From: Tamilnaduibacter salinus
GTDB taxonomy: Bacteria; Pseudomonadota; Gammaproteobacteria; Pseudomonadales; Oleiphilaceae
Reading direction: 5' to 3'
Length of the DNA stretch: 64,000 nt
Assembly: GCF_003096655.1 (NCBI RefSeq)
Contig: NZ_QEKQ01000001.1
Span: 248,001-312,000 of the forward strand
Made by a program: the position numbers and the translations under genes. Shown here one piece after another: positions 1 through 64,000 of this stretch. The notes beneath the pieces were generated by a model. It made no database searches, was not told the DNA's origin, and saw only the letters and a list, made by a program, of their open reading frames with translations. Each line of letters begins with the position of its first letter. The stretch's first letter is position 1.

Positions 1-5
1 GATGC

Positions 6-419
6 ATGATGACCGGCCAATGCCTGTGCGGCGGCGTCGCCTTTGAGGTATCGGCACGACCGGGCCCCGTGGCCCTGTGCCATTGCAGTCAGTGCCGGCG
101 GGCCAGCGGCAGCGCCTTCATGGCGACCTGTCCGGTCCAGTCGGCTTACTTTTCCTACCAGCGGGGTGAATCCCTCGTCAGGGAATTCGCGTCCAGCCCC
201 GGCAAATACCGGGCATTCTGCTCTGAGTGCGGCAGCCCCCTGTACAGCCGGACCGATGCCATACCCGGCATTCTGCGCCTGCGTGTCGGCGCCCTCGATC
301 ATCCGTTTGGCCAGCCCCCGGCGTACCATGTGTTCACGGGCTCCATGGCGGACTGGGACGGGATTACCGACGATCTCCCCCAGTATGAGAAGCTGGAGCG
401 CACCAACGATCCCCACTGA
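6..419 (+). CDS. GFA family (Mss4-like, CENP-V/GFA) protein
   Basis: This 137-residue protein belongs to the family named after glutathione-dependent formaldehyde-activating enzyme, a small zinc-binding fold. Zinc ligands visible are C6/C8 near the start, C25-x-C27-x2-C30, and C72-x2-C75 in an FCSECGS segment. Most family members have no proven substrate, so a formaldehyde role is not claimed. Two ATG codons (6 and 9) are adjacent and either could be the start; the upstream region is cut by the window edge. The stop overlaps the next start by one base (TGATG), so it is probably co-transcribed with the ABC genes. A second family member lies at 62792-63193. Confidence 0.85.
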   Translation: MMTGQCLCGGVAFEVSARPGPVALCHCSQCRRASGSAFMATCPVQSAYFSYQRGESLVREFASSPGKYRAFCSECGSPLYSRTDAIPGILRLRVGALDHPFGQPPAYHVFTGSMADWDGITDDLPQYEKLERTNDPH

Positions 420-1093
420 TGGGTAACGATGTGAGCGAACGACTCAGCGTCCGGGGACTGTGCAAGGCCTATCGCTCCGGTGATGACCGGGTCACGATTC
501 TGAATGATTTTGATCTGTCGCTCTCGGATGGCGAGGCGGTCGCGCTGACCGGACGGTCCGGCTCAGGCAAGAGCACGCTGATCCACCTGCTGTGCGGTCT
601 GGCGGTTCCCGACGGCGGTCGTATCCGTTTGTTCGGCGAGGCGATGCCCGCGACGGCGGACGACGAGCTCTGGGCAACCCAGCGTCGACAGCGTGTGGCC
701 ACCGTGTTTCAGGACACCAACCTGCTGCCGACGCTGACGGTGTCCGAGAATATTCGCTTTCGGGCCTCGCTGGCAGACCGGCCCGCGCCGGACGTGGCCG
801 GCTGGCTCCGGGCGCTCGGACTTCAGGGTCTGGCGGATCGATACCCGGATCAGGTGTCGGGGGGTCAGCGTCAGCGGGCGGCCATTGCCGTGGCGTTTGC
901 GATGCGGCCGGAACTGTTGCTGGCGGACGAGCCCACCGGCAGTCTGGATCGTCACACCGCCAGCGCGGTAGCCGATGAGCTGTTCCGCTTCCAGCGCGAC
1001 ACCGGCTGCCCCATGCTACTCGCCACCCATGATCAGGCGCTGGCCGAGCGCTGTGAGCGGATCGTGCCGCTGACCAGCGAGGGAGACGTGTGA
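419..1093 (+). CDS. ABC transporter ATP-binding protein (LolD/MacB/AttE type)
   Basis: This is a 224-residue nucleotide-binding subunit. Walker A is GRSGSGKST (residues 45-53), the Q-loop is FQD (97-99), the signature is VSGGQRQR (146-153), Walker B is LLLADEPT (166-173), and the switch histidine lies in ATHDQ. This subgroup works with FtsX-fold permeases that act on lipoproteins or envelope substrates rather than importing small solutes. It overlaps the permease downstream by one base, and that permease is followed by a secreted AttH-like protein. The order ATPase, permease, hydrolase matches the Agrobacterium attEFGH arrangement. A GTG 12 bases into the gene is an alternative start. Confidence 0.9.
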   Translation: MGNDVSERLSVRGLCKAYRSGDDRVTILNDFDLSLSDGEAVALTGRSGSGKSTLIHLLCGLAVPDGGRIRLFGEAMPATADDELWATQRRQRVATVFQDTNLLPTLTVSENIRFRASLADRPAPDVAGWLRALGLQGLADRYPDQVSGGQRQRAAIAVAFAMRPELLLADEPTGSLDRHTASAVADELFRFQRDTGCPMLLATHDQALAERCERIVPLTSEGDV

Positions 1094-3282
1094 TGGGGCC
1101 GGCGGGCGCCCTGTTCAGCCATTACCGACGTCATCCACTCCAGTTGGTCTCGCTGGCTCTGATCATCATGCTGGCGACGGCCCTCTGGGCCAGTGTCTGG
1201 ACGCTGACCGACCAGGCCCGGGACAGCCTCGAACGCAGCGAGGCTGCCCTGGCGGCCCGGTTCGAGATTGCCCGGCAGGATGGGGCCACCGTGACCGTCC
1301 GGGATTTTGCCCGGCTCCGTCGGGCCGGCACCTGCGTGACGCCCTGGCTGATCGTGGAACCGGGCGATGGCGGCGCCCGGCGCATCGGCGTCGATCCGCT
1401 CACGTTGAATTGCCTGGACGGCCATCCGGCGTCCGAAGGCAGCGGCACGCTCGACGGCGATCCGTTCCTCGATCTGTCCGGAGCCGCGCGGCTGCCGGGC
1501 GATCATCGTCTGCACCTGCTGGCGCCGGAGCGGGCCGATGTCCCTGACGGGTACCGCGTCCAGCCGTTCGCGGGCGCACCGGCAACCGGCGAACTGGGTG
1601 ACAGTTTCCTGCTCAACCTCAATGCCCTGAGTGCACTGACCCTGCTGATTGCGGCGCTGCTGATCCGCAGTGTCTACAGCCTCAGCCTCAGTCAGCGCCG
1701 GGCAAGTCTGGAACTACTGCATCGTCAGGGCCTGACACGGCGCCGTCTCGCCATGCTGATGGCAAGCGAGATGGTCGTGATCAGTCTGTTGGCGGCATTG
1801 CCGGGGTTGGTGATTGGTCACGGGCTGGCCTCGGTGGCGTCGGACGGCTTTGGCCAGGCGATGGCGAGTCTGTTTGATGCGTCTCTGACGTCCGGGCGCT
1901 CGCTCAGCGGCTCGCTCCTCTCGCTCGGCGTGATTCTGCTTGTGGTGCTGTGGTGTGTGGCCGATCACTGGTTACCGGCGCGCCGATCCGCCATACGTCG
2001 CCACCCCGTCGCCATTGGTTCCCTGGTCATGATCGCGGGCGGCACGGGCGTGCTGGCCGCGGACGCGCTCTGGGAACTGTTTCTGGCCATTGCCCTCGGG
2101 TTTGTGGGCGTCGGATTGCTGACCCCGCCGATTCTGGCCGCATGGTGCCACCGCCGGCGAGCGACGGCCCCGGGCTGGCTGGCCCACTGGCGTCGTCGGG
2201 AGCTGTCTGCGCTCCTGAGGGACCTGGCCTTGCCGGTGGTGGCGTTGCAGTTCGCGCTGGCCACGGTCATCGCGGTGCAGGCATTGGTCGCCACGTTTGA
2301 AAGCACCTTCCAGGCCTGGCTGGATCAACGCCTCCAGGGCGACGTCTACATCGAACGCCCGTCCGGCATGCCGCATGCCGACATGGCGGCATGGCTGGAC
2401 GGTAGCTCGCTGGTTGCCCACTGGCACAGGGTCCGTCGGGATCAGGCCCGTCTGGAAGGCGTGGGCCCGGCTGTTGATCGTCTGGTTCTGGACCCAGCAT
2501 CGCCGCTGCTCCAGAGCTGGCAATTCCTTCGGTCTGAACGGCACCCCTGGGCCGCGCTGGGTCAGGGCGGTGTCATGGTCAATGAGCAACTGGCCCGTCG
2601 TCAGAACCTGGCGCTGGGTGACACGGTGACCGTGCGCTGGGGGGAGGCGTTTCGGAGTGGCCCACTGGTCGCGGTCTACGCGGACTACGGGCGGCCGGCG
2701 GGCGAGGTTCTGCTGCCCTCATCGGCGGCGCCGCAGGACTGGCGGCCGTCATTCGTCCGCTATGCGGTGCGGCTGACGGAGACAGTGCCCATCGCGGAAC
2801 TCAGCGACTCGTTTCCCCGGGCGGGCGAGGCGCGCTTCACCGACAACAACACCATCCACCAGCTGGCGACCGGTGTTTTTGACCAGACATTTTTCCTGAC
2901 CCGGGCAATCAGCGTCCTGACCCTGGCTCTGTCGGCTCTCTCCCTGTTGCTGATGGGGACCGTGGTCTTTCGCACTCGCGCACGGTATCTGTCGCTGTTG
3001 CGGGTGTGGGGGCTGAGTCGCCAGGCGCTGCGCCGACAGGTCCGTCGGCTGGGGCTGACCCTGACCGGGCTGGTCGCAGCAGCGTCGCTCCTGCCTGGCA
3101 TTGCGCTGACCTGGGTGCTGGTCAGTCGCATCAATCCGCTTGCGTTCGGCTGGTCGCTGCCCATGGCGGTGTATCCGCTGTTCTGGCTGGAGTTGGGGCT
3201 GATCTGCCTGGTGATCGGGTGGGGCATCGGGACCTGGATGGGACGCCAGACGACCCTGGAAGACGTGGGAGGCCTGTCATGA
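1093..3282 (+). CDS. ABC transporter permease, FtsX-like (AttF/AttG-type fusion)
   Basis: This large inner-membrane permease has about 729 residues. It has an N-terminal membrane segment near residues 18-38, a long extracytoplasmic stretch, then groups of membrane segments. A second extracytoplasmic domain follows around 395-590, with a final set of helices at the C-terminus. This doubled architecture is typical of MacB/FtsX-superfamily permeases that carry two FtsX modules in one chain. The ATG at 1093 overlaps the ATPase stop, while a GTG three bases earlier would add one residue. Its stop overlaps the start of the lipoprotein gene, so ATPase, permease and hydrolase are very probably translationally coupled. 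Confidence 0.88.
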   Translation: MGPAGALFSHYRRHPLQLVSLALIIMLATALWASVWTLTDQARDSLERSEAALAARFEIARQDGATVTVRDFARLRRAGTCVTPWLIVEPGDGGARRIGVDPLTLNCLDGHPASEGSGTLDGDPFLDLSGAARLPGDHRLHLLAPERADVPDGYRVQPFAGAPATGELGDSFLLNLNALSALTLLIAALLIRSVYSLSLSQRRASLELLHRQGLTRRRLAMLMASEMVVISLLAALPGLVIGHGLASVASDGFGQAMASLFDASLTSGRSLSGSLLSLGVILLVVLWCVADHWLPARRSAIRRHPVAIGSLVMIAGGTGVLAADALWELFLAIALGFVGVGLLTPPILAAWCHRRRATAPGWLAHWRRRELSALLRDLALPVVALQFALATVIAVQALVATFESTFQAWLDQRLQGDVYIERPSGMPHADMAAWLDGSSLVAHWHRVRRDQARLEGVGPAVDRLVLDPASPLLQSWQFLRSERHPWAALGQGGVMVNEQLARRQNLALGDTVTVRWGEAFRSGPLVAVYADYGRPAGEVLLPSSAAPQDWRPSFVRYAVRLTETVPIAELSDSFPRAGEARFTDNNTIHQLATGVFDQTFFLTRAISVLTLALSALSLLLMGTVVFRTRARYLSLLRVWGLSRQALRRQVRRLGLTLTGLVAAASLLPGIALTWVLVSRINPLAFGWSLPMAVYPLFWLELGLICLVIGWGIGTWMGRQTTLEDVGGLS

Positions 3283-4367
3283 GTCGCTGGTTGATTGTGG
3301 TCGTGGCGCTGGCCGTCGTGACGGCCTGCGGTTCATCCGGGTCGGAGGGTGGTTTTGCGGCGCTGGACGCGTCCGACCGGTCGTCTTTCCGGCAGCCGTC
3401 ACCGGGAGACGGGATCAGGCTCCCGGCGGATCTTGGTGCTCACCCCGCGTACCGGATCGAATGGTGGTATCTGACCGCGAATCTGGAGGTAGCGGACGGC
3501 ACGCCGCTCGGCCTGCAGTGGACCCAGTTCCGCCGGGGGCTGAGCCCGCTCCGGTCGGGAGCGATGCGCGCGGCGCCGGACACATGGCCTCTGGATTCGG
3601 TCTGGATGGCCCACGCGGCGGTGTCTTTCAATGGGCAGCATCGCTTCCGGGAGCGTTTCGCCCGTGGTGGTATCGGCCAGGCCGATGCCCGGGCCGCGCC
3701 ATTGGCGGTCTGGCTGGACGACTGGTCACTGATGGCACGGGATGACGCTGCCGGCTGGCGGCTCACGATCGACAACGCCGACTGGTCCGCCCGCTTGACC
3801 CTGACACCGCAACGGGCGCCGGTTCGGCACGGAGATCGGGGCTTCAGTGCCAAGTCCACCGATGGCACCGGCTCCATGTACTTCAGCTATGTGGATCTGG
3901 CCATTTCGGGGCAGGTCCGCATCGACGGCGAGTCCCACGCGGTCCATGGCACGGGCTGGTTTGACCGCGAATGGAGCAGTCAGTTTCTGCGTTCCGATCA
4001 GCGCGGTTGGGACTGGATGGGGCTCCAGCTTGATAACGGCGCCCGACTCATGGCCTTCCGGCTTCGGGAAGAGGGTGGGGCGTTCCGGTCCGGGACCTGG
4101 ATCGGGCCGGACGACGAGCGCCGGGCCCTGAAGGGTGATGCCATCGCGCTCGAGGTACTGGAAAGCCGGGACAGTGCCCGCGGTGAGGTGCCGGTGACAT
4201 GGCGCGTCCGGGTGCCGTCCGAAGATGTCGACCTGACCGTCACGGCACCGGCGGGTTCCTACTGGAACACCGGGCTCTACCCGTACTGGGAGAGCCCGGT
4301 CACGGTCTCCGGTAGTCATCGGGGCCGTGGCTATCTCGAACTGACCGGCTACGGTTCGTCCGACTGA
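3279..4367 (+). CDS. secreted AttH-like hydrolase lipoprotein (lipocalin-like, CrtC superfamily)
   Basis: This 362-residue lipoprotein starts with MSRWLIVVVALAVVTAC, giving a lipobox VTAC with Cys17. The body carries the AttH/carotenoid 1,2-hydratase signatures: an EWWYLTANLEV segment, a LQWTQFRRGL segment, and a GTGWFDREWSSQ segment followed by GWDWMGLQLDNGARLM. The family (COG5621, predicted secreted hydrolase) is commonly encoded beside FtsX-type ABC transporters, as here. I chose the ATG at 3279 because it overlaps the permease stop and immediately gives a signal peptide; the open frame extends further upstream inside the permease. The 3' end overlaps the convergent sugar dehydrogenase gene by 19 bases. 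The substrate is unknown. Confidence 0.87.
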   Translation: MSRWLIVVVALAVVTACGSSGSEGGFAALDASDRSSFRQPSPGDGIRLPADLGAHPAYRIEWWYLTANLEVADGTPLGLQWTQFRRGLSPLRSGAMRAAPDTWPLDSVWMAHAAVSFNGQHRFRERFARGGIGQADARAAPLAVWLDDWSLMARDDAAGWRLTIDNADWSARLTLTPQRAPVRHGDRGFSAKSTDGTGSMYFSYVDLAISGQVRIDGESHAVHGTGWFDREWSSQFLRSDQRGWDWMGLQLDNGARLMAFRLREEGGAFRSGTWIGPDDERRALKGDAIALEVLESRDSARGEVPVTWRVRVPSEDVDLTVTAPAGSYWNTGLYPYWESPVTVSGSHRGRGYLELTGYGSSD

Positions 4368-5464
4368 GCCGGCGTGATCCGAAGCACCCGGCCGTTGCTG
4401 GAGTCGGTCAGTACCCAGAGTGCCTCATCCGGGCCCTGGCGCACCGCCCGAATGCGGTGATTCAGGTCGCTGAGCAGGTCTTCTTCCTCAATCACAGCAC
4501 CGTCTCTGATCCGCAGCCGCACGACCTTCTGGAACTTGAGCGCGCCCACGAACAGGTCGCCTTGCCAGTTGGGGAAGCGGTCGCCGTCGTAAAACGTCAT
4601 CCCGGATGGCGCGATGGACGGGTCCCAGAAATGCAGCGGCTGCGCCATGCCCTCCTTGTGGGTCTTGTCGGAAATGGGCAGGCCGCTGTAGCCGATGCCG
4701 TGGGTGATGACGGGCCAGCCGTAGTTGGTGCCGGCCCGGATGATATTGACCTCATCCCCGCCACGCGGGCCATGCTCGTGCGTCCAGATGACGCCCGTTT
4801 CCGGGTGACGGGTCATGCCCTGGATGTTGCGGTTGCCCACCGTGTAGAAGGTATCGTTGACGTCCGAGTCATCCAGAGGCGGGTTGTTCGGTGCGGGCTC
4901 GCCTGCCATGGTGATGCGATGCACGCCGCCGGCGTCATCACCGAGGTCCTGGGCCCGTTCCATCTCACCCCGGTCACCCACCGCGATGTACAGGTTCTCC
5001 TGTGCGTCGAACGCCATTCGTCCGGCGAAATGGCGGCTGGTGTTGGAGCGGGGTAGTGCCGTGAAAATCGGTGTGACGTCGGTCAGTGCGCCGCTCTCGT
5101 AGCGTGCCTTGGTCACGCGGGTCGTCATGCCGTCCCAGGTCTCGTGGGCATAGCTCAGCACGATCTGGCGGTTGTTCTGGAAGTCCGGGTGCAGCTCGAT
5201 GTCCAGCAGGCCGCCCTGACCGGCAACGGCCACCTCCGGGACGCCGCTGACCGGATCGTCCAGAAGTCTGCCGTCACGCAGGATACGGAGCTGGCCGGCC
5301 CGCTCGGTAATCAGGGTGTCACCGTTTGGCAGGAAGGTCATGGCCCAGGGGTGGTCCAGCCCTGAGGCGATCGTTTCGACACGGTAGTCGTGGTGTCTGG
5401 ATGAATACGTGTCCGCCAGGGAGATCAGCGGGAAAAGCAGGAAAATCAGTATCAGGGCTCGCAT
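4349..5464 (-). CDS. PQQ-dependent sugar dehydrogenase (soluble aldose dehydrogenase, YliI-like)
   Basis: This 371-residue protein is exported by the signal peptide MRALILIFLLFPLISLAD and folds as a six-bladed propeller of the glucose/sorbosone dehydrogenase family. Recognisable segments are HPWAMTFLPNG, ITERAGQLRIL, GQGGLLDIELHPDF, HFAGRMAFD, the THEHGPRGGDE loop and GTNYGWPVITHG. These are the cofactor- and calcium-binding blades of the E. coli YliI group. It would oxidise free aldoses in the periplasm using PQQ; no PQQ synthesis gene is in the window. The ATG at 5464 is preferred over an in-frame start 87 bases upstream because it begins directly with the signal peptide. It overlaps the convergent AttH-like gene. 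Confidence 0.9.
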   Translation of the reverse strand: MRALILIFLLFPLISLADTYSSRHHDYRVETIASGLDHPWAMTFLPNGDTLITERAGQLRILRDGRLLDDPVSGVPEVAVAGQGGLLDIELHPDFQNNRQIVLSYAHETWDGMTTRVTKARYESGALTDVTPIFTALPRSNTSRHFAGRMAFDAQENLYIAVGDRGEMERAQDLGDDAGGVHRITMAGEPAPNNPPLDDSDVNDTFYTVGNRNIQGMTRHPETGVIWTHEHGPRGGDEVNIIRAGTNYGWPVITHGIGYSGLPISDKTHKEGMAQPLHFWDPSIAPSGMTFYDGDRFPNWQGDLFVGALKFQKVVRLRIRDGAVIEEEDLLSDLNHRIRAVRQGPDEALWVLTDSSNGRVLRITPAQSDEP

Positions 5465-5580
5465 GAGGACATCCTTTTCCGGCAGAAAACGGGTTGAACT
5501 CACTGTGCCATACTCTGATGGTGAACCGATGGATTCGTTCCTGCCAGACATTGAACGCCCGGTATGAGAAGGAGAACCGC

Positions 5581-5796
5581 ATGTCCGATCATCACGTCTA
5601 TAAGAAAGTGGAAGTGGTGGGGTCGTCCCGCACCAGCATTGAAGACGCGATCAATAACGCTGTTTCCGAGTGCGGCAAGAGCATTCACAACATGGAATGG
5701 TTTGAGGTCCAGGAGACGCGGGGGCACATCGAGAACGGGCAGGTGGGCCACTATCAGGTAGTGCTCAAAATCGGATTCCGGATCGAGAACAGTTGA
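5581..5796 (+). CDS. dodecin (flavin-binding)
   Basis: This 71-residue protein matches the dodecin family over its whole length, with the segments VYKKVEVVGSS, SIEDAINNAV and the flavin-contacting WFEVQETRGHIENG with its conserved Trp. Dodecins form hollow dodecamers that store or buffer flavins in the cytoplasm. The ATG at 5581 is preceded by an AAGGAG ribosome-binding site at good spacing, so the longer in-frame start upstream is not used. Its stop overlaps the ZIP transporter start by one base, so the two are probably co-transcribed. Confidence 0.95.
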   Translation: MSDHHVYKKVEVVGSSRTSIEDAINNAVSECGKSIHNMEWFEVQETRGHIENGQVGHYQVVLKIGFRIENS

Positions 5797-6545
5797 TGGA
5801 CAGTGTCTGGCCCGTTGTCCTGATGGCAACGCTGGCCGGGGCCGCGATCCCGGCCGGTGCTTTTCTGGGGCGCTTGCAGCCGCTGTTCCAGCGATGGCTG
5901 GATACCGAGTTCCGGCACAGCGTGATTGCCTTCGGTGGTGGTGCGCTGTTGGCCGCGGTGTCATTGGTATTGGTGCCGAAGGGGATGGAATCGCTGTCGG
6001 TCGGGTGGATCGTCGTCGGCATGCTCGGCGGTGGCATCGCGTTCGGCATGCTGGATGCGGTTCTTTCCCGGCTGAAAGGCTCCGTCTCCCAACTGGTTGC
6101 GATGCTCGCGGATTTCATTCCCGAGGCGCTGGCTCTCGGCGCGCTGTTTGCGGCCAATGGCAACGGCGCCTATGTGCTCGCGCTGCTGATTGCGCTGCAG
6201 AACCTGCCGGAGGGGTTCAATGCGTTCCGGGAGTTGACTGCCAGCGATGAGCCGGCGCGTGAACACCGGGGCCGGACCGCCCAGGATATGGCGGACCGCC
6301 CGGTGCTTCTGTGGTTTCTGTTACTGGTGCCTCTTGGTCCGCTGGCGGGGCTGGCGGGCCATTTCTGGCTGGTGGATCAGGCGGCGACGCTGGGCTTCAT
6401 TATGATGTTTGCCAGCGGTGGCATCCTGTATCTGGTGTTTCAGGACATCGCCCCGCAGGCGCGCCTCGAAAGGCACTGGGCACCGTCGCTTGGCGCGGTG
6501 GCCGGCTTCCTGCTGGGCGTACTGGGGCACCTGGCCGTGGGGTGA
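5796..6545 (+). CDS. ZIP family metal transporter
   Basis: This 249-residue integral membrane protein of the ZIP (ZupT-like) family would move Zn(II) or other divalent metals into the cytoplasm. The two metal-binding helices are visible as DFIPEALALG (about residues 105-114) and ALQNLPEGFNAF (about 132-143), matching the HNxPEG-type motifs of transmembrane helices 4 and 5. About eight hydrophobic segments are present. The loop around residues 150-170 is charged, as usual for the variable cytoplasmic loop. The ATG overlaps the dodecin stop; a TTG one codon earlier is less likely. The substrate is inferred from family membership only. Confidence 0.85.
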   Translation: MDSVWPVVLMATLAGAAIPAGAFLGRLQPLFQRWLDTEFRHSVIAFGGGALLAAVSLVLVPKGMESLSVGWIVVGMLGGGIAFGMLDAVLSRLKGSVSQLVAMLADFIPEALALGALFAANGNGAYVLALLIALQNLPEGFNAFRELTASDEPAREHRGRTAQDMADRPVLLWFLLLVPLGPLAGLAGHFWLVDQAATLGFIMMFASGGILYLVFQDIAPQARLERHWAPSLGAVAGFLLGVLGHLAVG

Positions 6546-6547
6546 TG

Positions 6548-8341
6548 TCAGAGATCATCCCCGGTCTGAACCCGCCACTGGGCGGCATAGGCCCCGCTCT
6601 GCCGGATCAGGTCCTGATGGCGTCCCCGCTCGGTGATCCGTCCTTTTTCAACCACCACAATGTCGTCGGCGTTGACGATCGTTGAGAGCCGGTGCGCGAT
6701 CATGATCACCGTGCGTTCATGACCGATATGCTCCAATGAGCGCTGGATCGCCGCCTCGGTCTCGTTGTCCACGGCGCTGGTGGCCTCATCCAGAACCAGA
6801 ATGGGCGGGTCCTTGAGCAGGGCCCGGGCCAGGGACAGGCGTTGACGCTGACCGCCGGACAGGCGCACGCCGCGTTCGCCGACGGCGGTGTCCAGTCCGT
6901 CCGGCAACGCCGAGATGAAGTCCCAGGCTTCGGCCGTGCGCGCGGCCTGCTCAATGGCCGAGCTATCGGCGTCCGGCCGACCGTAGGCGATGTTCTCACG
7001 GATCGACCCTTCAAACAGATACACATCCTGACTGACCAGACCGATGGCCTGACGCAGTGACCGCAACGTGACCGACTGGATCGGATGACCGTCGATGCGG
7101 ATCTCGCCCTGTTCCGGGTCGTAGAAGCGCAGCAGGAGCTTGACGAGCGTGGACTTGCCGGAGCCGGTGGCGCCCACCAGGGCCAGCGTGTTGCCGGCCG
7201 GGACGGACAGGCTGACGCCATCGACCCCATCGCCGCTGCTGGCGTAGTGGAACGCCACGTTATCGAACGCCACTGCGCCTTTGACCGGTTCGGGCAGAGC
7301 GGTGGTGGCTTCGTCCCGGACCCGGATCGGCACGGCGAGCAGGTCCAGAATGCGACGGGTACTGGCCATGGCCCGCTCGAACAGATCAATCACTTCGGCC
7401 ATGCCCGTCAGCGGCCACAGTAGCCGCTGTGTCAGGAAAACCAGCACGCCGTAGGCCCCCACGTTCAGATCGCCCTGAATGGCCTGAAGACCGCCGATGG
7501 TGAAGGTGGCCAGAAAGCCGGCCAGGATCGCCATGCGAATGATGGGGATGAACGCCGAGCTGACGCGGATGGCGCGGCGGTTCGCTGTCACGTACGCCTC
7601 GCTGCTGGCCCGCAGCCGTTCCGCCTCGCGGTTTTCGGCCGTGAAGCTCTTGATCGTGGCAATACCGCCGAGATTATTCGCCAGCCGGCTGGAGAGATCC
7701 CCGACTTTTTCCCGGACGTCCGCATACAGGGGACCGGCTTTCTTCTGGAAGTAGAAGGCGCCCCAGATGATCAGCGGAATGGGCGTGAAGGCCAGCACTG
7801 CAATCAACGGCGACAGAACGAAGAAGACTGCACCGACCGCCACCACGGAGACGGCGACCTGGATCATGGCGTTGGCACCGCCATCCAGGAAACGCTCAAG
7901 CTGGTTGATGTCGTCGTTCATCGTGGCGACGAGCTGCCCGGAGGAACGGGATTCGAAGAACGCCATATCCAATCTCTGTACGTGCTCATAGGCGTCCTGA
8001 CGCAGATCGGCCTGCAGCCGCTGGGCCAGATTACGCCAGAGGATCTGGAACAGGTACTCGAAGATCGACTCGCCAGCCCAGATGAAGAACGTCAGGCCGC
8101 CGAGAATCAGGATCTGTTCCTGTGCGGAGTCGAAACCGAGCGAGGCGACGAAGCTCTCCTCCTGATTGACCACCACATCGATGGCGATGCCGATCAGGAT
8201 CTCCGGCGCGATGTCGAACAGCTTGTTAATGATCGAACAGGCCGTGGCCGCGATGATCTGGCGGCGATAACCACGGGCATAACGAAGCAGACGACCCAGT
8301 GCGGCAAAACTGCCGGTGGCCGGGCTGGCGGATGTGGACAT
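6548..8341 (-). CDS. ABC exporter, fused permease/ATPase (MsbA-like)
   Basis: This 597-residue half-transporter has an N-terminal type-1 exporter membrane domain (about residues 20-320, six helices) and a C-terminal ATPase. The ATPase shows Walker A GATGSGKST, signature LSGGQRQR, Walker B ILVLDEATS and a switch histidine in IAHRLST. Homodimers of this layout export lipids, drugs or peptides; the specific cargo cannot be told. The ATG at 8341 has a GGAGA site just upstream, so an in-frame start 42 bases earlier is not favoured. It converges on the ZIP gene with two bases between the stops. Confidence 0.9.
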   Translation of the reverse strand: MSTSASPATGSFAALGRLLRYARGYRRQIIAATACSIINKLFDIAPEILIGIAIDVVVNQEESFVASLGFDSAQEQILILGGLTFFIWAGESIFEYLFQILWRNLAQRLQADLRQDAYEHVQRLDMAFFESRSSGQLVATMNDDINQLERFLDGGANAMIQVAVSVVAVGAVFFVLSPLIAVLAFTPIPLIIWGAFYFQKKAGPLYADVREKVGDLSSRLANNLGGIATIKSFTAENREAERLRASSEAYVTANRRAIRVSSAFIPIIRMAILAGFLATFTIGGLQAIQGDLNVGAYGVLVFLTQRLLWPLTGMAEVIDLFERAMASTRRILDLLAVPIRVRDEATTALPEPVKGAVAFDNVAFHYASSGDGVDGVSLSVPAGNTLALVGATGSGKSTLVKLLLRFYDPEQGEIRIDGHPIQSVTLRSLRQAIGLVSQDVYLFEGSIRENIAYGRPDADSSAIEQAARTAEAWDFISALPDGLDTAVGERGVRLSGGQRQRLSLARALLKDPPILVLDEATSAVDNETEAAIQRSLEHIGHERTVIMIAHRLSTIVNADDIVVVEKGRITERGRHQDLIRQSGAYAAQWRVQTGDDL

Positions 8342-8452
8342 GGGGTTCTCCGGCGTGGCGGTCAGGGCGGTGGAAACCACCACCCTGCAAAAGGCGCAAG
8401 GTTAGCGAATGAACGCCTCAGGCGAAAGGGATCAGGCGTTCCCGGAGGGCGC

Positions 8453-8542
8453 ACCGCTGACGCCTCTGGACCTGCGTTGCCAACCTTTGATGTGGAACCA
8501 CCACACCGGCGGGCTGGCGCCTTGGCCAGAGGCGTCAGCGGT
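8453..8542. repeat. long imperfect hairpin with 17-bp perfect arms
   Basis: The 17-base arms at 8453-8469 and 8526-8542 are perfect inverted copies of ACCGCTGACGCCTCTGG, separated by 56 bases that hold a smaller inverted repeat (TGTGG/CCACA). It sits between the start of the MsbA-like gene and the end of the YaiI-like gene, where no coding sequence is convincing. It could be a terminator, a REP-type repeat or a transcribed structured RNA. There is no run of T after either arm, so a simple rho-independent terminator is not favoured. Confidence 0.6.
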
Positions 8543-8576
8543 ACGCAGTCGATCAACGAATTAACCAGACGGGACA

Positions 8577-9017
8577 CTATCGCTGGAGCCATCGGTCCAG
8601 TTGATCCGCAAAGGCCTTTCGGTCTGTCTGCGAGAAAGGGGGTGGCCCGCCCGTAACCTGACCTGCGCCCCGCAGTTCTTCCATCATGTCGCGCATGGCC
8701 AGTCGCTGGCGGATGTTTTCCCGGGTAAAGGCTTCGCCTCTGGGGTTCAGCACAAACGCGCCTTTTTCGATGGCTTCGGATGCCAGTGGAATGTCCTGTG
8801 TGACCACCAGATCGCCATGGTTCATGCGGTCAACGATGTCGTCGTCGGCCTTGTCGAAGCCCTGGGGCACCTGACGGGTCGTGATCCAGCGGGACGGCGG
8901 CACCGGGATCGGCTGGTTGGCGACAAAGGTGGTCTCGACACCGCGCCGGGTGGCGGCACGGCAGAGAATATCGCGGATGGGGCCGGGGCAGGCGTCGGCA
9001 TCAACCCAGATCGGCAT
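8577..9017 (-). CDS. YaiI/YqxD family protein (DUF188, UPF0178)
   Basis: This 146-residue protein matches the YaiI/YqxD family along its full length. It opens with IWVDADACPGPIRDIL, followed by a VVTQDIPLASEA segment and an LNPRGEAF segment. The fold is related to PIN/NYN nucleases, with the Asp-rich start (D6, D8) at the presumed active site, but no activity is established. The gene stands alone between the hairpin at 8453-8542 and the divergent copper-chaperone gene. Confidence 0.92.
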   Translation of the reverse strand: MPIWVDADACPGPIRDILCRAATRRGVETTFVANQPIPVPPSRWITTRQVPQGFDKADDDIVDRMNHGDLVVTQDIPLASEAIEKGAFVLNPRGEAFTRENIRQRLAMRDMMEELRGAGQVTGGPPPFSQTDRKAFADQLDRWLQR

Positions 9018-9184
9018 AGTCAGGCTCCGTCATCAATAAGCCGGTTCAGGATACCCGGAAACGGACCATTCGGCAGCCCTGACTCCCTCTATCCAGGAAC
9101 GTGAATCGTAGCCTACCGTTGATTGCCAACGGCAATCGGGCAACACTGTGGATGTACCGATGTTGCTCCAATGAGGAATTGCCC

Positions 9185-9640
9185 ATGCGACAAGCCGGCC
9201 TGGTCCTGAGCCTCCTGATGTTAGCCACCTCTGCCTTGGCACATGAGTACCAAAGCGGTGATATCACGATCGGACACCCCTGGTCCCGCGCCACACCGCC
9301 GGGCGTGGACAAGGGCGTGGGCTACCTCACCCTGACCAACGAGGGACAGGAGCCGATCACCGTCACCGGTGCCGCCAGTCCCCGTGCCAACAGCGTGGGT
9401 ATCCACGAAACACGCATGGAGGAGGGCATGATGACCATGGCACCGGTGAGCAATGGTCTGACTGTCGCGCCCGGCCAGACGGTCGAGTTCAAGCCCAAAA
9501 GCTATCACCTGATGCTGATGGGGCTGGATCAGCCGCTGGAAGAGGGCGAGCGGGTGCCGGTGACACTGGTGTTTGACGGGGCGCCGTCCCGTCAGGTCGA
9601 GCTTCACGTCGAAGGGGCGGGTGGCGCGCACCCGGAATGA
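9185..9640 (+). CDS. periplasmic copper chaperone PCu(A)C
   Basis: This 151-residue secreted protein has the signal peptide MRQAGLVLSLLMLATSALA. The copper site typical of PCu(A)C (DUF461) is visible: H74, M85, H108 and M110, within GIHETRM, MMTMAP and YHLMLMG. The family delivers Cu(I) to the CuA site of cytochrome c oxidase in the periplasm. The ATG at 9185 has an AGGAA site upstream, and an in-frame ATG 84 bases earlier would bury the signal peptide. The stop overlaps the methyltransferase start by four bases. Confidence 0.92.
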   Translation: MRQAGLVLSLLMLATSALAHEYQSGDITIGHPWSRATPPGVDKGVGYLTLTNEGQEPITVTGAASPRANSVGIHETRMEEGMMTMAPVSNGLTVAPGQTVEFKPKSYHLMLMGLDQPLEEGERVPVTLVFDGAPSRQVELHVEGAGGAHPE

Positions 9641-10287
9641 GCCATCGGAGGCTAACCCGCTGTACGGTCTGCGATGGCCCGGTCCGTCCGTTCCAGACGG
9701 TGCGCGGGATCGACTACTGGCGCTGCGGCCACTGTGAGGCGACGATCATGGACCCGGCCCACTGGCCCACACTGTCGGACGAGCAGGCCGTTTACGACCT
9801 GCACGAGAATGACGTCCGCGATCCGGGCTATCGCCGCTTTCTGTCCAAGCTGGTGGATCCGCTGCTCGAACAGATCCCGCCGGGCTCCGATGTGCTCGAT
9901 TTCGGGTGCGGTCCGGGGCCGGCGCTGGCTGCCATGCTCTCCGAGGCGGGCATGCGGGTGGCGGGCTACGATCCGATCTATGCCCCCGACCCGGCGTTAC
10001 TTGATCGCCGCTGGCCGGTGATCACGGCCACGGAAGTGATTGAGCACCTTCACGATCCCGGGGCGACATTCCAGCAGCTTGATGCCTGTCTCGAACCCGG
10101 TGGCTGGCTCGCTGTCATGACTTGCTTCCAGACCGACGACGAGCGGTTCGCCAACTGGCACTATCGCCGTGACCCGACGCACGTCGTGTTCTATCGCGAA
10201 CACACGCTGGCCACCGTAGCGGCCCGGCACGGCTGGTCGCTGACGGTGCCCCGCAAGGACGTTGCCCTGTTTCAAAAGCACGCATAA
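9637..10287 (+). CDS. class I SAM-dependent methyltransferase with N-terminal zinc ribbon
   Basis: This 216-residue protein begins with a four-cysteine zinc ribbon (C9-x2-C12 and C31-x2-C34, in CTVCDGP and CGHCEA). A Rossmann methyltransferase domain follows with motif I VLDFGCGPGPALA near residues 88-100, and an ITATEVIEHLHDP segment typical of UbiG-like methyltransferases. The substrate is unknown. The start overlaps the copper-chaperone stop (ATGA), so the two form an operon that ends at the hairpin at 10292. Confidence 0.85.
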   Translation: MSHRRLTRCTVCDGPVRPFQTVRGIDYWRCGHCEATIMDPAHWPTLSDEQAVYDLHENDVRDPGYRRFLSKLVDPLLEQIPPGSDVLDFGCGPGPALAAMLSEAGMRVAGYDPIYAPDPALLDRRWPVITATEVIEHLHDPGATFQQLDACLEPGGWLAVMTCFQTDDERFANWHYRRDPTHVVFYREHTLATVAARHGWSLTVPRKDVALFQKHA

Positions 10288-10291
10288 AAAA

Positions 10292-10312
10292 GCCGGAGAG
10301 GGACTCTCCGGC
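10292..10312. terminator. bidirectional rho-independent terminator
   Basis: A stem of GCCGGAGA and TCTCCGGC closes a five-base loop immediately after the methyltransferase stop. A run of six A lies on its left side, which would act as the U-tract for transcripts coming from the convergent azoreductase gene. It is therefore best read as the azoR terminator and possibly shared. Confidence 0.7.
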
Positions 10313-10340
10313 AAGCGGGGGGTGTGAGGTCAGGGGCGGC

Positions 10341-10940
10341 TCAGGCCAGGTCGTCGATGGCCTGGTGCGCGGACTCAATGGCCGCGTTTGCCGCGTCATC
10401 GCCCATCGCCAAACCTTCCGCGCGGACGATCCGCACGTCCTCGATACCCAGGAACTTCAGGAAGTGCTCAACGTACGGGGCCTGGAAGTCCGCCGGCGTG
10501 TCGGCGTACTGGCCGCCACTGGTGATGAAGACGGTGGCCTTCTTGTTGGCGAGCAGGCCAACCGGGCCCTTCTCCGTGTACTTGAAGGTCGTGCCGGCAC
10601 GGGCGACGTGGTCGAACCAGGCCTTCAGTGTGGAGGCCACGTTGAAGTTGTACGTGGGCGCGGCAATGACCACTTCGTCCGCTTCCTGAATTTCGGCGAT
10701 CAGCGTATCGGCAATCGCAGCGGCGTCTGCCTGTTCTGATGAACGCTCGCCGGGATCGGTGAGTGCCGCCTTGAACCGTGTGCCGGTGAGGTGCGTCACT
10801 GGTTCGGCCGCTAGATCGCGACGCACCAGATTGATGCCGGCATCCGCTTCACGGCGCTTTGACACATAGCGGTCGGCCAGTTGTGAGGACTGGCCATTGT
10901 CACCGAATACGCTGTTGTTGAGCTGCAGAATCGTCGTCAT
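10341..10940 (-). CDS. azoR: FMN-dependent NADH-azoreductase
   Basis: This 199-residue flavodoxin-fold protein matches AzoR (formerly AcpD). FMN-contacting elements are the early SVFGDNGQSS loop, the APTYNFNVASTLKAWFDHVARAGTTF region (about residues 94-119) and the TSGGQYA loop (about 141-147). The family reduces quinones and azo compounds with NADH and is thought to protect against thiol and quinone stress. It is transcribed away from the small zinc-ribbon membrane protein at 11083, and its 3' end faces the terminator at 10292-10312. Confidence 0.93.
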   Translation of the reverse strand: MTTILQLNNSVFGDNGQSSQLADRYVSKRREADAGINLVRRDLAAEPVTHLTGTRFKAALTDPGERSSEQADAAAIADTLIAEIQEADEVVIAAPTYNFNVASTLKAWFDHVARAGTTFKYTEKGPVGLLANKKATVFITSGGQYADTPADFQAPYVEHFLKFLGIEDVRIVRAEGLAMGDDAANAAIESAHQAIDDLA

Positions 10941-11082
10941 GGATCGTCTCCTTCTCGTCCCTTGAATCTGGTGCTATTCAATACCGAAACGATCCATCAG
11001 AAAATCAAAAAAAATCGGCGGTCTTGATCGAATCCAGTGATCGGGTTCGGCACAGGCGCACGATCACCTACAGTGTTTGGGT

Positions 11083-11385
11083 ATGACGCCACGAATTAAA
11101 AAGAACTATCTGCGCCTCGCGATTGCCACCGTTTACCTGATCGGAATGATGCTGATCTACGGATCAGACCAGAAGGTGGTCTGGTGGTTCTGGATGTGGC
11201 CGCTGTTTATCGCCTTCGTGATGTACAGCGTCATTATCTGGTCGGGGCGCTGCCCGACCTGCAAGGCGGATTTTGCGTTGGAAAGCGGCGAGCGGGGCTT
11301 TGCCATGACCACCATGACCTGTCGTTTCTGTGGTGCACAGTGTCAGCGACTCAATGGTGGTGCCGGAGGAGGAGGCGGCCCCTGA
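11083..11385 (+). CDS. small membrane protein with C-terminal zinc ribbon
   Basis: This 100-residue protein is of unknown function. Two hydrophobic segments lie at about residues 10-26 and 34-52, so both ends probably face the cytoplasm. They are followed by a zinc ribbon CPTCKAD...TCRFCGAQC (about residues 57-87) and a glycine-rich tail. The start is the ATG at 11083; a TTG two codons earlier is possible. No close family was recognised. It converges on ychJ with an 18-base gap. Confidence 0.6.
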   Translation: MTPRIKKNYLRLAIATVYLIGMMLIYGSDQKVVWWFWMWPLFIAFVMYSVIIWSGRCPTCKADFALESGERGFAMTTMTCRFCGAQCQRLNGGAGGGGGP

Positions 11386-11403
11386 GCCGCGCAATCTCCG
11401 CCT

Positions 11404-11859
11404 TCAGGCGCAACAGGCTTTGTATTTGCGGCCACTTCCGCACGGGCATGCGTCATTGCGCCCCGGCTTGAGGGAGCCTTCACTGGTCTCGCCGCTCACA
11501 TAGAACCAGCAGCCGTTCTCCCGGATAAAATCGGACCGTTCCTCAAGATACCCAAAGCCCTTGCCGGTCCGGTAAATGGCCCGGAAGTGAACCTGCCCCC
11601 GGTCGCCATCTTCACCACTGTCGAGAATCTGCAGGGCCGCCCAGTCCGGACTGTCGTCCAGCGACAGTGTTGGGGGGCAGGTGCTGTCATGCCAGGTATT
11701 GAGCAGGTAGTCCTTATCCCGGACCACGAACGCGCTGTACCGGGATCGCATCAATGTTTCCGGTGTCGGAGCGAGGTTGCCCAGGTGATAGGGCTGGCAG
11801 CATTCGGCGTAGGGTGCCCCGCTGCCACAGGGGCACTGGTCTGGTGTTGTGGTGCTCAT
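11404..11859 (-). CDS. ychJ: YchJ family protein with two SEC-C motifs
   Basis: This 151-residue protein has SEC-C zinc motifs at both ends: CPCGSGAPYAECC at residues 9-21 and CPCGSGRKYKACC at the C-terminus. The YchJ central domain (NTF2-like fold) lies between them, with RSRYSAFV and the LQILDSGED segment. This whole-length layout matches YchJ of gammaproteobacteria; no biochemical function is established. The gene is single and divergent from plsC. Confidence 0.93.
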   Translation of the reverse strand: MSTTTPDQCPCGSGAPYAECCQPYHLGNLAPTPETLMRSRYSAFVVRDKDYLLNTWHDSTCPPTLSLDDSPDWAALQILDSGEDGDRGQVHFRAIYRTGKGFGYLEERSDFIRENGCWFYVSGETSEGSLKPGRNDACPCGSGRKYKACCA

Positions 11860-11980
11860 AGACGCCAGTTTAACAGTCGCATGTCGGTTTTCGCTTACAA
11901 ACGCTCACCGGATCGGCCATTCCCTATTTGAGCGAACGCGTGTACGCTAAGTTAAAATGAATCGTTAATGAGTCTTTGAT

Positions 11981-12691
11981 ATGCGGTCTTTCCTGGCCTG
12001 GGTCTACTCCGCCATTGGTTCCCTGATCGGGTTCTGTCTGTGCCTGGTCCGTCCATTCAATCCGGACAACAACCGGATCAACGCCCGTATGCTTGCGTCC
12101 GGTGGTCAGCGACTGCTGAACATGCAGGTGGACGTCGAAGGCAGGGAGTACCTGGCCGATGACACCCCGCGCATCGTGATCGCCAATCACCAACACAATG
12201 AAGACCTGTTCGTGATGGGCAACCTGCTGCCGCCCCGGACCGTGACCGTGGGTAAGTCCAGCCTGCGCTGGCTGCCGTTCTTCGGCCAGATGTTCTGGCT
12301 CGGCGGCAATGTATTGGTCAACCGTCGCAAGGGCAGCAAAGCGGTCGCCGTCATCAATGCCACGGCCGAGGCGATGCGCCGGGATGGCAAATCCGTCTGG
12401 ATTTTCCCGGAAGGCACCCGCAGTCATGGCAAGGGACTGCGCGCCTTCCGCAAGGGCGCCTTTCATGCGGCGGTCGCGGCTGGCGTGCCGATCACCATGG
12501 TGTGTGTGAGCGAGTATCAGGGCGCGACCGGGCATGGTCGTGGCGAGCCGCCGGTGCGCGTGCGGGTTCTGCCGCCCGTGGACACGGCCGGTATGACCGC
12601 CGACGATGTGCCGTCGCTGCTGGACGCCTGCCATGCCCGGATGAAGCAGACCATTGATGACCTGACCCATCGGTTGCCATCCCCCGCCTGA
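11981..12691 (+). CDS. plsC: 1-acyl-sn-glycerol-3-phosphate acyltransferase
   Basis: This 236-residue membrane-bound acyltransferase converts lysophosphatidate to phosphatidate. A hydrophobic N-terminal segment spans residues 5-23. The catalytic NHQHNED block gives the H70-x4-D75 motif, and FPEGTRSHGKG (142-152) is the glycerol-phosphate binding block. Its length fits bacterial PlsC. The deaminase gene follows after 45 bases and may be co-transcribed. Confidence 0.9.
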   Translation: MRSFLAWVYSAIGSLIGFCLCLVRPFNPDNNRINARMLASGGQRLLNMQVDVEGREYLADDTPRIVIANHQHNEDLFVMGNLLPPRTVTVGKSSLRWLPFFGQMFWLGGNVLVNRRKGSKAVAVINATAEAMRRDGKSVWIFPEGTRSHGKGLRAFRKGAFHAAVAAGVPITMVCVSEYQGATGHGRGEPPVRVRVLPPVDTAGMTADDVPSLLDACHARMKQTIDDLTHRLPSPA

Positions 12692-12736
12692 CCACGTCTA
12701 TACTCCGTCCTGAATCGACTGGACGGAGTCGACGCC

Positions 12737-13213
12737 ATGCCCATTAGCGAGACGGACCACATCCACCTGCGGCGCTGTGTGGCGCTGGCACGTCAGGCAC
12801 TGGAATCCGGCGACGAACCGTTTGGGTCCGTGCTCGTGGCATCCAGCGGCGAGGTGCTGTTCGAGGATCACAACCACGTGGCGGGTGGCGATCATACCCA
12901 GCACCCGGAGTTCGCCATTGCGCGCTGGGCCGCCCGGAATCTCTCGCCGGAAGAGCGTCGCCGTGCCACCGTCTACACCTCGGGGGAACACTGCCCCATG
13001 TGCGCCGCCGCTCACGCCTGGGTGGGTCTGGGTCGTATCGTCTACGCCAGTTCCTCCGAACAGCTTGGGCGGTGGTTGGCTGAGATGGACGTGCCACCGC
13101 CGCCGGTCAATCCGCTGCCGATTACCGATATTGCGCCGAATGTGCCCGTGGAGGGACCGGTGTCCGAGCTGGCCGAGGAGGTCAGGTCGCTGCATCGGCG
13201 TCTGCATGGTTAA
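12737..13213 (+). CDS. nucleoside deaminase (cytidine/deoxycytidylate deaminase fold)
   Basis: This 158-residue zinc-dependent deaminase has a catalytic H56-P57-E58 block (HPEFA), in place of the more usual HAE, and zinc ligands C86 and C89 in the segment GEHCPMC. These place it in the guanine/cytosine deaminase-like branch of the CDA superfamily. The exact base is not predictable because the usual Pro before the first Cys is a His here. A GACGGAG site precedes the ATG at 12737. Confidence 0.85.
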   Translation: MPISETDHIHLRRCVALARQALESGDEPFGSVLVASSGEVLFEDHNHVAGGDHTQHPEFAIARWAARNLSPEERRRATVYTSGEHCPMCAAAHAWVGLGRIVYASSSEQLGRWLAEMDVPPPPVNPLPITDIAPNVPVEGPVSELAEEVRSLHRRLHG

Positions 13214-13223
13214 TCCCGCGAGT

Positions 13224-13405
13224 TCATTGACTGGCTGACTGAGCCCTGGAGGCGGTGTCCAGAAGGCGGCTCCGAAACCATTGATGCGCCGGATCCCGGT
13301 CCAGAACTTCCGGCCAGATCATGTAGATGGGGATGGGCGGCACCGGGGCCGCTCCCGCTTCTGGCAGCGGCCCCGTCAGCCGATCAATAGCCCGGTAGCC
13401 ATCGA
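13224..13405 (-). pseudogene. possible C-terminal remnant of a LysR-type regulator
   Basis: In the minus frame this stretch reads DRLTGPLPEAG, then PIPIYMIWPEVLDRD, then HQWFRSRLLDTAS. That resembles the end of GcvA-like LysR effector domains (G-x-LV-x-PF, a YYLV-x-P strand, then the last FR-x-WL helix). No helix-turn-helix or upstream body is present because the frame runs into the 3' end of the PF10118-type gene. It is best read as a leftover of a regulator lost by deletion. This rests on recall of family pattern, so confidence is low. Confidence 0.35.
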
Positions 13406-14241
13406 CGCTTTGCCTTTTCAATCATGTCCCGGGGGTTGTGGTTCCAGGGGTGAAAACGGGGGCTGTAAAACCGCAGGTAGGACGGAATCATCCGACGGAA
13501 GACGCCCGGGCGCCCCCACATGTAGTCGACGGCCCGTGCCCACGACTTGAGGTTGCCAAGCTGGCCGTCGGCCTTCATCAGCTGGATCACATGGAGACTG
13601 GTGAAGACCGGGAAGATGACGCTGACGAACATCATCTCGCTGATGCGGGTCCATTCGCTGCCGCCGATGGCCTTGTAGACGTCAAAGGCCACGGCCTTGT
13701 GCTCGGATTCCTCAATGGCGTGCCACGCCCAGACCGGCGCGATCCGGGGGTCCATCTCTTCGAGGGCTTCGTCATACTTCAACAGAAAGTCTTCGGCCAT
13801 CATGGCTGTAAAGTGCTCAACGGCGACGGTGTGCGCCAACTGACGCTCCGGTGACAGGTTCGACCGCATCCAGTCCATGAAGCCCTGAATTTCTCTCTCC
13901 AGCCGGGCCAGGCCGATGCCGCGCTGGTCCAGAAACTCATTGAATTCCTTGTGTTCCTTCGAGTGGTGCGCCTCCTGACCGATGAACGCCCGCACCGCTT
14001 TTTTCAGCTCCGGGTCAGTGATCCGATCCTGGAAGTGGCGCACCGAATCGATGAAGAACTTCTCGCCGGGCGGGAAGCTGGAGGACAGGGCGGCCAGCAG
14101 GAGCGTCTTGACCGGATCGTTGTCCCACCAGTACTTGGGCAGATCGGCCGGAAAATCAAACTCCGGATGCCGGACTTCTGGCAGCGGCGCCTGACTGGAC
14201 GGATGGGCCTCGGTGTTGGCTTTTGCGGTGGCGCTGGTCAT
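13384..14241 (-). CDS. PF10118 'metal-dependent hydrolase' family protein (COG3687)
   Basis: This 285-residue protein matches the COG3687 family, which is annotated as predicted metal-dependent hydrolase. It is rich in carboxylate/histidine helix motifs: FIGQEAHHSKEH (about residues 106-117), AVEHFTAMMAED (about 140-151) and WHAIEESEHKAVAFD (about 173-187). These spaced E-x2-H pairs look like a ferritin-like di-iron site. The family is often found near aromatic or alkane catabolism genes, but no such context is present here. A possible LysR-type remnant lies just downstream on the same strand. Confidence 0.8.
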   Translation of the reverse strand: MTSATAKANTEAHPSSQAPLPEVRHPEFDFPADLPKYWWDNDPVKTLLLAALSSSFPPGEKFFIDSVRHFQDRITDPELKKAVRAFIGQEAHHSKEHKEFNEFLDQRGIGLARLEREIQGFMDWMRSNLSPERQLAHTVAVEHFTAMMAEDFLLKYDEALEEMDPRIAPVWAWHAIEESEHKAVAFDVYKAIGGSEWTRISEMMFVSVIFPVFTSLHVIQLMKADGQLGNLKSWARAVDYMWGRPGVFRRMIPSYLRFYSPRFHPWNHNPRDMIEKAKRRWLPGY

Positions 14242-14610
14242 CGGGTGCCTCCTGAGCGAGCTCGGTGGATGACGCTTTTATTATTCGATTATTGTCAAAC
14301 TATCACAGCGTTGCCGAAGTGGGTGCACTCCCCGAGGTCGCAGGAACAGAATGGCCTGAAAAGAGAATCGGAAAGGATCGTTCTTTCCGCAATGACCCGC
14401 CAAGGCTCAACACGGCCACCAGAGAGACCGAAATGCTCAACGGGATAGTGATGGCAACGGGCATTGTGATCGGGGACGACCACGGTCGGAAACGCGCGAC
14501 AGGCCCGCGAGTGAGTCCGTGAGCGGTCGTTCGCGGCAATGCGAGCACTGGTAAGCTGTTGCGCTATCCGGGGCCGTAAAGACGATCATCAGACTGTTAC
14601 GGAAACGCTT
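14242..14610. other. non-coding gap of about 370 bases
   Basis: This gap between two divergent genes holds an AT-rich patch near 14274-14300. The patch contains a TTGACA on the minus strand (14298-14293) but no convincing -10 at the right distance. No RNA gene, repeat or convincing coding frame was seen; the open frames on both strands lack family resemblance. Confidence 0.5.
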
Positions 14611-15324
14611 ATGGGATATTGGTTCACCGTCGCATTGCTCTCACCCTTTCTGCTGGTGCAGGCCCGTCATGTTCGCCGGGTGACGCCGCGCCTGCCGGAA
14701 CCGGAGGGGGTCCGGACGGGCATTGAGGGGGCTGGTCCGCCGTGCCGGTTGCTGATTATGGGCGATTCGGCGGCGGCGGGCGTCGGGGCGGCCAGTCAGG
14801 CGAGCGCGCTGTCCGGCCAGCTCGTCGGTGCGCTTTCCGGGCAGTACCGCGTCGAATGGCGCCTGCATGCCACGACCGGCCATACCATTGCCGACCTTCT
14901 GAGTCGGGTGTCGGATCTGCCGGAGGCGCCCTTTGATGCCGTCCTCGTCTCCATCGGAGTGAATGACGTCACGGGCGGTACCCGCCTTCGCCAGTGGCGC
15001 GAGCGACTGGACTCCCTGTGCCAGACACTGAGCCTCCGGTTCGGTGCCCCTGACATCATCCTCACGAGCGTGCCGCCCATGGAGGCATTTCCGGCACTGC
15101 CGCGACCGTTGCGTGGATTGCTGGGACGGCGCGCGCGGGCGCTCAATCGCGTGATGGAAGTGGTTGCGGAGAACCGGCAGGCGTGTCATTTCCTGGCACC
15201 GGCGTTTCCCCTGATGCCGGAGTACATCGCCGCAGACGGGTTCCACCCCAGCCCGGTCGCGTACCGGCTCTGGGCAGAACAGGTGGCCCGTCGGCTGCTG
15301 AACCGGGTTCAAACGACGCCTTGA
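14611..15324 (+). CDS. SGNH/GDSL hydrolase
   Basis: This 237-residue protein has an N-terminal hydrophobic segment (about residues 4-17) that may be a membrane anchor or uncleaved signal. The SGNH hydrolase blocks follow: MGDSAAAGVG with nucleophile S53, SIGVNDVTGG (block III, Gly/Asn) and the DGFHPS catalytic Asp-His block near the C-terminus. It is probably an esterase or lipase acting at the envelope; the substrate is unknown. I chose the ATG at 14611 because it directly precedes the hydrophobic segment. Confidence 0.82.
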   Translation: MGYWFTVALLSPFLLVQARHVRRVTPRLPEPEGVRTGIEGAGPPCRLLIMGDSAAAGVGAASQASALSGQLVGALSGQYRVEWRLHATTGHTIADLLSRVSDLPEAPFDAVLVSIGVNDVTGGTRLRQWRERLDSLCQTLSLRFGAPDIILTSVPPMEAFPALPRPLRGLLGRRARALNRVMEVVAENRQACHFLAPAFPLMPEYIAADGFHPSPVAYRLWAEQVARRLLNRVQTTP

Positions 15325-15424
15325 TGAGTCATTTGGTTCCTGACACGTAGTGGATTTACCGGACAGGGGCATTCGCCGTACGCTGGACAGCGTTCACGTA
15401 TCGGCCTGCATCAGGAGAACCCCC

Positions 15425-16462
15425 TTGGAGATCACCAACCCGGAGAGCTGGACCCTGCTTCACGGGGTCATTGTCTTCGCCATCTGCGCCCTCACGATTG
15501 CCGTGGTGGGCACACGAATCACGCGGGTGGTGGATCAACTGGCCGACCGGACCGGTATTGGTGAAGCGGCCGCCGGGGCGGTTCTGCTCGGTGGGGCGAC
15601 GTCGCTGGGCGGGTCCGTCCTGTCGGTGACGGCGGCCCTTCATGGCCATGCCGAGCTGGCGATCAGCAACGCCGTGGGTGGGATTGCGGTCCAGACCTTC
15701 TTCCTGTCGATGGCGGACATCGTCTACCGGCGTGCCAACCTGGAGCATGCCGCCGCGTCCGTACCAAACCTGATGCAGAATGCGCTGCTGATCTCCCTGT
15801 TGGCCCTGATTCTGCTGACCCCCTACCTGCCGGATGTCACCATCTGGGGCATCCATCCGGTCACCCCGCTTCTGTTTGGTTTCTATATCTATGGCCTTCG
15901 GTTGGTCCAGAGCGCCTCGGAAAAACCCATGTGGCGACCGTCGCAGACGCGTGAGACCCGGCAGGACACGCCCGAGGACACGAGCCGTATGCCCGCCCTC
16001 CAACGCCTCTGGGGGGAATTTCTCGGGTTGGCCGTGATATTGGGCATTGCCGGCTGGGCTCTGGAACCGGCGGCGACTACGATTGCCACGCAGGCTAATC
16101 TGGGTCAGACCGTGGTGGGCGTGATGCTGACTGCCGTCAGCACCTCGATTCCGGAGCTGGTGACCTCAATTGCGGCGGTTCGGCGCGGCGCGCTGACCCT
16201 GGCCGTGGGCGGCATTATTGGCGGCAACGCCTTCGACACCCTCTTCATGGCGGCCTCTGATCTGGGCTATCGGGAAGGCTCGATCTATCACGCCATCCCC
16301 GATGACTCGACGTTCTGGCTGGCGCTGACACTGGTCATGTCCGGCATCCTGATGATGGGGATGATCCGCCGTGAACGCCACGGTATCGGCAAGATCGGTG
16401 CCGAAAGCGTGGCGATCATCGCGCTTTACGGACTCGGCGTGGTGATCCTGTTTGCCGGTTAG
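15425..16462 (+). CDS. sodium/calcium exchanger family membrane protein (CaCA)
   Basis: This is a membrane protein of about 345 residues with two inverted repeats of helices. The alpha-repeat motifs are degenerate: GAVLLGGATSLGGSVLSVTAAL in the first half and VSTSIPELVTSIAAVRRG with GGIIGGNAFDTLF in the second, corresponding to the G-T-S-x-P-E and GN-x-x-D signatures of calcium exchangers. The first repeat lacks the usual Pro-Glu pair, so the transported ion is uncertain. The TTG at 15425 is preferred because a GGAGAA site lies just upstream; an in-frame GTG at 15350 would add 25 residues. The 3' end overlaps the convergent transporter gene by four bases. Confidence 0.75.
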   Translation: MEITNPESWTLLHGVIVFAICALTIAVVGTRITRVVDQLADRTGIGEAAAGAVLLGGATSLGGSVLSVTAALHGHAELAISNAVGGIAVQTFFLSMADIVYRRANLEHAAASVPNLMQNALLISLLALILLTPYLPDVTIWGIHPVTPLLFGFYIYGLRLVQSASEKPMWRPSQTRETRQDTPEDTSRMPALQRLWGEFLGLAVILGIAGWALEPAATTIATQANLGQTVVGVMLTAVSTSIPELVTSIAAVRRGALTLAVGGIIGGNAFDTLFMAASDLGYREGSIYHAIPDDSTFWLALTLVMSGILMMGMIRRERHGIGKIGAESVAIIALYGLGVVILFAG

Positions 16463-17370
16463 TGGCCGGGCTCCGAATTTGTTGTGTCCGGCGTCGGTCT
16501 GGGTTTGGTGTCCGGAAGAATCCGGCGGCCGATTATGACCAGAACGAACCCGAACAGGAACATCAACACGCCGTAGATGGCGGACGGAATCGACATCTCG
16601 CTCGATTTCAGCAGCGTCAATGTCACCATCAGGCCGATGGTGCCGTTCTTGATACCCAGCTCCACGGCGACGGCCAGCGATTCCCGTGGTGAAAGCCCGG
16701 AGAAGCGACTGACTGCCAGGCCCATGGCAATTCCGCCGAGATTAAGAAACGCGGTCGACGGCCCGGCAGACCCGAGCAGGCTGAAAAGGCGGTCCCACTG
16801 GGAAACGACCAGCCCCACCACGATCGCAGCGAGCACAACCCCACCAAAGATACTGACAACCCCTTCGGCTTTCTGCGCCGCCTCTGCCTTGAATGACCGG
16901 AAGATCATGCCCAGCGTCACCGGGATCAGAACCAGTACCACCAGCATCGCGATGGTCCGTCCCACGGGCAGGGCAATACTGGCGGATTCGTCCATATAGT
17001 GCTGCAGCGCCATGTTGGTGAACAGCGGCAGGCTCAGGATCGTCACGAGACTCGCAATGACTGTCAGGACGATGGACAGCGCGACGTTCCCCTTGGACAG
17101 CATGACAAACAGGTTGGAGGTCGTCCCACCCGGACACGCCGCAATGATAACCAGACCAACGGCAATGGCGGGTGTCGGCCCCATCAGGGCGATGATCAGC
17201 ACGGCCAGCAGGGGCATACCAACGATCTGCGCAATGGAGCCGACGATGATCCCTCGGGGATAGATCGCCAGTTGGCGGAAATCGCGGACGGTCAGTGTCA
17301 TGCCGATACCGACCATGATGATGAACAGGGAAATCGGCAGACCAATGTCGATCAGGGGGCTTGATTCCAC
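16459..17370 (-). CDS. bile acid:sodium symporter family protein (BASS)
   Basis: This 303-residue transporter has nine to ten hydrophobic segments. The BASS crossover motifs are visible as AACPGGTTSNLFV (about residues 91-103) and VAVELGIKNGTIGL (about 238-251), which bind sodium in the ASBT-like fold. Bacterial members carry organic acids rather than bile acids, and the substrate is unknown. The C-terminal tail is Pro/Thr-rich. It ends four bases inside the convergent exchanger gene. Confidence 0.87.
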   Translation of the reverse strand: MESSPLIDIGLPISLFIIMVGIGMTLTVRDFRQLAIYPRGIIVGSIAQIVGMPLLAVLIIALMGPTPAIAVGLVIIAACPGGTTSNLFVMLSKGNVALSIVLTVIASLVTILSLPLFTNMALQHYMDESASIALPVGRTIAMLVVLVLIPVTLGMIFRSFKAEAAQKAEGVVSIFGGVVLAAIVVGLVVSQWDRLFSLLGSAGPSTAFLNLGGIAMGLAVSRFSGLSPRESLAVAVELGIKNGTIGLMVTLTLLKSSEMSIPSAIYGVLMFLFGFVLVIIGRRILPDTKPRPTPDTTNSEPGH

Positions 17371-17549
17371 GGAAACGCCTCTTTGTTATTCGTGTGATTG
17401 GCCTACAGCTTAGCGCGTTGATGCCGTTTTGCTGTATCAACCTGTAACTATATGAGTTCTCGATGTTTTTGTGTCGATATATTTTACGGTTCTGCCGGGG
17501 AGCCCGGTAATGGCCATAAAAATAGCAATAGAAACAGAGCTATACGTGA

Positions 17550-17565
17550 TGGCATGATCTTTGTA
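17550..17565 (+). promoter_or_regulatory. sigma-54 (-24/-12) promoter of the PEP-CTERM gene
   Basis: The 16 bases TGGCATGATCTTTGTA match the sigma-54 consensus TGGCACG-N4-TTGCW with two mismatches and the correct spacing of the GG and GT/GC dinucleotides. The start codon of the PEP-CTERM protein lies 46 bases downstream. PEP-CTERM genes are known to be governed by the PrsK/PrsR sigma-54 system in many genomes, which supports the assignment. Confidence 0.65.
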
Positions 17566-17610
17566 AGAAATCAGGCCGAGGATGAACAAGTTGTCACATG
17601 GAGACGTTGT

Positions 17611-18108
17611 ATGAAGTCTGTTCTGGTTTTTACGCTGACCGCCCTGTTCGCGATGTCAGCACACGCTGTTCCCGTCACGATTGACCCGGATACGGGGGCG
17701 TCCGGTTTTTTTGATTTCGACGGCACGATCGGAAGTACCCAGACCAACCCGGCGGATGGCTGGGCCATTTCGGTCGACAGTGATTCGCTGATCGATATCA
17801 GTGTCACGGATTGCTGTGTTGCCGGCGATGCCTTCGCCCTGATGATGGATGGCGCCGTCACGCCCTGGGATGACGTTGACCTGACGGGAAGCAACAATTT
17901 CGTGGGACAGGTCGACGATCTGTTTTTGTCGGCGGGAACCCATGCCTTCGACTTCCAGGTGACGGAGAGCTGTTGCACTGCTGGCAGTGCAGACTATTCC
18001 TTTTCAGAAGTCACCGAAGCGACCGCCACCGTTCCCGAGCCTGGCGCCATGGCGCTGCTGGTTCTCGGCCTGGTCGGCCTGACTCTGTACCGGTATCGGC
18101 GCACTTGA
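17611..18108 (+). CDS. PEP-CTERM sorting domain protein
   Basis: This 165-residue exported protein has the signal peptide MKSVLVFTLTALFAMSAHA. It ends in a classical PEP-CTERM tail: VPEPGAMALLVLGLVGLTLY followed by RYRRT, that is, the VPEP motif, a membrane helix and a basic end. Such proteins are cut by exosortase and are linked to exopolysaccharide production. The middle is acidic and holds two CC pairs (DCCVAGD and ESCCTAG), possibly disulfides. No exosortase gene is in the window. The sigma-54-like promoter at 17550 and the terminator at 18134 frame it as a single-gene unit. Confidence 0.88.
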   Translation: MKSVLVFTLTALFAMSAHAVPVTIDPDTGASGFFDFDGTIGSTQTNPADGWAISVDSDSLIDISVTDCCVAGDAFALMMDGAVTPWDDVDLTGSNNFVGQVDDLFLSAGTHAFDFQVTESCCTAGSADYSFSEVTEATATVPEPGAMALLVLGLVGLTLYRYRRT

Positions 18109-18133
18109 AACCGTCGCCTTCCGCGTTCGATCA

Positions 18134-18154
18134 AGCCCCGGCCCATCCGGGGCT
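18134..18154 (+). terminator. rho-independent terminator of the PEP-CTERM gene
   Basis: A stem AGCCCCGG/CCGGGGCT with a five-base loop is followed by a run of T (TTTTTA). It lies 25 bases after the PEP-CTERM stop codon and fits a strong intrinsic terminator. Confidence 0.88.
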
Positions 18155-18365
18155 TTTTTATGGCTGACCGACTGCGTGCCTCCGACGGTTCTGGGCAAGG
18201 TGTCAGTCCGCAGGCCGGGTTGCTCCCCCTCAAGGGCTTAGTCAGTCCGCGAATGAACCAGACGAGACACCCGAACCGTCAGCTGATTTGACACCCCGAA
18301 TTCCGGCATACTGGGCCGGTTTTCGTTCATCCCTATATTGATTCGCTGTGTCATAAGGAGTGACT

Positions 18366-20123
18366 GTGGACGGGTTCTTCTCTCAGGCGCTGGTGTTGCT
18401 GGGTGCGGCGCTGATTCTCCTGCCCATTTTCCAGCGGCTGGGATTCGGCAGCATTCTCGGGTATCTGGTGGCCGGTATTATCGTGGGACCGCTGGGCCTG
18501 GGGCTGGTAATGGGAGGCGATCAGGTGCTGCATTTCGCCGAGCTTGGCGTTGTGCTGATGCTGTTCCTGGTCGGTCTGGAACTGGAGCCGGCACAGCTCT
18601 GGGCGCAGCGCCATCGTCTGGTGGGCCTCGGTGCCAGTCAGGTCGGGCTGAGTACCGTCCTGTTGTCCCTGGCGTTCTGGTTGCTGGGTTTTCCGGTGAA
18701 TCAGAGCCTGGCGATTGGTGCCACACTGGCCCTGTCCTCAACCGCCTTCGTCGTGCAGATGCTGGTGGAAACCAACCAGTTGGGTACGCCCCAGGGCCGG
18801 TCGGGCTTTGCCATCCTACTGTTCCAGGATCTGGCGGTGATTCCCATCCTGCTGCTATTGCCGGTTCTGGCCGGCGGCCAGAGCGACGGGGAAAGTCCCC
18901 AACTGCTGGCCGGACTGGCGGCGCTGGTGGCCATGGTGCTGGCAGGGCGTTATGCCCTCAATCCCTGGCTGGGCTGGCTGGCCAAACTTCGTAATCGCGA
19001 GGTCATGACCGCCAGTGCCCTGATGGTGGTGCTCGGTGCGGCGGCCCTGATGGAACACCTGGGGCTGTCCATGGGGCTGGGGGCGTTCGTCGCTGGCGTG
19101 CTGCTGGCGAACTCACCCTACCGCGAGCAGTTGGAGACCGATATCCAGCCGTTCAAGGGGCTGCTGCTCGGGCTGTTCTTCCTGGCCATTGGCATGACCA
19201 TGGATTTGGGGCTGCTGGTCGAGTCACCCGGAACGATTGTGCTTTATCTGGTTCTCCTGCTGGCCATCAAGGCCGCGGTATTGATGGCGATTGCACAGGT
19301 GCGATCCGTTTCCTGGCGCAGCACCGTGCGGTTCGGGATTCTGTTGAGTCAGGGCGGTGAGTTTGCCTTCGTACTGCTGACCCAGGCCCGGGCGCTGGAT
19401 CTGGTCGGTTCCGACCTGGCGGGGCAACTGAACCTGGTTGTCGCCCTGTCGATGGCGTCGACGCCGTTGCTGCTTCGGCTGACGACCGCCCTGTCGCCGG
19501 AAGAGCAGGGCGGGGATGCCCGGGATGCGGAGCATGATTCGATCCCGTCCGGTCACCCGCAGGTGGTGATCGCCGGGCTGGGTCGATTTGGTCAGATCAC
19601 CGCACGGATTCTGGTGGGGCGGCAGATTCCGTTCACGGCCCTGGATGCGGACCCTGATGAGATTGCGCTGCTGCGCCGGTACGGAAACGAGGTCTATTTC
19701 GGGGACGTCACCCGGCTCGACCTGCTTCGCAACGCCGGTCTGGAGCACGCCCGGGTGCTGGTGCTGTCGGTCGATGATGTGGATGACTCGCTGAAAGCGG
19801 TGGATCTGGTGAAGCAGCATTTTCCCCAGGTCACCATCGTGGCCCGCGCCCGGGACCGCCATCATGCCTACGCGTTACGGGAGCGGGGTATTGAGCTGGT
19901 GGTCCGGGAGACCTTTGAGTCTGCCCTGAAGAGTGCGCGTCTGACCTTGATGCAACTGGGCCTGCCCGAGTCCACCGCGATCGACCTGGTCCGTAGCTTC
20001 CGGGAACTGGACGAGCGCATGCTCGACGAACAGTTCCAGCATCGTGGGGATCAGGCCAAGCTGGTTGAGGCGAACCTGCGGGGCCGGGCGGAACTGGCCT
20101 CGCTGCTGTCGGACAAAAACTGA
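18366..20123 (+). CDS. monovalent cation:proton antiporter with TrkA-N domain (KefB/KefC type)
   Basis: This 585-residue protein has an N-terminal CPA2 antiporter domain of about 12 helices (residues 1-380). A C-terminal Rossmann TrkA-N domain opens with VVIAGLGRFGQ near residue 400 and includes a DADPDE segment for the nucleotide ribose. KefB and KefC are glutathione-gated potassium efflux systems; whether this one is glutathione-gated cannot be judged. The GTG at 18366 is chosen because AAGGAG lies five bases upstream; another GTG two codons earlier overlaps that site. Confidence 0.88.
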   Translation: MDGFFSQALVLLGAALILLPIFQRLGFGSILGYLVAGIIVGPLGLGLVMGGDQVLHFAELGVVLMLFLVGLELEPAQLWAQRHRLVGLGASQVGLSTVLLSLAFWLLGFPVNQSLAIGATLALSSTAFVVQMLVETNQLGTPQGRSGFAILLFQDLAVIPILLLLPVLAGGQSDGESPQLLAGLAALVAMVLAGRYALNPWLGWLAKLRNREVMTASALMVVLGAAALMEHLGLSMGLGAFVAGVLLANSPYREQLETDIQPFKGLLLGLFFLAIGMTMDLGLLVESPGTIVLYLVLLLAIKAAVLMAIAQVRSVSWRSTVRFGILLSQGGEFAFVLLTQARALDLVGSDLAGQLNLVVALSMASTPLLLRLTTALSPEEQGGDARDAEHDSIPSGHPQVVIAGLGRFGQITARILVGRQIPFTALDADPDEIALLRRYGNEVYFGDVTRLDLLRNAGLEHARVLVLSVDDVDDSLKAVDLVKQHFPQVTIVARARDRHHAYALRERGIELVVRETFESALKSARLTLMQLGLPESTAIDLVRSFRELDERMLDEQFQHRGDQAKLVEANLRGRAELASLLSDKN

Positions 20124-20142
20124 GGTGAGTCGGCGCGGGACA

Positions 20143-20937
20143 CTAGGGCTGGCCAATAAAGAAGGTGGCCACCTCGCGATCGTCCGGGCGCTGGGCCACC
20201 ATCACCAGTGCCTGCTCCTGATCGTCGACATAGCCCCAGCCCTCAAAGCCCTGGCCGGCATGAGCGTCGGGGCAGTCGTTGGTGCTGGCCGGCTCGTAGG
20301 TAAAGGCGATGTCGAACAGGTTGCTGTTCGGCCGGGCGGCGATGGTGCCGCTCAGGGTGCATCCCAGGGCATCAATACCGCTCAGTGTGCCATCGGCTTC
20401 AACGATGACGGCCGCCGCTTCCTCCCGGGCCCGTGAGATCGTGTCACCGGTATACTCGCCGGCCACATCCGACAGCGACACGGACTGGTCGAACTGGTCG
20501 TCGTAGTCGGTGGTGAAGCGGACGAAGTCGGCATCCTCGGTGTCGTAATTCACCTCGCCCATCAGGGCCTGCCCGCTGGTATAGGCGCCGCCCAGGTCAT
20601 AGGAGAGAACCGCCCCGTCGAGGTTGAAGTCGATGTCATCGCTGGACTCGAGATCGCTGTTGGTGGCGCTCAGCCGGCCGATGAACGCACCTTCGATGCC
20701 GCCGGTGAAGGTATCCCCGGCGTCCGCGCTGTAGAGGAAGAAATAGTCACCGTTCTCCAGAACGGCACCGACCACGTCCTCGCCATTGTTGGTCAGGCCC
20801 TTGTACAGGCCGGCGGCGGTGGGGCCGCCCGTGTAGTCCGGTTCCGCCAGTCCATCGCCACCCGCATCCGGGCCCGGGCCGTCCAGACAGCCCGTGAGTG
20901 TCAGCAGCAGTCCTGCCCCTACCAGCGTCCTGATCAT
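20143..20937 (-). CDS. hypothetical lipoprotein
   Basis: This 264-residue lipoprotein of unknown function has a signal ending in LTLTGC (lipobox Cys17), followed by a Gly/Pro/Asp-rich linker. The mature part is acidic and seems to be beta-rich, with repeated patterns such as AAGLYKGLTNNG, YFFLYSADAG and LSGTIAARP. This resembles small lipoproteins that carry a beta-sandwich or barrel of unknown role. Two late cysteines (in ALGCTLSG and TNDCPDA) may pair. It converges on the Kef-type gene with 19 bases between stops. Confidence 0.7.
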   Translation of the reverse strand: MIRTLVGAGLLLTLTGCLDGPGPDAGGDGLAEPDYTGGPTAAGLYKGLTNNGEDVVGAVLENGDYFFLYSADAGDTFTGGIEGAFIGRLSATNSDLESSDDIDFNLDGAVLSYDLGGAYTSGQALMGEVNYDTEDADFVRFTTDYDDQFDQSVSLSDVAGEYTGDTISRAREEAAAVIVEADGTLSGIDALGCTLSGTIAARPNSNLFDIAFTYEPASTNDCPDAHAGQGFEGWGYVDDQEQALVMVAQRPDDREVATFFIGQP

Positions 20938-21062
20938 GATGCGTTCTATCCCTCGTCCGTTGGCCCTGAAGCGGGCGTGATCAGCCGACATCCTATCGCA
21001 CTGGAGAGCCGCCGGATTTGAACGAGTGGCCATTTTCGCAAAGAGCTGCTTCAGAGCCGTCC

Positions 21063-21599
21063 TCACGGCTCATGGTAGGCGCCCCAGGCATAGTAGAGCG
21101 TCTGCAGCAAGGGCAGATAGAGCCAGTCGTCGTGCGGGTAGCGCATGACCAGGAAAAAGCCCCAGATGGATACCAGCGTGCCGAGATACTGCGGGTGTTT
21201 GAACAGCGAGAACGGGAAACCGTGCACCCACGGGATGGTGTGCCCGAGCTGAGCGCCGTAGAACACGCCGACCCGACCCAGCCGGTGGAAGACACTGGCG
21301 TTGAGCACCAGCCCGAAGGTGATCATGGCACCGCCGAGCAGCAGAATGGCGAGCGGCGCGGTGGGCAGCGGGAACAGCGTGTCCCCAAACACCATGCACC
21401 AGCCCCAGAACACGCCGAGCTGAATGATCTTGAAGCCATAGAACAGCGTGTTCAGGGCGTTGACGGGCCCGCCAAGTGCCGATAGCGGGCGTCGGTGACA
21501 CACCCGCTCCCAGGTGTCGGGGTGGTGGGAAACGAAGTAGTAGGTCAGGCGCTCGACGCTCAAAAGCACGGCGCACAGCATCAGGCCGGCTGCCAGCAT
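21063..21599 (-). CDS. PEMT-like phospholipid N-methyltransferase (membrane)
   Basis: This 178-residue membrane protein has four hydrophobic segments. Its C-terminal half follows the eukaryotic PEMT pattern: LGRVGVFYGAQLG (residues 107-119), then HGFPFSLFKHPQYLG (126-140) and a final helix ending YHEP. Eukaryotic PEMT has LG-x2-G-x-F-x-G-x2-G, FPF..DNPMYWG and a terminal EEP that help bind AdoMet. The reading stops right after HEP, so the soluble tail is absent. The neighbour, transcribed divergently, is phosphatidylserine decarboxylase, which makes the presumed substrate phosphatidylethanolamine. The activity is an inference; a general isoprenylcysteine methyltransferase-type label is the fallback. 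Confidence 0.7.
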   Translation of the reverse strand: MLAAGLMLCAVLLSVERLTYYFVSHHPDTWERVCHRRPLSALGGPVNALNTLFYGFKIIQLGVFWGWCMVFGDTLFPLPTAPLAILLLGGAMITFGLVLNASVFHRLGRVGVFYGAQLGHTIPWVHGFPFSLFKHPQYLGTLVSIWGFFLVMRYPHDDWLYLPLLQTLYYAWGAYHEP

Positions 21600-21736
21600 T
21601 CCGGGGGTCCCTGTTTCTGAATGATGTCAGGGATTATTCCCACCGAATGTTTCCGCTTTTTGACGGCGTCACGCCACCGTCATCTCCGCCTGCCACCATC
21701 CGCCACCATAAGAGCACGCTGTCAGGAGTATGCCGA

Positions 21737-22612
21737 TTGATCCCCGCCCGCCCCCTTCATCGACTGAGCCGTTCCGAGCGACTCAATTTCCTGCTCACCA
21801 ACCGTATTCCGAGGCGCTGGGCCACGCTGTTCATGGGCCGTTTCAGCAGGGTGCGCCAGCCGGTCGTCCGTGCGGTGTCGATGCGGCTCTGGCAGGCCTT
21901 CGCCGGCAACCTGCACCTGGAAGAAGCCCGAAAGACCCGTTTTGAGAGCATGCACGACTGCTTCATCCGGGAACTCAAACCCGGCATGCGGCCGGTCGAT
22001 CCCGACCCGCAGGCAATGGTCAGTCCCTGCGATGCCATCGTTGGCGCGTCGGGGACGGTCCGTGGGGGGGAGGTCATCCAGGCCAAGGGCTATCCCTACG
22101 AACTGGCCGAACTGCTCGGCGACCAGGCCTTGGCGGATTCGTATCGTGATGGCACCTTCGTGACGCTGCGCATCACGGCTAGCATGTACCACCGGTTCCA
22201 CGCGCCGGACGATCTGAGGCTGAACTCGGTCCGCTATCACTCGGGCGACACCTGGAACGTCAATCCCGTCGCGCTGAAACGCGTCGAGCGGCTGTTCTGC
22301 CGGAACGAGCGGGCCGTGCTGGAGATGACGCACGAGCCATCGGGCGCGCGGTTCCTGATGGTGCCGGTAGCGGCGATTCTCGTGGCGAGCATCCGCTTGC
22401 ACGCCCTGCACGACACTCTGGATCTGCGCTATCGCGGTCCCGTCTTCCAGCGGTGCGACGCGCGCTATGCACGAGGGGAGGAGATGGGCTACTTCCAGCA
22501 GGGCTCGACCATTCTGATGTTCACCGGGCCGGAGTATCGCGTTCACCCGGACCGCCACGACGGCGAGCGCATCCGGGTCGGGCAGCCGTTACTGGCCCGT
22601 CGTAACCACTGA
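21737..22612 (+). CDS. psd: phosphatidylserine decarboxylase proenzyme
   Basis: This protein of about 291 residues makes phosphatidylethanolamine from phosphatidylserine. Family blocks are FIRELKPGMRPVD, SPCDAIVGASGTV, QAKGYPYELAELLG, the YHRFHAPDD catalytic histidine block and, near residue 255, FQQGSTILMF. The GS bond in the last block is the self-cleavage site that yields the pyruvoyl group. I favour a TTG start at 21737 because AGGAG lies eight bases upstream and it gives the usual N-terminus (IPARPLHRLSR). The frame stays open far upstream, so the start is uncertain. It is divergent from the PEMT-like gene. Confidence 0.92.
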   Translation: MIPARPLHRLSRSERLNFLLTNRIPRRWATLFMGRFSRVRQPVVRAVSMRLWQAFAGNLHLEEARKTRFESMHDCFIRELKPGMRPVDPDPQAMVSPCDAIVGASGTVRGGEVIQAKGYPYELAELLGDQALADSYRDGTFVTLRITASMYHRFHAPDDLRLNSVRYHSGDTWNVNPVALKRVERLFCRNERAVLEMTHEPSGARFLMVPVAAILVASIRLHALHDTLDLRYRGPVFQRCDARYARGEEMGYFQQGSTILMFTGPEYRVHPDRHDGERIRVGQPLLARRNH

Positions 22613-22684
22613 AAAGGGCTCGTCGCAGAGCATTGTGAAACCGCAGGAAAGGCGGCCGGTTCCAATGTTGAACGGTGTTGCACC

Positions 22685-22810
22685 TGTAGCCGATGTCTCC
22701 GACTTCGGAGTCGCTCGCGAGAGCGACCGATGTTTGCCGGTAACCGCCGACCGGTCGTCCGGAATCAGGCAGCCCTGAGGGCTGCTCCGAAGTCGGAGAC
22801 ATCGGCTACA
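22685..22810. repeat. palindromic repeat pair in inverted arrangement (BIME-like)
   Basis: Two copies of a dispersed palindromic unit face each other: 22685-22729 on plus and 22766-22810 on minus. The outer 29-base arms (22682-22710 and 22785-22813) are perfectly complementary. Each unit has a constant head containing CTCCGACTTCGGAG, then a variable hairpin: GTCGCTC/GAGCGAC in the first and GCAGCCC/GGGCTGC in the second. This fills most of the 308-base gap after psd and could form one long cruciform or act as a transcription stop. Confidence 0.85.
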
Positions 22811-22920
22811 GGTCCCAGCGTCCCGTTTTCACCCTAACCCGTGATGAACCCTTTTCAGAGGCTCCCTGACATTGGGGCGTCATCTGGCTGTTATCAAACC
22901 ATCACAACAAAGCAACAACA

Positions 22921-23610
22921 ATGGACGGGTTGAAAACAGCAGAGATGAGACCCGTCCCTATGATGAACGTATTTCAGGAATTACAGGAGCAGCGGTGGGA
23001 CGATCACCGCTACTACCATCAGAGCCGCATCAATCAGTCGCTTCACCTGCTCAGCGCCTTCAGCTTTCTGACGGCCTACGCCTACCTGACCATCAACCCG
23101 GTGGTGTCCGCGTTGATGGGGTGGGGCCTGGCCATGGTGTCGCGCCAAATCGGTCATTTCTTTTTCGAGCCCAAGGACTACGACAAGGTCAACCGCGTCA
23201 CCCATGAACACAAAGAAGACATCAAGGTTGGGTACAACCTCAAGCGCAAGGTGGTGCTGCTGTCGATCTGGGCGCTGACGCCGGTGGTGCTGTGGTTCCA
23301 GCCGGCGATGTTCGGGCTGATGGAGCCGTTCAGCGGCTGGTCCGGCTACCTCTACAGCCTGTCCGTCCTGTGGATTGGTCTGGGCGGCGCGGCGCTGGTG
23401 TTCCGCACTGTGCAGCTGTTCTTCATTCGCGATGTGTCGACCGGGCTGGTGTGGTTCCTCAAGATCCTCACCGACCCCTTCCACGACATCAAGATGTATT
23501 ACCGTTCACCGTTCTACCTGATGCGGGGGCAACTGATCGATCCCATGACGGAAGTCAGCGAGCGCGCCGCCACGACCATGGAGGACGAAGAGCGCGTCCG
23601 GTCTGTCTGA
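22921..23610 (+). CDS. membrane protein of unknown function, weakly Mpo1-like
   Basis: This 229-residue protein has about four hydrophobic segments. The first half (INQSLHLLSAF, then RQIGHFFFEP and THEHKED) has a His pattern loosely like the YGL010W/Mpo1 family, in which H-x-N-x2-H and QFIGH motifs bind iron. The second half, with a VFRTVQLFFIRD segment and a DPFHDIKMYY segment, was not recognised. Starts at 22921, 22948 and 22960 are all possible; none has a strong ribosome-binding site. It converges on the aminotransferase with 14 bases between stops. Confidence 0.6.
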   Translation: MDGLKTAEMRPVPMMNVFQELQEQRWDDHRYYHQSRINQSLHLLSAFSFLTAYAYLTINPVVSALMGWGLAMVSRQIGHFFFEPKDYDKVNRVTHEHKEDIKVGYNLKRKVVLLSIWALTPVVLWFQPAMFGLMEPFSGWSGYLYSLSVLWIGLGGAALVFRTVQLFFIRDVSTGLVWFLKILTDPFHDIKMYYRSPFYLMRGQLIDPMTEVSERAATTMEDEERVRSV

Positions 23611-23624
23611 TCATCGGGCCGGCA

Positions 23625-25337
23625 TCACCCACGTGATGCCGGCTCCTGCCGTGCAGGTACCGGCACCGGCCCTTCGCTTTCCCGCCATCCCAGTGCCCGC
23701 ACCGCCATTTCCCGCAGAATGCGACGTTTGATGCCCTTGTTCGTGGTGCCCGGCGCGGACCACCACCAGCCGTCGTGCTCCATTGCCTCGGCGGCCGCCA
23801 CAAAACGCGTGATGACCGCCTGCATGTCTTCCTCCGTGAAGTTGTGGCTGAAGATCAACCGGCCCGTGCCGGTCCAGGACAGCAACAGCCCCTCGGCTCG
23901 CAGGTAATACTGGAACATCCAGTTGTAGCGGCTTGGTCGCGTGTAAAGCACGCTCCAGATGGATACGAGATTCACCACGCGGACCGGCAGCTCGCGCTCC
24001 GCCAATGCGGCGTTCAGGCGCTCGGCCCACTCGTACCACTGGCGACGCAGGGCCGGGTACCCTTCGCGGATGTCCGGTGCCTCGATGCGCTCAAGAAACA
24101 CGTTCATACAGCCCATCACATGCGGGTGGGAGTTAAAGGTGCCGCGGGCGAAGCAGACATCGGTCGGGCGGTCCTCCCGGTAGCGTTTCATCAGGTCCTG
24201 CCGGCCGGTCAGCACGCCCACTGGCAGGCCGCCGCCCAGTGTCTTGCCGTAGGTGACCATGTCGGCCCGCACGCCGAAGTATTCCTGGGCGCCGCCCCAG
24301 GCCAGCCGGAAGCCGGAAAAGATCTCGTCGAAGATCAGCACAATGCCGCGCTCGGTGCACACCTCGCGCAGCGTATGCAGCCACTGCCGATAGGGCTCGG
24401 GGTCGAAGTGGCAGTGGCGGTCACTGGCGGCGAGCGTCGCATCCCCTGGTGCGCCGCCGTTGGGATGCAGCGCCTGGAAGGGGCTCACCAGCACGCAGGC
24501 AATGTCGTCCCGGGTGCGCAGCACGGTCAGTGTGTCCTCGTCCATATCCTTGAGGGTGTACACATCGTCCACCTGCCGCTGGGTCCCAATGCCCGGCTGA
24601 ACGCCGTCCCACCAACCGTGGTAGGCACCGCAGAAACGCACCAGATGAGAGCGGCGGGTGTGGTACCGGGCCAGCCGGGCCGCCTGCATGACCGCCTCGG
24701 TGCCGGACATGTGGAACGACACCTCGTCCTGCCCCGAGAGCGCCCGGATGCGCTGCACGTTGTCGGCCACCAGCGGATGATAGGTGCCAAGAACCGGCCC
24801 GAGGGCCTCGACGCGGCGGAACCCCTCGGCCATGCAGTCCTTGTAGAAGTCGTACCCGAAGACATTGACGCCATAGGAGCCGGAGAGATCGTAATGCCAG
24901 TGGCCGTCCAGATCCTGGATCTGAACACCGGACGACGCCTCCGCCACCATGCCCTGCGGCAGATGCTCGCGCACCTGGCGGCGGAACTGGAACGGCACCC
25001 GATAGCGGTTCACGAACCCGACGTCGGACAGCCCTTTTTCCAGAGACTGGGTGACCGCCCGGGATCGGGGAGACCGGTCGCGGAACAGCATGGCCAGACG
25101 CAGAAAGGCGCCCCGGCGCCGGCTGGCCACCTCCGGCGGCGCGCCATCGCAGTCAAAGAACCCATCGCCGGTGAACTCGTAGAACGGCACAAGCCGCGCC
25201 ACGCGCCGCGCCATCTTCGAATGGCCCTGAAGCGACGGGTGCTTGGCGCGGGACAGCCGCAGCCGGATCTGAGCGCGGCGGGCGAGAATGAGTACGGCCG
25301 CCAGCGCAAGGAGGGTAATCACCACGGTTGATGCCAT
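23625..25337 (-). CDS. class III PLP-dependent aminotransferase with N-terminal membrane anchor
   Basis: This 570-residue protein begins with a hydrophobic helix (about residues 4-19) and a basic, arginine-rich stretch. About 100 residues then precede a class III aminotransferase domain like glutamate-1-semialdehyde aminomutase. PLP landmarks are MSGTEAVMQAARLAR, CGAYHGWWDG, LIFDEIFSGFRLAWGG with the PLP-pyridine Asp, and YGKTLGGGLPVG with the Schiff-base Lys near residue 365. The anchor and extra N-terminal domain are not usual for GSA aminotransferases, so it is probably not hemL. The neighbouring genes deal with phospholipids, so a lipid or envelope amine is a guess only. Confidence 0.8.
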   Translation of the reverse strand: MASTVVITLLALAAVLILARRAQIRLRLSRAKHPSLQGHSKMARRVARLVPFYEFTGDGFFDCDGAPPEVASRRRGAFLRLAMLFRDRSPRSRAVTQSLEKGLSDVGFVNRYRVPFQFRRQVREHLPQGMVAEASSGVQIQDLDGHWHYDLSGSYGVNVFGYDFYKDCMAEGFRRVEALGPVLGTYHPLVADNVQRIRALSGQDEVSFHMSGTEAVMQAARLARYHTRRSHLVRFCGAYHGWWDGVQPGIGTQRQVDDVYTLKDMDEDTLTVLRTRDDIACVLVSPFQALHPNGGAPGDATLAASDRHCHFDPEPYRQWLHTLREVCTERGIVLIFDEIFSGFRLAWGGAQEYFGVRADMVTYGKTLGGGLPVGVLTGRQDLMKRYREDRPTDVCFARGTFNSHPHVMGCMNVFLERIEAPDIREGYPALRRQWYEWAERLNAALAERELPVRVVNLVSIWSVLYTRPSRYNWMFQYYLRAEGLLLSWTGTGRLIFSHNFTEEDMQAVITRFVAAAEAMEHDGWWWSAPGTTNKGIKRRILREMAVRALGWRESEGPVPVPARQEPASRG

Positions 25338-25488
25338 ATCGGCCTCCCTTGAACATGGTTGTGACCGTTCAGCGTGCGCGAGGAATGTGAGAACCGTATG
25401 ACAGGATCGTCAGGTTCGGAGCATGGAAATCGCCGCTGTGCCATGCGATGCTGAGCGCGGTTTCTGAACACGATGGGAGGTATCCACG

Positions 25489-25977
25489 ATGAACAATGCC
25501 TGGCACCGAGTGGCCGTTGCCGCGCTGCTGAGCGGGTCGCTGATGGCCGGCCCTGTGATGGCGGAGAAGGGCGCGGAACCGCCTCCCAGCATGGAGGACC
25601 TGCAGCAGGACATTCTGTCCCTGACGGAAAAGCTTCAGGACTTCGGTGCGGAGAAACACCAGGAGGCACTGGCGCAGCTCAAAAAGACGTTGGATGAACT
25701 GGACGGGCGCATCGCTGAACTGGAGAAGCAGCTCCAGAACAACTGGGACGCCATGAGCGACCAGGCCCGCGAAGACGCCCAACAGGGCCTCGACGAGCTG
25801 CGAGACCGGCGAGCGACGCTGAGCCGCTGGTACGAACGCCTGCAGGGTGACTCCGCCGAGGCCTGGAACAACATCCAGAAAGACGTTGAAGACGCCTATA
25901 AGGCCTTCTCCGAAGCCTGGGAAGAGCGCCGTCAGGCCCCGTCCAATGACTCGTCAAACCGGCAGCAGAGCATCTGA
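25489..25977 (+). CDS. secreted coiled-coil protein of unknown function
   Basis: This 162-residue protein has a cleavable signal (to about residue 25, LMAGPVMA). The rest is nearly all charged heptad-type helix, with segments such as [20 protein letters not shown] and [19 protein letters not shown], then a polar tail. It resembles small apolipoprotein-like or stress-induced helical proteins, but no family is assigned. Its stop overlaps the csaA start (TGATG), so the two are co-transcribed. Confidence 0.75.
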
Positions 25978-26312
25978 TGACGATTGACTGGTCCGACTTC
26001 GAGAAAGTTGAGATGCGCGTCGGTACCGTGATCGCGGTGGAGGACTTCCCCGAGGCGCGCAAACCCGCCTACCGCCTGCGCGTCGACTTCGGCCCCGAGG
26101 TGGGCGTGCGCCAGTCCAGCGCCCAGGTTACCGATCTTTATGAGCGCGACCAGCTTGTGGGCAAACAGGTGGTCGCCGTGGTCAACTTTCCGCCCAAACA
26201 GATCGGCCCGATGATGTCCGAGTGCCTGGTCACCGGGTTTCACCGGGAGGACGGCAGCGTCGTCCTCACCACGCCGGATGCAGAGGTGCCCAACGGGGCC
26301 CGTCTCGCCTGA
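25977..26312 (+). CDS. csaA: tRNA-binding domain protein CsaA
   Basis: This 111-residue single OB-fold tRNA-binding domain matches CsaA, with the starting block [19 protein letters not shown], the R[15 protein letters not shown] strand, and [20 protein letters not shown]. CsaA forms dimers that bind tRNA and has chaperone-like activity in Bacillus. It overlaps the coiled-coil gene by one base and converges on the DUF4124 gene with four bases between stops. Confidence 0.93.
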
Positions 26313-26316
26313 CCGC

Positions 26317-26757
26317 TTAACCGCACTCCTTCTCATACCGCGCCCGGTTGCGCTCACGCAGCGCCTGGGCCTTTTCCTCGCTGAGGTATTCCCGCTCACC
26401 GTTCTCCGTGATCCGGTAGAACCGTGACACGCTCTTCTGGTGCTTGATGTAACCGCTCAGCTTCTTGCACCGCTTCGCCTGCTTGGCCGCTTCCGCCTCG
26501 GCCTGGCGTCGCTCCTCACGTTCGGCTTCGCGCGCCTCGCGACGCTCCTCCAGAAACTGGTTTAGCTTTTCCTGCCGATCCCGGTCGGTGCCCACGGGCT
26601 CTGCTGTGTTGATCGAGACGCTTTTGGATGACTGGGATTGGGGCGGGCGGTCACCAAAGTGGGTCCGGCCGTTTTCATCGGTCCATTGGTATACCTCGGC
26701 TGCGGCGAGGGTGGGGAACAGGCACAGAGTCAGTGCCAGAATCGTTTCCTTACGCAT
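26317..26757 (-). CDS. DUF4124 domain-containing exported protein
   Basis: This 146-residue protein has the signal peptide MRKETILALTLCLFPTLAAA. The DUF4124 block is directly behind it (VYQWTDENGRTHFGDRPP). A long Arg/Glu-rich helix follows at about residues 60-95. A C-terminal part has two Cys (residue ~97 and the penultimate position). This layout is common among gammaproteobacterial periplasmic proteins of unknown role. Confidence 0.85.
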   Translation of the reverse strand: MRKETILALTLCLFPTLAAAEVYQWTDENGRTHFGDRPPQSQSSKSVSINTAEPVGTDRDRQEKLNQFLEERREAREAEREERRQAEAEAAKQAKRCKKLSGYIKHQKSVSRFYRITENGEREYLSEEKAQALRERNRARYEKECG

Positions 26758-26884
26758 AATCGACTTCCTGATTCACAACTGGCGGATACAGTGTAGCGGA
26801 TACCACCACAGAAAATCGTGTCATTGTCGTGCTTTCCCGCTTGTGTATGCTTTTCGCACGACGTATCGAGTAAAGGAAAACACT

Positions 26885-27373
26885 GTGTCCGACTATCACA
26901 TCCGAAAGGCCACCGATGCCGACGTGGCCACCATCCTGCGGTTCATCCGCGAGCTGGCGATCTATGAAGAAGCCGAGCACGAGGTGGAGGCCACGGAAGC
27001 CTCGCTGGCCGACTCCCTGTTCGGGCCGGATTCCGTCACCCACGCCGTGCTCTGCGAGAAGGGTGGGAAGCCGGTCGGTTTCGCCGTCTACTTCTTCAAC
27101 TACTCCACCTGGAAAGCCCGCCACGGCCTGTTCCTGGAAGACCTATTCGTCACACCATCGGAGCGCGGCGGCGGTGCCGGCAAACAACTGCTGCAATACC
27201 TCGCCAGCGTGGCGGTCGAACGCGGCTGCGCCCGGTTCGAATGGAACGTACTGGACTGGAACGAACCCGCCATTCGCTTCTACGAATCCCTCGGCGCTCG
27301 CCCGCAGAGCGAATGGGTCGGGTACCGGATGACGGGCAAGGCGCTTGAGGATCTGGCGGCAGGCGGCCGCTGA
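26885..27373 (+). CDS. GNAT family N-acetyltransferase
   Basis: This 162-residue acetyltransferase is similar over its length to the diamine/thialysine acetyltransferase branch: YHIRKATDADVATILRFI, YFFNYSTWKARHGLFLEDLFV, and the acetyl-CoA loop in SERGGGAGKQLL followed by VLDWNEPAIRFYESLGA. The acceptor could be a polyamine or lysine derivative. The GTG at 26885 is preferred because an AAGGA site lies just upstream; the frame extends upstream without a better start. A palindromic repeat unit sits immediately after the stop. Confidence 0.88.
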   Translation: MSDYHIRKATDADVATILRFIRELAIYEEAEHEVEATEASLADSLFGPDSVTHAVLCEKGGKPVGFAVYFFNYSTWKARHGLFLEDLFVTPSERGGGAGKQLLQYLASVAVERGCARFEWNVLDWNEPAIRFYESLGARPQSEWVGYRMTGKALEDLAAGGR

Positions 27374-27375
27374 AA

Positions 27376-27420
27376 TGTCGCCGATGTCTCCGACTTCGGA
27401 GCCGCCCGCAGGGCGGCCGG
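27376..27420 (+). repeat. dispersed palindromic repeat unit
   Basis: This unit has the same head as the 22.7-kb pair (one mismatch) with the inner hairpin CTCCGACTTCGGAG. A second hairpin GCCGCCC-GCA-GGGCGGC follows, whose stem differs from other copies but pairs perfectly. It directly follows the acetyltransferase stop and may act as its transcription end. Confidence 0.85.
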
Positions 27421-27454
27421 TCTGCGCCCCCATCCTAGGTGCATGCCAGGTCGG

Positions 27455-27727
27455 CTACGTGTCCTCGTGCAACCGTCCTTCGACGTACTTGTGGAGGATG
27501 CTGGCAACCAGCGTCTGATAGGGAATGCCTTCGACCAGCGCTTTTTTCTGTAGCCCGCGAAGGTCCTTGGAAGACAGCCTGATGTTGATGCGGGCATCCT
27601 TTCTGAACATGGCTTCGGCGTACTGCTGATGCCGTTCTTTACGACCCTCAACGTCGGGGGCCCGCTGCAACTCGCCGGCATCGAACGCGTCCAGAATGTC
27701 CTGCTCTTCTTTGTCCAGCCTGTTCAT
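27455..27727 (-). CDS. brnA: BrnA/CopG-type antitoxin
   Basis: This 90-residue protein has an acidic N-terminal half. A C-terminal ribbon-helix-helix follows with INIRLSSKDLRGLQKKALVEG, then PYQTLVASILHKYVEG. It is the antitoxin of the adjacent BrnT-like RNase toxin; it should bind the toxin and repress the shared promoter. The start overlaps the toxin stop by four bases, as in known BrnTA operons. A second, truncated copy of its last 18 codons is present at 28168-28224. Confidence 0.85.
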   Translation of the reverse strand: MNRLDKEEQDILDAFDAGELQRAPDVEGRKERHQQYAEAMFRKDARINIRLSSKDLRGLQKKALVEGIPYQTLVASILHKYVEGRLHEDT

Positions 27728-28002
27728 TTCGGACCTCCCAAATAGGTCTTGGTCGCCTTCCGGCTCGGAATGATCGTTTTCAGAAAAACGTCATCCTCGG
27801 ATTCGACGAAGGGCACGAGATAGGCGTATCCCTCTATCTCAACCACATGAAGTCGTTGGCCAGGATACCGCTCCTGATTCGGATGCTCGAATGTATCCAG
27901 AATTCCCCCTATCGAGATGCACAACACCACATCCTCGAACGAGATGTCCCTTTCTTTTTGGAGAAGCCTGTTCTTCTCCGGGTTCCATGTCATCGGCTTC
28001 AT
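27724..28002 (-). CDS. brnT: BrnT family toxin (RNase)
   Basis: This 92-residue protein has the BrnT layout: W-x2-EKN-x2-L, then ERDISFEDVVLCISIGGILD, a central VEIEGYAYLVPFVE strand, and the C-terminal TIIPSRKATKTYL corresponding to the R-x-IS-x-RKA motif. BrnT toxins cleave RNA and stop growth until neutralised by BrnA. It is the first gene of the pair, consistent with BrnTA order. The pair is bracketed by two copies of the dispersed repeat plus antitoxin 3' sequence. Confidence 0.82.
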   Translation of the reverse strand: MKPMTWNPEKNRLLQKERDISFEDVVLCISIGGILDTFEHPNQERYPGQRLHVVEIEGYAYLVPFVESEDDVFLKTIIPSRKATKTYLGGPK

Positions 28003-28094
28003 GAGTGGATTTTAGCACGTTGTGTGCTTTTTGTGCTCAGGCTTTGACGGAGTGCGTAGTGGGCGGGCGAACGGAGTAGGGAGGCGCAGTGACA

Positions 28095-28139
28095 TGTAGC
28101 CGATGTCTCCGACTTCGGAGTCGCCCGCAGGGCGACCGG
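28095..28139 (+). repeat. dispersed palindromic repeat unit
   Basis: This copy has the full constant head and hairpin CTCCGACTTCGGAG, then GTCGCCC-GCA-GGGCGAC. Similarity to the 27376 copy continues about 80 bases downstream into antitoxin-like sequence, so repeat and antitoxin tail were duplicated as one block. Confidence 0.85.
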
Positions 28140-28167
28140 TCCGCGTCTTCATCCAGGGGGCGCTACG

Positions 28168-28224
28168 GCTCTTCGTGCAACCGCCCTTCGACGTCCTTGT
28201 GGAGGATGCGGGCAACCTGTGCCT
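28168..28224 (-). pseudogene. truncated brnA antitoxin 3' end
   Basis: On the minus strand this reads QVARILHKDVEGRLHEEP then stop, aligning with LVASILHKYVEGRLHEDT at the end of the intact antitoxin. Nothing upstream of it is antitoxin-like, because the cheV coding region ends at 28223. It is a relic of a second BrnTA copy or of a recombination event. Confidence 0.75.
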
Positions 28225-29110
28225 AAGCCGACTCGCCAGCGCCCCGCAGAATGGCCGCCAGCAACTCGTCCGCATCGAACTTGGTCAGGGCCTCATCAGC
28301 ACCCACCTGATTGGCGTATTCGAGGCTCATCTGGCTGTTCAGCGACGTGTGGAGAATAATATAGGGCTGTTTCAGGGGCTGGTTGTCCCGCACATTGAAC
28401 GTGAGTTCGTAGCCGTCCAGCCCCGGCATTTCGATGTCGCTGACCAGAATGTCCACCGAGTGACCAAGCTCATCATCCCGGACCAGCATCTGCATGGCTT
28501 CGGAGCCGTTTGTGGCGGCCTGATAACGCACATCCAGCTGGTCCAACGCATCGCAGATCTGTTTCCGGGCGACCCGGGAGTCATCCACCAGCAGGATGTT
28601 CAGTGCCCGTAGCGCCTCTTTTTGGGGATACGTCAGCTCGATCACCTGGGGTGCCAAAGACTCGGGGTATACCCTGGCCAGTAGCAGTTCAACATCAATC
28701 AACTGAACGATCTCACCGTCCAGATCCAGAAGGCCGGTCACGAAGGCATGCTCGCCGAGCCCCCTGGGCGGTGGCATGACCTGTTTCCAGTCGGCCTCAA
28801 TGATCTTCCGAACACCTCGCACCAGAAAGCCCACTTCCTGACGCTGCACGTCGGCAATGATGATCGAGCCCCGCTCTCGTTCCTCCGGCGACAGGGGAGG
28901 CTGGCCGACGGCAGCGGCCATATCGATGACAGGCACTGCCGAGCCCCGAAACGTCGACGTCCCGATCACCGAAGGGTGGCTATGGGGCAGTCTGTTCAAG
29001 GGCGAAAACGGCAGTATTTCACGGATCTTGAGGGTGCCGAGTGCAAACAACCGAGTGCTCGAGAGATGGAACAGAAGCAGCTTCTGGATTTGTTGATCAT
29101 GGATCGACAT
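28223..29110 (-). CDS. cheV: chemotaxis protein CheV (CheW-REC)
   Basis: This 295-residue adaptor has an N-terminal CheW domain (about residues 5-155) and a C-terminal response-regulator receiver domain. The receiver shows ILLVDDS (172-178), phospho-acceptor D225 in VSDIEMPG and a conserved Thr in LHTSLN. CheV couples chemoreceptors to CheA and tunes the response by phosphorylation. No other chemotaxis gene is near. The 3' end abuts the antitoxin relic, suggesting this border has been rearranged. Confidence 0.93.
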   Translation of the reverse strand: MSIHDQQIQKLLLFHLSSTRLFALGTLKIREILPFSPLNRLPHSHPSVIGTSTFRGSAVPVIDMAAAVGQPPLSPEERERGSIIIADVQRQEVGFLVRGVRKIIEADWKQVMPPPRGLGEHAFVTGLLDLDGEIVQLIDVELLLARVYPESLAPQVIELTYPQKEALRALNILLVDDSRVARKQICDALDQLDVRYQAATNGSEAMQMLVRDDELGHSVDILVSDIEMPGLDGYELTFNVRDNQPLKQPYIILHTSLNSQMSLEYANQVGADEALTKFDADELLAAILRGAGESA

Positions 29111-29229
29111 AAGACGGGCCGCTCAACCTGTTCTGCACAATCAGAGTGACGATGTTCAACCAAGTTTGTCGTACGGGCCCGATGAGGACAAGGGAAGAGG
29201 GGAGCTTGTTCACCGCTGGGGGCAGCAGG

Positions 29230-29376
29230 TCACGTCAGCCCCATCGGGTATATCATTTTCCGCGCAAGATTAGCGATTCGGACGGGTTCCCCCATATCCA
29301 GAACAAAGACTTCTCCGTCTTCGCCAATACTGCCCGCCTGCAGCGCCAACTGACTGGCCTCTGGAATGGTCACAAA
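29230..29376 (-). pseudogene. fragment of a WbpM/CapD-type nucleotide-sugar dehydratase
   Basis: The minus frame reads FVTIPEASQLALQAG, then GEVFVLDMGEPVRIANLARKM. This is the highly conserved region just after the catalytic domain of membrane-bound WbpM-type 4,6-dehydratases. About 50 codons remain of a protein that is normally over 600 residues. It is joined in frame at its upstream side to the end of a glycosyltransferase fragment and stops shortly after the conserved block. Confidence 0.8.
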
Positions 29377-29400
29377 TAGCGGATGATATCCGGGTGCGTC

Positions 29401-29807
29401 CTCACCCGCCATAAGCCGACGCAGCAACGTCCATGTTGCATCGACGATGAACACCCCCATCACGGATGAGCCATCCTCAGAACAATTCCGGCTGATGCCA
29501 ACCCGCGATCAGTGCCAGGCCAGCCAGAATCAGCCCTATAAAACCGCTTCCAGTGTCGCCCACGAAGATTGTCGCAGAAGGAAAGTTCCAGACCAGAAAC
29601 CTCAGGCCCGTCATCGCCAGCACTCCTGAGAGTATAGCCAACGGGCCCGCTCCGCTCATTAACAGAAGGAAGCTTCCGCCCAGCCACAACTCCATAAACG
29701 CTTCAGCCGGGAGTAAATCATCAGCGTATAGCGTCGGAGCAACCCGGTGCCTCCCAGGTTTCGACGAACAGTAATGCAAGCTCGCCCGGGTGGTATGGGA
29801 GGTTCAT
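29401..29807 (-). pseudogene. decayed WecA/WbpL-type glycosyltransferase (family 4)
   Basis: Pieces of a polyprenyl-phosphate sugar-1-phosphate transferase occur in the right order but in different frames: an N-terminus MNLPYH..LALLFVETW, then TGLLRRYTL, then WNFPSATIFVGDTGSGFIG followed by a premature TGA, and finally GVFIVDATWTLLRRL. About 135 codons remain of roughly 340, so the middle is deleted and at least two frameshifts exist. Its start overlaps the stop of the upstream epimerase by one base, showing that the two were once an operon. Confidence 0.82.
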
Positions 29808-30781
29808 CATGAAGAGCCAGTCCCGTCCCGATTCTCCTGAACAACCGCCTTCAGCGCATCGTCAACGGAAACCGGTGGCGTCCAATCCAGCAGTTCCTGG
29901 GTCTTCGTCATATCAACCTGAAGCGACCCCGTTAGCCTTTTCATCGCTCCCCTTTTGCCAGCCAGTGCGGCCATCCATCGCAGCACACCGACTGGAAAAG
30001 GAAACAATCTCCCCCTTTGTCCATACGTCGAGGCAAGTCGCCGTAATAGGTCTGGCGTCGAAAGATCCTCTCCATCGCTGACCAGAAAGGTCTGATTGGC
30101 CGCTGCCGGGTGGTCCACGCAAGTCACCAGCAGATCCACTAGGTTGTCGATTGCCACAAAGCTTCGGCGGTTGTCTACGGACGCCAACGGTAAAGGCAAG
30201 CCCTTTTTCACCCAACTCAACAGAGCGCGAAAATTCCCCTTCACACCCGGGCCATACACCAGGACAGGCCGAATAATGACAATCTCCATGCCGGTTTCAC
30301 GCCCCAGGGCTTTCAAGGCTTCTTCCGCTTCCATCTTGGACTGGCCGTAAGCGTCTTCCGGGGCAGGGACATCATCCGCGTGGAATGGAGAATCTGGCAG
30401 GGTCTGTTCGCCGTTGACTTTGATGCTGCTGACATAGACAAATCGTTGCACACCGGCTTCAACGCCAATTTTTGCCAGCTCCAGGGTTCTTTCAACATTA
30501 ACTTGATAATACTCGGCAAAGGCATCGCTAGCCGCGTCCTTCAGAACATGAGCTAGTCCTGCGAGATGAATGATCACATTAGCATCCGCCAGCAGCCCCA
30601 ACTCTTCCTGCAGCGAATCCCATTGGACACAATGATTCGAGTTTTCACCAGAATTTCGACCGGACCGACTCACCTCTATCACATTGTCGCGACTCCAATG
30701 CCGCGACATGACGTCCAGTAGACGTCGGCCAATAAAACCGCTGCCGCCTGTGAGGATGACGTTCTTAACGGGATGCTCCAC
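29807..30781 (-). CDS. NAD-dependent nucleotide-sugar epimerase/dehydratase (WbpV-like)
   Basis: This 324-residue extended short-chain dehydrogenase has the NAD-binding loop TGGSGFIG (11-18) and the catalytic Y145-x3-K149 in DAYGQSKME. Members next to WbpL-type transferases make or epimerise the first sugar of an O-antigen unit (for example UDP-QuiNAc in Pseudomonas). The gene looks intact, but its partner transferase just downstream is ruined, so it is probably a survivor of a lost pathway. No strong promoter was seen upstream, where broken transposases begin. Confidence 0.85.
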   Translation of the reverse strand: MEHPVKNVILTGGSGFIGRRLLDVMSRHWSRDNVIEVSRSGRNSGENSNHCVQWDSLQEELGLLADANVIIHLAGLAHVLKDAASDAFAEYYQVNVERTLELAKIGVEAGVQRFVYVSSIKVNGEQTLPDSPFHADDVPAPEDAYGQSKMEAEEALKALGRETGMEIVIIRPVLVYGPGVKGNFRALLSWVKKGLPLPLASVDNRRSFVAIDNLVDLLVTCVDHPAAANQTFLVSDGEDLSTPDLLRRLASTYGQRGRLFPFPVGVLRWMAALAGKRGAMKRLTGSLQVDMTKTQELLDWTPPVSVDDALKAVVQENRDGTGSS

Positions 30782-30908
30782 AGTTGGAAAACTTCTCCAA
30801 GACCAATATTTCTGTAAAATCGGGACAGTTTACTAGTGGGTAAGAACGTAAGCGAGCATCATTTATGATTGAGCTGTCGTTCGCCAAGCTTATCGGATAT
30901 CTACACGC

Positions 30909-31145
30909 ATGCGCCACGATGACGGTCGTAAACTTGATCACAAAACATTAGAAGCCATTCGCGTTCGCGCCGTTCAACGAGTCATTGTTGGCGAGAGCCC
31001 GGAAGTCGTCATCAAAGCGCTTGGCATGAGCCGGGCCCGAATCTACGAATGGCTGGCTGCTTATCGAGAAGGCGGCTTTGACGCACTGAAGGCCAAACAG
31101 ATTTCCGGCCGTCCCAGGAAACTGAGCGGCGCTCAGATCCGGGAG
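30909..31145 (+). pseudogene. IS630-family transposase, N-terminal fragment
   Basis: About 79 codons encode a helix-turn-helix domain with segments GMSRARIYEWLAAYREGG and ISGRPRKLSGAQIRELA, typical of the start of IS630-family transposases. The DDE domain is missing: after about position 31145 the frame continues into the antisense of another transposase. The resulting 227-codon open frame is an artefact of the fusion. Confidence 0.75.
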
Positions 31146-31748
31146 CTTGCCAGAAGACCGCGTGGATTGCGCATCCAGTACGGCCGAGCTGGGCGTGGCG
31201 GCGCGGCCCTCTCGCTCGCGCCACTGTTCTCGCAGACGATCATGCATCGCCTCAAACTTGCCCGCCTTGCTCCACCGGCGGAAGGACTTATACACGTTAT
31301 CCCAGTGCGGAAACTCCTTGGGAAGCATACGCCAGGAGCAGCTCGTTCGAACGACATAACAGCAGGCATCGACAATCGCTCTGCGACTGTGAGTGGGAGG
31401 CAGGCCCTGGCCGCCCGGCTTCTCGAACAGATCCGCCACCAATTCCCCTTCGACATCCGTCAGGCAGCTCGGATAAAGCTGCTCGGGGGCTTGGCTGCGG
31501 CGAGCCTCAGTGTAGCCGTAACGCTGCGTCTTCGGTCTTTCGGCGGGCTTGACCAAGGCGTGCTCGCGCTTCACGCCCGCCTCGCGCAATGAGCGACGAA
31601 CGGTCGCCGGATGAACCGTACGGCCCAGGCGCTCACTTACCAGTGCGGTAATTTCATCCAGCGTCGCGAGCGGGTTCGAAGCAACAATCTCGAGCAAAAG
31701 CTCGTGTTTGTCTGGCCCCAAGAGCTTGGGACGGCCTGTCTTCGACAC
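31146..31748 (-). pseudogene. IS5-family transposase with N-terminal winged helix, truncated
   Basis: From the ATG at 31748 the frame encodes a winged-helix region (TLDEITALVSERLGRTVHPA). An IS5-type body follows with YPSCLTDVEGELVADLF, YVVRTSCSWRMLPKEFP and the first catalytic Asp in VLDAQSTRSS. The sequence then runs into the antisense of the IS630 fragment, so the second Asp and the Glu are gone. The element is inactive. Confidence 0.8.
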
Positions 31749-31825
31749 TCTGTCAGCGTTGTGATTTGGTCAATCAGTTGAAGCCAGCATCACACAATGT
31801 TTTGTTTACACCCTTTGAGTTCGAT

Positions 31826-31983
31826 GGCAAAACGGGACCTCGCTCTCTGTCGACTTTGCGCCAATTGTACAAGATCGCGGTGCTGATGCCTTCCTAGCTG
31901 GCCAGTTTGGCCATCGTCAGGCTACGAGGTGGTACCGTCTTCTGGAGAACGGCTTCCTTACGTTCCGGTGAATAATGGGGCAT
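31826..31983 (-). pseudogene. IS3-family OrfA remnant
   Basis: The minus strand reads MPHYSPERKEAVLQKTVPP, then TMAKLAS, a TAG stop, then EGISTAILYNWRKVDRERG. This matches the helix-turn-helix OrfA of IS3-family elements, with one in-frame stop in the middle. No OrfB follows. Together with the two fragments to the left it makes an insertion-sequence graveyard. Confidence 0.75.
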
Positions 31984-32334
31984 GGTTGTCCTCCGAAATG
32001 TTCAGGCGACAACGACGCTGACAGATAGGGCGATATCTATTCGAGGTTAGGGCCAACCTGCCAGTGGGATACCGGCGCCGCGCAGGCGACTCTAATGGCT
32101 GCAAGTGGGAAGGTGCAGGCGCTTGAGGGAAAGCCGCCGAAATATAGTAAGGAAGACGTCTTGACTCCCTCCTTCATTGCCTCGGGCGATTGGTTTCAAC
32201 GACTTAACTTACTGAGCTGTCTTGCGCGACAGAAAATTGGCGAAAAACTGCGCCAAAAACGCAACGCTTTTAACGTTATTTGACATCATGCCTGGCTAAC
32301 ATACCATCGTCGATTTTTTAAATTCGGAGCTGCT
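31984..32334. other. intergenic stretch between IS remnants and the lipoprotein gene
   Basis: The first part (31984-32060) is probably the outer end of the IS3-like element. The rest has no convincing coding region; one open frame at 32095-32283 has no family resemblance. The promoter of the lipoprotein gene lies at the right end, 32280-32307. Confidence 0.5.
32280..32307 (+). promoter_or_regulatory. sigma-70 promoter of the proline-repeat lipoprotein gene
   Basis: A perfect -35 TTGACA (32280-32285), a 16-base spacer and a -10 TACCAT (32302-32307) lie 27 bases before the ATG at 32335. The same TACCAT -10 is used by the promoter at 47079-47107. Confidence 0.55.
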
Positions 32335-33984
32335 ATGTTCTCGTCGATCAGCTGGTTGGTAAAAGCCTCACTCATAACTGTCTTCGGTTTTTTGCTTGCT
32401 GCATGCGGTGGCGGAGGAGGCGATTCGTCGGGTGCCGCGCCAGTAGAGGCCAAATCTGAACCTACAAACACTGGTGCCCTGGTTTGGGTAGAGGGCTCAG
32501 CGGTCAAAGGTGCTATCAACAACGGGTTGGTTACCGTCTACCGTTCTGTGGGCGGGAACACTTGGCAGCAGGTTGGTGATAGTGTCCGTACAGACAGCAG
32601 CGGGCGATTTCGCGTCGGTGTCCCGATGGATCTCTCTGATCAACCTCTAAAGGTGGTGTTGAGCTCAGACAGTGCCACCCAAATGCGTTGCGACGTGCGG
32701 CCGTCATGTAGGACACCCGGGGGGGGAGCGGTCATCTTTGGAGAGTCATTTTGGCCCGGGAATGACCTTTCCATGACCACTGTGGTTGATCCATCCGAGG
32801 GCTCTGGGGCTGAGGCTGTGCTGACTCCTATCGGTACACTTGCTCACCGCTTGTCCCTGAAAAATGGCGACTCAGGAGTGACTGGCTATCGTTCCGCTCT
32901 GAGGACTATGGAAGCGGAATTCGGTTTATCGGAGGGTGTTCTGAGCCGCTCCCAGATAGACCTGGCCTCTCCGGCGGCCTTACTTGCTGATGCTGAACGG
33001 ATCCAGTCGTCATTGGTGAATGCAGGGTTTCTGGCACTTGCGGAAGATGAAAGGTGGGGTTCTCTTGCAAAGGTGATCAATGATTTTGAGCTGGTCATTG
33101 GTCGCAATGGGTCGCTGCCTGCGCTGTCAGGTGATCAGCTTGCTCCCAGCGCAGAGCTGGTGTTACTGGCCGCTACTGAGCAAGCGTTCATTCATAGCGA
33201 CTCGAATGTCGCGTCTGACGAGGAGGCGAGCCAGCTGAGTCAGGCGTTGGCTTCTATTGATACTTCTTTGCTGAACATTGGTCATGTCGCTGATGAAAAT
33301 GAGCCGGTATCGAAGGAGCCCGAGCCTGCACCAGAGCCCGAGCCTGCACCAGAGCCTGAGCCTGCACCAGAGCCCGAGCCGGCACCAGAGCCTGAGCCGG
33401 CACCAGAGCCTGAGCCGGCACCAGAGCCCGAGCCGGCACCAGAGCCCGAGCCGGCACCAGAGCCCGAGCCTGCACCAGAGCCTGAGCCTGCACCAGAGCC
33501 TGAGCCTGCACCAGAGCCCGAGCCTGCACCAGAGCCTGAGCCTGCACCAGAGCCTGAGCCTGAGCCTGCACCAGAGCCTGAGCCTGAGCCTGCACCAGAG
33601 CCTGAGCCTGCGCCAGAGCCCGAGCCTGAGCCTGCACCAGAGCCTGAGCCTGCGCCAGAGCCCGAGCCTGCACCAGAGCCCGAGCCTGCACCAGAGCCCG
33701 AACCCGTCACTGGTTCAGCAACACTGAGCTGGCAGGCGCCGCTGACCCGGGAAAATGGTGAGTCTCTTGCCATGGGAGAGATCGATCAGTATGTGGTCCG
33801 ATACGGATTAGAGGAAAACGCACAGGATATGTCGGAGGAAGTTGTCATCGAAGACGGTCAGGTAATGAAGTATGAGATTTCTGGTCTTGTAGAGGGAACC
33901 TGGCACTTCGCCATTCGGACTGTGGACGTCAATGGTCTTGAGAGTTCTTGGTCAGGAGTGGTGAGTAAAACGATTACCCGTTAA
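32335..33984 (+). CDS. lipoprotein with long Pro-Glu-Ala repeat and C-terminal fibronectin-III-like domain
   Basis: This 549-residue lipoprotein has a lipobox LLAAC and a Gly-rich linker. The N-terminal domain (about residues 45-160) begins [18 protein letters not shown] and has DSSGRFRV, like carboxypeptidase-regulatory-type beta domains common in gammaproteobacterial lipoproteins. A helical region covers about 190-320. About 130 residues of repeated EPEPAP then form a stiff spacer, and the C-terminus has a fibronectin-III-like fold (TATLSW-type opening, [17 protein letters not shown]). The spacer is long enough to cross the peptidoglycan. It stands directly before the type II secretion operon; a link is inferred from position only. 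Confidence 0.8.
33319..33706 (+). repeat. tandem 18-bp repeat encoding EPEPAP
   Basis: About twenty imperfect copies of an 18-base unit of the form GAGCCTGAGCCTGCACCA occur in tandem, with C/T and T/G third-position changes and several six-base expansions (EPEPEPAP). The unit is in frame, so copy number can change without breaking the gene. It is a clear candidate for slippage-driven length variation. Confidence 0.95.
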
Positions 33985-34321
33985 GGAAATCCCAAGTCTA
34001 CAATTTGTCACGTCTTTGTTCTTGCGGGGATTTTAACTGAAACATAATCTGCCTCGGTGTGCAGTTGATAACGACACATGCTGATTATGTCCAGTTAGTT
34101 TCCCCGCTCTTTTTTAAGCGTGATGATTGTCTTGACCTTTACCGGCTGTCGTGATTCAGATGTCTACTGTATCGGGTGCTTGCCATCCAAAAGTAAACGC
34201 TGGCCGCAAGTATGATGCCTTCGTCAATCGCAGTCCTGTTTTATGCAGTGGCTGCCTGTCCCGTCCTTCTCCCACTCTGCTACAATCCGGCTCTAGAAAC
34301 TTACCCTGGAATTGCAACCCC
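33985..34321. other. leader region of the type II secretion operon
   Basis: This 337-base gap holds no convincing gene. A TACAAT hexamer at 34281-34286, 36 bases before the gspE start, could be a -10, but the matching -35 is weak. The frame of gspE stays open upstream to 34151 with no better start. No terminator for the lipoprotein gene was seen, so read-through into gsp is possible. Confidence 0.45.
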
Positions 34322-36061
34322 ATGGCAGTACCGCACCCCTGGAAACCCCTTGGCGTCTGGCTGGTCGAATTGGGCGCTGTTTCCGAGAAAGAATTGAATC
34401 AGGCGCTGGAAGTTCAGAAGCAGATTGGTGGGCTTCTGGGCAGTCTTCTCGTGCGTTCCGGGGCCACTAGTGAAGATGTAGTGTTGCAAGCTCTGTCAGC
34501 TCAGTGGGGTTATCCGCTCCTGGGCAAACAGCAACCTGCACCCGATGACTTCCAGGTATATGAAACCCTGCGGGAATTGCCGGTCAGTATGGAATGGATG
34601 CTGGAGCAGGAGGTGGTGGCCTGGTTTGAAGGCGGGGCTTCGGATTCAGAGGATGCGCCCGAAAAGAGAACGGTTTGCATCCTGTCTCCGAGATTCCACA
34701 GTGACGAAATCCGGGAAGTGCTCGAAACCTCCCTGGAACCCAAAGGTTTCAGGCTTCAATGGGTGCTTGCTTCGACTTACGAGATCGAGAGACTGGTGGG
34801 TGTTGTCCGTCAGGAACTGGCGGTCACCCGGCTGTTCAGCGAGCAGGGCAGTCAGAGCCTGCTAGAGCTGGCCGAAGAGGCCCCTGTTGTCGAACTGGTT
34901 AATAATGTGCTTGCCAAGGCCGTCGAAGCAGGAGCTTCGGATGTTCATGTGGAACCGGGGGAAGAGTTCTTCATCATCCGGTATCGGGTTGATGGCGTGC
35001 TGCACTCCCAGATGACCCAGTCAGCCAGCCGTTTCCCCGCCGTTGCCTCGCGCATCAAGCTGATCAGCGGAATGGACATTGCCGAATCCCGGCTGCCTCA
35101 GGATGGCCGGATCAGTACTCGCTTGGGTGGCCAGGAAATGGATATCCGGGTATCCACCGCCCCTTGCTCCTTCGGCGAATCGGTGGTGATGCGTTTGCTG
35201 CCCAAGAACAGGGAATCGCTGTCACTTGAAAGTCTTGGCATGGAGCCGGACCACCTCAGGCTGATGCGCTCGGTCCTCGGGTTTTCCAACGGGATTGTTC
35301 TGGTAACAGGCCCTACCGGCTCCGGTAAGTCCACAACTCTCTATAGCGGTCTATCAGAACTGGTGGATGGTCGACAAAAGCTCATCACCGTGGAGGATCC
35401 AGTGGAATTCCAGGTGCGGGGGGTTACCCAGATCCAGGCCAATGCCGATATCGGCTACACCTTTGCAAGAGCGTTGAGGGCCATCCTGCGGCAGGATCCG
35501 GATATCATCATGATTGGTGAAATCCGCGACCTGGAAACCGCCGAGATTGCAATTCAGTCTGCACTGACAGGTCATCTTGTGCTCTCTACACTGCACACTA
35601 ACGATGCTTTGTCAGCGTTCACCCGGTTGGTGGATATGGGCGTGGAACCTTACCTTGTGGCGGCGCCGGTTAAAGCGGTTCAGGCCCAGCGCCTTGTCCG
35701 TAAGGCATGCTCAGGCTGCAGCGAGCCCGTAAATCTGCCAGATTCCCTCTGGAAACCGCTCGCCGGCGACTGGGTCAAAAAACCGGCGTTCGTCGAACCC
35801 AAAGGCTGTGAACGTTGCCATGGCACCGGGTACCGGGGTCGGCTGGGGATTTACGAAATTATCCCGGCCACAGAAGAAGTGCAGACCCTGATTGCAGACA
35901 ATGCCGACATCAGCGAGCTGCGCCAGTGGGCCGCGCGGCATGGCCACCGCAACCTGTTGCAGGATGGACTGATCAAGGCAGCCCGGGGTGAAACCACCAT
36001 AGAAGAAGTCATGCGGGTTGCAGGCGCCAGCGTCGCGGAAGACGAGGCCACTGAAGCATGA
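34322..36061 (+). CDS. gspE: type II secretion ATPase GspE
   Basis: This 579-residue hexameric ATPase powers pseudopilus assembly from the cytoplasm. The N-terminal T2SSE_N domain (about residues 10-70) binds the GspL equivalent. The motor has Walker A GPTGSGKST (330-338), Asp box region ITVEDPVEF, Walker B IIMIGEIRD (395-403) and the His box LSTLHTNDA. The four-cysteine metal motif of secretion-type ATPases is present (C463, C466, C496, C499). The ATG at 34322 gives the standard start MAVPHPWKPLG. It overlaps gspF by four bases and leads an eleven-gene operon ordered as in Xanthomonas xps. Confidence 0.95.
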   Translation: MAVPHPWKPLGVWLVELGAVSEKELNQALEVQKQIGGLLGSLLVRSGATSEDVVLQALSAQWGYPLLGKQQPAPDDFQVYETLRELPVSMEWMLEQEVVAWFEGGASDSEDAPEKRTVCILSPRFHSDEIREVLETSLEPKGFRLQWVLASTYEIERLVGVVRQELAVTRLFSEQGSQSLLELAEEAPVVELVNNVLAKAVEAGASDVHVEPGEEFFIIRYRVDGVLHSQMTQSASRFPAVASRIKLISGMDIAESRLPQDGRISTRLGGQEMDIRVSTAPCSFGESVVMRLLPKNRESLSLESLGMEPDHLRLMRSVLGFSNGIVLVTGPTGSGKSTTLYSGLSELVDGRQKLITVEDPVEFQVRGVTQIQANADIGYTFARALRAILRQDPDIIMIGEIRDLETAEIAIQSALTGHLVLSTLHTNDALSAFTRLVDMGVEPYLVAAPVKAVQAQRLVRKACSGCSEPVNLPDSLWKPLAGDWVKKPAFVEPKGCERCHGTGYRGRLGIYEIIPATEEVQTLIADNADISELRQWAARHGHRNLLQDGLIKAARGETTIEEVMRVAGASVAEDEATEA

Positions 36062-37254
36062 ACTTCAGGTACCAGTCCATTGACCCTAATGGCCAGAAAC
36101 AGGAAGGTGAGATAGAGGCAGATTCCCGCAGGCAGGCGCTCAGCAAGCTGAAACAACAGGGCTTGCGGGTAACGGGATTGGCCGAATCCGGCGCGGCTGA
36201 GAAGGTCAGCAAGGGCAAAGGTAAAACAAGCCGGGAAGAGTTGTTGCTGGCCTTGTCTGAACTGGCAACATTGTTGCGCTCTGGCGTCAGTCTGAAAGAC
36301 GCTATTGATTCCCTCACCGGCGGTGAGCGCGGTGCTGCCATGCAGTCGGTCTTCGACCGGTGGTCCTCCGGGCTTCGACAGGGCGAATCCTTCAGCGACG
36401 CGCTGCGTGCCTCCGGCGTACCGGTGCCCGAATATCTGATTCAGCTGGTCAGGGCAGGTGAGATGACCGGGGAAATGGGTGACAGCCTTCAAACGGCCGT
36501 TACCCAGATGGAGTACGAAAAGCAGATTGCGACCGAGATGAAAAACGCTCTGGTTTATCCGGCGATTCTCTGTTTCTCGGGCATAGGTGCGGTCTTGCTG
36601 GTTTTCACTTTCGTGGTTCCACAATTCCAGAACCTGCTGGAGCACGGAGACAAACTGCCCTGGCTTGCCTGGGCCGTGCTTGCCACGGGTCAGTGGGTAA
36701 ATGCTCACATGGCGTGGGTGATTGGGGCGGCGCTGGCGGTTATGGTGATTTTGGCGCGTGTATTCAGCCTGCCAGCCGTGCGCTCAAGGTTTATAGATGG
36801 GCTGCAAAGCGTGCCGGTTGTGGGCGACTGGATTGTGGAAGCTGAAACCGCCCGTTGGTCCTCCATATTGGCGGCGTTGGTCAATCACCGGGTCGCCATC
36901 CTGGACGCCCTCGAACTGGCAAGGAACACCGTTCGGCTGCCTTCGCGGCAAACCCGGCTTGCCCGAGTGTCCGGCCAGGTGAAATCGGGGATCCCCCTGT
37001 CCTCCGCCCTGAAGGAAAATGCGGTAATCACGAATACCGGCTACAACCTGCTCCGCGCCGGCGAAAAATCCGGCGAGGTGGCGCGCCTGCTCAAATCCCT
37101 GGCAGAGCTTCATGATAATAGCGGTCGAAACCGGATGAAGCGTTTCCTGGCCCTGATTGAACCAATTGCCATCTTGTTGATCGGAGGGATGATAGGCGTC
37201 ATCATCATGGGCGTTATTCTCGCGATTACCAGTGCAAACGACATCGCATTCTGA
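36058..37254 (+). CDS. gspF: type II secretion inner-membrane platform protein GspF
   Basis: This 398-residue protein has the standard GspF layout: MNFRYQSIDPNGQKQEGEIEA at the start, two T2SSF cytoplasmic domains (about 65-190 and 270-390) and three membrane helices near 165-190, 215-240 and 370-395. It forms the platform that GspE acts on. Its start overlaps the gspE stop. Confidence 0.95.
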   Translation: MNFRYQSIDPNGQKQEGEIEADSRRQALSKLKQQGLRVTGLAESGAAEKVSKGKGKTSREELLLALSELATLLRSGVSLKDAIDSLTGGERGAAMQSVFDRWSSGLRQGESFSDALRASGVPVPEYLIQLVRAGEMTGEMGDSLQTAVTQMEYEKQIATEMKNALVYPAILCFSGIGAVLLVFTFVVPQFQNLLEHGDKLPWLAWAVLATGQWVNAHMAWVIGAALAVMVILARVFSLPAVRSRFIDGLQSVPVVGDWIVEAETARWSSILAALVNHRVAILDALELARNTVRLPSRQTRLARVSGQVKSGIPLSSALKENAVITNTGYNLLRAGEKSGEVARLLKSLAELHDNSGRNRMKRFLALIEPIAILLIGGMIGVIIMGVILAITSANDIAF

Positions 37255-37291
37255 CCAGACTCAAGACCTGAACCGCCCAGACCGGAACTCT

Positions 37292-37750
37292 ATGAAGCAA
37301 ACACCGCAACTATCGCAAACCCGCAACACTGAAAAAGGCTTTACGCTACTCGAACTGCTGGTAGTTCTCGTTATTCTAGGCCTGCTCGCGGGCCTCGTTG
37401 GCCCACGGCTGTTCGGCAAGGCTGACGCTGCCAAAGTGCAAACTGCCGAAACGCAGATCCAGATGCTCAAGTCCGGTCTGCTGACCTACCGGCTGGACGT
37501 GGGCCAGTTCCCATCTGAGCAGGAAGGTCTTCTGGGGCTGAATAACCCGCCTTCAGATGAGCGCCGGCGCAGCCTGTGGGATGGCCCCTACCTGGGCGAC
37601 AAGCTCCCGTCAGATCCCTGGGGCATGCCTTACCAGTACAAGCCCAGCTCCACCCATCCTCAGGGCTTCGTGCTCTATTCCTACGGTGCCGATGGCAAAC
37701 AGGGCGGGGAAGGTATTGACGCAGATATCGGTTACCTGCCCGAGGGCTGA
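37292..37750 (+). CDS. gspG: major pseudopilin GspG
   Basis: This 152-residue major pseudopilin has its prepilin peptidase site KG-FTLLELLVVLVILGLLAG, with cleavage after Gly16 and Glu at mature position 5. The C-terminal half shows the GspG calcium-loop pattern with DPWGMPYQY, YSYGADGKQGG and GIDADIGY. A dedicated prepilin peptidase (GspO) is not in the operon and must be supplied elsewhere. Confidence 0.95.
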   Translation: MKQTPQLSQTRNTEKGFTLLELLVVLVILGLLAGLVGPRLFGKADAAKVQTAETQIQMLKSGLLTYRLDVGQFPSEQEGLLGLNNPPSDERRRSLWDGPYLGDKLPSDPWGMPYQYKPSSTHPQGFVLYSYGADGKQGGEGIDADIGYLPEG

Positions 37751-38182
37751 GTGGCCATGGGGCAACGCATCGCTGGTTTCACTCTGCTGGAACTGATGGT
37801 CGTACTGCTGATCCTTGCTTTGGGAGCGGCCGTCGCCACACCGGCGGTCATGCGGCTGGCGGACAAGCTGGGAGAGAGAAACGAGCGGGACCAGCTTGCT
37901 CTGTATCTGCAAAACTTGCCGGTAGCCGTAATGAATCGCGGACAAGGGTTTTCTCTGGAGTCTACGCAGGGCTATATCCCCCTGCGGAATGCTGCGGCAA
38001 GCTCACCGCTGCCACTGCCTGACCTGGGTGAAGGTTACCCGAGGATTTGGGTGCCGGATGACGTAGAGTATCGCCCGAACGGCGCATGCACTGGGGGTGT
38101 GATTCACTGGGAGCTAAGCGGTGGAAAGCGATTCTCTCATGCCCTTGAAGCCCCATTGTGTCGTCCTCGGAGTGAAACGTGA
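37751..38182 (+). CDS. gspH: minor pseudopilin GspH-like
   Basis: This 143-residue protein has a prepilin leader AG-FTLLELMVVLLILALGAA, with cleavage after Gly9. The globular part is short and divergent, and assignment to GspH rests on leader and operon position. The start is a GTG at 37751 directly after the gspG stop, or the ATG two codons later. It overlaps gspI by four bases. Confidence 0.85.
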   Translation: MAMGQRIAGFTLLELMVVLLILALGAAVATPAVMRLADKLGERNERDQLALYLQNLPVAVMNRGQGFSLESTQGYIPLRNAAASSPLPLPDLGEGYPRIWVPDDVEYRPNGACTGGVIHWELSGGKRFSHALEAPLCRPRSET

Positions 38183-38619
38183 GTCTCACTTCCTCCCGCG
38201 GTTTCGCTCTGCTTGAAGCACTCGTTGCGCTCGTTATCGTCGCAGGGGTGGGCGCAGCGCTGTTCGCACTTATTAATACCGGCCTCCAGAACCTTGCAAA
38301 AGCCGAAGCCCACGCCGCTACTACAACGCTTCAGCCTCAGATTCTCGCTTGGGTACGCACAATTGAACTTGGTGAGCTGCCAGCAGACAAGCAGGCCGTT
38401 GCGGAATTTCAGAATGGCCAGGGTGTTGTTACCGCTGAAGCACAATTTGAACGTTTTCAAGGGCCTACCTTCGCGGTTACGGGCAGTGGTGCTAAGGGTA
38501 TCCATCAGGTTGCTCTGTACGACGTTGAGGTAACGCTTTATGCAGGCCCGCGAAGGTTGGACCAGATCCATACGCGCCGAGCGGCAAGCAAGCAGGTGAT
38601 GGATGAGCCAACGCTGTGA
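38179..38619 (+). CDS. gspI: minor pseudopilin GspI-like
   Basis: This 146-residue protein has leader RG-FALLEALVALVIVAGVGAAL, with cleavage after Gly8 and Glu at mature position 5. The mature part is short, as in GspI, which starts the pseudopilus tip with GspJ and GspK. It uses a GTG start overlapping the gspH stop and runs 17 bases into gspJ. Confidence 0.85.
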   Translation: MSLTSSRGFALLEALVALVIVAGVGAALFALINTGLQNLAKAEAHAATTTLQPQILAWVRTIELGELPADKQAVAEFQNGQGVVTAEAQFERFQGPTFAVTGSGAKGIHQVALYDVEVTLYAGPRRLDQIHTRRAASKQVMDEPTL

Positions 38620-39193
38620 AAAAGGCATGACGCTGATGGAGCTTCTGGTGGCCATGGTCATCGGTAGCCTGGTAATTACTCTCGTTGTCAGGGGATTAGG
38701 GCTCAGCCTTAACCTGTATGACCGCGTTGCGAAAATTACCTCCTCTGTGGATGTCAGGTTCCGTGAAGCGCAGTGGTGGACTGGTTCCATAGCCAGCTTG
38801 GTCCCATGTACCGATATTCGTCACTGTGTGGAAGGCACTTCCACAGAACTGGTTGGTTATACCTTCGCCCCGATTCTTGATAGCGCAGGCAAACGTACGC
38901 CGATCACCTGGCGGTTGCAGGAGCGCCCGGGCGAGTCGGTGCTCACCTACCGCGAAGGCAATAATGCTGCTTCAACACCACTCGAAATGAACCTTGCTCT
39001 TCCCCGCGATGCAGCATTTGGTTACCTCCAGCCAGATGGTGAGTGGGTCAACGAATGGGGAGGGGATGGTGGAACAACCAGGCTGCCTGTAGCGGTCCGT
39101 ATTGAGGATGCATCCGGTGGGGTCTGGGCATTTGGGGCAACCATGCAACGGCCGTACGGTCGCGATGACTATCGTGACATGCTTGGAGAGTAA
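38603..39193 (+). CDS. gspJ: minor pseudopilin GspJ
   Basis: This 196-residue protein has leader KG-MTLMELLVAMVIGSLVITLV, with cleavage after Gly8 and Glu at mature position 5. The larger globular domain fits GspJ, the tip pseudopilin. Two Cys in PCTDIRHC may pair. It is followed directly by gspK. Confidence 0.85.
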   Translation: MSQRCEKGMTLMELLVAMVIGSLVITLVVRGLGLSLNLYDRVAKITSSVDVRFREAQWWTGSIASLVPCTDIRHCVEGTSTELVGYTFAPILDSAGKRTPITWRLQERPGESVLTYREGNNAASTPLEMNLALPRDAAFGYLQPDGEWVNEWGGDGGTTRLPVAVRIEDASGGVWAFGATMQRPYGRDDYRDMLGE

Positions 39194-40297
39194 ATGGGGC
39201 GGATACCGGCAAAACAGAAAGGGTTTGTGCTCGCCGTCGTGTTGTGGAGCATCGCAGCGCTTACCCTGATTACCGGTGGCATTGTTGCAAGAATCAACAA
39301 CACGCTGGAACAGGCATATTCCATGCGGGAACTCGCGCTCCTGCAGCAGCAGATGATGGCTACGGAGCAAACCCTGCTTTATATGCTTTCAGCGCGCCCA
39401 CATAATGCTGCGGGTGCCGACCTGGATGCAGGAGCGGTAACGACCGACACCAGCAGCCCGTTCGGCGCGAGCGCACCGGAGGACACTGGCGGGCCGACCC
39501 TCAGGTTTGACGGTACCTGGTACAGTGGTGTCGGCGATTCCGGGTACAGCCTTCAGGATGCCGGGGCAACACTGAGCTTGCTAGAGCCGCGGCGTGAAAC
39601 CTGGTTGCGAATAATGGAGTTGCTGGGCGTGCCACCTGCCGATGCAGACCGCTGGTTTGATCAACTCCTTGACTACCAAGACCGGGATAATCTCGCCCGG
39701 CTGAATGGTGCTGAGCGGGAGGCCTACCAAGAGCAGGGGCTAACGCTGCCGCCCAATAGATTTCCGGTAACGCCCCACGAGCTCAAGAACCTGCCAATTG
39801 CCGGGAAATATCCCGAGATAACGGAGTCCCTGATTCGTGTCAGCACTTCAGGCGCGGGAACCATGTCTAACCTCAACACGTCCCCGCCGATAATGCTTGA
39901 GCTGATTCACTTTCTGACAGAGTCTGATGCCCAACAGGTTGCCAGAAGCCGGGGGCTGGAGATTATTCCATCGCTAAGCAGCGCCTCGTCACGATTTGGC
40001 ATGTTGTTTCAGGGAGGGCAATTTCAAACTCTGTGGGTGCCTTCCGGTAATGTAAGAATCATGCTTGGCGATGCACAGGGCAGACATAAACGCTGGATTG
40101 AAGTAAAATTCACCGCCATTTCGAATGGCGCGCCCTGGGTTATCGAATACAGTCACCCTGTTAATCTGAACCAACGCAGACAGGAGCCGGACACAACGGA
40201 TGCCCTTAGCCCGAATGCAACGACTGAAGCAACGCTTCGCGCCAGTGCTTGGCCCTATTATTCAGCGTTTTTCCCGAACCAGTTACCGCTGGAGTAA
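39194..40297 (+). CDS. gspK: minor pseudopilin GspK
   Basis: This 367-residue protein is the large tip pseudopilin. The leader KG-FVLAVVLWSIAALTLITGG lacks Glu at mature position 5 (Val instead), which is characteristic of GspK. The inserted helical domain contains WFDQLLDYQDRDNLARLNGAE. The 3' end overlaps gspL by 98 bases, much more than other junctions in the operon. Confidence 0.88.
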   Translation: MGRIPAKQKGFVLAVVLWSIAALTLITGGIVARINNTLEQAYSMRELALLQQQMMATEQTLLYMLSARPHNAAGADLDAGAVTTDTSSPFGASAPEDTGGPTLRFDGTWYSGVGDSGYSLQDAGATLSLLEPRRETWLRIMELLGVPPADADRWFDQLLDYQDRDNLARLNGAEREAYQEQGLTLPPNRFPVTPHELKNLPIAGKYPEITESLIRVSTSGAGTMSNLNTSPPIMLELIHFLTESDAQQVARSRGLEIIPSLSSASSRFGMLFQGGQFQTLWVPSGNVRIMLGDAQGRHKRWIEVKFTAISNGAPWVIEYSHPVNLNQRRQEPDTTDALSPNATTEATLRASAWPYYSAFFPNQLPLE

Positions 40298-41321
40298 CGG
40301 CGCAAAACAGGCCCTTGGGCCTCTCCCAGGCTTTCCCTCTGGTGCATGCGTGCTGCCCAGAAGCGAGGTACTGTTTTCCCGAATCGATCTGGACAGTGTT
40401 CCTCACCGCCAAAGAATGGGCGCGCTCAGGCTTGAGCTTGAGCAGAAGTCACCGTTCGACACCGTTTGCGGTTGGGTGTTCTGGCAAGGGAGCCTGGCGT
40501 GCGTCTGGTACTGGTCTCAGGAACTGGAAGCCCGTGTAAGGCAGGCGTCTCAGCCCGCGGGAAACCAGTTGGAATTCGTTCCGGAAGCTGCCCTGTGGCC
40601 CCAGTTGGACGCTGGCGGTTACCGGTGGGTACAAGAACAGGGCAACGCACTGGTGCTGGTGCAGTACCAGCACCCAAAGCATGGGCTGTATGAGAAACGA
40701 TACTCGGCTGCGGTCAGCCGCGAGGAAGTGGCAGCCTGGCTGCGGCGCCACGGAGCTGGCGACGTGTCTGCAGATAGGCTGGTTGCCGCAGCATCGCCCG
40801 GTTATGACAAACCTTTTGGCCAGAGCCTGGAAGGCCGGAGCTCATCGCTGGAAAGCCGTGTTTTTCCACTCAGTGCCGCGCTACTGGGGTTTTTCGTCTT
40901 GGTTTATGGCGTTGCAATTATTCGTGCCGGCGTTGGGTCAGAAAACGCCAGAGAACGGGCTGAGCAGATGGAGCAGAGCATCAGTGGCATTGTTGCCCTG
41001 CGACAGAAAGCGGCCAGCTTGCAGTCTCAGACGGCTTTGCTCGCCGAATTCAATGCGCCCTCCCAAGTTGAAGTGGCAGCCGAGCTTGCCGAGTTGCTCG
41101 AGGTAGAGGGAGGAAGGCTTGTGCGTTGGGCCTATCGGGATGGCCGGCTGGAGTTGAGCTGGGAGCCGGAAGGCCCGTTGCCGGATTCAACGCGAGTCAT
41201 TACCGCCCTCGAGGAAGCGGCCCGCTTCGGTGATGTTCAGGCGCAGGCCCGTGGCAACACGGTTATGGAAATAAGTACCCGGGTGGCGACGGCGAGGCGT
41301 GAGGAGCCGGTAAATGATTGA
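40200..41321 (+). CDS. gspL: type II secretion protein GspL-like
   Basis: This 373-residue protein has an N-terminal cytoplasmic actin-like domain (about residues 40-210), one membrane helix near 225-245 and a periplasmic ferredoxin-like C-terminus (about 290-365). It recruits GspE to the membrane. The sequence is PilM/PilN-like in spirit and diverges from enteric GspL, as in Xanthomonas. The ATG at 40200 lies inside gspK; a shorter start at 40215 exists. Confidence 0.78.
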   Translation: MPLARMQRLKQRFAPVLGPIIQRFSRTSYRWSNGAKQALGPLPGFPSGACVLPRSEVLFSRIDLDSVPHRQRMGALRLELEQKSPFDTVCGWVFWQGSLACVWYWSQELEARVRQASQPAGNQLEFVPEAALWPQLDAGGYRWVQEQGNALVLVQYQHPKHGLYEKRYSAAVSREEVAAWLRRHGAGDVSADRLVAAASPGYDKPFGQSLEGRSSSLESRVFPLSAALLGFFVLVYGVAIIRAGVGSENARERAEQMEQSISGIVALRQKAASLQSQTALLAEFNAPSQVEVAAELAELLEVEGGRLVRWAYRDGRLELSWEPEGPLPDSTRVITALEEAARFGDVQAQARGNTVMEISTRVATARREEPVND

Positions 41322-41904
41322 TTCAATCCGCCGGGATATTCGCCAACAATGGCAGGAAAGCCCGTTGCTCAGGTTGGGTAGCTGGGCCATCGGCCTGATC
41401 CTGCTTATTTACGTTTTATTGTGGATGGATGACAGGTTGGCACTTGAGCAACTGGAATGGCGTCGTGCACAAGCCAATATAGCCGAACGGCAGGCCCTGG
41501 CACAGCAAGATTACTGGCCTGCGATGCTGGAAGCACTGGAAAATCAGAGGGAAGAAGCCCTCCAGAAGGCATGGAACCGACGCACAACGGGCCTGGCAAA
41601 AGCGGCCGTCCGTGAGTTTATCAATGGAAGTGTTTCTGATAGCCCGCTCGGCCTCCGAGTGCGAAGTGTTGAGCTTGCAGAACCTCAACTGCTTGTTGAT
41701 GGCATTCACGAGATGCGGGGGCGCTTTACCGTCAGTACGGAAAACGGTGCTGCGCCGTGGGCCTGGGTTGCAGACATTGAGCGTGCTGAGCCGGCGCTGA
41801 TTATCGATAGCATGGATATCAGGATTGGCCGGAAATCTGGAGTGGCGGTGATCGTCGAATTCAGAGTTTTGTTGAGTGGAATTCAAGAGGAGCAGCCAGG
41901 ATGA
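41314..41904 (+). CDS. gspM: type II secretion protein GspM-like
   Basis: This 196-residue protein has one N-terminal membrane helix (about 21-38), a charged coiled segment and a small alpha/beta periplasmic domain. This is the GspM/PilO layout, and its place right after gspL supports it. Starts and stops overlap both neighbours. Confidence 0.75.
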   Translation: MIDSIRRDIRQQWQESPLLRLGSWAIGLILLIYVLLWMDDRLALEQLEWRRAQANIAERQALAQQDYWPAMLEALENQREEALQKAWNRRTTGLAKAAVREFINGSVSDSPLGLRVRSVELAEPQLLVDGIHEMRGRFTVSTENGAAPWAWVADIERAEPALIIDSMDIRIGRKSGVAVIVEFRVLLSGIQEEQPG

Positions 41905-42410
41905 TTCGCAACCTGGCTGTTGCAACGGTAGCACTCGTGCTTGCCGGTTTTCTTGGCTGGTTTCTGGCGGAGACAGAGCCGGTTACCGGCGGGTTCACGG
42001 GCTCGGAAGCCCTCCCGTTACCGGCTGAAAAGCCCGGGAACAAGGAAGTTCCCATCGACTGGAGCCTGGAAACGCTGTATCAACGTGCTGCCTGGTCGGC
42101 CGTGGCGCCGGAGGAAGATGAAGCCGGGAGCGATGAAGATGAAGAAGTTGCGTTGCCTGAAGGCCTTGACCGCTTCCGCCTGCTCGGCATTCTCAGGGTT
42201 GCTGGTAGACAGGCAGAGGTACTATTGAAAGATCTGAACGCAGGTGACGAAAAGCCGGCTGTTTTCCGTGCCGCCCAAGGTGACAATCTGCAGGATTCCG
42301 GTGTGGTACTGGCCCGGATCGGCCAGCAGAAAATTTCTCTGGAGCAGGCTGGTGAAGTGCGAGAGCTTTTCCTGTTCCCCCGAAGCCCGACTAACGGACG
42401 TGACGAATGA
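41901..42410 (+). CDS. GspC/XpsN-like inner-membrane linker
   Basis: This 169-residue protein has one N-terminal helix (residues 5-24), a Pro/Glu-rich linker, then an HR-type domain with LLGILRVAGRQAEVLLKD and GDNLQDSGVVLARIGQQKISLEQAG. This resembles the homology region of GspC and the PilP domain that contacts the secretin N0 domain. In the Xanthomonas xps operon the gene in this position is xpsN. No PDZ domain is present. Confidence 0.75.
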   Translation: MIRNLAVATVALVLAGFLGWFLAETEPVTGGFTGSEALPLPAEKPGNKEVPIDWSLETLYQRAAWSAVAPEEDEAGSDEDEEVALPEGLDRFRLLGILRVAGRQAEVLLKDLNAGDEKPAVFRAAQGDNLQDSGVVLARIGQQKISLEQAGEVRELFLFPRSPTNGRDE

Positions 42411-44641
42411 TGATGTTGTGCAAACGCCGCCCATATGCCCTGGCGGGCAGTCTGCTTATGGTTTCCCTGTTGTCTGGTTGTGCCGCGCTGTCGGAGACTG
42501 GTGGTGAGCAGAAAGAGTCGACGGGTTTTGATCCTGCAAAGCATTTCGAGGCTGTGCCTCTTCAGCGGGCCGATAAGCAACCCTCGCAGACGCCGCGAGA
42601 CAGCGCTATAAAAGAAGACGCCGAGTCAGAATCTGGCTCTGCGACCGCACCGGATGTTTCCATGAAATCCGAATGGGGGCCGGCGGCCAGAACTGGCTCC
42701 GGCGCATCCAATGTTGGCTTCTCGTCAGAAGAGGGGCCTTCATTGACCGGAGATCCTATCAGCGTAAAGCTGAATGACTTGCCCCTGCCGGTGTTTATCA
42801 ACGAGGTGTTCGGCGAAAAGCTCGGCCTCTCGTTTTCACTTGCGCCCTCACTGTCCGAGAAATCCGATCTGGTGACACTGCGTTTAACAGAGCCCCTTGA
42901 ACCAGAAGCGCTGTTCCGGACAGCACGTTCTGTTTTGGCGGATTACGGAGTTGCCATGGAGCAGAGAGAGGGCGTGTGGACCTTCTCACCGGCGGAGAAT
43001 GTGACCACCCAGGGCGTACCTCTGCTCGTCTCCGGTGAAACCCTGCCAGATGTTCCGGCAAGCCATCGCCCGGTATTCCAGGTTATTCCGCTGAAGGTTG
43101 TCAGTAACAATCAGGTACGGGGGTTGATTAACCCCCTGTTCAAAGGCAGCAAGCTGGAAATACAGGAAGATGCCCTGCGAAACGCCATCATCCTGAAAGG
43201 CGACAGAAAGGCAGTCGAAGAGGCGTCCCAGGCGGTCGCTTTCTTCGACAGGCCGTTGTTGCAGGGTCGTAACAGCCTCGTGCTTCGGCCGGTCTTCCGG
43301 GACGTATCAAGCCTTGCCTCCGCGCTGCAGGATATCCTGACCGCAGAGGGTTTTTCAGTGGGGCGTCCCGGCGGCACCGGCATAAGCATGACGATTTTGC
43401 CCCTTCCCGAACTGGGCGCTGTCGTGGTGTTAGGCCGTAGTCGTGAAATACTCTCCCATGCCCGTCAGTGGGCGGAAAAGCTGGATCAGGATTTCCAGAA
43501 AGAGATCGAATCCGGCATGTTCACTTACGAAGTCCAGAATACAAGTGCCGAAGAGCTTGCCTCTCTTCTGTCGCAACTCTATGGCGGCAACGCACTCGAG
43601 GGTAGCGAAAGAGAATCCACTCGTGGCGATTCGGGCGTTAATAATGGTAGTGGCAGTTCCGACATGGATCGCAGCTCATCTTCGTCCTCAAACAGTCGTT
43701 CCGGTGCATCGGGTAACTCGGCGACTGAGGTTGCCGGCGGCCGACTGGTGGTGGACAAAAACCGTAACGTCCTGATTTTCCGGGGCAGTGGTGCTGACTG
43801 GTTGAGGTTGCGCAACATTGCCGTTGAACTGGATAAGCAGGAGCCTTCTGTGCTGATGGAAGTCGTGCTGGCGGAAGTGACGCTTAATGATAATCAAGGT
43901 ATGGGTGTGGAATGGTTTGCCCGCAACAGCATCGGCGACCTGTCCGGGACCCTGGAAACCCTGGGTGGTCTGGGTATTGGTGGCAGGGGCTTTAGTTATA
44001 CCCTGAACAGTGCAGGCCAGACCCGGGCCGTGCTGAATGCCTTTTACGATTCGAACCAAGCGGTTATTCGCTCCTCTCCAAAAATCATGGTGAAAAGTGG
44101 TGAAACCGCCACCATCGAGGTGGGTAACGAGATTCCGGTTCTCACATCAACCCGCCAGAGTGATACCCAGAGCGATGGCGATACCGATGTGCTGCAACAG
44201 TTCCAGTACCGTAAAACCGGCGTGGATCTCACTGTAGAGCCTATTGTGCAGGCCAGTGGCCTGGTCGATATCCGCATTCGCCAGAGTCTTAGCGAAACCC
44301 AGGACACCAGTGGTGGCGACAGCTTCCTGCCTACAATCCTGAACAGGGCTGTGGAAACCTCACTGACATTGCGGGACGGTGGCTCTGTGGTTCTGGGTGG
44401 TCTGATTTCGAAAACCACCAGTCAGGGCGAACAGGGTGTGCCCTGGCTTGGCAAGTTGCCGCTTCTTGGCGCGCTGTTCCGCACGGATTCAGACAGCACT
44501 TCTACCACGGAGCTGATGGTGATGGTGGTGCCTTACGTCGTGCGCAGCGACGAAGAAGCCAGAAATGTTTCAGAGCTACTGAAAGAGCGAATCCGCACTT
44601 CCAGTGAAGCAACGTGGAACAGCCAGAAAATGTCTCAGTGA
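42407..44641 (+). CDS. gspD: type II secretion secretin GspD (lipoprotein)
   Basis: This 744-residue outer-membrane secretin carries its own lipobox (LLSGC), so it may reach the outer membrane without a separate pilotin. After an acidic low-complexity stretch come an N0-type domain (about 118-200), N1-N3 domains (to about 470, with a Ser/Gly-rich insertion near 400-430), and the secretin barrel. Barrel marks are VLMEVVLAEVTLND, the VGNEIPVLTS segment and the final VVLGGLISKTTSQGEQGVPWLGKLP. It is the last gene of the operon. Confidence 0.95.
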   Translation: MMMLCKRRPYALAGSLLMVSLLSGCAALSETGGEQKESTGFDPAKHFEAVPLQRADKQPSQTPRDSAIKEDAESESGSATAPDVSMKSEWGPAARTGSGASNVGFSSEEGPSLTGDPISVKLNDLPLPVFINEVFGEKLGLSFSLAPSLSEKSDLVTLRLTEPLEPEALFRTARSVLADYGVAMEQREGVWTFSPAENVTTQGVPLLVSGETLPDVPASHRPVFQVIPLKVVSNNQVRGLINPLFKGSKLEIQEDALRNAIILKGDRKAVEEASQAVAFFDRPLLQGRNSLVLRPVFRDVSSLASALQDILTAEGFSVGRPGGTGISMTILPLPELGAVVVLGRSREILSHARQWAEKLDQDFQKEIESGMFTYEVQNTSAEELASLLSQLYGGNALEGSERESTRGDSGVNNGSGSSDMDRSSSSSSNSRSGASGNSATEVAGGRLVVDKNRNVLIFRGSGADWLRLRNIAVELDKQEPSVLMEVVLAEVTLNDNQGMGVEWFARNSIGDLSGTLETLGGLGIGGRGFSYTLNSAGQTRAVLNAFYDSNQAVIRSSPKIMVKSGETATIEVGNEIPVLTSTRQSDTQSDGDTDVLQQFQYRKTGVDLTVEPIVQASGLVDIRIRQSLSETQDTSGGDSFLPTILNRAVETSLTLRDGGSVVLGGLISKTTSQGEQGVPWLGKLPLLGALFRTDSDSTSTTELMVMVVPYVVRSDEEARNVSELLKERIRTSSEATWNSQKMSQ

Positions 44642-45327
44642 CTTGGCCGGGGCTTTCGCATTTTCTGGAAAGCCCGGTTAAACGACAGCCCGGTTTCCTC
44701 CACCCAGTCCAGCTTGGCCTGTGCGCGAGTCAGCATGGCCCACTTCTGAATGGGGTGAGGCCATGCCAACGGCTTCAGAGTCAGACCCGCTTCATCTACT
44801 AGGCCTTTAAACGTATCCTCTGTGAACCTTACCAGCCCCGGATAAAGCCACCCGGTCTCTCCCGAATTTTCTGGTCCAGAAACCCATGTGGCAATAATTG
44901 CGCCGTCGTCGGCCAGATGTGGAGTGAGTTCACGTAGCCAATGCCTGACAAGATCCTCTCCGCAATGGCTGAAGATCGACTGTAGCAGCACGAAATCAAA
45001 GCGATCATCCTGGCCCAGCTCGGCGCAGTCCGTTCGGTAGGAGAACCGTGCTTTCTTGAGCTCAACCAGGTCTTGCCCCATCTCTTTAGCGATCCCTTCC
45101 TCCACTAGCCAGCGGTTCGGCTCGATACCCACATAGCTGGACGTTGCGAGGTAAGGAATGAGTAGTCTGCCGTTGCGCAAGGATCCACAGCCCACATCCA
45201 GAACTCGGTGGTGATCACGTAGCCCCAGCGTAGTGAGCAGGTTGAACACCGTAGCTGCAATAAGATCGTAGTTGGCAGGGTCGCCTACATAGGCGCGGTA
45301 GTGCGGATCTCCGGGTTTCATGCTCAT
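44635..45327 (-). CDS. class I SAM-dependent methyltransferase
   Basis: This 230-residue protein has motif I VLDVGCGSLRNGRLLI (about residues 43-58), a GIEPNRWLVEEG acidic-loop segment and the central FDFVLLQSIFSHC. Its length and layout resemble small methyltransferases found in surface polysaccharide clusters, and the polysaccharide locus begins 2 kb away. The substrate is unknown. Its 3' end overlaps gspD by seven bases. Confidence 0.82.
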   Translation of the reverse strand: MSMKPGDPHYRAYVGDPANYDLIAATVFNLLTTLGLRDHHRVLDVGCGSLRNGRLLIPYLATSSYVGIEPNRWLVEEGIAKEMGQDLVELKKARFSYRTDCAELGQDDRFDFVLLQSIFSHCGEDLVRHWLRELTPHLADDGAIIATWVSGPENSGETGWLYPGLVRFTEDTFKGLVDEAGLTLKPLAWPHPIQKWAMLTRAQAKLDWVEETGLSFNRAFQKMRKPRPSH

Positions 45328-45381
45328 GGAATGTCTTGTCCGTTACACAGTAAGTCGAGGGGCCAGAGTCTACCGGAGGGC

Positions 45382-45410
45382 AAAAAAAAAGGCACCCCGA
45401 AGGGTGCCTT
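45382..45410 (-). terminator. rho-independent terminator of the large secreted protein gene
   Basis: On the minus strand the stem AAGGCACCC/GGGTGCCTT with loop CGAA is followed by a run of nine T (A at 45382-45390 on plus). It lies 26 bases after the stop of the secreted-protein gene and looks strong. Confidence 0.92.
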
Positions 45411-45435
45411 TCTCACAACGTTTCTTCAGATCAAA

Positions 45436-46962
45436 TTACTTGGTCTGGAAGAAGGCGTTGTTGTCACGGCTCACGGTCAGGCCTTGGATGTAGATGCCGT
45501 CTTCACGACGCTCTACCAGTCGCTCACCAGTGAAGCTGGTGGTAACGGAAGTACCTGAGCCGTCAGAGTCACGGTCAGTTGCGCTGTAACCTTCAACTGC
45601 GTCACCGCCGAACTCACCACGCACTACTACACGCAGCTTGTTCTTGCTGTCCGGGCCAGTCGCAGCAATGGCGAAGGCAGGATCAGCAGCCTGAGCGGCC
45701 GCGTAGATGTCGTCGATGTTGATCAGCTTGGTGCTCGCACGAGCGTCCAGAGAGTTGCTAGCTACACCATTGATATCGCCGAGGTCGAACGAAACCTGGT
45801 CGCCATCATCGTTGATAACGGTAACGGTTACGTCACCAGCAGTGCCGCTCGGGTTAGTGATACGAGCCAGTTGCTGGAACGCGCCGTTCGGAGTCAGGGC
45901 GAAATCCAGACGGTCAGTAGAGCCGCTGAACTGCAGGTTGCCACAAGCTGTGGAAACAGTACCTACGTCGTAGGTGGCTGCGCCAGCTGTGTCAGTCACG
46001 CTCAGAGTGTAGTTAGACTGAACCATTTCATTTGTACCGTCAGCTGTAACAGCGAAGACGCCGTTGAGCTCGGCGGCCGGGTCTGCAGTTGCAGTCCAGG
46101 TAGCAGAACCGTTTGCAGGAGCCGCGTCAGCAGCAACCGTGTTCAGGGTGAAGCCTGCAGCGGTTTCGAAAGCTTCAGTGCTGCCTTCGACTACAACTTC
46201 TGCACCAGCACCGAAGTAGTTCGCCGGAATGGTCACCGCAGTACCACCTTCAGTGAACACGTTCAGTGCGGACAGGTTCAGGTTGGAAACGTTGGTTGTA
46301 TTGGTGCCGTCAACAAATTGAGTCGGATCAACGACGTCGATCTGTGACGGGTTGGCTGAAGTACAGGTCAGGTCGTAGCCTGGGCCCCAGGTAATCCACT
46401 GGCCGGACTTGGAAACCAGTAGGTTGGTTTCGTTAACCGCATCAACCGCTGTCTCGTAAAGGTCGTAAGAGATAGAGCGGGTGTTCTGGTCAGTCGCTTC
46501 AATCTCGTCGCCATCCTGCGGCTGGAAAGCAAATCTGTCATCCTGAAGTACGTCCGCACCGCCTGTGGGCGCGGCAACTTCCACGATTACAAAGGAATCG
46601 CCAGCTTGGCCGCCTTGAGAGATTGAGTAAGTTGCAGCTGCGGCTGAGTCATCACCAAAATCATCTGGTACCAATGCAGCGGCCAGCGGTTGGTCGAAAC
46701 CAAGGCGAACGTACTTGGAAGTGCCCTGACCAATGGTGAAGCCAAAGTCAACTTCTACGGCTGCTGCGGTTGCGGAGTCGCCGCCGCCGTTTGTGCCGGC
46801 TGCAGTCACGTTAAGATCTACGCCTGAGCCTACGGCGATCTCTTCAGCAAAAACAAGCGGGTTCTGGCCGTTAGGCTGGTCGAGGTCCACAGCTGCGTGT
46901 GCAACCCCAGATGTTCCCAGTGCCGCAGCGATCGCTGAGCTCAAAAGGATTTTTTTATACAT
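45436..46962 (-). CDS. large secreted acidic protein of unknown function
   Basis: This 508-residue protein has the signal peptide MYKKILLSSAIAAALGTSGVAHA. The mature chain is rich in Ala, Asp, Thr and Gly, almost free of Lys and Cys (two Cys, far apart), and looks mainly beta. Such composition is usual for abundant surface-layer or matrix proteins of marine and halophilic bacteria, but no family was recognised. It has its own strong promoter and terminator and lies next to the type II secretion operon, so it is a natural candidate substrate. Export by that system and a surface-layer role are inferences. Confidence 0.75.
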   Translation of the reverse strand: MYKKILLSSAIAAALGTSGVAHAAVDLDQPNGQNPLVFAEEIAVGSGVDLNVTAAGTNGGGDSATAAAVEVDFGFTIGQGTSKYVRLGFDQPLAAALVPDDFGDDSAAAATYSISQGGQAGDSFVIVEVAAPTGGADVLQDDRFAFQPQDGDEIEATDQNTRSISYDLYETAVDAVNETNLLVSKSGQWITWGPGYDLTCTSANPSQIDVVDPTQFVDGTNTTNVSNLNLSALNVFTEGGTAVTIPANYFGAGAEVVVEGSTEAFETAAGFTLNTVAADAAPANGSATWTATADPAAELNGVFAVTADGTNEMVQSNYTLSVTDTAGAATYDVGTVSTACGNLQFSGSTDRLDFALTPNGAFQQLARITNPSGTAGDVTVTVINDDGDQVSFDLGDINGVASNSLDARASTKLINIDDIYAAAQAADPAFAIAATGPDSKNKLRVVVRGEFGGDAVEGYSATDRDSDGSGTSVTTSFTGERLVERREDGIYIQGLTVSRDNNAFFQTK

Positions 46963-47356
46963 AAGAAACGTTCCTATTAGTTTCTAAAGTTTAATTACCT
47001 TGTCGACAAGGTTCTTTAAAACTCCGGAACCCGGCACACTCGGTTTTCCTGCCGCATGCGCCGGAATTCACGAATTTGATGGTAGGTAGAGCGCAGAGGG
47101 TTGTCAACTAGAAAACGCATCACGAAACAAATTTTCAGCGGGATTTCGGGAAGTTACAAAAGTATACAGAGCGAAGGTCAACAGTACGCCGAAATGATTA
47201 CGAATTGATCAGGTTGCAGCTTGATTTATGGGCTGCCTGTAATATGACAGCTTGCTGTTAGTCACTCCCGGCAAAAATGAGGTAGCATTTGCCCGCCCCC
47301 GGCCCGGAGGCCCCTCCCGGCTGCCCGCACATGAAATCGTTTCCTGGAGGCCTGTT
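46963..47356. other. divergent control region
   Basis: This gap separates the secreted-protein gene (leftward) from the sulfotransferase gene (rightward). It contains the strong leftward promoter at 47079-47107 and about 110 bases of leader for the secreted protein. No RNA gene was seen. The rightward promoter was not identified with confidence. Confidence 0.55.
47079..47107 (-). promoter_or_regulatory. sigma-70 promoter of the large secreted protein
   Basis: On the minus strand a perfect -35 TTGACA (47107-47102), an exact 17-base spacer and a -10 TACCAT (47084-47079) are present. Transcription would start near 47072 and leave a leader of about 110 bases before the ATG at 46962. Confidence 0.7.
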
Positions 47357-48133
47357 TTGGAAAAGGATAGGTTGGATATCGCCCCACCTGTGATCGTTCT
47401 TGGCATGCACCGAAGTGGCACAAGCTGCCTCACGGGCTCTCTTCAGCAGGCCGGGCTTGTTCTGGGTGATGTTCACACTGCAAACCCATTTAATAAGAAA
47501 GGAAATCGCGAGCACCCTCAGTTGATGGCACTGCATGAGCGGTTGCTGGAGGCGAACGGTGGAAGCTGGCACTGTCCGCCGGAAAGGGTTGAGTGGTCCG
47601 AGGATCTTCGAAAAGAAAGGGAGGATTTCTGTGCCCAGTTCGAGGGCGTCCGACGCTGGGGATTCAAAGACCCTCGGGCGTTGCTGGCCCTTGATGGCTG
47701 GTTGCAACGGTTTCCCGGTGCAAAATTGGTGGGCACCATTCGTCACCCAATGTCGGTGGCGCACTCGCTTCACCGAAGGGACCCTAACCTGCATTCTATT
47801 GAGGAGTATATGGGGCTCTGGGCGGCCTATAATCGCCAGTTGCTGGAGGCGTGGAGGCAATACAGCTTCTCGATCGTTGATTTTGATGAGCCTGATGATC
47901 GTTATGTGGCGTCCCTTGGTCGGGTTCTCAGGAAGCTCGGCCTGAAAGAGGGGCTGGCAAGCCGAGTACGTCGCGAGGGGCTTCTGAAAGGTCTCGCCTC
48001 CCGGGTCTCGCAGGAACGGTCGCCGTTTTTTGATCCGGCACTTCGCACCCATCGGCAGGAGGGAGTTGAAGGCCTGCCGGCACATATTGCAGAGCTCTAT
48101 CTGGAGCTCAAGCAAATAGCCGCACATTGGTAA
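47357..48133 (+). CDS. sulfotransferase family protein
   Basis: This protein of about 258 residues has the PAPS 5'-phosphosulfate loop at its start, VIVLGMHRSGTSCLTGSL (residues 12-29). The 3'-phosphate-binding region is TIRHPMSVAHSLHRRD, with the R and S that usually contact the cofactor. A TTG at 47357 is favoured because GGAGG lies six bases upstream; the frame is open further back to 47252. Its loop is clearly related to the one at the start of the giant protein at 55111, and it opens the polysaccharide locus. The acceptor is probably a sugar hydroxyl. Confidence 0.8.
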   Translation: MEKDRLDIAPPVIVLGMHRSGTSCLTGSLQQAGLVLGDVHTANPFNKKGNREHPQLMALHERLLEANGGSWHCPPERVEWSEDLRKEREDFCAQFEGVRRWGFKDPRALLALDGWLQRFPGAKLVGTIRHPMSVAHSLHRRDPNLHSIEEYMGLWAAYNRQLLEAWRQYSFSIVDFDEPDDRYVASLGRVLRKLGLKEGLASRVRREGLLKGLASRVSQERSPFFDPALRTHRQEGVEGLPAHIAELYLELKQIAAHW

Positions 48134-48153
48134 ACCTGGACTGGTCCTGATTC

Positions 48154-49197
48154 ATGATTCGGAATCTATTTTCCCGCTCGCGTCCTGCTGAATCCAGGCG
48201 CCCACGTCTCTCCTTTATTGTGATTGCCTATAACATGCAGCGGGAGGCGCTCAGAACTGTTGAATCCCTTTCCCGCCGCTACCAGCAGGGTAGTGAGGAA
48301 GTGGACTACGAATTGGTGGTGGTCGATAACGCCTCGCCAGAGCCTCTGAACCTTGAGCCGGTTGGCGATATTGGTGTTCCTCTGGTTCTGGTTCGCCGGA
48401 ATCAGGCCCGGGTGTCGCCCGCAGATGCCATCAATATCGGCGTCGCGCGCTCCAGCGGGGACTATGTGGCGGTAATGATTGATGGCGCCCGCATGCTCAG
48501 CCCCGGCGTTGTGAGAGGCACAGCAGATGCCATTCGCCTGGCATCGCAGCCGGTGGTTGCTGTTCTGGGGTTGCACCTTGGGCCTGCCCATCAACGGGTG
48601 ACCGTTGAGCAGGGGTACAGCAAAAAAGTAGAAGATCAGTTGCTGGACTCGATTCACTGGCCTGCACACGGTTACAAGCTATTTGAAATTGCCGCCTGGG
48701 GTGGTTCCTGCGCGGCCGGTTGGCTGGGCATTGCGGCAGAGAGCAATTGCATCTGCGTGTCGCGCCGCCTCTACGATGCGCTGGGCGGTTATGATGAAGG
48801 GTTCGAGATGCCCGGCGGTGGTCTGGTGAACCTGGACTTCTACAAGCGGGCGGTTGAGCACCCGGACTCCTCTCTTATCTACTTGGCCGGTGAAGGGTGT
48901 TTTCATCAGTTGCACGGCGGGGTAACCACCGGCAAGCGCCAGCAGGGCCACTCTTTTGAAGAGCTGAACGAAGAGTACCGACAGTTGAGGGGTGAGGGAT
49001 TTACCCCGCCCACCAAGCAGCCTTTGCTGTTTGGAAAGCTCAATCCCATGCATGCCCCAGCGCTGCTGAACGCTTGCGAAAAGGTTCTGCAGACTCACCC
49101 TTTAACGACAGTGCAGGAAAAATGTGCTCCCTTTCTTGCTGGCAGCGTCGGAAGCGATCACCCGAATCCGGATTTGGGAGGTGCTTCCAGTGAATAG
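48154..49197 (+). CDS. family 2 glycosyltransferase
   Basis: This 347-residue GT-A transferase opens with LSFIVIAYNMQREALRTVESL (about 19-39). The nucleotide-binding strand VVVDNAS follows, and MIDGARMLSPG stands where the DxD motif is expected. The usual second Asp is replaced, so metal binding may differ. It sits between the sulfotransferase and ABC exporter genes. The last bases overlap the permease start. Confidence 0.8.
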   Translation: MIRNLFSRSRPAESRRPRLSFIVIAYNMQREALRTVESLSRRYQQGSEEVDYELVVVDNASPEPLNLEPVGDIGVPLVLVRRNQARVSPADAINIGVARSSGDYVAVMIDGARMLSPGVVRGTADAIRLASQPVVAVLGLHLGPAHQRVTVEQGYSKKVEDQLLDSIHWPAHGYKLFEIAAWGGSCAAGWLGIAAESNCICVSRRLYDALGGYDEGFEMPGGGLVNLDFYKRAVEHPDSSLIYLAGEGCFHQLHGGVTTGKRQQGHSFEELNEEYRQLRGEGFTPPTKQPLLFGKLNPMHAPALLNACEKVLQTHPLTTVQEKCAPFLAGSVGSDHPNPDLGGASSE

Positions 49198-49963
49198 GGC
49201 GGTAAACTGGTTTGATATTGTCTGGCTACGCGCGGCAGCCGAACTGCACCGGGACGTTACCCGCACTTATCTGGGTATTCTGTGGTGGGTGATTGAGCCC
49301 CTGCTGTACATGACGGCGTTTTACCTCATTTTTGCCATGGGCATTCGTGGCGGTGAAGACGGCGAGGGTTTCGTGGGCTTTTTGCTGGCAGGGCTGGTGA
49401 TCTGGAAGTGGTTTTCAACCACGGTGATCCAGGGCGCCGGTGCATTGCTGTCTAACCGGGGGCTTATTCAGCAGGTGTACCTGCCCAAGGTGCTCTTGCC
49501 ATTGATTCCTGTAATGGCCAATACCCTCAAGTTCGGCTTGGTGCTGGTTTTGCTGCTCGGTTACGTGTGGGTTTTTCAGCGTCCGCCCGGTTGGGACTGG
49601 CTGGCGCTGTTTCCGGTGCTGGCGGCGGCGCTGTTGCTGGTGGCCGGTTGTACGCTGTTTTCTGCGGCACTGGTACCCTTTGCCGAAGATCTCCGGATGC
49701 TGATTAATAACGGCATGCTGCTGATGATGTTTCTCTCCGGTGTGTTTTTCGATGTGGCGGACTTTCCCGAGGCGGTCCGGGATTGGTTTTATCTGAACCC
49801 CCTGGTCGGTCTGTTGGAGGGGGTGAGACAGGTCTTGCTTGCCTCGGGGCTGCCGGATTGGGAGGGGGTGGCTTATGCTGCAGGCTTCGGCGGCGTTCTT
49901 TGCGCGTTGGCAGTGACTTTTCTGGTTCGGTTTGATCGGGTTTACCCGAAACGGGTGGCGTAA
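49190..49963 (+). CDS. polysaccharide ABC exporter permease (Wzm/KpsM-like)
   Basis: This 257-residue permease has six membrane segments and the ABC-2 pattern. The amphipathic start LRAAAELHRDVTRTYLGILWWVIEPLL is typical of Wzm/TagG proteins, and a periplasmic loop before the last helix has FYLNPLVGLLEGVRQ. It exports a completed lipid-linked glycan. The GTG at 49190 follows a GGGAGG site and overlaps the preceding stop; an in-frame start at 49124 lies inside the glycosyltransferase. Confidence 0.88.
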   Translation: MNRAVNWFDIVWLRAAAELHRDVTRTYLGILWWVIEPLLYMTAFYLIFAMGIRGGEDGEGFVGFLLAGLVIWKWFSTTVIQGAGALLSNRGLIQQVYLPKVLLPLIPVMANTLKFGLVLVLLLGYVWVFQRPPGWDWLALFPVLAAALLLVAGCTLFSAALVPFAEDLRMLINNGMLLMMFLSGVFFDVADFPEAVRDWFYLNPLVGLLEGVRQVLLASGLPDWEGVAYAAGFGGVLCALAVTFLVRFDRVYPKRVA

Positions 49964-50670
49964 TGGCTGATCATAAGGATTGCCTGCTTCAGGTCTCCTC
50001 GGCCGGCGTTGCCTATCCGTCAGGGGGCGTTTTTTCACGACACAAGCACTGGGCCCTCGAGGATGTCAGCTTTGATCTTCACGATGGTGAGGTCGTGGGG
50101 GTGATTGGACGCAATGGCGCTGGCAAGAGCACGCTGCTGAAGCTGCTGGCGGGTATTATCGGTCCTGATCGCGGCACCGTCTGGCATAAACCCGGTGTTC
50201 GCACCTCCCTGCTGGCGTTGCAGGTGGGTTTTTTGCCGGAACTCACGGGTGAGGAAAACGCCGTCCTCAGTTGTGTCCTGCTGGGTATGACCCGTAAAAC
50301 AGCGAAGGCTCGGCTGGATGCCATTGCCGAATTTGCGGAAATTGGCGAAGCGATGGGTGAGCCGCTCTCAACCTATTCCTCCGGCATGCGCGCGCGCCTG
50401 GGCTTTGGTGTGGCCTTGGCCGCCTCTCCGGATGTTCTGCTGATTGATGAGGTGCTTGGGGTGGGGGATGCGCCTTTCCGCAAAAAGTCCTCGGCTATGC
50501 TGCGTGAGCGAATTGCCTCAGGGCAGTCCGCCATAGTTGTCTCTCATAGCATGAATACCCTGAGGGATTTGTGCAGCAAGCTGGTGGTGATTGATAAAGG
50601 TCGCAGTGTTCTTTGTGGCCCCATCGACGAGGTTCTGCCCCAGTACGAGGCGATGGTGGCTAATGGCTGA
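49963..50670 (+). CDS. polysaccharide ABC exporter ATPase (Wzt/KpsT-like, short form)
   Basis: This 235-residue ATPase has Walker A GRNGAGKST (49-57), signature YSSGMRARLGF, Walker B VLLIDEVLGVGD and switch His in VVSHSMN. These are the hallmarks of the teichoic acid/O-antigen exporter subfamily. It ends right after the ATPase domain and lacks the C-terminal carbohydrate-binding domain of chain-capped O-antigen Wzt proteins. Start and stop overlap both neighbours. Confidence 0.9.
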   Translation: MADHKDCLLQVSSAGVAYPSGGVFSRHKHWALEDVSFDLHDGEVVGVIGRNGAGKSTLLKLLAGIIGPDRGTVWHKPGVRTSLLALQVGFLPELTGEENAVLSCVLLGMTRKTAKARLDAIAEFAEIGEAMGEPLSTYSSGMRARLGFGVALAASPDVLLIDEVLGVGDAPFRKKSSAMLRERIASGQSAIVVSHSMNTLRDLCSKLVVIDKGRSVLCGPIDEVLPQYEAMVANG

Positions 50671-51532
50671 TCTGGCGTGCAGGCGGCTGGCGGTATCGCT
50701 GGTTGTTCATCATTGGTGTGAAACCGAGCTTTACCCGGCAGTAGAAACCCTGGTTAAGAGCCTGCTGGCTGCAAGGGACCAGGGCGCGCTGGGTGAGGCG
50801 GCGTTGTTTGTTGTCTATAACGGTGAGGCGCCGCTGGACTTCGGCAGCCGCTCTCGGGAGCTGGCGGGCTTTTTTCCGTTTCGGGTTGAAGTTCTGCCGG
50901 CCCAGGCGAATCGTGGTTATGGCAAAGCAAACAATCTTCTGCTGGAGAGCATTGCTCTGCAGGCTTTTGATGCCGCGCTGGTGATGAATCCGGATGTGGA
51001 GGTGGCAGAACAGGCTTTGCCGCGCATGCTGTGGCGGCTCTCCGGTGACCCGTCCTGCGGGTTGGTAGTGCCCCGGTTGCTGAACCCGGAAAGCGGCCGG
51101 GATGTGTATGGCTGCAAGCGGTACCCCTCGGTGGCGGTGCTCGCGGTGCGCCAGTTCCGGCTGTTGCAGCGGGTACCTGTCTTGCTGCGCCTCAATGCCC
51201 GTTACGAATACCGGGACAGGCGCCCGGAGTGGGAGCATCGGGGTGTGGAATTGTGCAGTGGGTGTTTCATGCTGGCCCGGATGCGTTTCTGGCAGGACCT
51301 GGGCGGCTTCGATACCCGGTATTTCATGTATTTTGAAGATTTTGACCTGTCTGTGCGCGCCGCCGCCCGAGGCTGGGTGCAGGTATACGAGCCCGGCGCG
51401 GTTGTGCGCCATTCCGGGGGCGGCGCGGCACGCAAGCCATTGAAACACCGCCTGTGGTTTGTGCGCTCGGCGTTCCGCTTCTTTATGCGCCACGGCTGGC
51501 GGTTCTGGCGAGTGGGTAAGGCGCCGCGCTGA
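50663..51532 (+). CDS. family 2 glycosyltransferase (rhamnosyltransferase-like)
   Basis: This 289-residue transferase is similar to WbbL-type rhamnosyltransferases: a start SLVVHHWCETELYPAVETL, NRGYGKANNLLLE, VMNPDVEV as the DxD-equivalent, and SGCFMLARMRFWQDLGGFDTRYFMYFEDFDLSVRA. With rfbBDAC next door, dTDP-L-rhamnose is the likely donor. The start overlaps the ATPase stop by eight bases. Confidence 0.85.
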   Translation: MADLACRRLAVSLVVHHWCETELYPAVETLVKSLLAARDQGALGEAALFVVYNGEAPLDFGSRSRELAGFFPFRVEVLPAQANRGYGKANNLLLESIALQAFDAALVMNPDVEVAEQALPRMLWRLSGDPSCGLVVPRLLNPESGRDVYGCKRYPSVAVLAVRQFRLLQRVPVLLRLNARYEYRDRRPEWEHRGVELCSGCFMLARMRFWQDLGGFDTRYFMYFEDFDLSVRAAARGWVQVYEPGAVVRHSGGGAARKPLKHRLWFVRSAFRFFMRHGWRFWRVGKAPR

Positions 51533-51637
51533 CAGGTTACATTTTTGCAACCGCAGGCCCGGAGCGGTTCTGTGAAAAGGCTCGCCTTATCTGTGATAAT
51601 GCGCGGTTTTCAAACTGGCTCCCGAGGGCTATTGCGG

Positions 51638-52717
51638 ATGATTCTGGTAACAGGTGGTTGCGGATTTATTGGTTCTAACTTTATCCGCCTGTGGCTCGCC
51701 GAAAAAGACGAGCCCCTGGTAAATCTTGATGCGCTTACATACGCCGGCAACGCCGAAAATCTCGCCGATATTCAGGATAACCCCGCTTACCATTTTGAAA
51801 AGGTGGATCTGAGAGACAGCAAGGCGGTGCGCGCGGTGGTGGATTTTTACCGGCCCCGTGCGGTTTTGCATTTTGCGGCGGAAAGCCACGTAGATCGCTC
51901 CATCAAGGAACCGGAAGCCTTTCTGCAAACCAACGTGATGGGCACATTCAATCTTTTGGACAGTGCCCTGAATGCTTGGCGTGAGCAGGGCGAACCGGAG
52001 GAATTCCGGTTTCTGCATGTGTCCACCGATGAGGTGTACGGATCGCTGTCCATGACAGACCCGGCTTTCACCGAACAACATCCGTACCAGCCAAACAGCC
52101 CCTATTCGGCTTCGAAAGCCGCTTCGGACCACCTGGTTCGGGCCTGGCACCATACCTACGGGCTGCCGGTGCTTACGTCAAATTGCTCCAACAACTACGG
52201 CCCGTATCAGTTTCCGGAAAAGCTGATTCCGTTGATGATCGAACGCGCGTTGGCGGGCGAGACGCTGCCGGTGTATGGCGATGGCAGTAATGTGCGGGAC
52301 TGGCTGTACGTAGAGGACCACTGCAAGGCCCTGATGGTGGTGCTGGAGAAAGGTGTTCCGGGCGAAACCTATAACATTGGTGGCCGGGCGGAGCGCTCCA
52401 ATCTGGATGTGGTGGAGAGCCTGACGAACATGCTCCAGATTCTTAAGCCCAGGCAGGGTGGCTATCGCGAGCTGATCGAATGTGTGCCGGATCGGCCTGG
52501 CCATGACCGCCGTTATGCCATCGATACCCGGTTTATTTCCGAGCAGCTGGGCTGGTATCCGGACGTCGGTTTCGGCGATGGTCTGCTTAAAACCGTTGAA
52601 TGGTACCTGGCCAACCGGCAATGGGTGGACAATGTGAAATCCGGCGAGTACATGAAGTGGGTGGATGGCCACTACGCGGCCGGCAGTTCGGTCAGTGATC
52701 CATCTGAAAATCCATAA
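51638..52717 (+). CDS. rfbB: dTDP-glucose 4,6-dehydratase
   Basis: This 359-residue enzyme performs step two of dTDP-L-rhamnose synthesis. It has NAD loop TGGCGFIGSN (5-14), catalytic segment STDEVYGSL, YSASKAASDHLVRA with the Tyr-Lys pair, and the NCSNNYGPYQFPEKLIPL block typical of RfbB. The ATG at 51638 gives the standard MILVTGG start. It is the first of four rhamnose genes in the order B-D-A-C. Confidence 0.97.
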   Translation: MILVTGGCGFIGSNFIRLWLAEKDEPLVNLDALTYAGNAENLADIQDNPAYHFEKVDLRDSKAVRAVVDFYRPRAVLHFAAESHVDRSIKEPEAFLQTNVMGTFNLLDSALNAWREQGEPEEFRFLHVSTDEVYGSLSMTDPAFTEQHPYQPNSPYSASKAASDHLVRAWHHTYGLPVLTSNCSNNYGPYQFPEKLIPLMIERALAGETLPVYGDGSNVRDWLYVEDHCKALMVVLEKGVPGETYNIGGRAERSNLDVVESLTNMLQILKPRQGGYRELIECVPDRPGHDRRYAIDTRFISEQLGWYPDVGFGDGLLKTVEWYLANRQWVDNVKSGEYMKWVDGHYAAGSSVSDPSENP

Positions 52718-52733
52718 GGAAGGCGGACAGATA

Positions 52734-53621
52734 ATGCGTATTCTGGTAACAGGAAGTGACGGACAGATCGGCCATGAACTCCTGAAAACTCTGGCGCCAC
52801 TGGGTGAGGTTGTTGGCATAACGCGCGCCGATGGAGATCTGGCGTCCCCGGAGGTTGTGGACTCCCTGCTGGAGCGCTTTCGCCCGGGTGTTGTGGTTAA
52901 CCCGGCTGCCTACACCGCAGTGGATCAGGCCGAAGGCGAAGAGACTGTCGCCCGGGGGCTGAATGCCGGGTTGCCGGAAAAACTCGCCCGGTGGGCTGAG
53001 GCCAACGGAGCGCTGCTGGTGCATTATTCTACGGATTATGTCTACGCCGGTAATGGCGAAGCGCCCATGCCAGAGAGCGAGCCAACGGCGCCGTTGTCGG
53101 TTTACGGTAAAACCAAACTGGCGGGTGATGAGGCGATTTTGGCCCATTCACCCTCCGCGGTTATTCTGCGCACGTCCTGGGTTTACGGGGCTCGCGGGCG
53201 CAACTTCATGCTGACCATGTTGAAGCTGGCCGCTGAGCGGAATGAGCTCAAGGTGGTGGCCGATCAGTGGGGCGCGCCAACGCCAGCCTGGCTGATTGCC
53301 CAGGTTACCGCATTGGTTATCCGGGCCCGGCTCTTGGGCAATGACGCGATACGCGGCGTGTATCATCTTACCTGTCGGAAAGCGACGAGCTGGTGTGGTC
53401 TTGCCCGTGAAATCATCCGCTTGGCCGGTGAGCGGGGGGCACCATTGAAGATGGGCGAGCAACGGGTATTCCCGATTCCAACCAGTGAATACCCGGCGCC
53501 GGCGCCCCGGCCGAAAAACTCCCGGCTTGATGTCAGCAGGATTGAGCAGGCGCTGGCAATTCAGTTGCCAGACTGGAAAGCCGCACTGGGCGTGACGCTG
53601 GGCGATTGGCACAAGGACTGA
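52734..53621 (+). CDS. rfbD: dTDP-4-dehydrorhamnose reductase
   Basis: This 295-residue enzyme performs the last step of dTDP-L-rhamnose synthesis. The Rossmann loop [11 protein letters not shown], the [13 protein letters not shown] block, the STDYVYAG block, [12 protein letters not shown] with Tyr-Lys, and [18 protein letters not shown] are all RfbD signatures. It follows rfbB by 16 bases with AAGGA nearby. Confidence 0.97.
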
Positions 53622-53626
53622 CCACG

Positions 53627-54523
53627 ATGAAAAGCACAAAGCGCAAAGGGATTATCCTCGCCGGAGGTTCCGGTACCCGGTTACACCCCTGCACCCTGGC
53701 TACTTCTAAGCAGTTGTTGCCGGTGTATGACAAGCCTATGGTCTATTACCCGTTGTCCACACTGATGCAGTCGGGTATCCGGGATATTCTGCTGATCTCC
53801 ACGCCCCAGGATCTGCCGCGTTTTGAGCAACTGCTGGGTGACGGGAGCCAGTGGGGCATTTCCCTGCAGTACGCGGTGCAGAACGAACCAAATGGACTGG
53901 CCGAAGCATTCCTGATTGGGGAGTCTTTCGTCGACGGCGGCCCTAGTGCTTTGGTGCTGGGGGACAATCTGTTCCACGGCAGTAATTTCCGGGAACTGCT
54001 GCACCGGGCAGATGGCCAGGCTTCGGGTGCGACTGTGTTCGCCTATCCGGTTCACGATCCGGAGCGGTATGGCGTGGTTGCGTTCAACAAAGACCGCAAG
54101 GTGGTCAGCATTGAGGAGAAGCCGGAATCTCCCAAATCCCGCTATGCCGTTACCGGGCTCTATTTTTATGACGAGCAGGTGGTAGATATTGCCAAAGAGG
54201 TGAAACCCTCCCACCGGGAAGAGCTGGAAATCACCGATATCAATGCCCATTACCTGGAGCACGACCAGCTACACGTGGAGTTGATGGGGCGCGGGTATGC
54301 CTGGCTGGACACCGGCACCCACGATTCCCTGCTGGAAGCCTCCCATTTCATCGCTACGCTGGAGCACCGTCAGGGCCTGAAAGTAGCCTGCCCTGAGGAG
54401 ATTTCCTGGCGCAATGGCTGGATAAACGACGAAACCCTGGAAAAGATGGGGCAGCAGTTCAGCAAAACCGGCTACGGCAGGTACCTGCTGGATTTGTTGC
54501 GTTTCGGGGACATGGAGAGTTGA
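53627..54523 (+). CDS. rfbA: glucose-1-phosphate thymidylyltransferase
   Basis: This 298-residue enzyme makes dTDP-glucose, the first step of the pathway. The nucleotide loop [20 protein letters not shown] (13-32), the LGDNLFHG metal site, VEEKP-type segment [11 protein letters not shown] and [14 protein letters not shown] are canonical. The ATG at 53627 lies five bases after the rfbD stop. Confidence 0.97.
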
Positions 54524-54524
54524 T

Positions 54525-55085
54525 ATGAATGTTGAAAAGACGCCGCTCGAAGGCGTTCTGATTCTTGAGCCCCGGGTTTTTGGTGACGACCGGGGCTGGT
54601 TTTACGAGAGCTTCAACGTCGCCCGCTTCAACGAGATTGTGGGCAAAGAAGTCAGTTTTGTGCAGGACAACCATTCCTGCTCCGGTCGGGGTGTGTTGAG
54701 AGGTATTCACTTCCAGACTGCAGGTGCTGCACAGGGAAAACTGGTTCGTGCCACCGCCGGCGAGATTTTTGATATCGCGGTTGACCTGCGTAAAAGCTCG
54801 CAGACGTTTGGTCATTGGACCGGAGCGCTGCTCAGCGCTGAAAACAAACGCCAGCTTTGGGTACCAGCTGGTTTTGGCCACGCCTTTTTGGTCACCAGTG
54901 AGATGGCCGAAGTTCAATACAAGGTCGATGATTACTGGTCGCCGGACCATGAGCGTAGCTTGCGCTGGGACGACCCTTCCGTTGGCATAGCCTGGCCGGA
55001 CGTGGGCGAGATACAGCTCTCTGACAAAGACCGAGTTGCGCCTGATCTCAACCTTCTGAATGCGCAGGGTGATGTGTTTGAGTGA
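54525..55085 (+). CDS. rfbC: dTDP-4-dehydrorhamnose 3,5-epimerase
   Basis: This 186-residue cupin epimerase has the blocks FGDDRGWFYESF, QDNHSCSGRGVLRGIHFQ with the catalytic His, VDLRKSSQTFG and WVPAGFGHAFLV. It starts two bases after the rfbA stop and completes the rhamnose cassette. Its 3' end is close to or overlapping the start of the giant glycosyltransferase. Confidence 0.96.
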   Translation: MNVEKTPLEGVLILEPRVFGDDRGWFYESFNVARFNEIVGKEVSFVQDNHSCSGRGVLRGIHFQTAGAAQGKLVRATAGEIFDIAVDLRKSSQTFGHWTGALLSAENKRQLWVPAGFGHAFLVTSEMAEVQYKVDDYWSPDHERSLRWDDPSVGIAWPDVGEIQLSDKDRVAPDLNLLNAQGDVFE

Positions 55086-55110
55086 TTTTAGTCTCGATTC
55101 CGGAAACCGC

Positions 55111-58100
55111 ATGGGTGTCGTGCTGGTTGTAGGTATGCATCGTTCAGGGACGAGCGCGATTTGCAGGCTTCTTGATAATGCTGGTGTTGATTTTGGCACG
55201 AATCTGATCCCTCCCGGGGACGATAACCCTCTAGGGTTCTGGGAGGATCGCGACTTTATTGGCATGAACGAGGAGTTGCTTGGAAGCGTTGATGCCTGGC
55301 AAAGAGTAGTGCTGCCGACACTTGGGAGTAGCGAGCAATGGCAGCGCAAGGCCAAGACATTTCTCGCAAGATGGCTGGACAACCGCTCCTCCGGTGCGGC
55401 TGCGGTTGGGCTCAAAGACCCGAGGGTTTCCAGAACCCTGGAGCAGTGGTTGCCTTTCTTGAAGAGGCCTCAGGTTTTGTTCGTTGTTCGTAATCCACTG
55501 TCGGTGGCGCACTCTTTAAATCGGCGCGACGGCATGTCTGTAGAGTATGGGCTTGCACTCTGGTTCGTTTATAACTTTGAAGCTTTTAAAGCTCTTCAGG
55601 ACCACTGCGTTGCGTTTCAAGTGGTCAACTATGACCTTTTGATGGGAGGCGACACTGACCAGAAAGAGCAGATCCAGAATTTTCTAGGCCTAACTGATCT
55701 GAACATGTCTCTGTTAGAGCGTAAACTTCAACATCAGAGATTTGATACGTCTGATGTACACGAGGACAATTTTATTGAAGAACTGTCAGCGCGCTTTTGG
55801 GAGGTGCTTACCAGTGATTCCCCTGATTACGGTTCTTTTGAAACTGCTTACAAAAGTGTAATGGCCTTTTACAAGCCGTTCAGCGATTTGGCTGATCGGC
55901 TTAACGAAGCCCAAGAATATTCTTCCCACGTCGAAGCAGATAACCAGTTGCTTCGCGAACAAGTTAGAAAATTCGAGCTTGAAGCTGATGAATCGAAGCG
56001 CTATGCGACTCACTTGGAGGCAGACATAGAAAGTTTGCATGCGAGCATTGATCATCTTGAAGGTGATTTGGATGGTTTGCGTCAGACAATAGCCTCCGAA
56101 CAACGTCAGAATCGGTCGATGGGAAAAACGATCAACGACTTGCAGAACAATCTGTTGCGTCAAGAGGAATTGCTTGAACAGAAAGAATCCGAAATGGCGG
56201 ACACCGTTGCAAAATACCAGTCTTTGCAAACGGATTATCAGCAGTTGGAGCAAGTGCGTTGGCAGGTAGACGTTCTTTTACAGCAGTTGTATAGCTCCAA
56301 ATCCTGGCGGTGGACAGCCCCCCTGCGGTATTTTCGAAAAGTTCTTAGCGTTGGCATCAGGAAAACGGTTTTACCGGTAAGATGGATGGCGTCGTATTTT
56401 TTGCGAAGACTGTCGTCTGTCAAAGCTCGAGCATTGGTTTCTTCCAGGCAAAATGCCACCGCTTTGCAGCACCTTGTGGATAATCGGTCTCTTGAGAAAT
56501 TCTGGAATCCATTCCCCGACGCTATGCCGCCGGAACTGCCGAAGATAGGATTGTCGGTTGTTTTATATAACAACGGGCGGTGGCTTCAAACCTTTATGGA
56601 GAGTCTCCTCTCTCAAGATTATCCGCTTGACAAGATACACTTGTTCTTCGTTGATAATTCCTCAACTGACGACACACACTCAAAGCTTAAAGACCTGCTT
56701 GCGAGCAACGCACAACGATTCGCCAGTTTGCAAGTGGCGCGTAGACCAAACGCTGGCTTTGGTAGCGGGCACGATTATGCAATTCGAAAGCTTAACGTTG
56801 ACTATGTGCTCGTCAGCAATGTTGACCTCGAGTTTCAGAGGGAGGCTATTGTCAATGCCGTTTCTGCTGCTCTCTCAGACAAAGATGTAGCCAGTTGGGA
56901 GTTGCGGCAATCTCCTTACGAGCATCCCAAATACGTGGATCCAGTAACGCTGCAAGTAAATTGGAGTTCTCACGCCTGTATTCTTATTGAACGCAAGGTT
57001 TATCTGGAAGTTGGCGGGTATGAGCCGCGTATTTTTATGTATGGCGAGGACGTAGAACTTTCCTATCGCTTTCGTCGCGCTGGTTACCAATTAAAGTATT
57101 TGCCTCGCGCGGTTGTCTTCCACCATACATATGAGTCTGAAGGCGAAATTAAGCCCCTGCAGTTTTCCGGAAGCACTGCGGCGAATCTTCTGATCCGATG
57201 TCGGTATGGCAATATTAGCGATGTCCTTGTAGGATACTTTTTAATCTTTGCGTTGGCATTTCGTGGTGCGGGTTTCAATGATAGCCGCAGATTACTATGG
57301 CGTTCTTTGCCCGGTACGTTAGCGAAGAGCATGTTCTTTTTAGCTACTAGAGAAAAGAGTAAGGCAGCCTTCCCTTTTCGTGGGTTCGATTATGACCTTT
57401 GCAGAGAAGGGGCTTTTTGGGAAAGCGATCGAGCAATAATTGACCAGCTGGAAGACCTGCCGTTAGTAACGGTTATCACTAGAACCGTTGAAGGTCGGGA
57501 AGCGTTACTGAATCAGGCAATTTTTTCAGTGATGAACCAGACATATCCATCTATTCAGCACATTATTACTGAAGATGGTGGCGACAGCACGAAGGCATTG
57601 TGTGAGCAAGTGGGAGGAGTTAGTCCAGAGCGATACGAGATCCGGCATCTTAGATGCCCCAAAAAAGGCAGAGCTCATGCGGCGAATCGTGCACTGGACG
57701 AGGCGGCTGGACAGTACGTTGTAATACTCGATGACGACGACCTATTGCTACCAGATCATATCGAAGCATTGGTAACAGAAATACTGCGCAACGACAGTGA
57801 TGCTGCCTATTCGCTCGCCTGGGATACCCCTGTGAAGTACTTTGATAAATCGCGGGGCTATTACACTGAACATGCTCACATAACGCTGCCTCTTTTTTAT
57901 CAAGAATTTGACCGGGAGGTACTTTTTCATCATAACTTCTTGCCCATTCAGAGTGTGCTTTTCAAGCGAAGCCTTGCTGGTCAAACCATTCGTTTTGATG
58001 AGGATCTTGACTATCTGGAAGATTGGGTATTCTGGAAGCGGCTAACTAAGGGTGCTGATTTCCGATTTGTAAAGAAGACAACCTCTATTTACAAAACTCC

Positions 58101-58182
58101 GCTTTCTGTTAATGAAAATTTCGCTCGCAGGCGTTTGTTAGATGAAGCATACAAAATAGCAAGCGAAAGGCCCATTAGTTAA
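55111..58182 (+). CDS. fused sulfotransferase / coiled coil / double family 2 glycosyltransferase
   Basis: This 1023-residue protein has several modules. Residues 1-230 are a sulfotransferase: the PAPS loop VGMHRSGTSAICRLL and FVVRNPLSVAHSLNRRD. Residues 255-390 are a long charged coiled coil ending in SSKSWRWTAPLR, a linker common in large polysaccharide transferases. About 475-720 is a GT2 domain (LSVVLYNNGRWLQTFMESL, RRPNAGFGSGHDYA, then GEDVELSYRFRRAG). About 783-1000 is a second GT2 (VTVITRTVEGREALLNQAI, with VILDDDDLLLPDH near 870). It may sulfate and extend the same glycan. I prefer the ATG at 55111; starts at 55060-55078 overlap rfbC. The gene is less GC-rich than the rfb genes. Confidence 0.82.
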   Translation: MGVVLVVGMHRSGTSAICRLLDNAGVDFGTNLIPPGDDNPLGFWEDRDFIGMNEELLGSVDAWQRVVLPTLGSSEQWQRKAKTFLARWLDNRSSGAAAVGLKDPRVSRTLEQWLPFLKRPQVLFVVRNPLSVAHSLNRRDGMSVEYGLALWFVYNFEAFKALQDHCVAFQVVNYDLLMGGDTDQKEQIQNFLGLTDLNMSLLERKLQHQRFDTSDVHEDNFIEELSARFWEVLTSDSPDYGSFETAYKSVMAFYKPFSDLADRLNEAQEYSSHVEADNQLLREQVRKFELEADESKRYATHLEADIESLHASIDHLEGDLDGLRQTIASEQRQNRSMGKTINDLQNNLLRQEELLEQKESEMADTVAKYQSLQTDYQQLEQVRWQVDVLLQQLYSSKSWRWTAPLRYFRKVLSVGIRKTVLPVRWMASYFLRRLSSVKARALVSSRQNATALQHLVDNRSLEKFWNPFPDAMPPELPKIGLSVVLYNNGRWLQTFMESLLSQDYPLDKIHLFFVDNSSTDDTHSKLKDLLASNAQRFASLQVARRPNAGFGSGHDYAIRKLNVDYVLVSNVDLEFQREAIVNAVSAALSDKDVASWELRQSPYEHPKYVDPVTLQVNWSSHACILIERKVYLEVGGYEPRIFMYGEDVELSYRFRRAGYQLKYLPRAVVFHHTYESEGEIKPLQFSGSTAANLLIRCRYGNISDVLVGYFLIFALAFRGAGFNDSRRLLWRSLPGTLAKSMFFLATREKSKAAFPFRGFDYDLCREGAFWESDRAIIDQLEDLPLVTVITRTVEGREALLNQAIFSVMNQTYPSIQHIITEDGGDSTKALCEQVGGVSPERYEIRHLRCPKKGRAHAANRALDEAAGQYVVILDDDDLLLPDHIEALVTEILRNDSDAAYSLAWDTPVKYFDKSRGYYTEHAHITLPLFYQEFDREVLFHHNFLPIQSVLFKRSLAGQTIRFDEDLDYLEDWVFWKRLTKGADFRFVKKTTSIYKTPLSVNENFARRRLLDEAYKIASERPIS

Positions 58183-58267
58183 GGGGCTTATCGTTATTCG
58201 GTTAAGCTTTATTTCTTGCGTTTGATTATGAATTAGATATTCTATTTTTTTGAGGGTAGAGGATATT

Positions 58268-58981
58268 TTGAAAATTTATAATAAATCTACTAGGTACGCT
58301 TTTTTGCATATAGGAAAAACGGCAGGTACAGCAGTCAGGCAGTCTATTGCATCGCAGTTTACTCCTGATGCAGTGTGCCCATATTACTTCCACAGGCAAA
58401 TAGAGTCCATGCCTGATGAAGAACTCGAGAAATATGGATTTATATCTGCACACATTGGTTATGATCTTGCGAAGTCGCTATCGGACAACGTCTTTACTGT
58501 TCTGAGAAATCCCTTTGATCGTGTAGTGTCTCTTTACTACTATTGGCGATCCGTCGAGGGAGATAGAGGTGGGCCGGTGATAGCCAAAGAAAGTCGAAAT
58601 TTTGAAGAGTTTTTGGAGGTCAAGAAAGCACCCGTAATTGTAGATATATTTAATGCACAAACATGGCAATTGGCGCACGGCCACGAGGGCTATACTCGAA
58701 AAAAACTCCGTGGTGCCTATACAGAGGATCAGTTACTTCAAAAGGCAAAAGAGAACCTCGAGCAGCTTTCAGTCGTTGGCGTTCAAGATAACTTGGGGCT
58801 ATTTCTTCAGAGAATCAATCAAAAATTCGGCTGGAATGTTAATGAAATCCTAGAATCTAATCGTAATAAAGAGCGGCCAAAGATCGATGATGTTCCTGTT
58901 AGGACAAAAAGAAAGATTTATGATCTTGTATATTTGGATCTAGAGCTTTATTTTTTCGCACAAAAGCTGGCTGATTATTGA
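58268..58981 (+). CDS. sulfotransferase family 2-like protein
   Basis: This protein of about 237 residues has the start YAFLHIGKTAGTAVRQSI, in which GKTAGT is the PAPS-binding loop of the heparan/chondroitin 2-O-type sulfotransferase family. The 3'-phosphate segment is TVLRNPFDRVVSLYYYW. A TTG at 58268 has AGAGGA just upstream; another TTG at 58250 is possible. The gene is AT-rich compared with the rfb genes and closes the polysaccharide locus. Confidence 0.8.
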   Translation: MKIYNKSTRYAFLHIGKTAGTAVRQSIASQFTPDAVCPYYFHRQIESMPDEELEKYGFISAHIGYDLAKSLSDNVFTVLRNPFDRVVSLYYYWRSVEGDRGGPVIAKESRNFEEFLEVKKAPVIVDIFNAQTWQLAHGHEGYTRKKLRGAYTEDQLLQKAKENLEQLSVVGVQDNLGLFLQRINQKFGWNVNEILESNRNKERPKIDDVPVRTKRKIYDLVYLDLELYFFAQKLADY

Positions 58982-59086
58982 CCGTTCGGTGATCCCATCT
59001 TAAGTCCGCATAATGATGGCACGCAAAATGTTTATGCCCCTGGAGTTGGTTGAAGGGCGGTCTCCAACTCCAAGTGCAACACTCGG

Positions 59087-59320
59087 TTAATGAACCCCTG
59101 TGGGGGCATCCTGACTGCGGTTAAGCAGATCCATTAATACCTCCAGAGGCGTCTGGAAGTCCAGTCGCTTTCGCGGGCGTGAGTTGAGCTGGAAGGCGAT
59201 CGCATCCAGCTCCTCTTGGCTCAGCATGGACAGGTCGGTTCCCTTGGGCATGTATTGGCGCAGTAGGCCGTTGGTATTTTCGTTCACGGCGCGTTGCCAG
59301 GGACTGTGCGGGTCCGCTAA
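59087..59320 (-). pseudogene. IS30-family transposase, C-terminal fragment
   Basis: The minus frame reads ADPHSPWQRAVNENTNGLLR, then YMPKGTDLSMLSQEELDAIA, then LNSRPRKRLDFQTPLEVLM. This is the C-terminal third of IS30 transposases, including the catalytic Glu region. The upstream two thirds are not present on the far side of the IS5-type element that cuts it, so a deletion went with or preceded the insertion. Confidence 0.88.
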
Positions 59321-60836
59321 GTAGTCGCCCTTGCAAAACAAAAATGTGCAATAAAAACATACCTCTGTGGACGTTTTCCGGTATAATTTCTCCCCGAAAA
59401 TGCAGTCACAGCCTCAAAACCGTGTAGTTTTCCATTGCCATGATTCCAAGTGACGACCGCCAGCCACCCCAGAAAGGGCTTTTTGAGCTCTATCTCGAAG
59501 ACATGATTAACCTGCGTCATCCGTTGGTCCGGATGGCTGAACGCATCGACTGGCCGCAGTGCGAACAGCAGTTCGGTCCGTACTGGTGCCCGGACAATGG
59601 TCGTCCCGGTCACCCGATCCGGCTTCATGTTGGGCTGCAGATGTTCAAACACATGCAGGGGCTGTCCGACCGCGAGCTTCTGGATCAGTGGGTTGAGAAC
59701 CCGTACTGGCAGTATTTCTGCGGCGAGTCGACGTTTCAGCACGAGCCGCCGATGGATGAATCCACCATGGGCCGATTTCGTCGACGCATCGGCGAGGAGG
59801 GTGCCCGGGCGCTTCTGCGGATGACGGTGGAGCTGGGCGAAGGGACCGGAACGGTGGCCCCGGGGAGCTTCCGGGTGGCAGTGGCGGACACCACGGTGAT
59901 GCACAAGGCCATAGCACATCCCAGCGAGGCCCGGTTGATGGCGCGCGCTCACCGGCGCCTGGTGGCCCGGGCCAAGGCGGAGGGAGTGACGTTTCGCCAG
60001 ACCTATGAGCGCTCACTGGATGGGCTGCTCATGCGGATTGGGCGTTACGCCCACGCCCGCCAGTTTCGGCGGATGCACAAACGTCTTCGCAAGCTCCATG
60101 GGTATCTCGGACGGGTGTGCGGTGATGTGATCCGCCAAAAGCCTTACGGCCAGCGCAGCCAGGCGCTGGATGACAGCCTCTATCAGGCACTGTATCTGCT
60201 TCGCCAGTACGCCGATCCCAAACACCGGCCCAAGCTTTACAGCCTGCACGAGCCGGAGGTGGCCTGCATCGCCAAGGGCAAGGCACGCACCCCGTATGAG
60301 TTTGGCAGCAAGGTCAGCGTCATCACCACCGCCAAAGAAGGCTTCGTGCTCGACTGTCAGGCGCTGCGGGGCAACCCCTACGATGGCCACACATTGCATG
60401 AGGGGCTGATGCGAGTGCACCGCCACTGTGGCCACCTGCCGGTACACACTCTGGTGGATCGGGGGTATCGCGGCAGTGAGATCACCCCGCTGTCCAACGT
60501 GCGCATCACGGGGAAACAAAAAGGCAAAGGCACGGCCCACCCGGAGCATCAGCACCGGCGCAACAGCGTTGAGCCGATCATCGGACACCTCAAGCACGAA
60601 GGGCTACTGGACCGCTGCCACCTGCGCGGACATGACGGCGACCGAATCCACGCGGTGCTTTGCGCGGTTGGATTCAATCTGAGGAAGATCCTGCGACGCC
60701 TGGCCCGTCTTTTTGGGCTTCGGTTCATCCAGGAGTTGTTGGGGCTGCTGCGGGAATCCGGAACGCAAACCGGCCAATCAATGAATCAGGTGGTTTCCAT
60801 TCCCGTTTGAAAGGCGGGTTTTGCAAGGGCGACTAC
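59321..60836 (+). mobile_element. complete IS5-superfamily insertion sequence with 19-bp inverted repeats
   Basis: The ends are perfect inverted copies of GTAGTCGCCCTTGCAAAAC (59321-59339 and 60818-60836). One transposase gene fills the interior. If the flanking TA is a target duplication, the element proper would be 59323-60834. It interrupts the IS30 fragment on the left and lies five bases from the stop of the ankyrin gene on the right. Confidence 0.88.
59440..60810 (+). CDS. IS5-superfamily (IS1182-like) transposase
   Basis: This 456-residue DDE transposase appears intact. The N-terminal domain has HPLVRMAERIDWPQCEQQF and GRPGHPIRLHVGLQMFKHM. The catalytic residues are D150 in VAVADTTVMHK, an Asp near 338 in TLVDRGYRGSE and a Glu near 378 in NSVEPIIGHLKHEG. 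The reading frame is open, so the element may be active or recently active. Confidence 0.92.
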   Translation: MIPSDDRQPPQKGLFELYLEDMINLRHPLVRMAERIDWPQCEQQFGPYWCPDNGRPGHPIRLHVGLQMFKHMQGLSDRELLDQWVENPYWQYFCGESTFQHEPPMDESTMGRFRRRIGEEGARALLRMTVELGEGTGTVAPGSFRVAVADTTVMHKAIAHPSEARLMARAHRRLVARAKAEGVTFRQTYERSLDGLLMRIGRYAHARQFRRMHKRLRKLHGYLGRVCGDVIRQKPYGQRSQALDDSLYQALYLLRQYADPKHRPKLYSLHEPEVACIAKGKARTPYEFGSKVSVITTAKEGFVLDCQALRGNPYDGHTLHEGLMRVHRHCGHLPVHTLVDRGYRGSEITPLSNVRITGKQKGKGTAHPEHQHRRNSVEPIIGHLKHEGLLDRCHLRGHDGDRIHAVLCAVGFNLRKILRRLARLFGLRFIQELLGLLRESGTQTGQSMNQVVSIPV

Positions 60837-60841
60837 GTATT

Positions 60842-62350
60842 TTAAAATGGATTTAATTCCAACTCTTTGGACAAGATTTTTTCATTCTCTTTCTTAAGGT
60901 TATCTTTTGCGTAATCAATGGCACTGGAACCCTTAACGTCTTTAGCATGTAAATCTGCACCAGCTTCCAGCAATAGCTTAATCATTCTAACGTCAGAGTG
61001 TTGAGCTGCATGCATCAAAGGAGTTCTTCCCCATCTCTCAATACCAATACAACTCCATTTATTTTCTTTCTCCAGTTGATACGTATGATTCACATTGGCG
61101 CCATTATTAAGTAATAAGCTAACCGAATCATGCTGACTGAATTGAATTGCATAATATAAAGCAGTTTTTCCAAATTCATTCTGTTGGTTTGGAGAAAACC
61201 CAGCATCTAAAAGAGTTTTAATGTGACTGGGGTTATATACTGCATATGCAAGCATGGGTTCTGATCTTCCCCCTGGAGAAGGTGTATGTACCGAAAAAGC
61301 CAGCTTTTTTACGACTTCATTGTTTGTATTATGGATTAACAGTCTACGAAGGCTATTGGTCTTTTCACCTTCAGACGCATCATTAATTGAAAGCAGGAAA
61401 TCATCATAAACGCCATTCGTTGCTTTTTCAGTAAACGGCACCAACTCCTCGGGTTTCCAGCTATAAAAATAGCTGCCGAATCCATAGTTAGAGATTCTTT
61501 CCAATGCATTTTCTGTATATTTCTGAGCAAGATTACGATCAATGGCATGCGTTTCAATGTACCAATCTGTCAATAGAGGTCTTATCTTTTTTAACTCAGC
61601 CATATACTCCGTGTAAATCTCTCGGTTGTATAAGCTGTGATAACTCCACTCTTCGAAATACTCCATGCCTTTTTTCTTTCCTCTTCTTGAAGAAAAGCCT
61701 TGCGGGTAATATCCAAGTTTTGCTAGGTCAAAATGATAGTAACGCCACTGGGCATGAACAATAGTACCTGTGCAATGTTGAGGTAACCTTGAGGGCCTTC
61801 GTATACCACTAGCCTGCCTAATCACTTTTTGAAGAAAGTCTAATTGGCTCAAGCTTTTAGGGCATTCATAATCTACAGAATTTCGCGTTCCGTAGCCCGA
61901 TCCTAAATCACTCAACTCGAATGCCAATTCTGGTACTTCCTTCATTTCTTCGCACGTTAAATTGCGATCCTGTAGTGGATTCGTTCTACCGTCAATTTTG
62001 AAATCATAACCTTCAGAGTTATCTCCATAACCACCATGGGTACCAAACCATTTACCGCTAATGCGTGATATCTCACCTTCAAAAGTGATTACACTTCCCT
62101 TAAAAACCTCATTTATTTTTGGGTCATTAACAGTTTTGAGAGTAATTTCACGCTCAATAAGCTTTCCCTTCAGATCTATTGGGATTTTTGTTTTTGTGTA
62201 GTGGTAACTCCCTGTAACTTCACCTTTTTCACTTACTACTAAGTTCATCTCAATAGGCACATTTGCAACATGGCCTTTTCCAACAAGGGAAACGCTAGCT
62301 TGAGAGATAAAAGGGAAAAGTATTGCAAAAAAGAAAAGGTACTTCATCAT
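60842..62350 (-). CDS. secreted ankyrin-repeat protein
   Basis: This 502-residue protein has the signal peptide MMKYLFFFAILFPFISQAS. The N-terminal beta region (residues 20-125) contains GSYHYTKTKIPIDLKGKL and FEGEISRISGKWFG and may be a barrel-like domain. The middle of about 200 residues is unrecognised. Ankyrin repeats follow at about 365-490 (NEFGKTALYYAIQFSQHD, RTPLMHAAQHSDVRMIKLLL and KGSSAIDYAKDNL). The gene is strikingly AT-rich against its GC-rich surroundings, a sign of transfer. Its stop is five bases from the IS end. A role such as toxin inhibitor or effector is possible but not shown. Confidence 0.72.
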   Translation of the reverse strand: MMKYLFFFAILFPFISQASVSLVGKGHVANVPIEMNLVVSEKGEVTGSYHYTKTKIPIDLKGKLIEREITLKTVNDPKINEVFKGSVITFEGEISRISGKWFGTHGGYGDNSEGYDFKIDGRTNPLQDRNLTCEEMKEVPELAFELSDLGSGYGTRNSVDYECPKSLSQLDFLQKVIRQASGIRRPSRLPQHCTGTIVHAQWRYYHFDLAKLGYYPQGFSSRRGKKKGMEYFEEWSYHSLYNREIYTEYMAELKKIRPLLTDWYIETHAIDRNLAQKYTENALERISNYGFGSYFYSWKPEELVPFTEKATNGVYDDFLLSINDASEGEKTNSLRRLLIHNTNNEVVKKLAFSVHTPSPGGRSEPMLAYAVYNPSHIKTLLDAGFSPNQQNEFGKTALYYAIQFSQHDSVSLLLNNGANVNHTYQLEKENKWSCIGIERWGRTPLMHAAQHSDVRMIKLLLEAGADLHAKDVKGSSAIDYAKDNLKKENEKILSKELELNPF

Positions 62351-62370
62351 TTGAATTCCATTTAACAGCT

Positions 62371-62626
62371 AATTCAACGACAACCGTCGTATATCACACA
62401 GTCGCCTATGTCCAACCCAAGTTATTCGATACGGCAGGATAATGTTAAGAAAAGAAGAAAGGTATGCCTGGATTCCGCTTTCCGTGCTATAGAGATATAC
62501 GACACCTGTCGTTGATCTCCAGACTAATCCTGTCGTCTATCTCCACGAGACTAGAACGTTCTCTTCCGGAAATCAAAGCGTTACGGAGTAGCCTCTGGGG
62601 ATATACGACAGGTGTCGTATACCCCC
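62371..62626. repeat. cluster of ACGACA-N2-TGTCGT palindromes
   Basis: Three full palindromes with the core ACGACA..TGTCGT or close to it occur at 62377-62390, 62499-62512 and 62605-62618, and a half copy lies near 62531-62543. Two of them are extended by further pairing that differs between copies: GAGAT/ATCTC at 62492-62519 and GGGG/CCCC at 62597-62626. This fills much of the 441-base gap before the GFA gene. They may be REP-like repeats or binding sites. Confidence 0.75.
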
Positions 62627-62648
62627 GGTCCCGATTGTTAGGTCTCTT

Positions 62649-62693
62649 TGGTCGCCTTCCCAGGCGACTCCGAAGTCGGAGACATCGGCTACA
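62649..62693 (-). repeat. dispersed palindromic repeat unit
   Basis: This is the fifth copy of the repeat seen at 22.7, 27.4 and 28.1 kb, here on the minus strand. The constant head is unchanged and the second hairpin is GTCGCC-TGGGAA-GGCGAC with a longer loop. It lies where GC-rich sequence resumes after the AT-rich ankyrin region. Confidence 0.85.
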
Positions 62694-62791
62694 GGTGGCG
62701 ATCCTTGTCCGTGATGTAGAAACCCATTGGCCATCCACCCCGCAGGCGTTACGCTGCTTGAACGCCCAATCAAATAAAAAGGAGGCCAGTG

Positions 62792-63193
62792 ATGTCACAT
62801 CTCACCGGTTCGTGTCTGTGCGGCGCGGTGAAGATCCGTGTGCCGGATGAATTTCCCTTTATGGGCAACTGCCACTGTTCGGAGTGTCGCAAGTGGACGG
62901 GCTCGGCGTATTCCTCGGCGGCGATGGTGGATGCCGGGGACTTTGAGGTGACGCAGGGGGAGGAGGCGATCAGCACCTACCAGAAGACGGATGAGACGGA
63001 CCTGGGCTTCTGTAAGCACTGCGGATCGAGCTTGTATTCCAAGAAGGTGAACCGGGGCAAGTACATCATCCGGCTGGGCATTCTGGATGATACGCCGACG
63101 CAGCGCCCGGCGGCCCACATTTTCGTGGGCTCCAAGGCGCCGTGGTACGAGATCAGCGACGGCCTGCAGCAGTTCGAGGAAGGGCCGAACTGA
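62792..63193 (+). CDS. GFA family (Mss4-like) protein
   Basis: This 133-residue zinc-binding protein has the ligand set C8/C10 (SCLCGAV), C27-x-C29-x2-C32 (NCHCSECRKWTGS) and C73-x2-C76 (FCKHCGSSLYS). It is a paralogue of the protein encoded at 6-419, with the same length and spacing but a different sequence. The ATG at 62792 has AAGGAGG six bases upstream; a GTG one codon earlier is less likely. It converges on the mutase gene with two bases between stops. Confidence 0.9.
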   Translation: MSHLTGSCLCGAVKIRVPDEFPFMGNCHCSECRKWTGSAYSSAAMVDAGDFEVTQGEEAISTYQKTDETDLGFCKHCGSSLYSKKVNRGKYIIRLGILDDTPTQRPAAHIFVGSKAPWYEISDGLQQFEEGPN

Positions 63194-63195
63194 CC

Positions 63196-64000
63196 CTACA
63201 TATTGCGCCGGTATTCGCCGCCGGTCTCGTACAGCACGTGGGAAATCTCGCCGAGCGAGCAGTGTTTCACCGCCTCCATGAGGGCATCAAAGGTGTTGCC
63301 CCGCTCGGCGGCCACTTGCTGTAGCCGGCTCAGGTGGCCGGCGCGTTCGTCCTGGTGCTGGCCCTGGAAGGCCCGGAGCTGGGCGATGCGCTGGTGTTTC
63401 TCGTCGTCATCGGAGCGCATCAGTTCCGGCTCTTCGGTGGCCTGTTCGCCGTCTTTCGGCAGGTAGGTGTTCACGCCGATGATCGGCAGGCTGCCATCGT
63501 GCTTGCGGTGTTCGTACACCATCGATTCTTCCTGGATCTTGCCGCGCTGGTACATGGTGTCCATCGCGGCGAGCACGCCCCCGCGGTCATTCAGCCGCTC
63601 GAATTCCTGCAGAACCGCTTCCTCCACCTGATCCGTCAGCCGCTCGATGATGAACGAGCCCTGCCAGGGGTTTTCGCAGGCGTTGAGCCCCAGTTCGCGA
63701 TTGATGATGAGCTGGATCGCCACGGCCCGGCGCACGGAGTCCTCCGTGGGTGTGGTGATCGCCTCGTCAAAGGCGTTGGTGTGCAGGCTGTTGCAGTTGT
63801 CGAGCAGCGCATACAGGGCCTGTAGTGTGGTGCGGATGTCGTTGAACTGCATCTCCTGGGCGTGAAGGCTGCGCCCGGAGGTCTGGATGTGGTACTTGAG
63901 CTTCTGGGAGCGCTCGCTGGCGCCGTAGCGGTTTTTCATGGCGCGGGCCCAGATCCGGCGGGCAACGCGGCCGATCACGGCGTACTCCGGGTCCATGCCG
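63196..64000 (-). CDS. icmF: fused isobutyryl-CoA mutase (IcmF), 3' part
   Basis: About 268 C-terminal residues are present; the gene starts beyond the window. The visible part is the end of the mutase TIM barrel and its tail: [57 protein letters not shown], and the C-terminal [19 protein letters not shown]. This C-terminus is typical of the IcmF fusion, which joins a B12-binding domain, a G-protein chaperone and the mutase in one chain. A stand-alone methylmalonyl-CoA mutase large subunit is less likely. Confidence 0.85.

What the first reader, a model, noticed from the sequence alone, without database searches (positions are those of the whole stretch)
55111..58182. Single chain joining sulfotransferase, coiled coil and two glycosyltransferases
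Residues 1-230 bind PAPS by motif, a 130-residue coiled coil follows, and two GT2 domains form the rest. The coiled coil could act as a molecular ruler as in WbdA/WbdD-type systems, and the sulfotransferase could cap the growing chain. That would fit with the short Wzt lacking a cap-recognition domain, or need another cap reader.
Basis: partly seen in the sequence, partly recalled or inferred. Interest (0 to 1): 0.6.

Follow-up and report, generated by a model that had tools for sequence, protein, structure and literature searches.

The report
Sulfotransferase-headed sugar-chain assembly protein
One bacterial protein carries a sulfate-adding enzyme, a long rod and two sugar-adding enzymes in a row, and its relatives swap the enzyme at the tip, which suggests that it builds a surface sugar chain and caps it with sulfate at a set length.

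Summary
Window 55111-58182 is one open frame of 1023 residues. It holds a PAPS-type sulfotransferase (about 1-235), a coiled coil (about 241-395) and two GT2 domains (about 478-700, 783-1000), and follows wzm, a short wzt and rmlBDAC.

The architecture is not a one-off. In a tree of 80 such GT2-GT2 bodies, the body stands alone or behind different N-terminal enzymes: methyltransferases, a GT99-like (Kdo-terminator) domain, deacetylases or sulfotransferase. The sulfotransferase head also sits on other glycosyltransferase bodies. This matches known polymerase-ruler-terminator proteins (WbdD, WbbB, Klebsiella O7 ORF6, WsaE). Sulfate termination over a ruler is therefore the best-supported mechanism (inferred, about 0.5).

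One defining feature fails: Wzt lacks the cap-reading domain, and no Wzt_C match was found in the genome. Where a Wzt was found, large sulfotransferase fusions mostly have a short one (12 of 17 loci, two capsule-type loci left out), methyl/Kdo fusions never (0 of 20); kinship is not corrected for. Many rods of the family, not this one, carry DNA tandem repeats that mostly keep heptad register.

I call it a new variant of a known kind. A 2019 census that may already list sulfotransferase terminators could not be read.

The parts
55111..58182 (+). ST-coiled coil-GT2-GT2 protein (1023 aa)
   Evidence: single open frame; full-length homologues
55111..55815 (+). Sulfotransferase head (res 1-235): GMHRSGTS 5'-PSB, KDPR, R127-P129-S135-R139 3'-PB
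   Evidence: Pfam Sulfotransfer_3; invariant residues; AF2 model pLDDT 89.8, VIA Z 15.9 to TPST1 with PAP. Motif names recalled.
55831..56295 (+). Coiled-coil rod (helices res 241-395)
   Evidence: heptad test, AF2 helices 241-329 and 336-395
56296..56361 (+). SKSWRWTAPLR motif and amphipathic stretch at rod end (res 396-417), possible membrane anchor
   Evidence: motif in 13 of 43 large ST ORFs and in other fusions; hydrophobic moment 0.57; pLDDT under 50 at 414-422
56542..57210 (+). GT2 domain A (res 478-700), NVD at 570-572
57457..58110 (+). GT2 domain B (res 783-1000), DDDD at 874-877
49124..49963 (+). Wzm, ABC-2 permease
   Evidence: Pfam ABC2_membrane; NCBIfam galactan export permease below cut-off
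49963..50670 (+). Wzt, 235 aa, no C-terminal cap-binding domain
   Evidence: ABC_tran over most of it and no Wzt_C; no Wzt_C in genome; best NCBIfam galactan Wzt/RfbE, below cut-off
51545..55085 (+). rmlB, rmlD, rmlA, rmlC (dTDP-L-rhamnose)
   Evidence: NCBIfam equivalogs TIGR01181, TIGR01214, TIGR01207, TIGR01221 over cut-off
47252..48133 (+). Stand-alone Sulfotransfer_3 protein, relative of the head
   Evidence: 34% identity to residues 4-175
48154..49197 (+). GT2 protein
50663..51532 (+). GT2 protein (role not known)
58250..58981 (+). Stand-alone Sulfotransfer_2 protein

Best explanation
It is a single-chain polymerase-ruler-terminator. The two GT2 domains, held at the membrane by the basic amphipathic stretch after the rod, extend a lipid-linked chain that probably contains L-rhamnose (dTDP-rhamnose genes adjoin). 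The coiled coil holds the sulfotransferase about 20 nm away. When the growing end reaches that distance, the head transfers sulfate from PAPS to the terminal sugar and blocks further growth. The CBM-less Wzm/Wzt then exports the chain. Shown: domain order, PAPS-site conservation, rod, neighbours, exchange of head enzymes. Inferred: activity, terminal acceptor, membrane anchoring, length control and order of export.
For: Anatomy as in characterised terminators (PMC11231755 passages). Heads of known terminator type occur on the same GT2-GT2 body: on a tree of 80 bodies the head label needs 22 changes (13 if headless rows are left out), ST 4, at least 3 by starred branches. In split cases a methyltransferase gene lies directly before the stand-alone GT2-GT2 gene (L080, L088, L090). 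ST+coil proteins also lie directly behind a Wzt with cap-binding domain, as a WbdD-like partner might (L158; G529; G106). The genome has CysC and CysN for PAPS. The first Foldseek hit of the whole model is chondroitin polymerase, a two-GT polymerase (TM 0.20/0.33, so the domains match but their arrangement does not superpose). Helix 241-395 x 1.485 A is about 23 nm; WbdD holds its enzyme about 200 A away (PMC5082667 passage). ST end to SWR motif spans 190-223 residues in 8 of the 13 large ST ORFs with the motif.
Against: No cap reader: short Wzt and no Wzt_C match in a 99.88% complete genome, while 20 of 20 methyl/GT99-type fusions with a Wzt have the long form. L039, whose Wzt (59% identical, short) is the most similar among the genome-contig loci, has the GT pair with no catalytic head, so a head seems dispensable in such systems. 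Three sulfotransferases in the locus suggest sulfation in more than one place. Aeromonas salmonicida has a sulfotransferase-domain gene in an ABC O-antigen locus and no such residue seen in the glycan (PMC4483657 passage). WsaE methylated independently of chain length in vitro (PMC2943079 passage).
Confidence: 0.5

Rival explanations
1. The head decorates the chain (in every repeat, or as an optional cap) without setting length. Extension and export are coupled through a CBM-less Wzm/Wzt, as in Klebsiella O1/O2, and the coil is a scaffold.
For: Short Wzt whose best NCBIfam model is galactan export Wzt/RfbE, though below its cut-off (so too for L038, L107, L167). In O1 a terminal pyruvyl group only diversifies the glycan and the transporter lacks a CBM (PMC11231755 passage). 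Three sulfotransferases in the locus. Headless homologue with short Wzt, L039, followed by a separate sulfotransferase gene.
Against: The head sits at the far end of a long rod, as terminators do. The same slot holds known terminator enzymes. Some sulfotransferase fusions adjoin a Wzt with cap-binding domain.
Confidence: 0.33
2. The sulfotransferase fold is a non-catalytic or otherwise-acting module, for example glycan binding or complex assembly, so no sulfate is added.
For: Aeromonas salmonicida precedent of a sulfotransferase-domain gene with no such residue found (PMC4483657 passage). E. coli K5 KfiB is called a putative sulfotransferase (PMC13171606 passage); that K5 is unsulfated is recalled.
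Against: PAPS-site motifs are invariant over 28 domains, the fold matches PAP-bound enzymes, and PAPS genes are in the genome and beside two relatives (L148 CysN, L157 CysNC).
Confidence: 0.1
3. Accidental fusion with no joint function: head and glycosyltransferases act on different glycans.
For: Such fusions can arise by cassette recombination; GC falls from 56-59% upstream to 47-50% at this gene.
Against: The head is N-terminal in 41 of 43 large ST ORFs, glycosyltransferase domains lie behind it in all 13 scanned with Pfam, and heads and bodies were exchanged repeatedly.
Confidence: 0.05

Closest known systems
Klebsiella pneumoniae O7 ORF6 (methyltransferase-kinase-CBM-coiled coil-GT2-GT2), PMC11231755 abstract and passages
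   Same: single chain; terminator at N-terminus, coiled coil, two C-terminal GT2 modules; dTDP-rhamnose genes and wzm/wzt in the cluster
   Different: head is methyltransferase-kinase plus CBM, not sulfotransferase; the NXD module is second there and first here. The paper says that in all terminated examples a CBM is attached to Wzt; here there is none.
WbbB, Klebsiella O12 (PMC11231755 passages; the WbbB paper itself not held)
   Same: polymerisation, termination and ruler in one polypeptide, terminator N-terminal
   Different: Kdo transferase head (GT99); CBM-bearing Wzt. Sequence not compared.
WsaE, Geobacillus stearothermophilus (PMC2943079, PMC3898925 passages)
   Same: N-terminal modifying enzyme, two rhamnosyltransferase domains, wzm/wzt/rml locus
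   Different: 2-O-methyltransferase head; chain-length independent methylation in vitro. Sequence not compared.
WbdD/WbdA, E. coli O9a (PMC3482155, PMC5082667 passages)
   Same: coiled-coil ruler of about 20 nm holding the terminator
   Different: polymerase is a separate protein; kinase-methyltransferase head; CBM-bearing Wzt
Klebsiella O1/O2 galactan export (PMC11231755 passage)
   Same: CBM-less Wzm/Wzt
   Different: length is set by transporter:polymerase stoichiometry there, not by a terminator

Membership tests
Capped-glycan (polymerase-terminator) ABC pathway | modifying enzyme at the far end of an extended coiled coil | tested here: met
   position and coil met; that the enzyme terminates is not tested
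Capped-glycan (polymerase-terminator) ABC pathway | GT modules of polymerase type on, or recruited to, the other end | tested here: met
   two GT2 domains; first fold hit a dual-GT polymerase; activity not tested
Capped-glycan (polymerase-terminator) ABC pathway | Wzm/Wzt in the locus | tested here: met
   ABC2_membrane and ABC_tran proteins at 49124-50670
Capped-glycan (polymerase-terminator) ABC pathway | cap-binding C-terminal domain on Wzt | tested here: not met
   235-aa Wzt without it; PF14524 absent from the genome, 0 of 1
Capped-glycan (polymerase-terminator) ABC pathway | terminal modification blocks growth and sets length | not testable with these tools
   needs glycan chemistry
PAPS-dependent sulfotransferase | 5'-PSB and 3'-PB residues | tested here: met
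   G8, H10, R11, G13, T14, S15, R127, S135, R139 invariant in 28 domains
PAPS-dependent sulfotransferase | sulfotransferase fold | tested here: met
   VIA Z 15.9, rmsd 3.5, 196 aligned to 5wrj_C; top 7 rows all tyrosylprotein sulfotransferases
PAPS-dependent sulfotransferase | sulfate transfer activity | not testable with these tools
   no assay
GT2 dual-module polymerase | two GT-A domains with metal-binding and catalytic motifs | tested here: met
   N570/D572, E646-D647 and D874/D876/D877, E970-D971 nearly invariant (90% or more of 47 rows)
WsaE / O7 ORF6 orthologue | sequence homology of the GT pair | not tested

The most novel reading that the evidence does not exclude
Sulfotransferase-headed rulers are a separate branch of ABC-exported glycan assembly: sulfate is the chain cap, length is set by the rod, and export is usually not gated by a Wzt cap reader. 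Rod length evolves by gain and loss of DNA tandem repeats that mostly keep heptad register, so chain length could be retuned quickly.
Probability: 0.33. Interest if true: 0.75.

Novelty: new variant of a known kind. Interest (0 to 1): 0.6.

Why it matters
The terminal groups named in the passages I read are methyl, phosphate or methyl-phosphate, Kdo, pyruvyl and, on S-layer glycans, amino sugars. A sulfate cap would be a new charge-bearing chemistry. The usual pairing with a CBM-less Wzt asks whether a ruler can set length without the export checkpoint, a question that becomes directly testable with one protein. The exchange of heads on one GT2-GT2 body gives a parts list for building glycans of chosen length and end group.

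Tried and rejected
Sequence error or separate proteins: rejected, since the frame is continuous and homologues are full length. Another Wzt_C cap reader in the genome: no PF14524 match. Tandem repeats in the window's own coil: none listed by TRF at score 40; residue lag 28 gives only z 2.0 and lag 16 z 2.4 against heptad-preserving shuffles, so not claimed. Phylogeny-corrected test of head type against Wzt type: only 2 independent pairs, cannot decide. Control for repeat arrays: arrays overlapping a coil in 9 of 39 ST genes, 3 of 20 other fusions, 2 of 38 other coil genes (Fisher p 0.047 ST against others, 0.73 ST against other fusions). One of the two control hits (L051) is itself the front part of a methyltransferase-headed gene that is broken in that record. 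The excess over ordinary coiled coils is therefore modest and not ST-specific. WsaE, WbbB and O7 ORF6 sequences could not be compared. Three key papers are not held: the Mann 2019 census, the Whitfield 2020 review and Williams 2017; the first may already predict sulfotransferase terminators.

Label caveats: head types other than ST were Pfam-tested on one representative per main cluster and extended by BLAST cluster, where single linkage joined ST and Methyltransf_24 rows and I split them by eye. GT99 rests on PF21912 just under its cut-off in L045 (25.0 against 27 bits). ST in the wider set rests on my own HMM; of 13 such large proteins scanned, Pfam showed no sulfotransferase family at E 0.001 in 4 (L156, L162, L165, L172). 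The 40 headless rows include L051 and L076, whose head is in the ORF just in front, and L057 and L102, cut by a contig end. Rows dropped: L150 (same contig as L042); L165 and L176 from the main Wzt count, because a KpsE-family protein beside the ATPase suggests capsule-type export (under that family's cut-off). L043 counts as no Wzt though a cut-off ORF there has an 89-bit match.
Full report
WHAT IS THERE. Window 55111-58182 (+) is a single frame of 1023 codons. A start at 55111 follows the rmlC stop by 25 bases and has GGAAA upstream. Pfam finds Sulfotransfer_3 at 4-195 and two GT2 domains. A heptad test marks residues 257-399, and over 266-395 G+P is 2.3% and E/K/R/Q 36%. AlphaFold2 with 47 aligned sequences gives mean pLDDT 86.9, helices 241-329 and 336-395, and confident GT domains; the rod is less sure, and no oligomer was modelled. 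Foldseek ranks chondroitin polymerase K4CP first (E 1e-23), a two-module GT polymerase, but with TM 0.20/0.33 and rmsd 20.6 the arrangement of domains does not superpose. The head folded alone (pLDDT 89.8) matches tyrosylprotein sulfotransferases with PAP (VIA Z 15.9, rmsd 3.5, 196 aligned). In 28 chosen heads G-M-H-R-x-G-T-S, K-x-P-R and R-x-P-x5-S-x3-R are invariant. The genome encodes an APS kinase and CysN, so PAPS can be made.

LOCUS. The order is sulfotransferase (47252), GT2, Wzm, Wzt of 235 aa, GT2, rmlB-D-A-C, this gene, Sulfotransfer_2 (58250), transposase (59440). GC drops from 56-59% over most upstream genes to 47-50% over this gene and 40% after it. In a relative of the same family (L148, genome G071) the block from the first sulfotransferase to rmlC is in the same order by sequence, with Wzt 89% identical. 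The slot after rmlC there holds a different sulfotransferase-headed protein with GT2 and GT4-type domains, and cysN lies a few genes on. The end of the locus therefore looks like an exchange cassette (inference).

FAMILY. The genome-contig scan found 210 relatives and kept the best 80. From these and the window I took 80 GT2-GT2 bodies into a quick tree. In the same ORF before them are: nothing large (N-part up to 200 aa) 40, sulfotransferase 11, methyltransferase types 16, GT99-like 6, polysaccharide deacetylase 3, and one each of PIG-L, acyltransferase 3, GT2 and unknown. The head label needs 22 changes on the tree, or 13 when the headless rows are left out; sulfotransferase needs 4, of which 3 are forced by starred branches. 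Some headless rows are cut or broken records, so 22 is on the high side. Window, L034 (Marinobacter lipolyticus) and L035 (Pseudomonas sp. 8O) form a starred clade, all sulfotransferase-headed. In L080, L088 and L090 a separate methyltransferase gene lies directly in front of the headless body. Fusion and separation of the same pair is classical evidence of joint function.

THE HEAD ELSEWHERE. In a sample of 369 genomes of the class, 22 besides the window's have a match to the head inside an open frame over 900 aa (rows at E 1e-15; only two candidates per genome were scored, so a lower bound). In the DNA I fetched, 43 ORFs over 600 aa carry the domain by my HMM, 41 of them at the N-terminus. 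Thirteen were Pfam-scanned: all have glycosyltransferase domains behind the head, as GT2+GT2, GT2+GT4, WbsX+GT2+GT4, a WsaF-like body or a single GT2, while Pfam itself recognised a sulfotransferase in 9 of the 13. Smaller sulfotransferase+coil proteins stand alone next to Wzt, somewhat like WbdD.

CAP READER. Kelly et al. 2024 (PMC11231755, abstract and passages; [quoted passage not shown] I scored Wzt near each body by BLAST to the window's Wzt (at least 100 bits). Methyl/GT99 heads: Wzt found in 20 of 22, all with a tail of at least 167 aa (Wzt_C confirmed by Pfam in the 3 tested). Sulfotransferase heads on the same body: found in 7 of 11, 5 short and 2 long (Fisher p 0.0003). Headless bodies: 12 long, 7 short, 21 none. 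Over all 42 loci with a large sulfotransferase ORF: 14 short, 5 long, 23 with none in the fetched DNA. Two of the short ones (L165, L176) have a KpsE-family neighbour, so they may be capsule exporters. Without them it is 12 short and 5 long, against 0 and 20 (p 3e-6). These p values ignore kinship, and the tree-based test has only 2 independent pairs and cannot decide. The 5 long Wzt all match Wzt_C, L143 only weakly (E 4e-4, under the cut-off). Three more cases pair a Wzt_C-type Wzt directly with a sulfotransferase: L158, G529 and G106. So a sulfate cap may be read in some systems. In the window's it is not read by Wzt_C: PF14524 has no match in the genome, against 88 of 369 sampled class genomes and 31 of 163 family genomes with one.

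RULER. The rod is about 23 nm if fully helical; WbdD holds its enzyme about 200 A from the polymerase, and coil changes shift chain length (PMC5082667 passage). From the end of the head to the SxSWRxTxPLR-like motif the span is 190-223 residues in 8 of the 13 large ST ORFs that have the motif, against 139, 276, 314, 366 and 591 in the rest; 30 of the 43 lack the motif. The motif lies at the coil end and begins a basic amphipathic stretch (moment 0.57), which I read as a membrane anchor (inference). Of 49 sulfotransferase genes, 19 have a tandem-repeat array in the linker; 20 of 21 arrays lie in the linker, which is 30% of the length (p 7e-10). Thirteen of 19 in-frame periods are multiples of 21 bases, where 1 in 7 is expected (p 1e-7). 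Relatives are not independent in these counts. Examples: L035 has 5.3 copies of 96 bases (95% match), and L152 and L154 (genus g170) have 4.1 and 8.8 copies of 21. L159 and L170, of one genus, differ by 7 residues in span. The window's gene has no such array. Repeats that keep register are expected in coiled coils generally, and my control is only weakly different (9 of 39 against 2 of 38, p 0.047; other fusions 3 of 20).

MECHANISM. Best reading: polymerase, ruler and terminator in one chain, with sulfate as the cap (0.5). The strongest rival is a decoration that does not set length, with extension coupled to export through a CBM-less transporter, as in Klebsiella O1/O2 (0.33). The headless L039, whose Wzm/Wzt are 52/59% identical to the window's, speaks for the rival.

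NOVELTY. WsaE (PMC2943079 passages), O7 ORF6, WbbB and WbdD define the kind; the sulfotransferase head and the missing reader are the variant. The word-start 'sulf' does not occur in PMC11231755 or PMC9445017. My searches listed no paper on a sulfotransferase terminator. That is judged by capped listings and passages of two papers, in a library that lacks most subscription papers. The Mann 2019 census, cited in PMC11231755, could not be read.

Noticed in passing
window 47252-48133, 55111-55815 and 58250-58981: Three sulfotransferases in one polysaccharide locus, two Sulfotransfer_3 (34% identical over 172 residues) and one Sulfotransfer_2, so the polymer may be sulfated at more than one site.
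   Followed up: partly
window 59440-60810: DDE transposase (DUF772/DDE_Tnp_1) just behind the locus; with the GC drop before it, it suggests a recombination edge.
   Followed up: no
L039 9869-12022: Microbulbifer homologue beside a similar short-Wzt transporter has the GT pair and a coil stub but no catalytic head, followed by a separate Sulfotransfer_1 gene: a natural headless variant.
   Followed up: partly
L154 9800-10930 and 10887-12257; L152 8851-9915: Two species of one genus carry 8.8 and 4.1 copies of a 21-base heptad-coding repeat in the rod; in L154 the array is read out of frame and the protein ends, which may be an error or a switched-off gene.
   Followed up: no
L045 8402-12283: Pseudomonas fluorescens fusion of a hexapeptide acyltransferase, a GT99-like/Capsule_synth domain, coil and the same GT2-GT2 body, next to a long Wzt.
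   Followed up: partly
L067 10567-13536 and L055/L059/L063: PIG-L and polysaccharide deacetylase heads on the same GT2-GT2 body with long Wzt: candidate unusual end modifications.
   Followed up: no
L157 1377-3356; L148 4001-5413: PAPS-synthesis genes (CysNC, CysN) lie near sulfotransferase-headed fusions.
   Followed up: yes
L165 2373-4985; L176 11774-14357: KpsE-family proteins beside short ABC transporters near sulfotransferase-headed giants: the heads may also serve capsule-type export.
   Followed up: partly
window 62464-62850 and 62487-62798: Overlapping opposite-strand ORFs of similar length near the window end; not examined.
   Followed up: no
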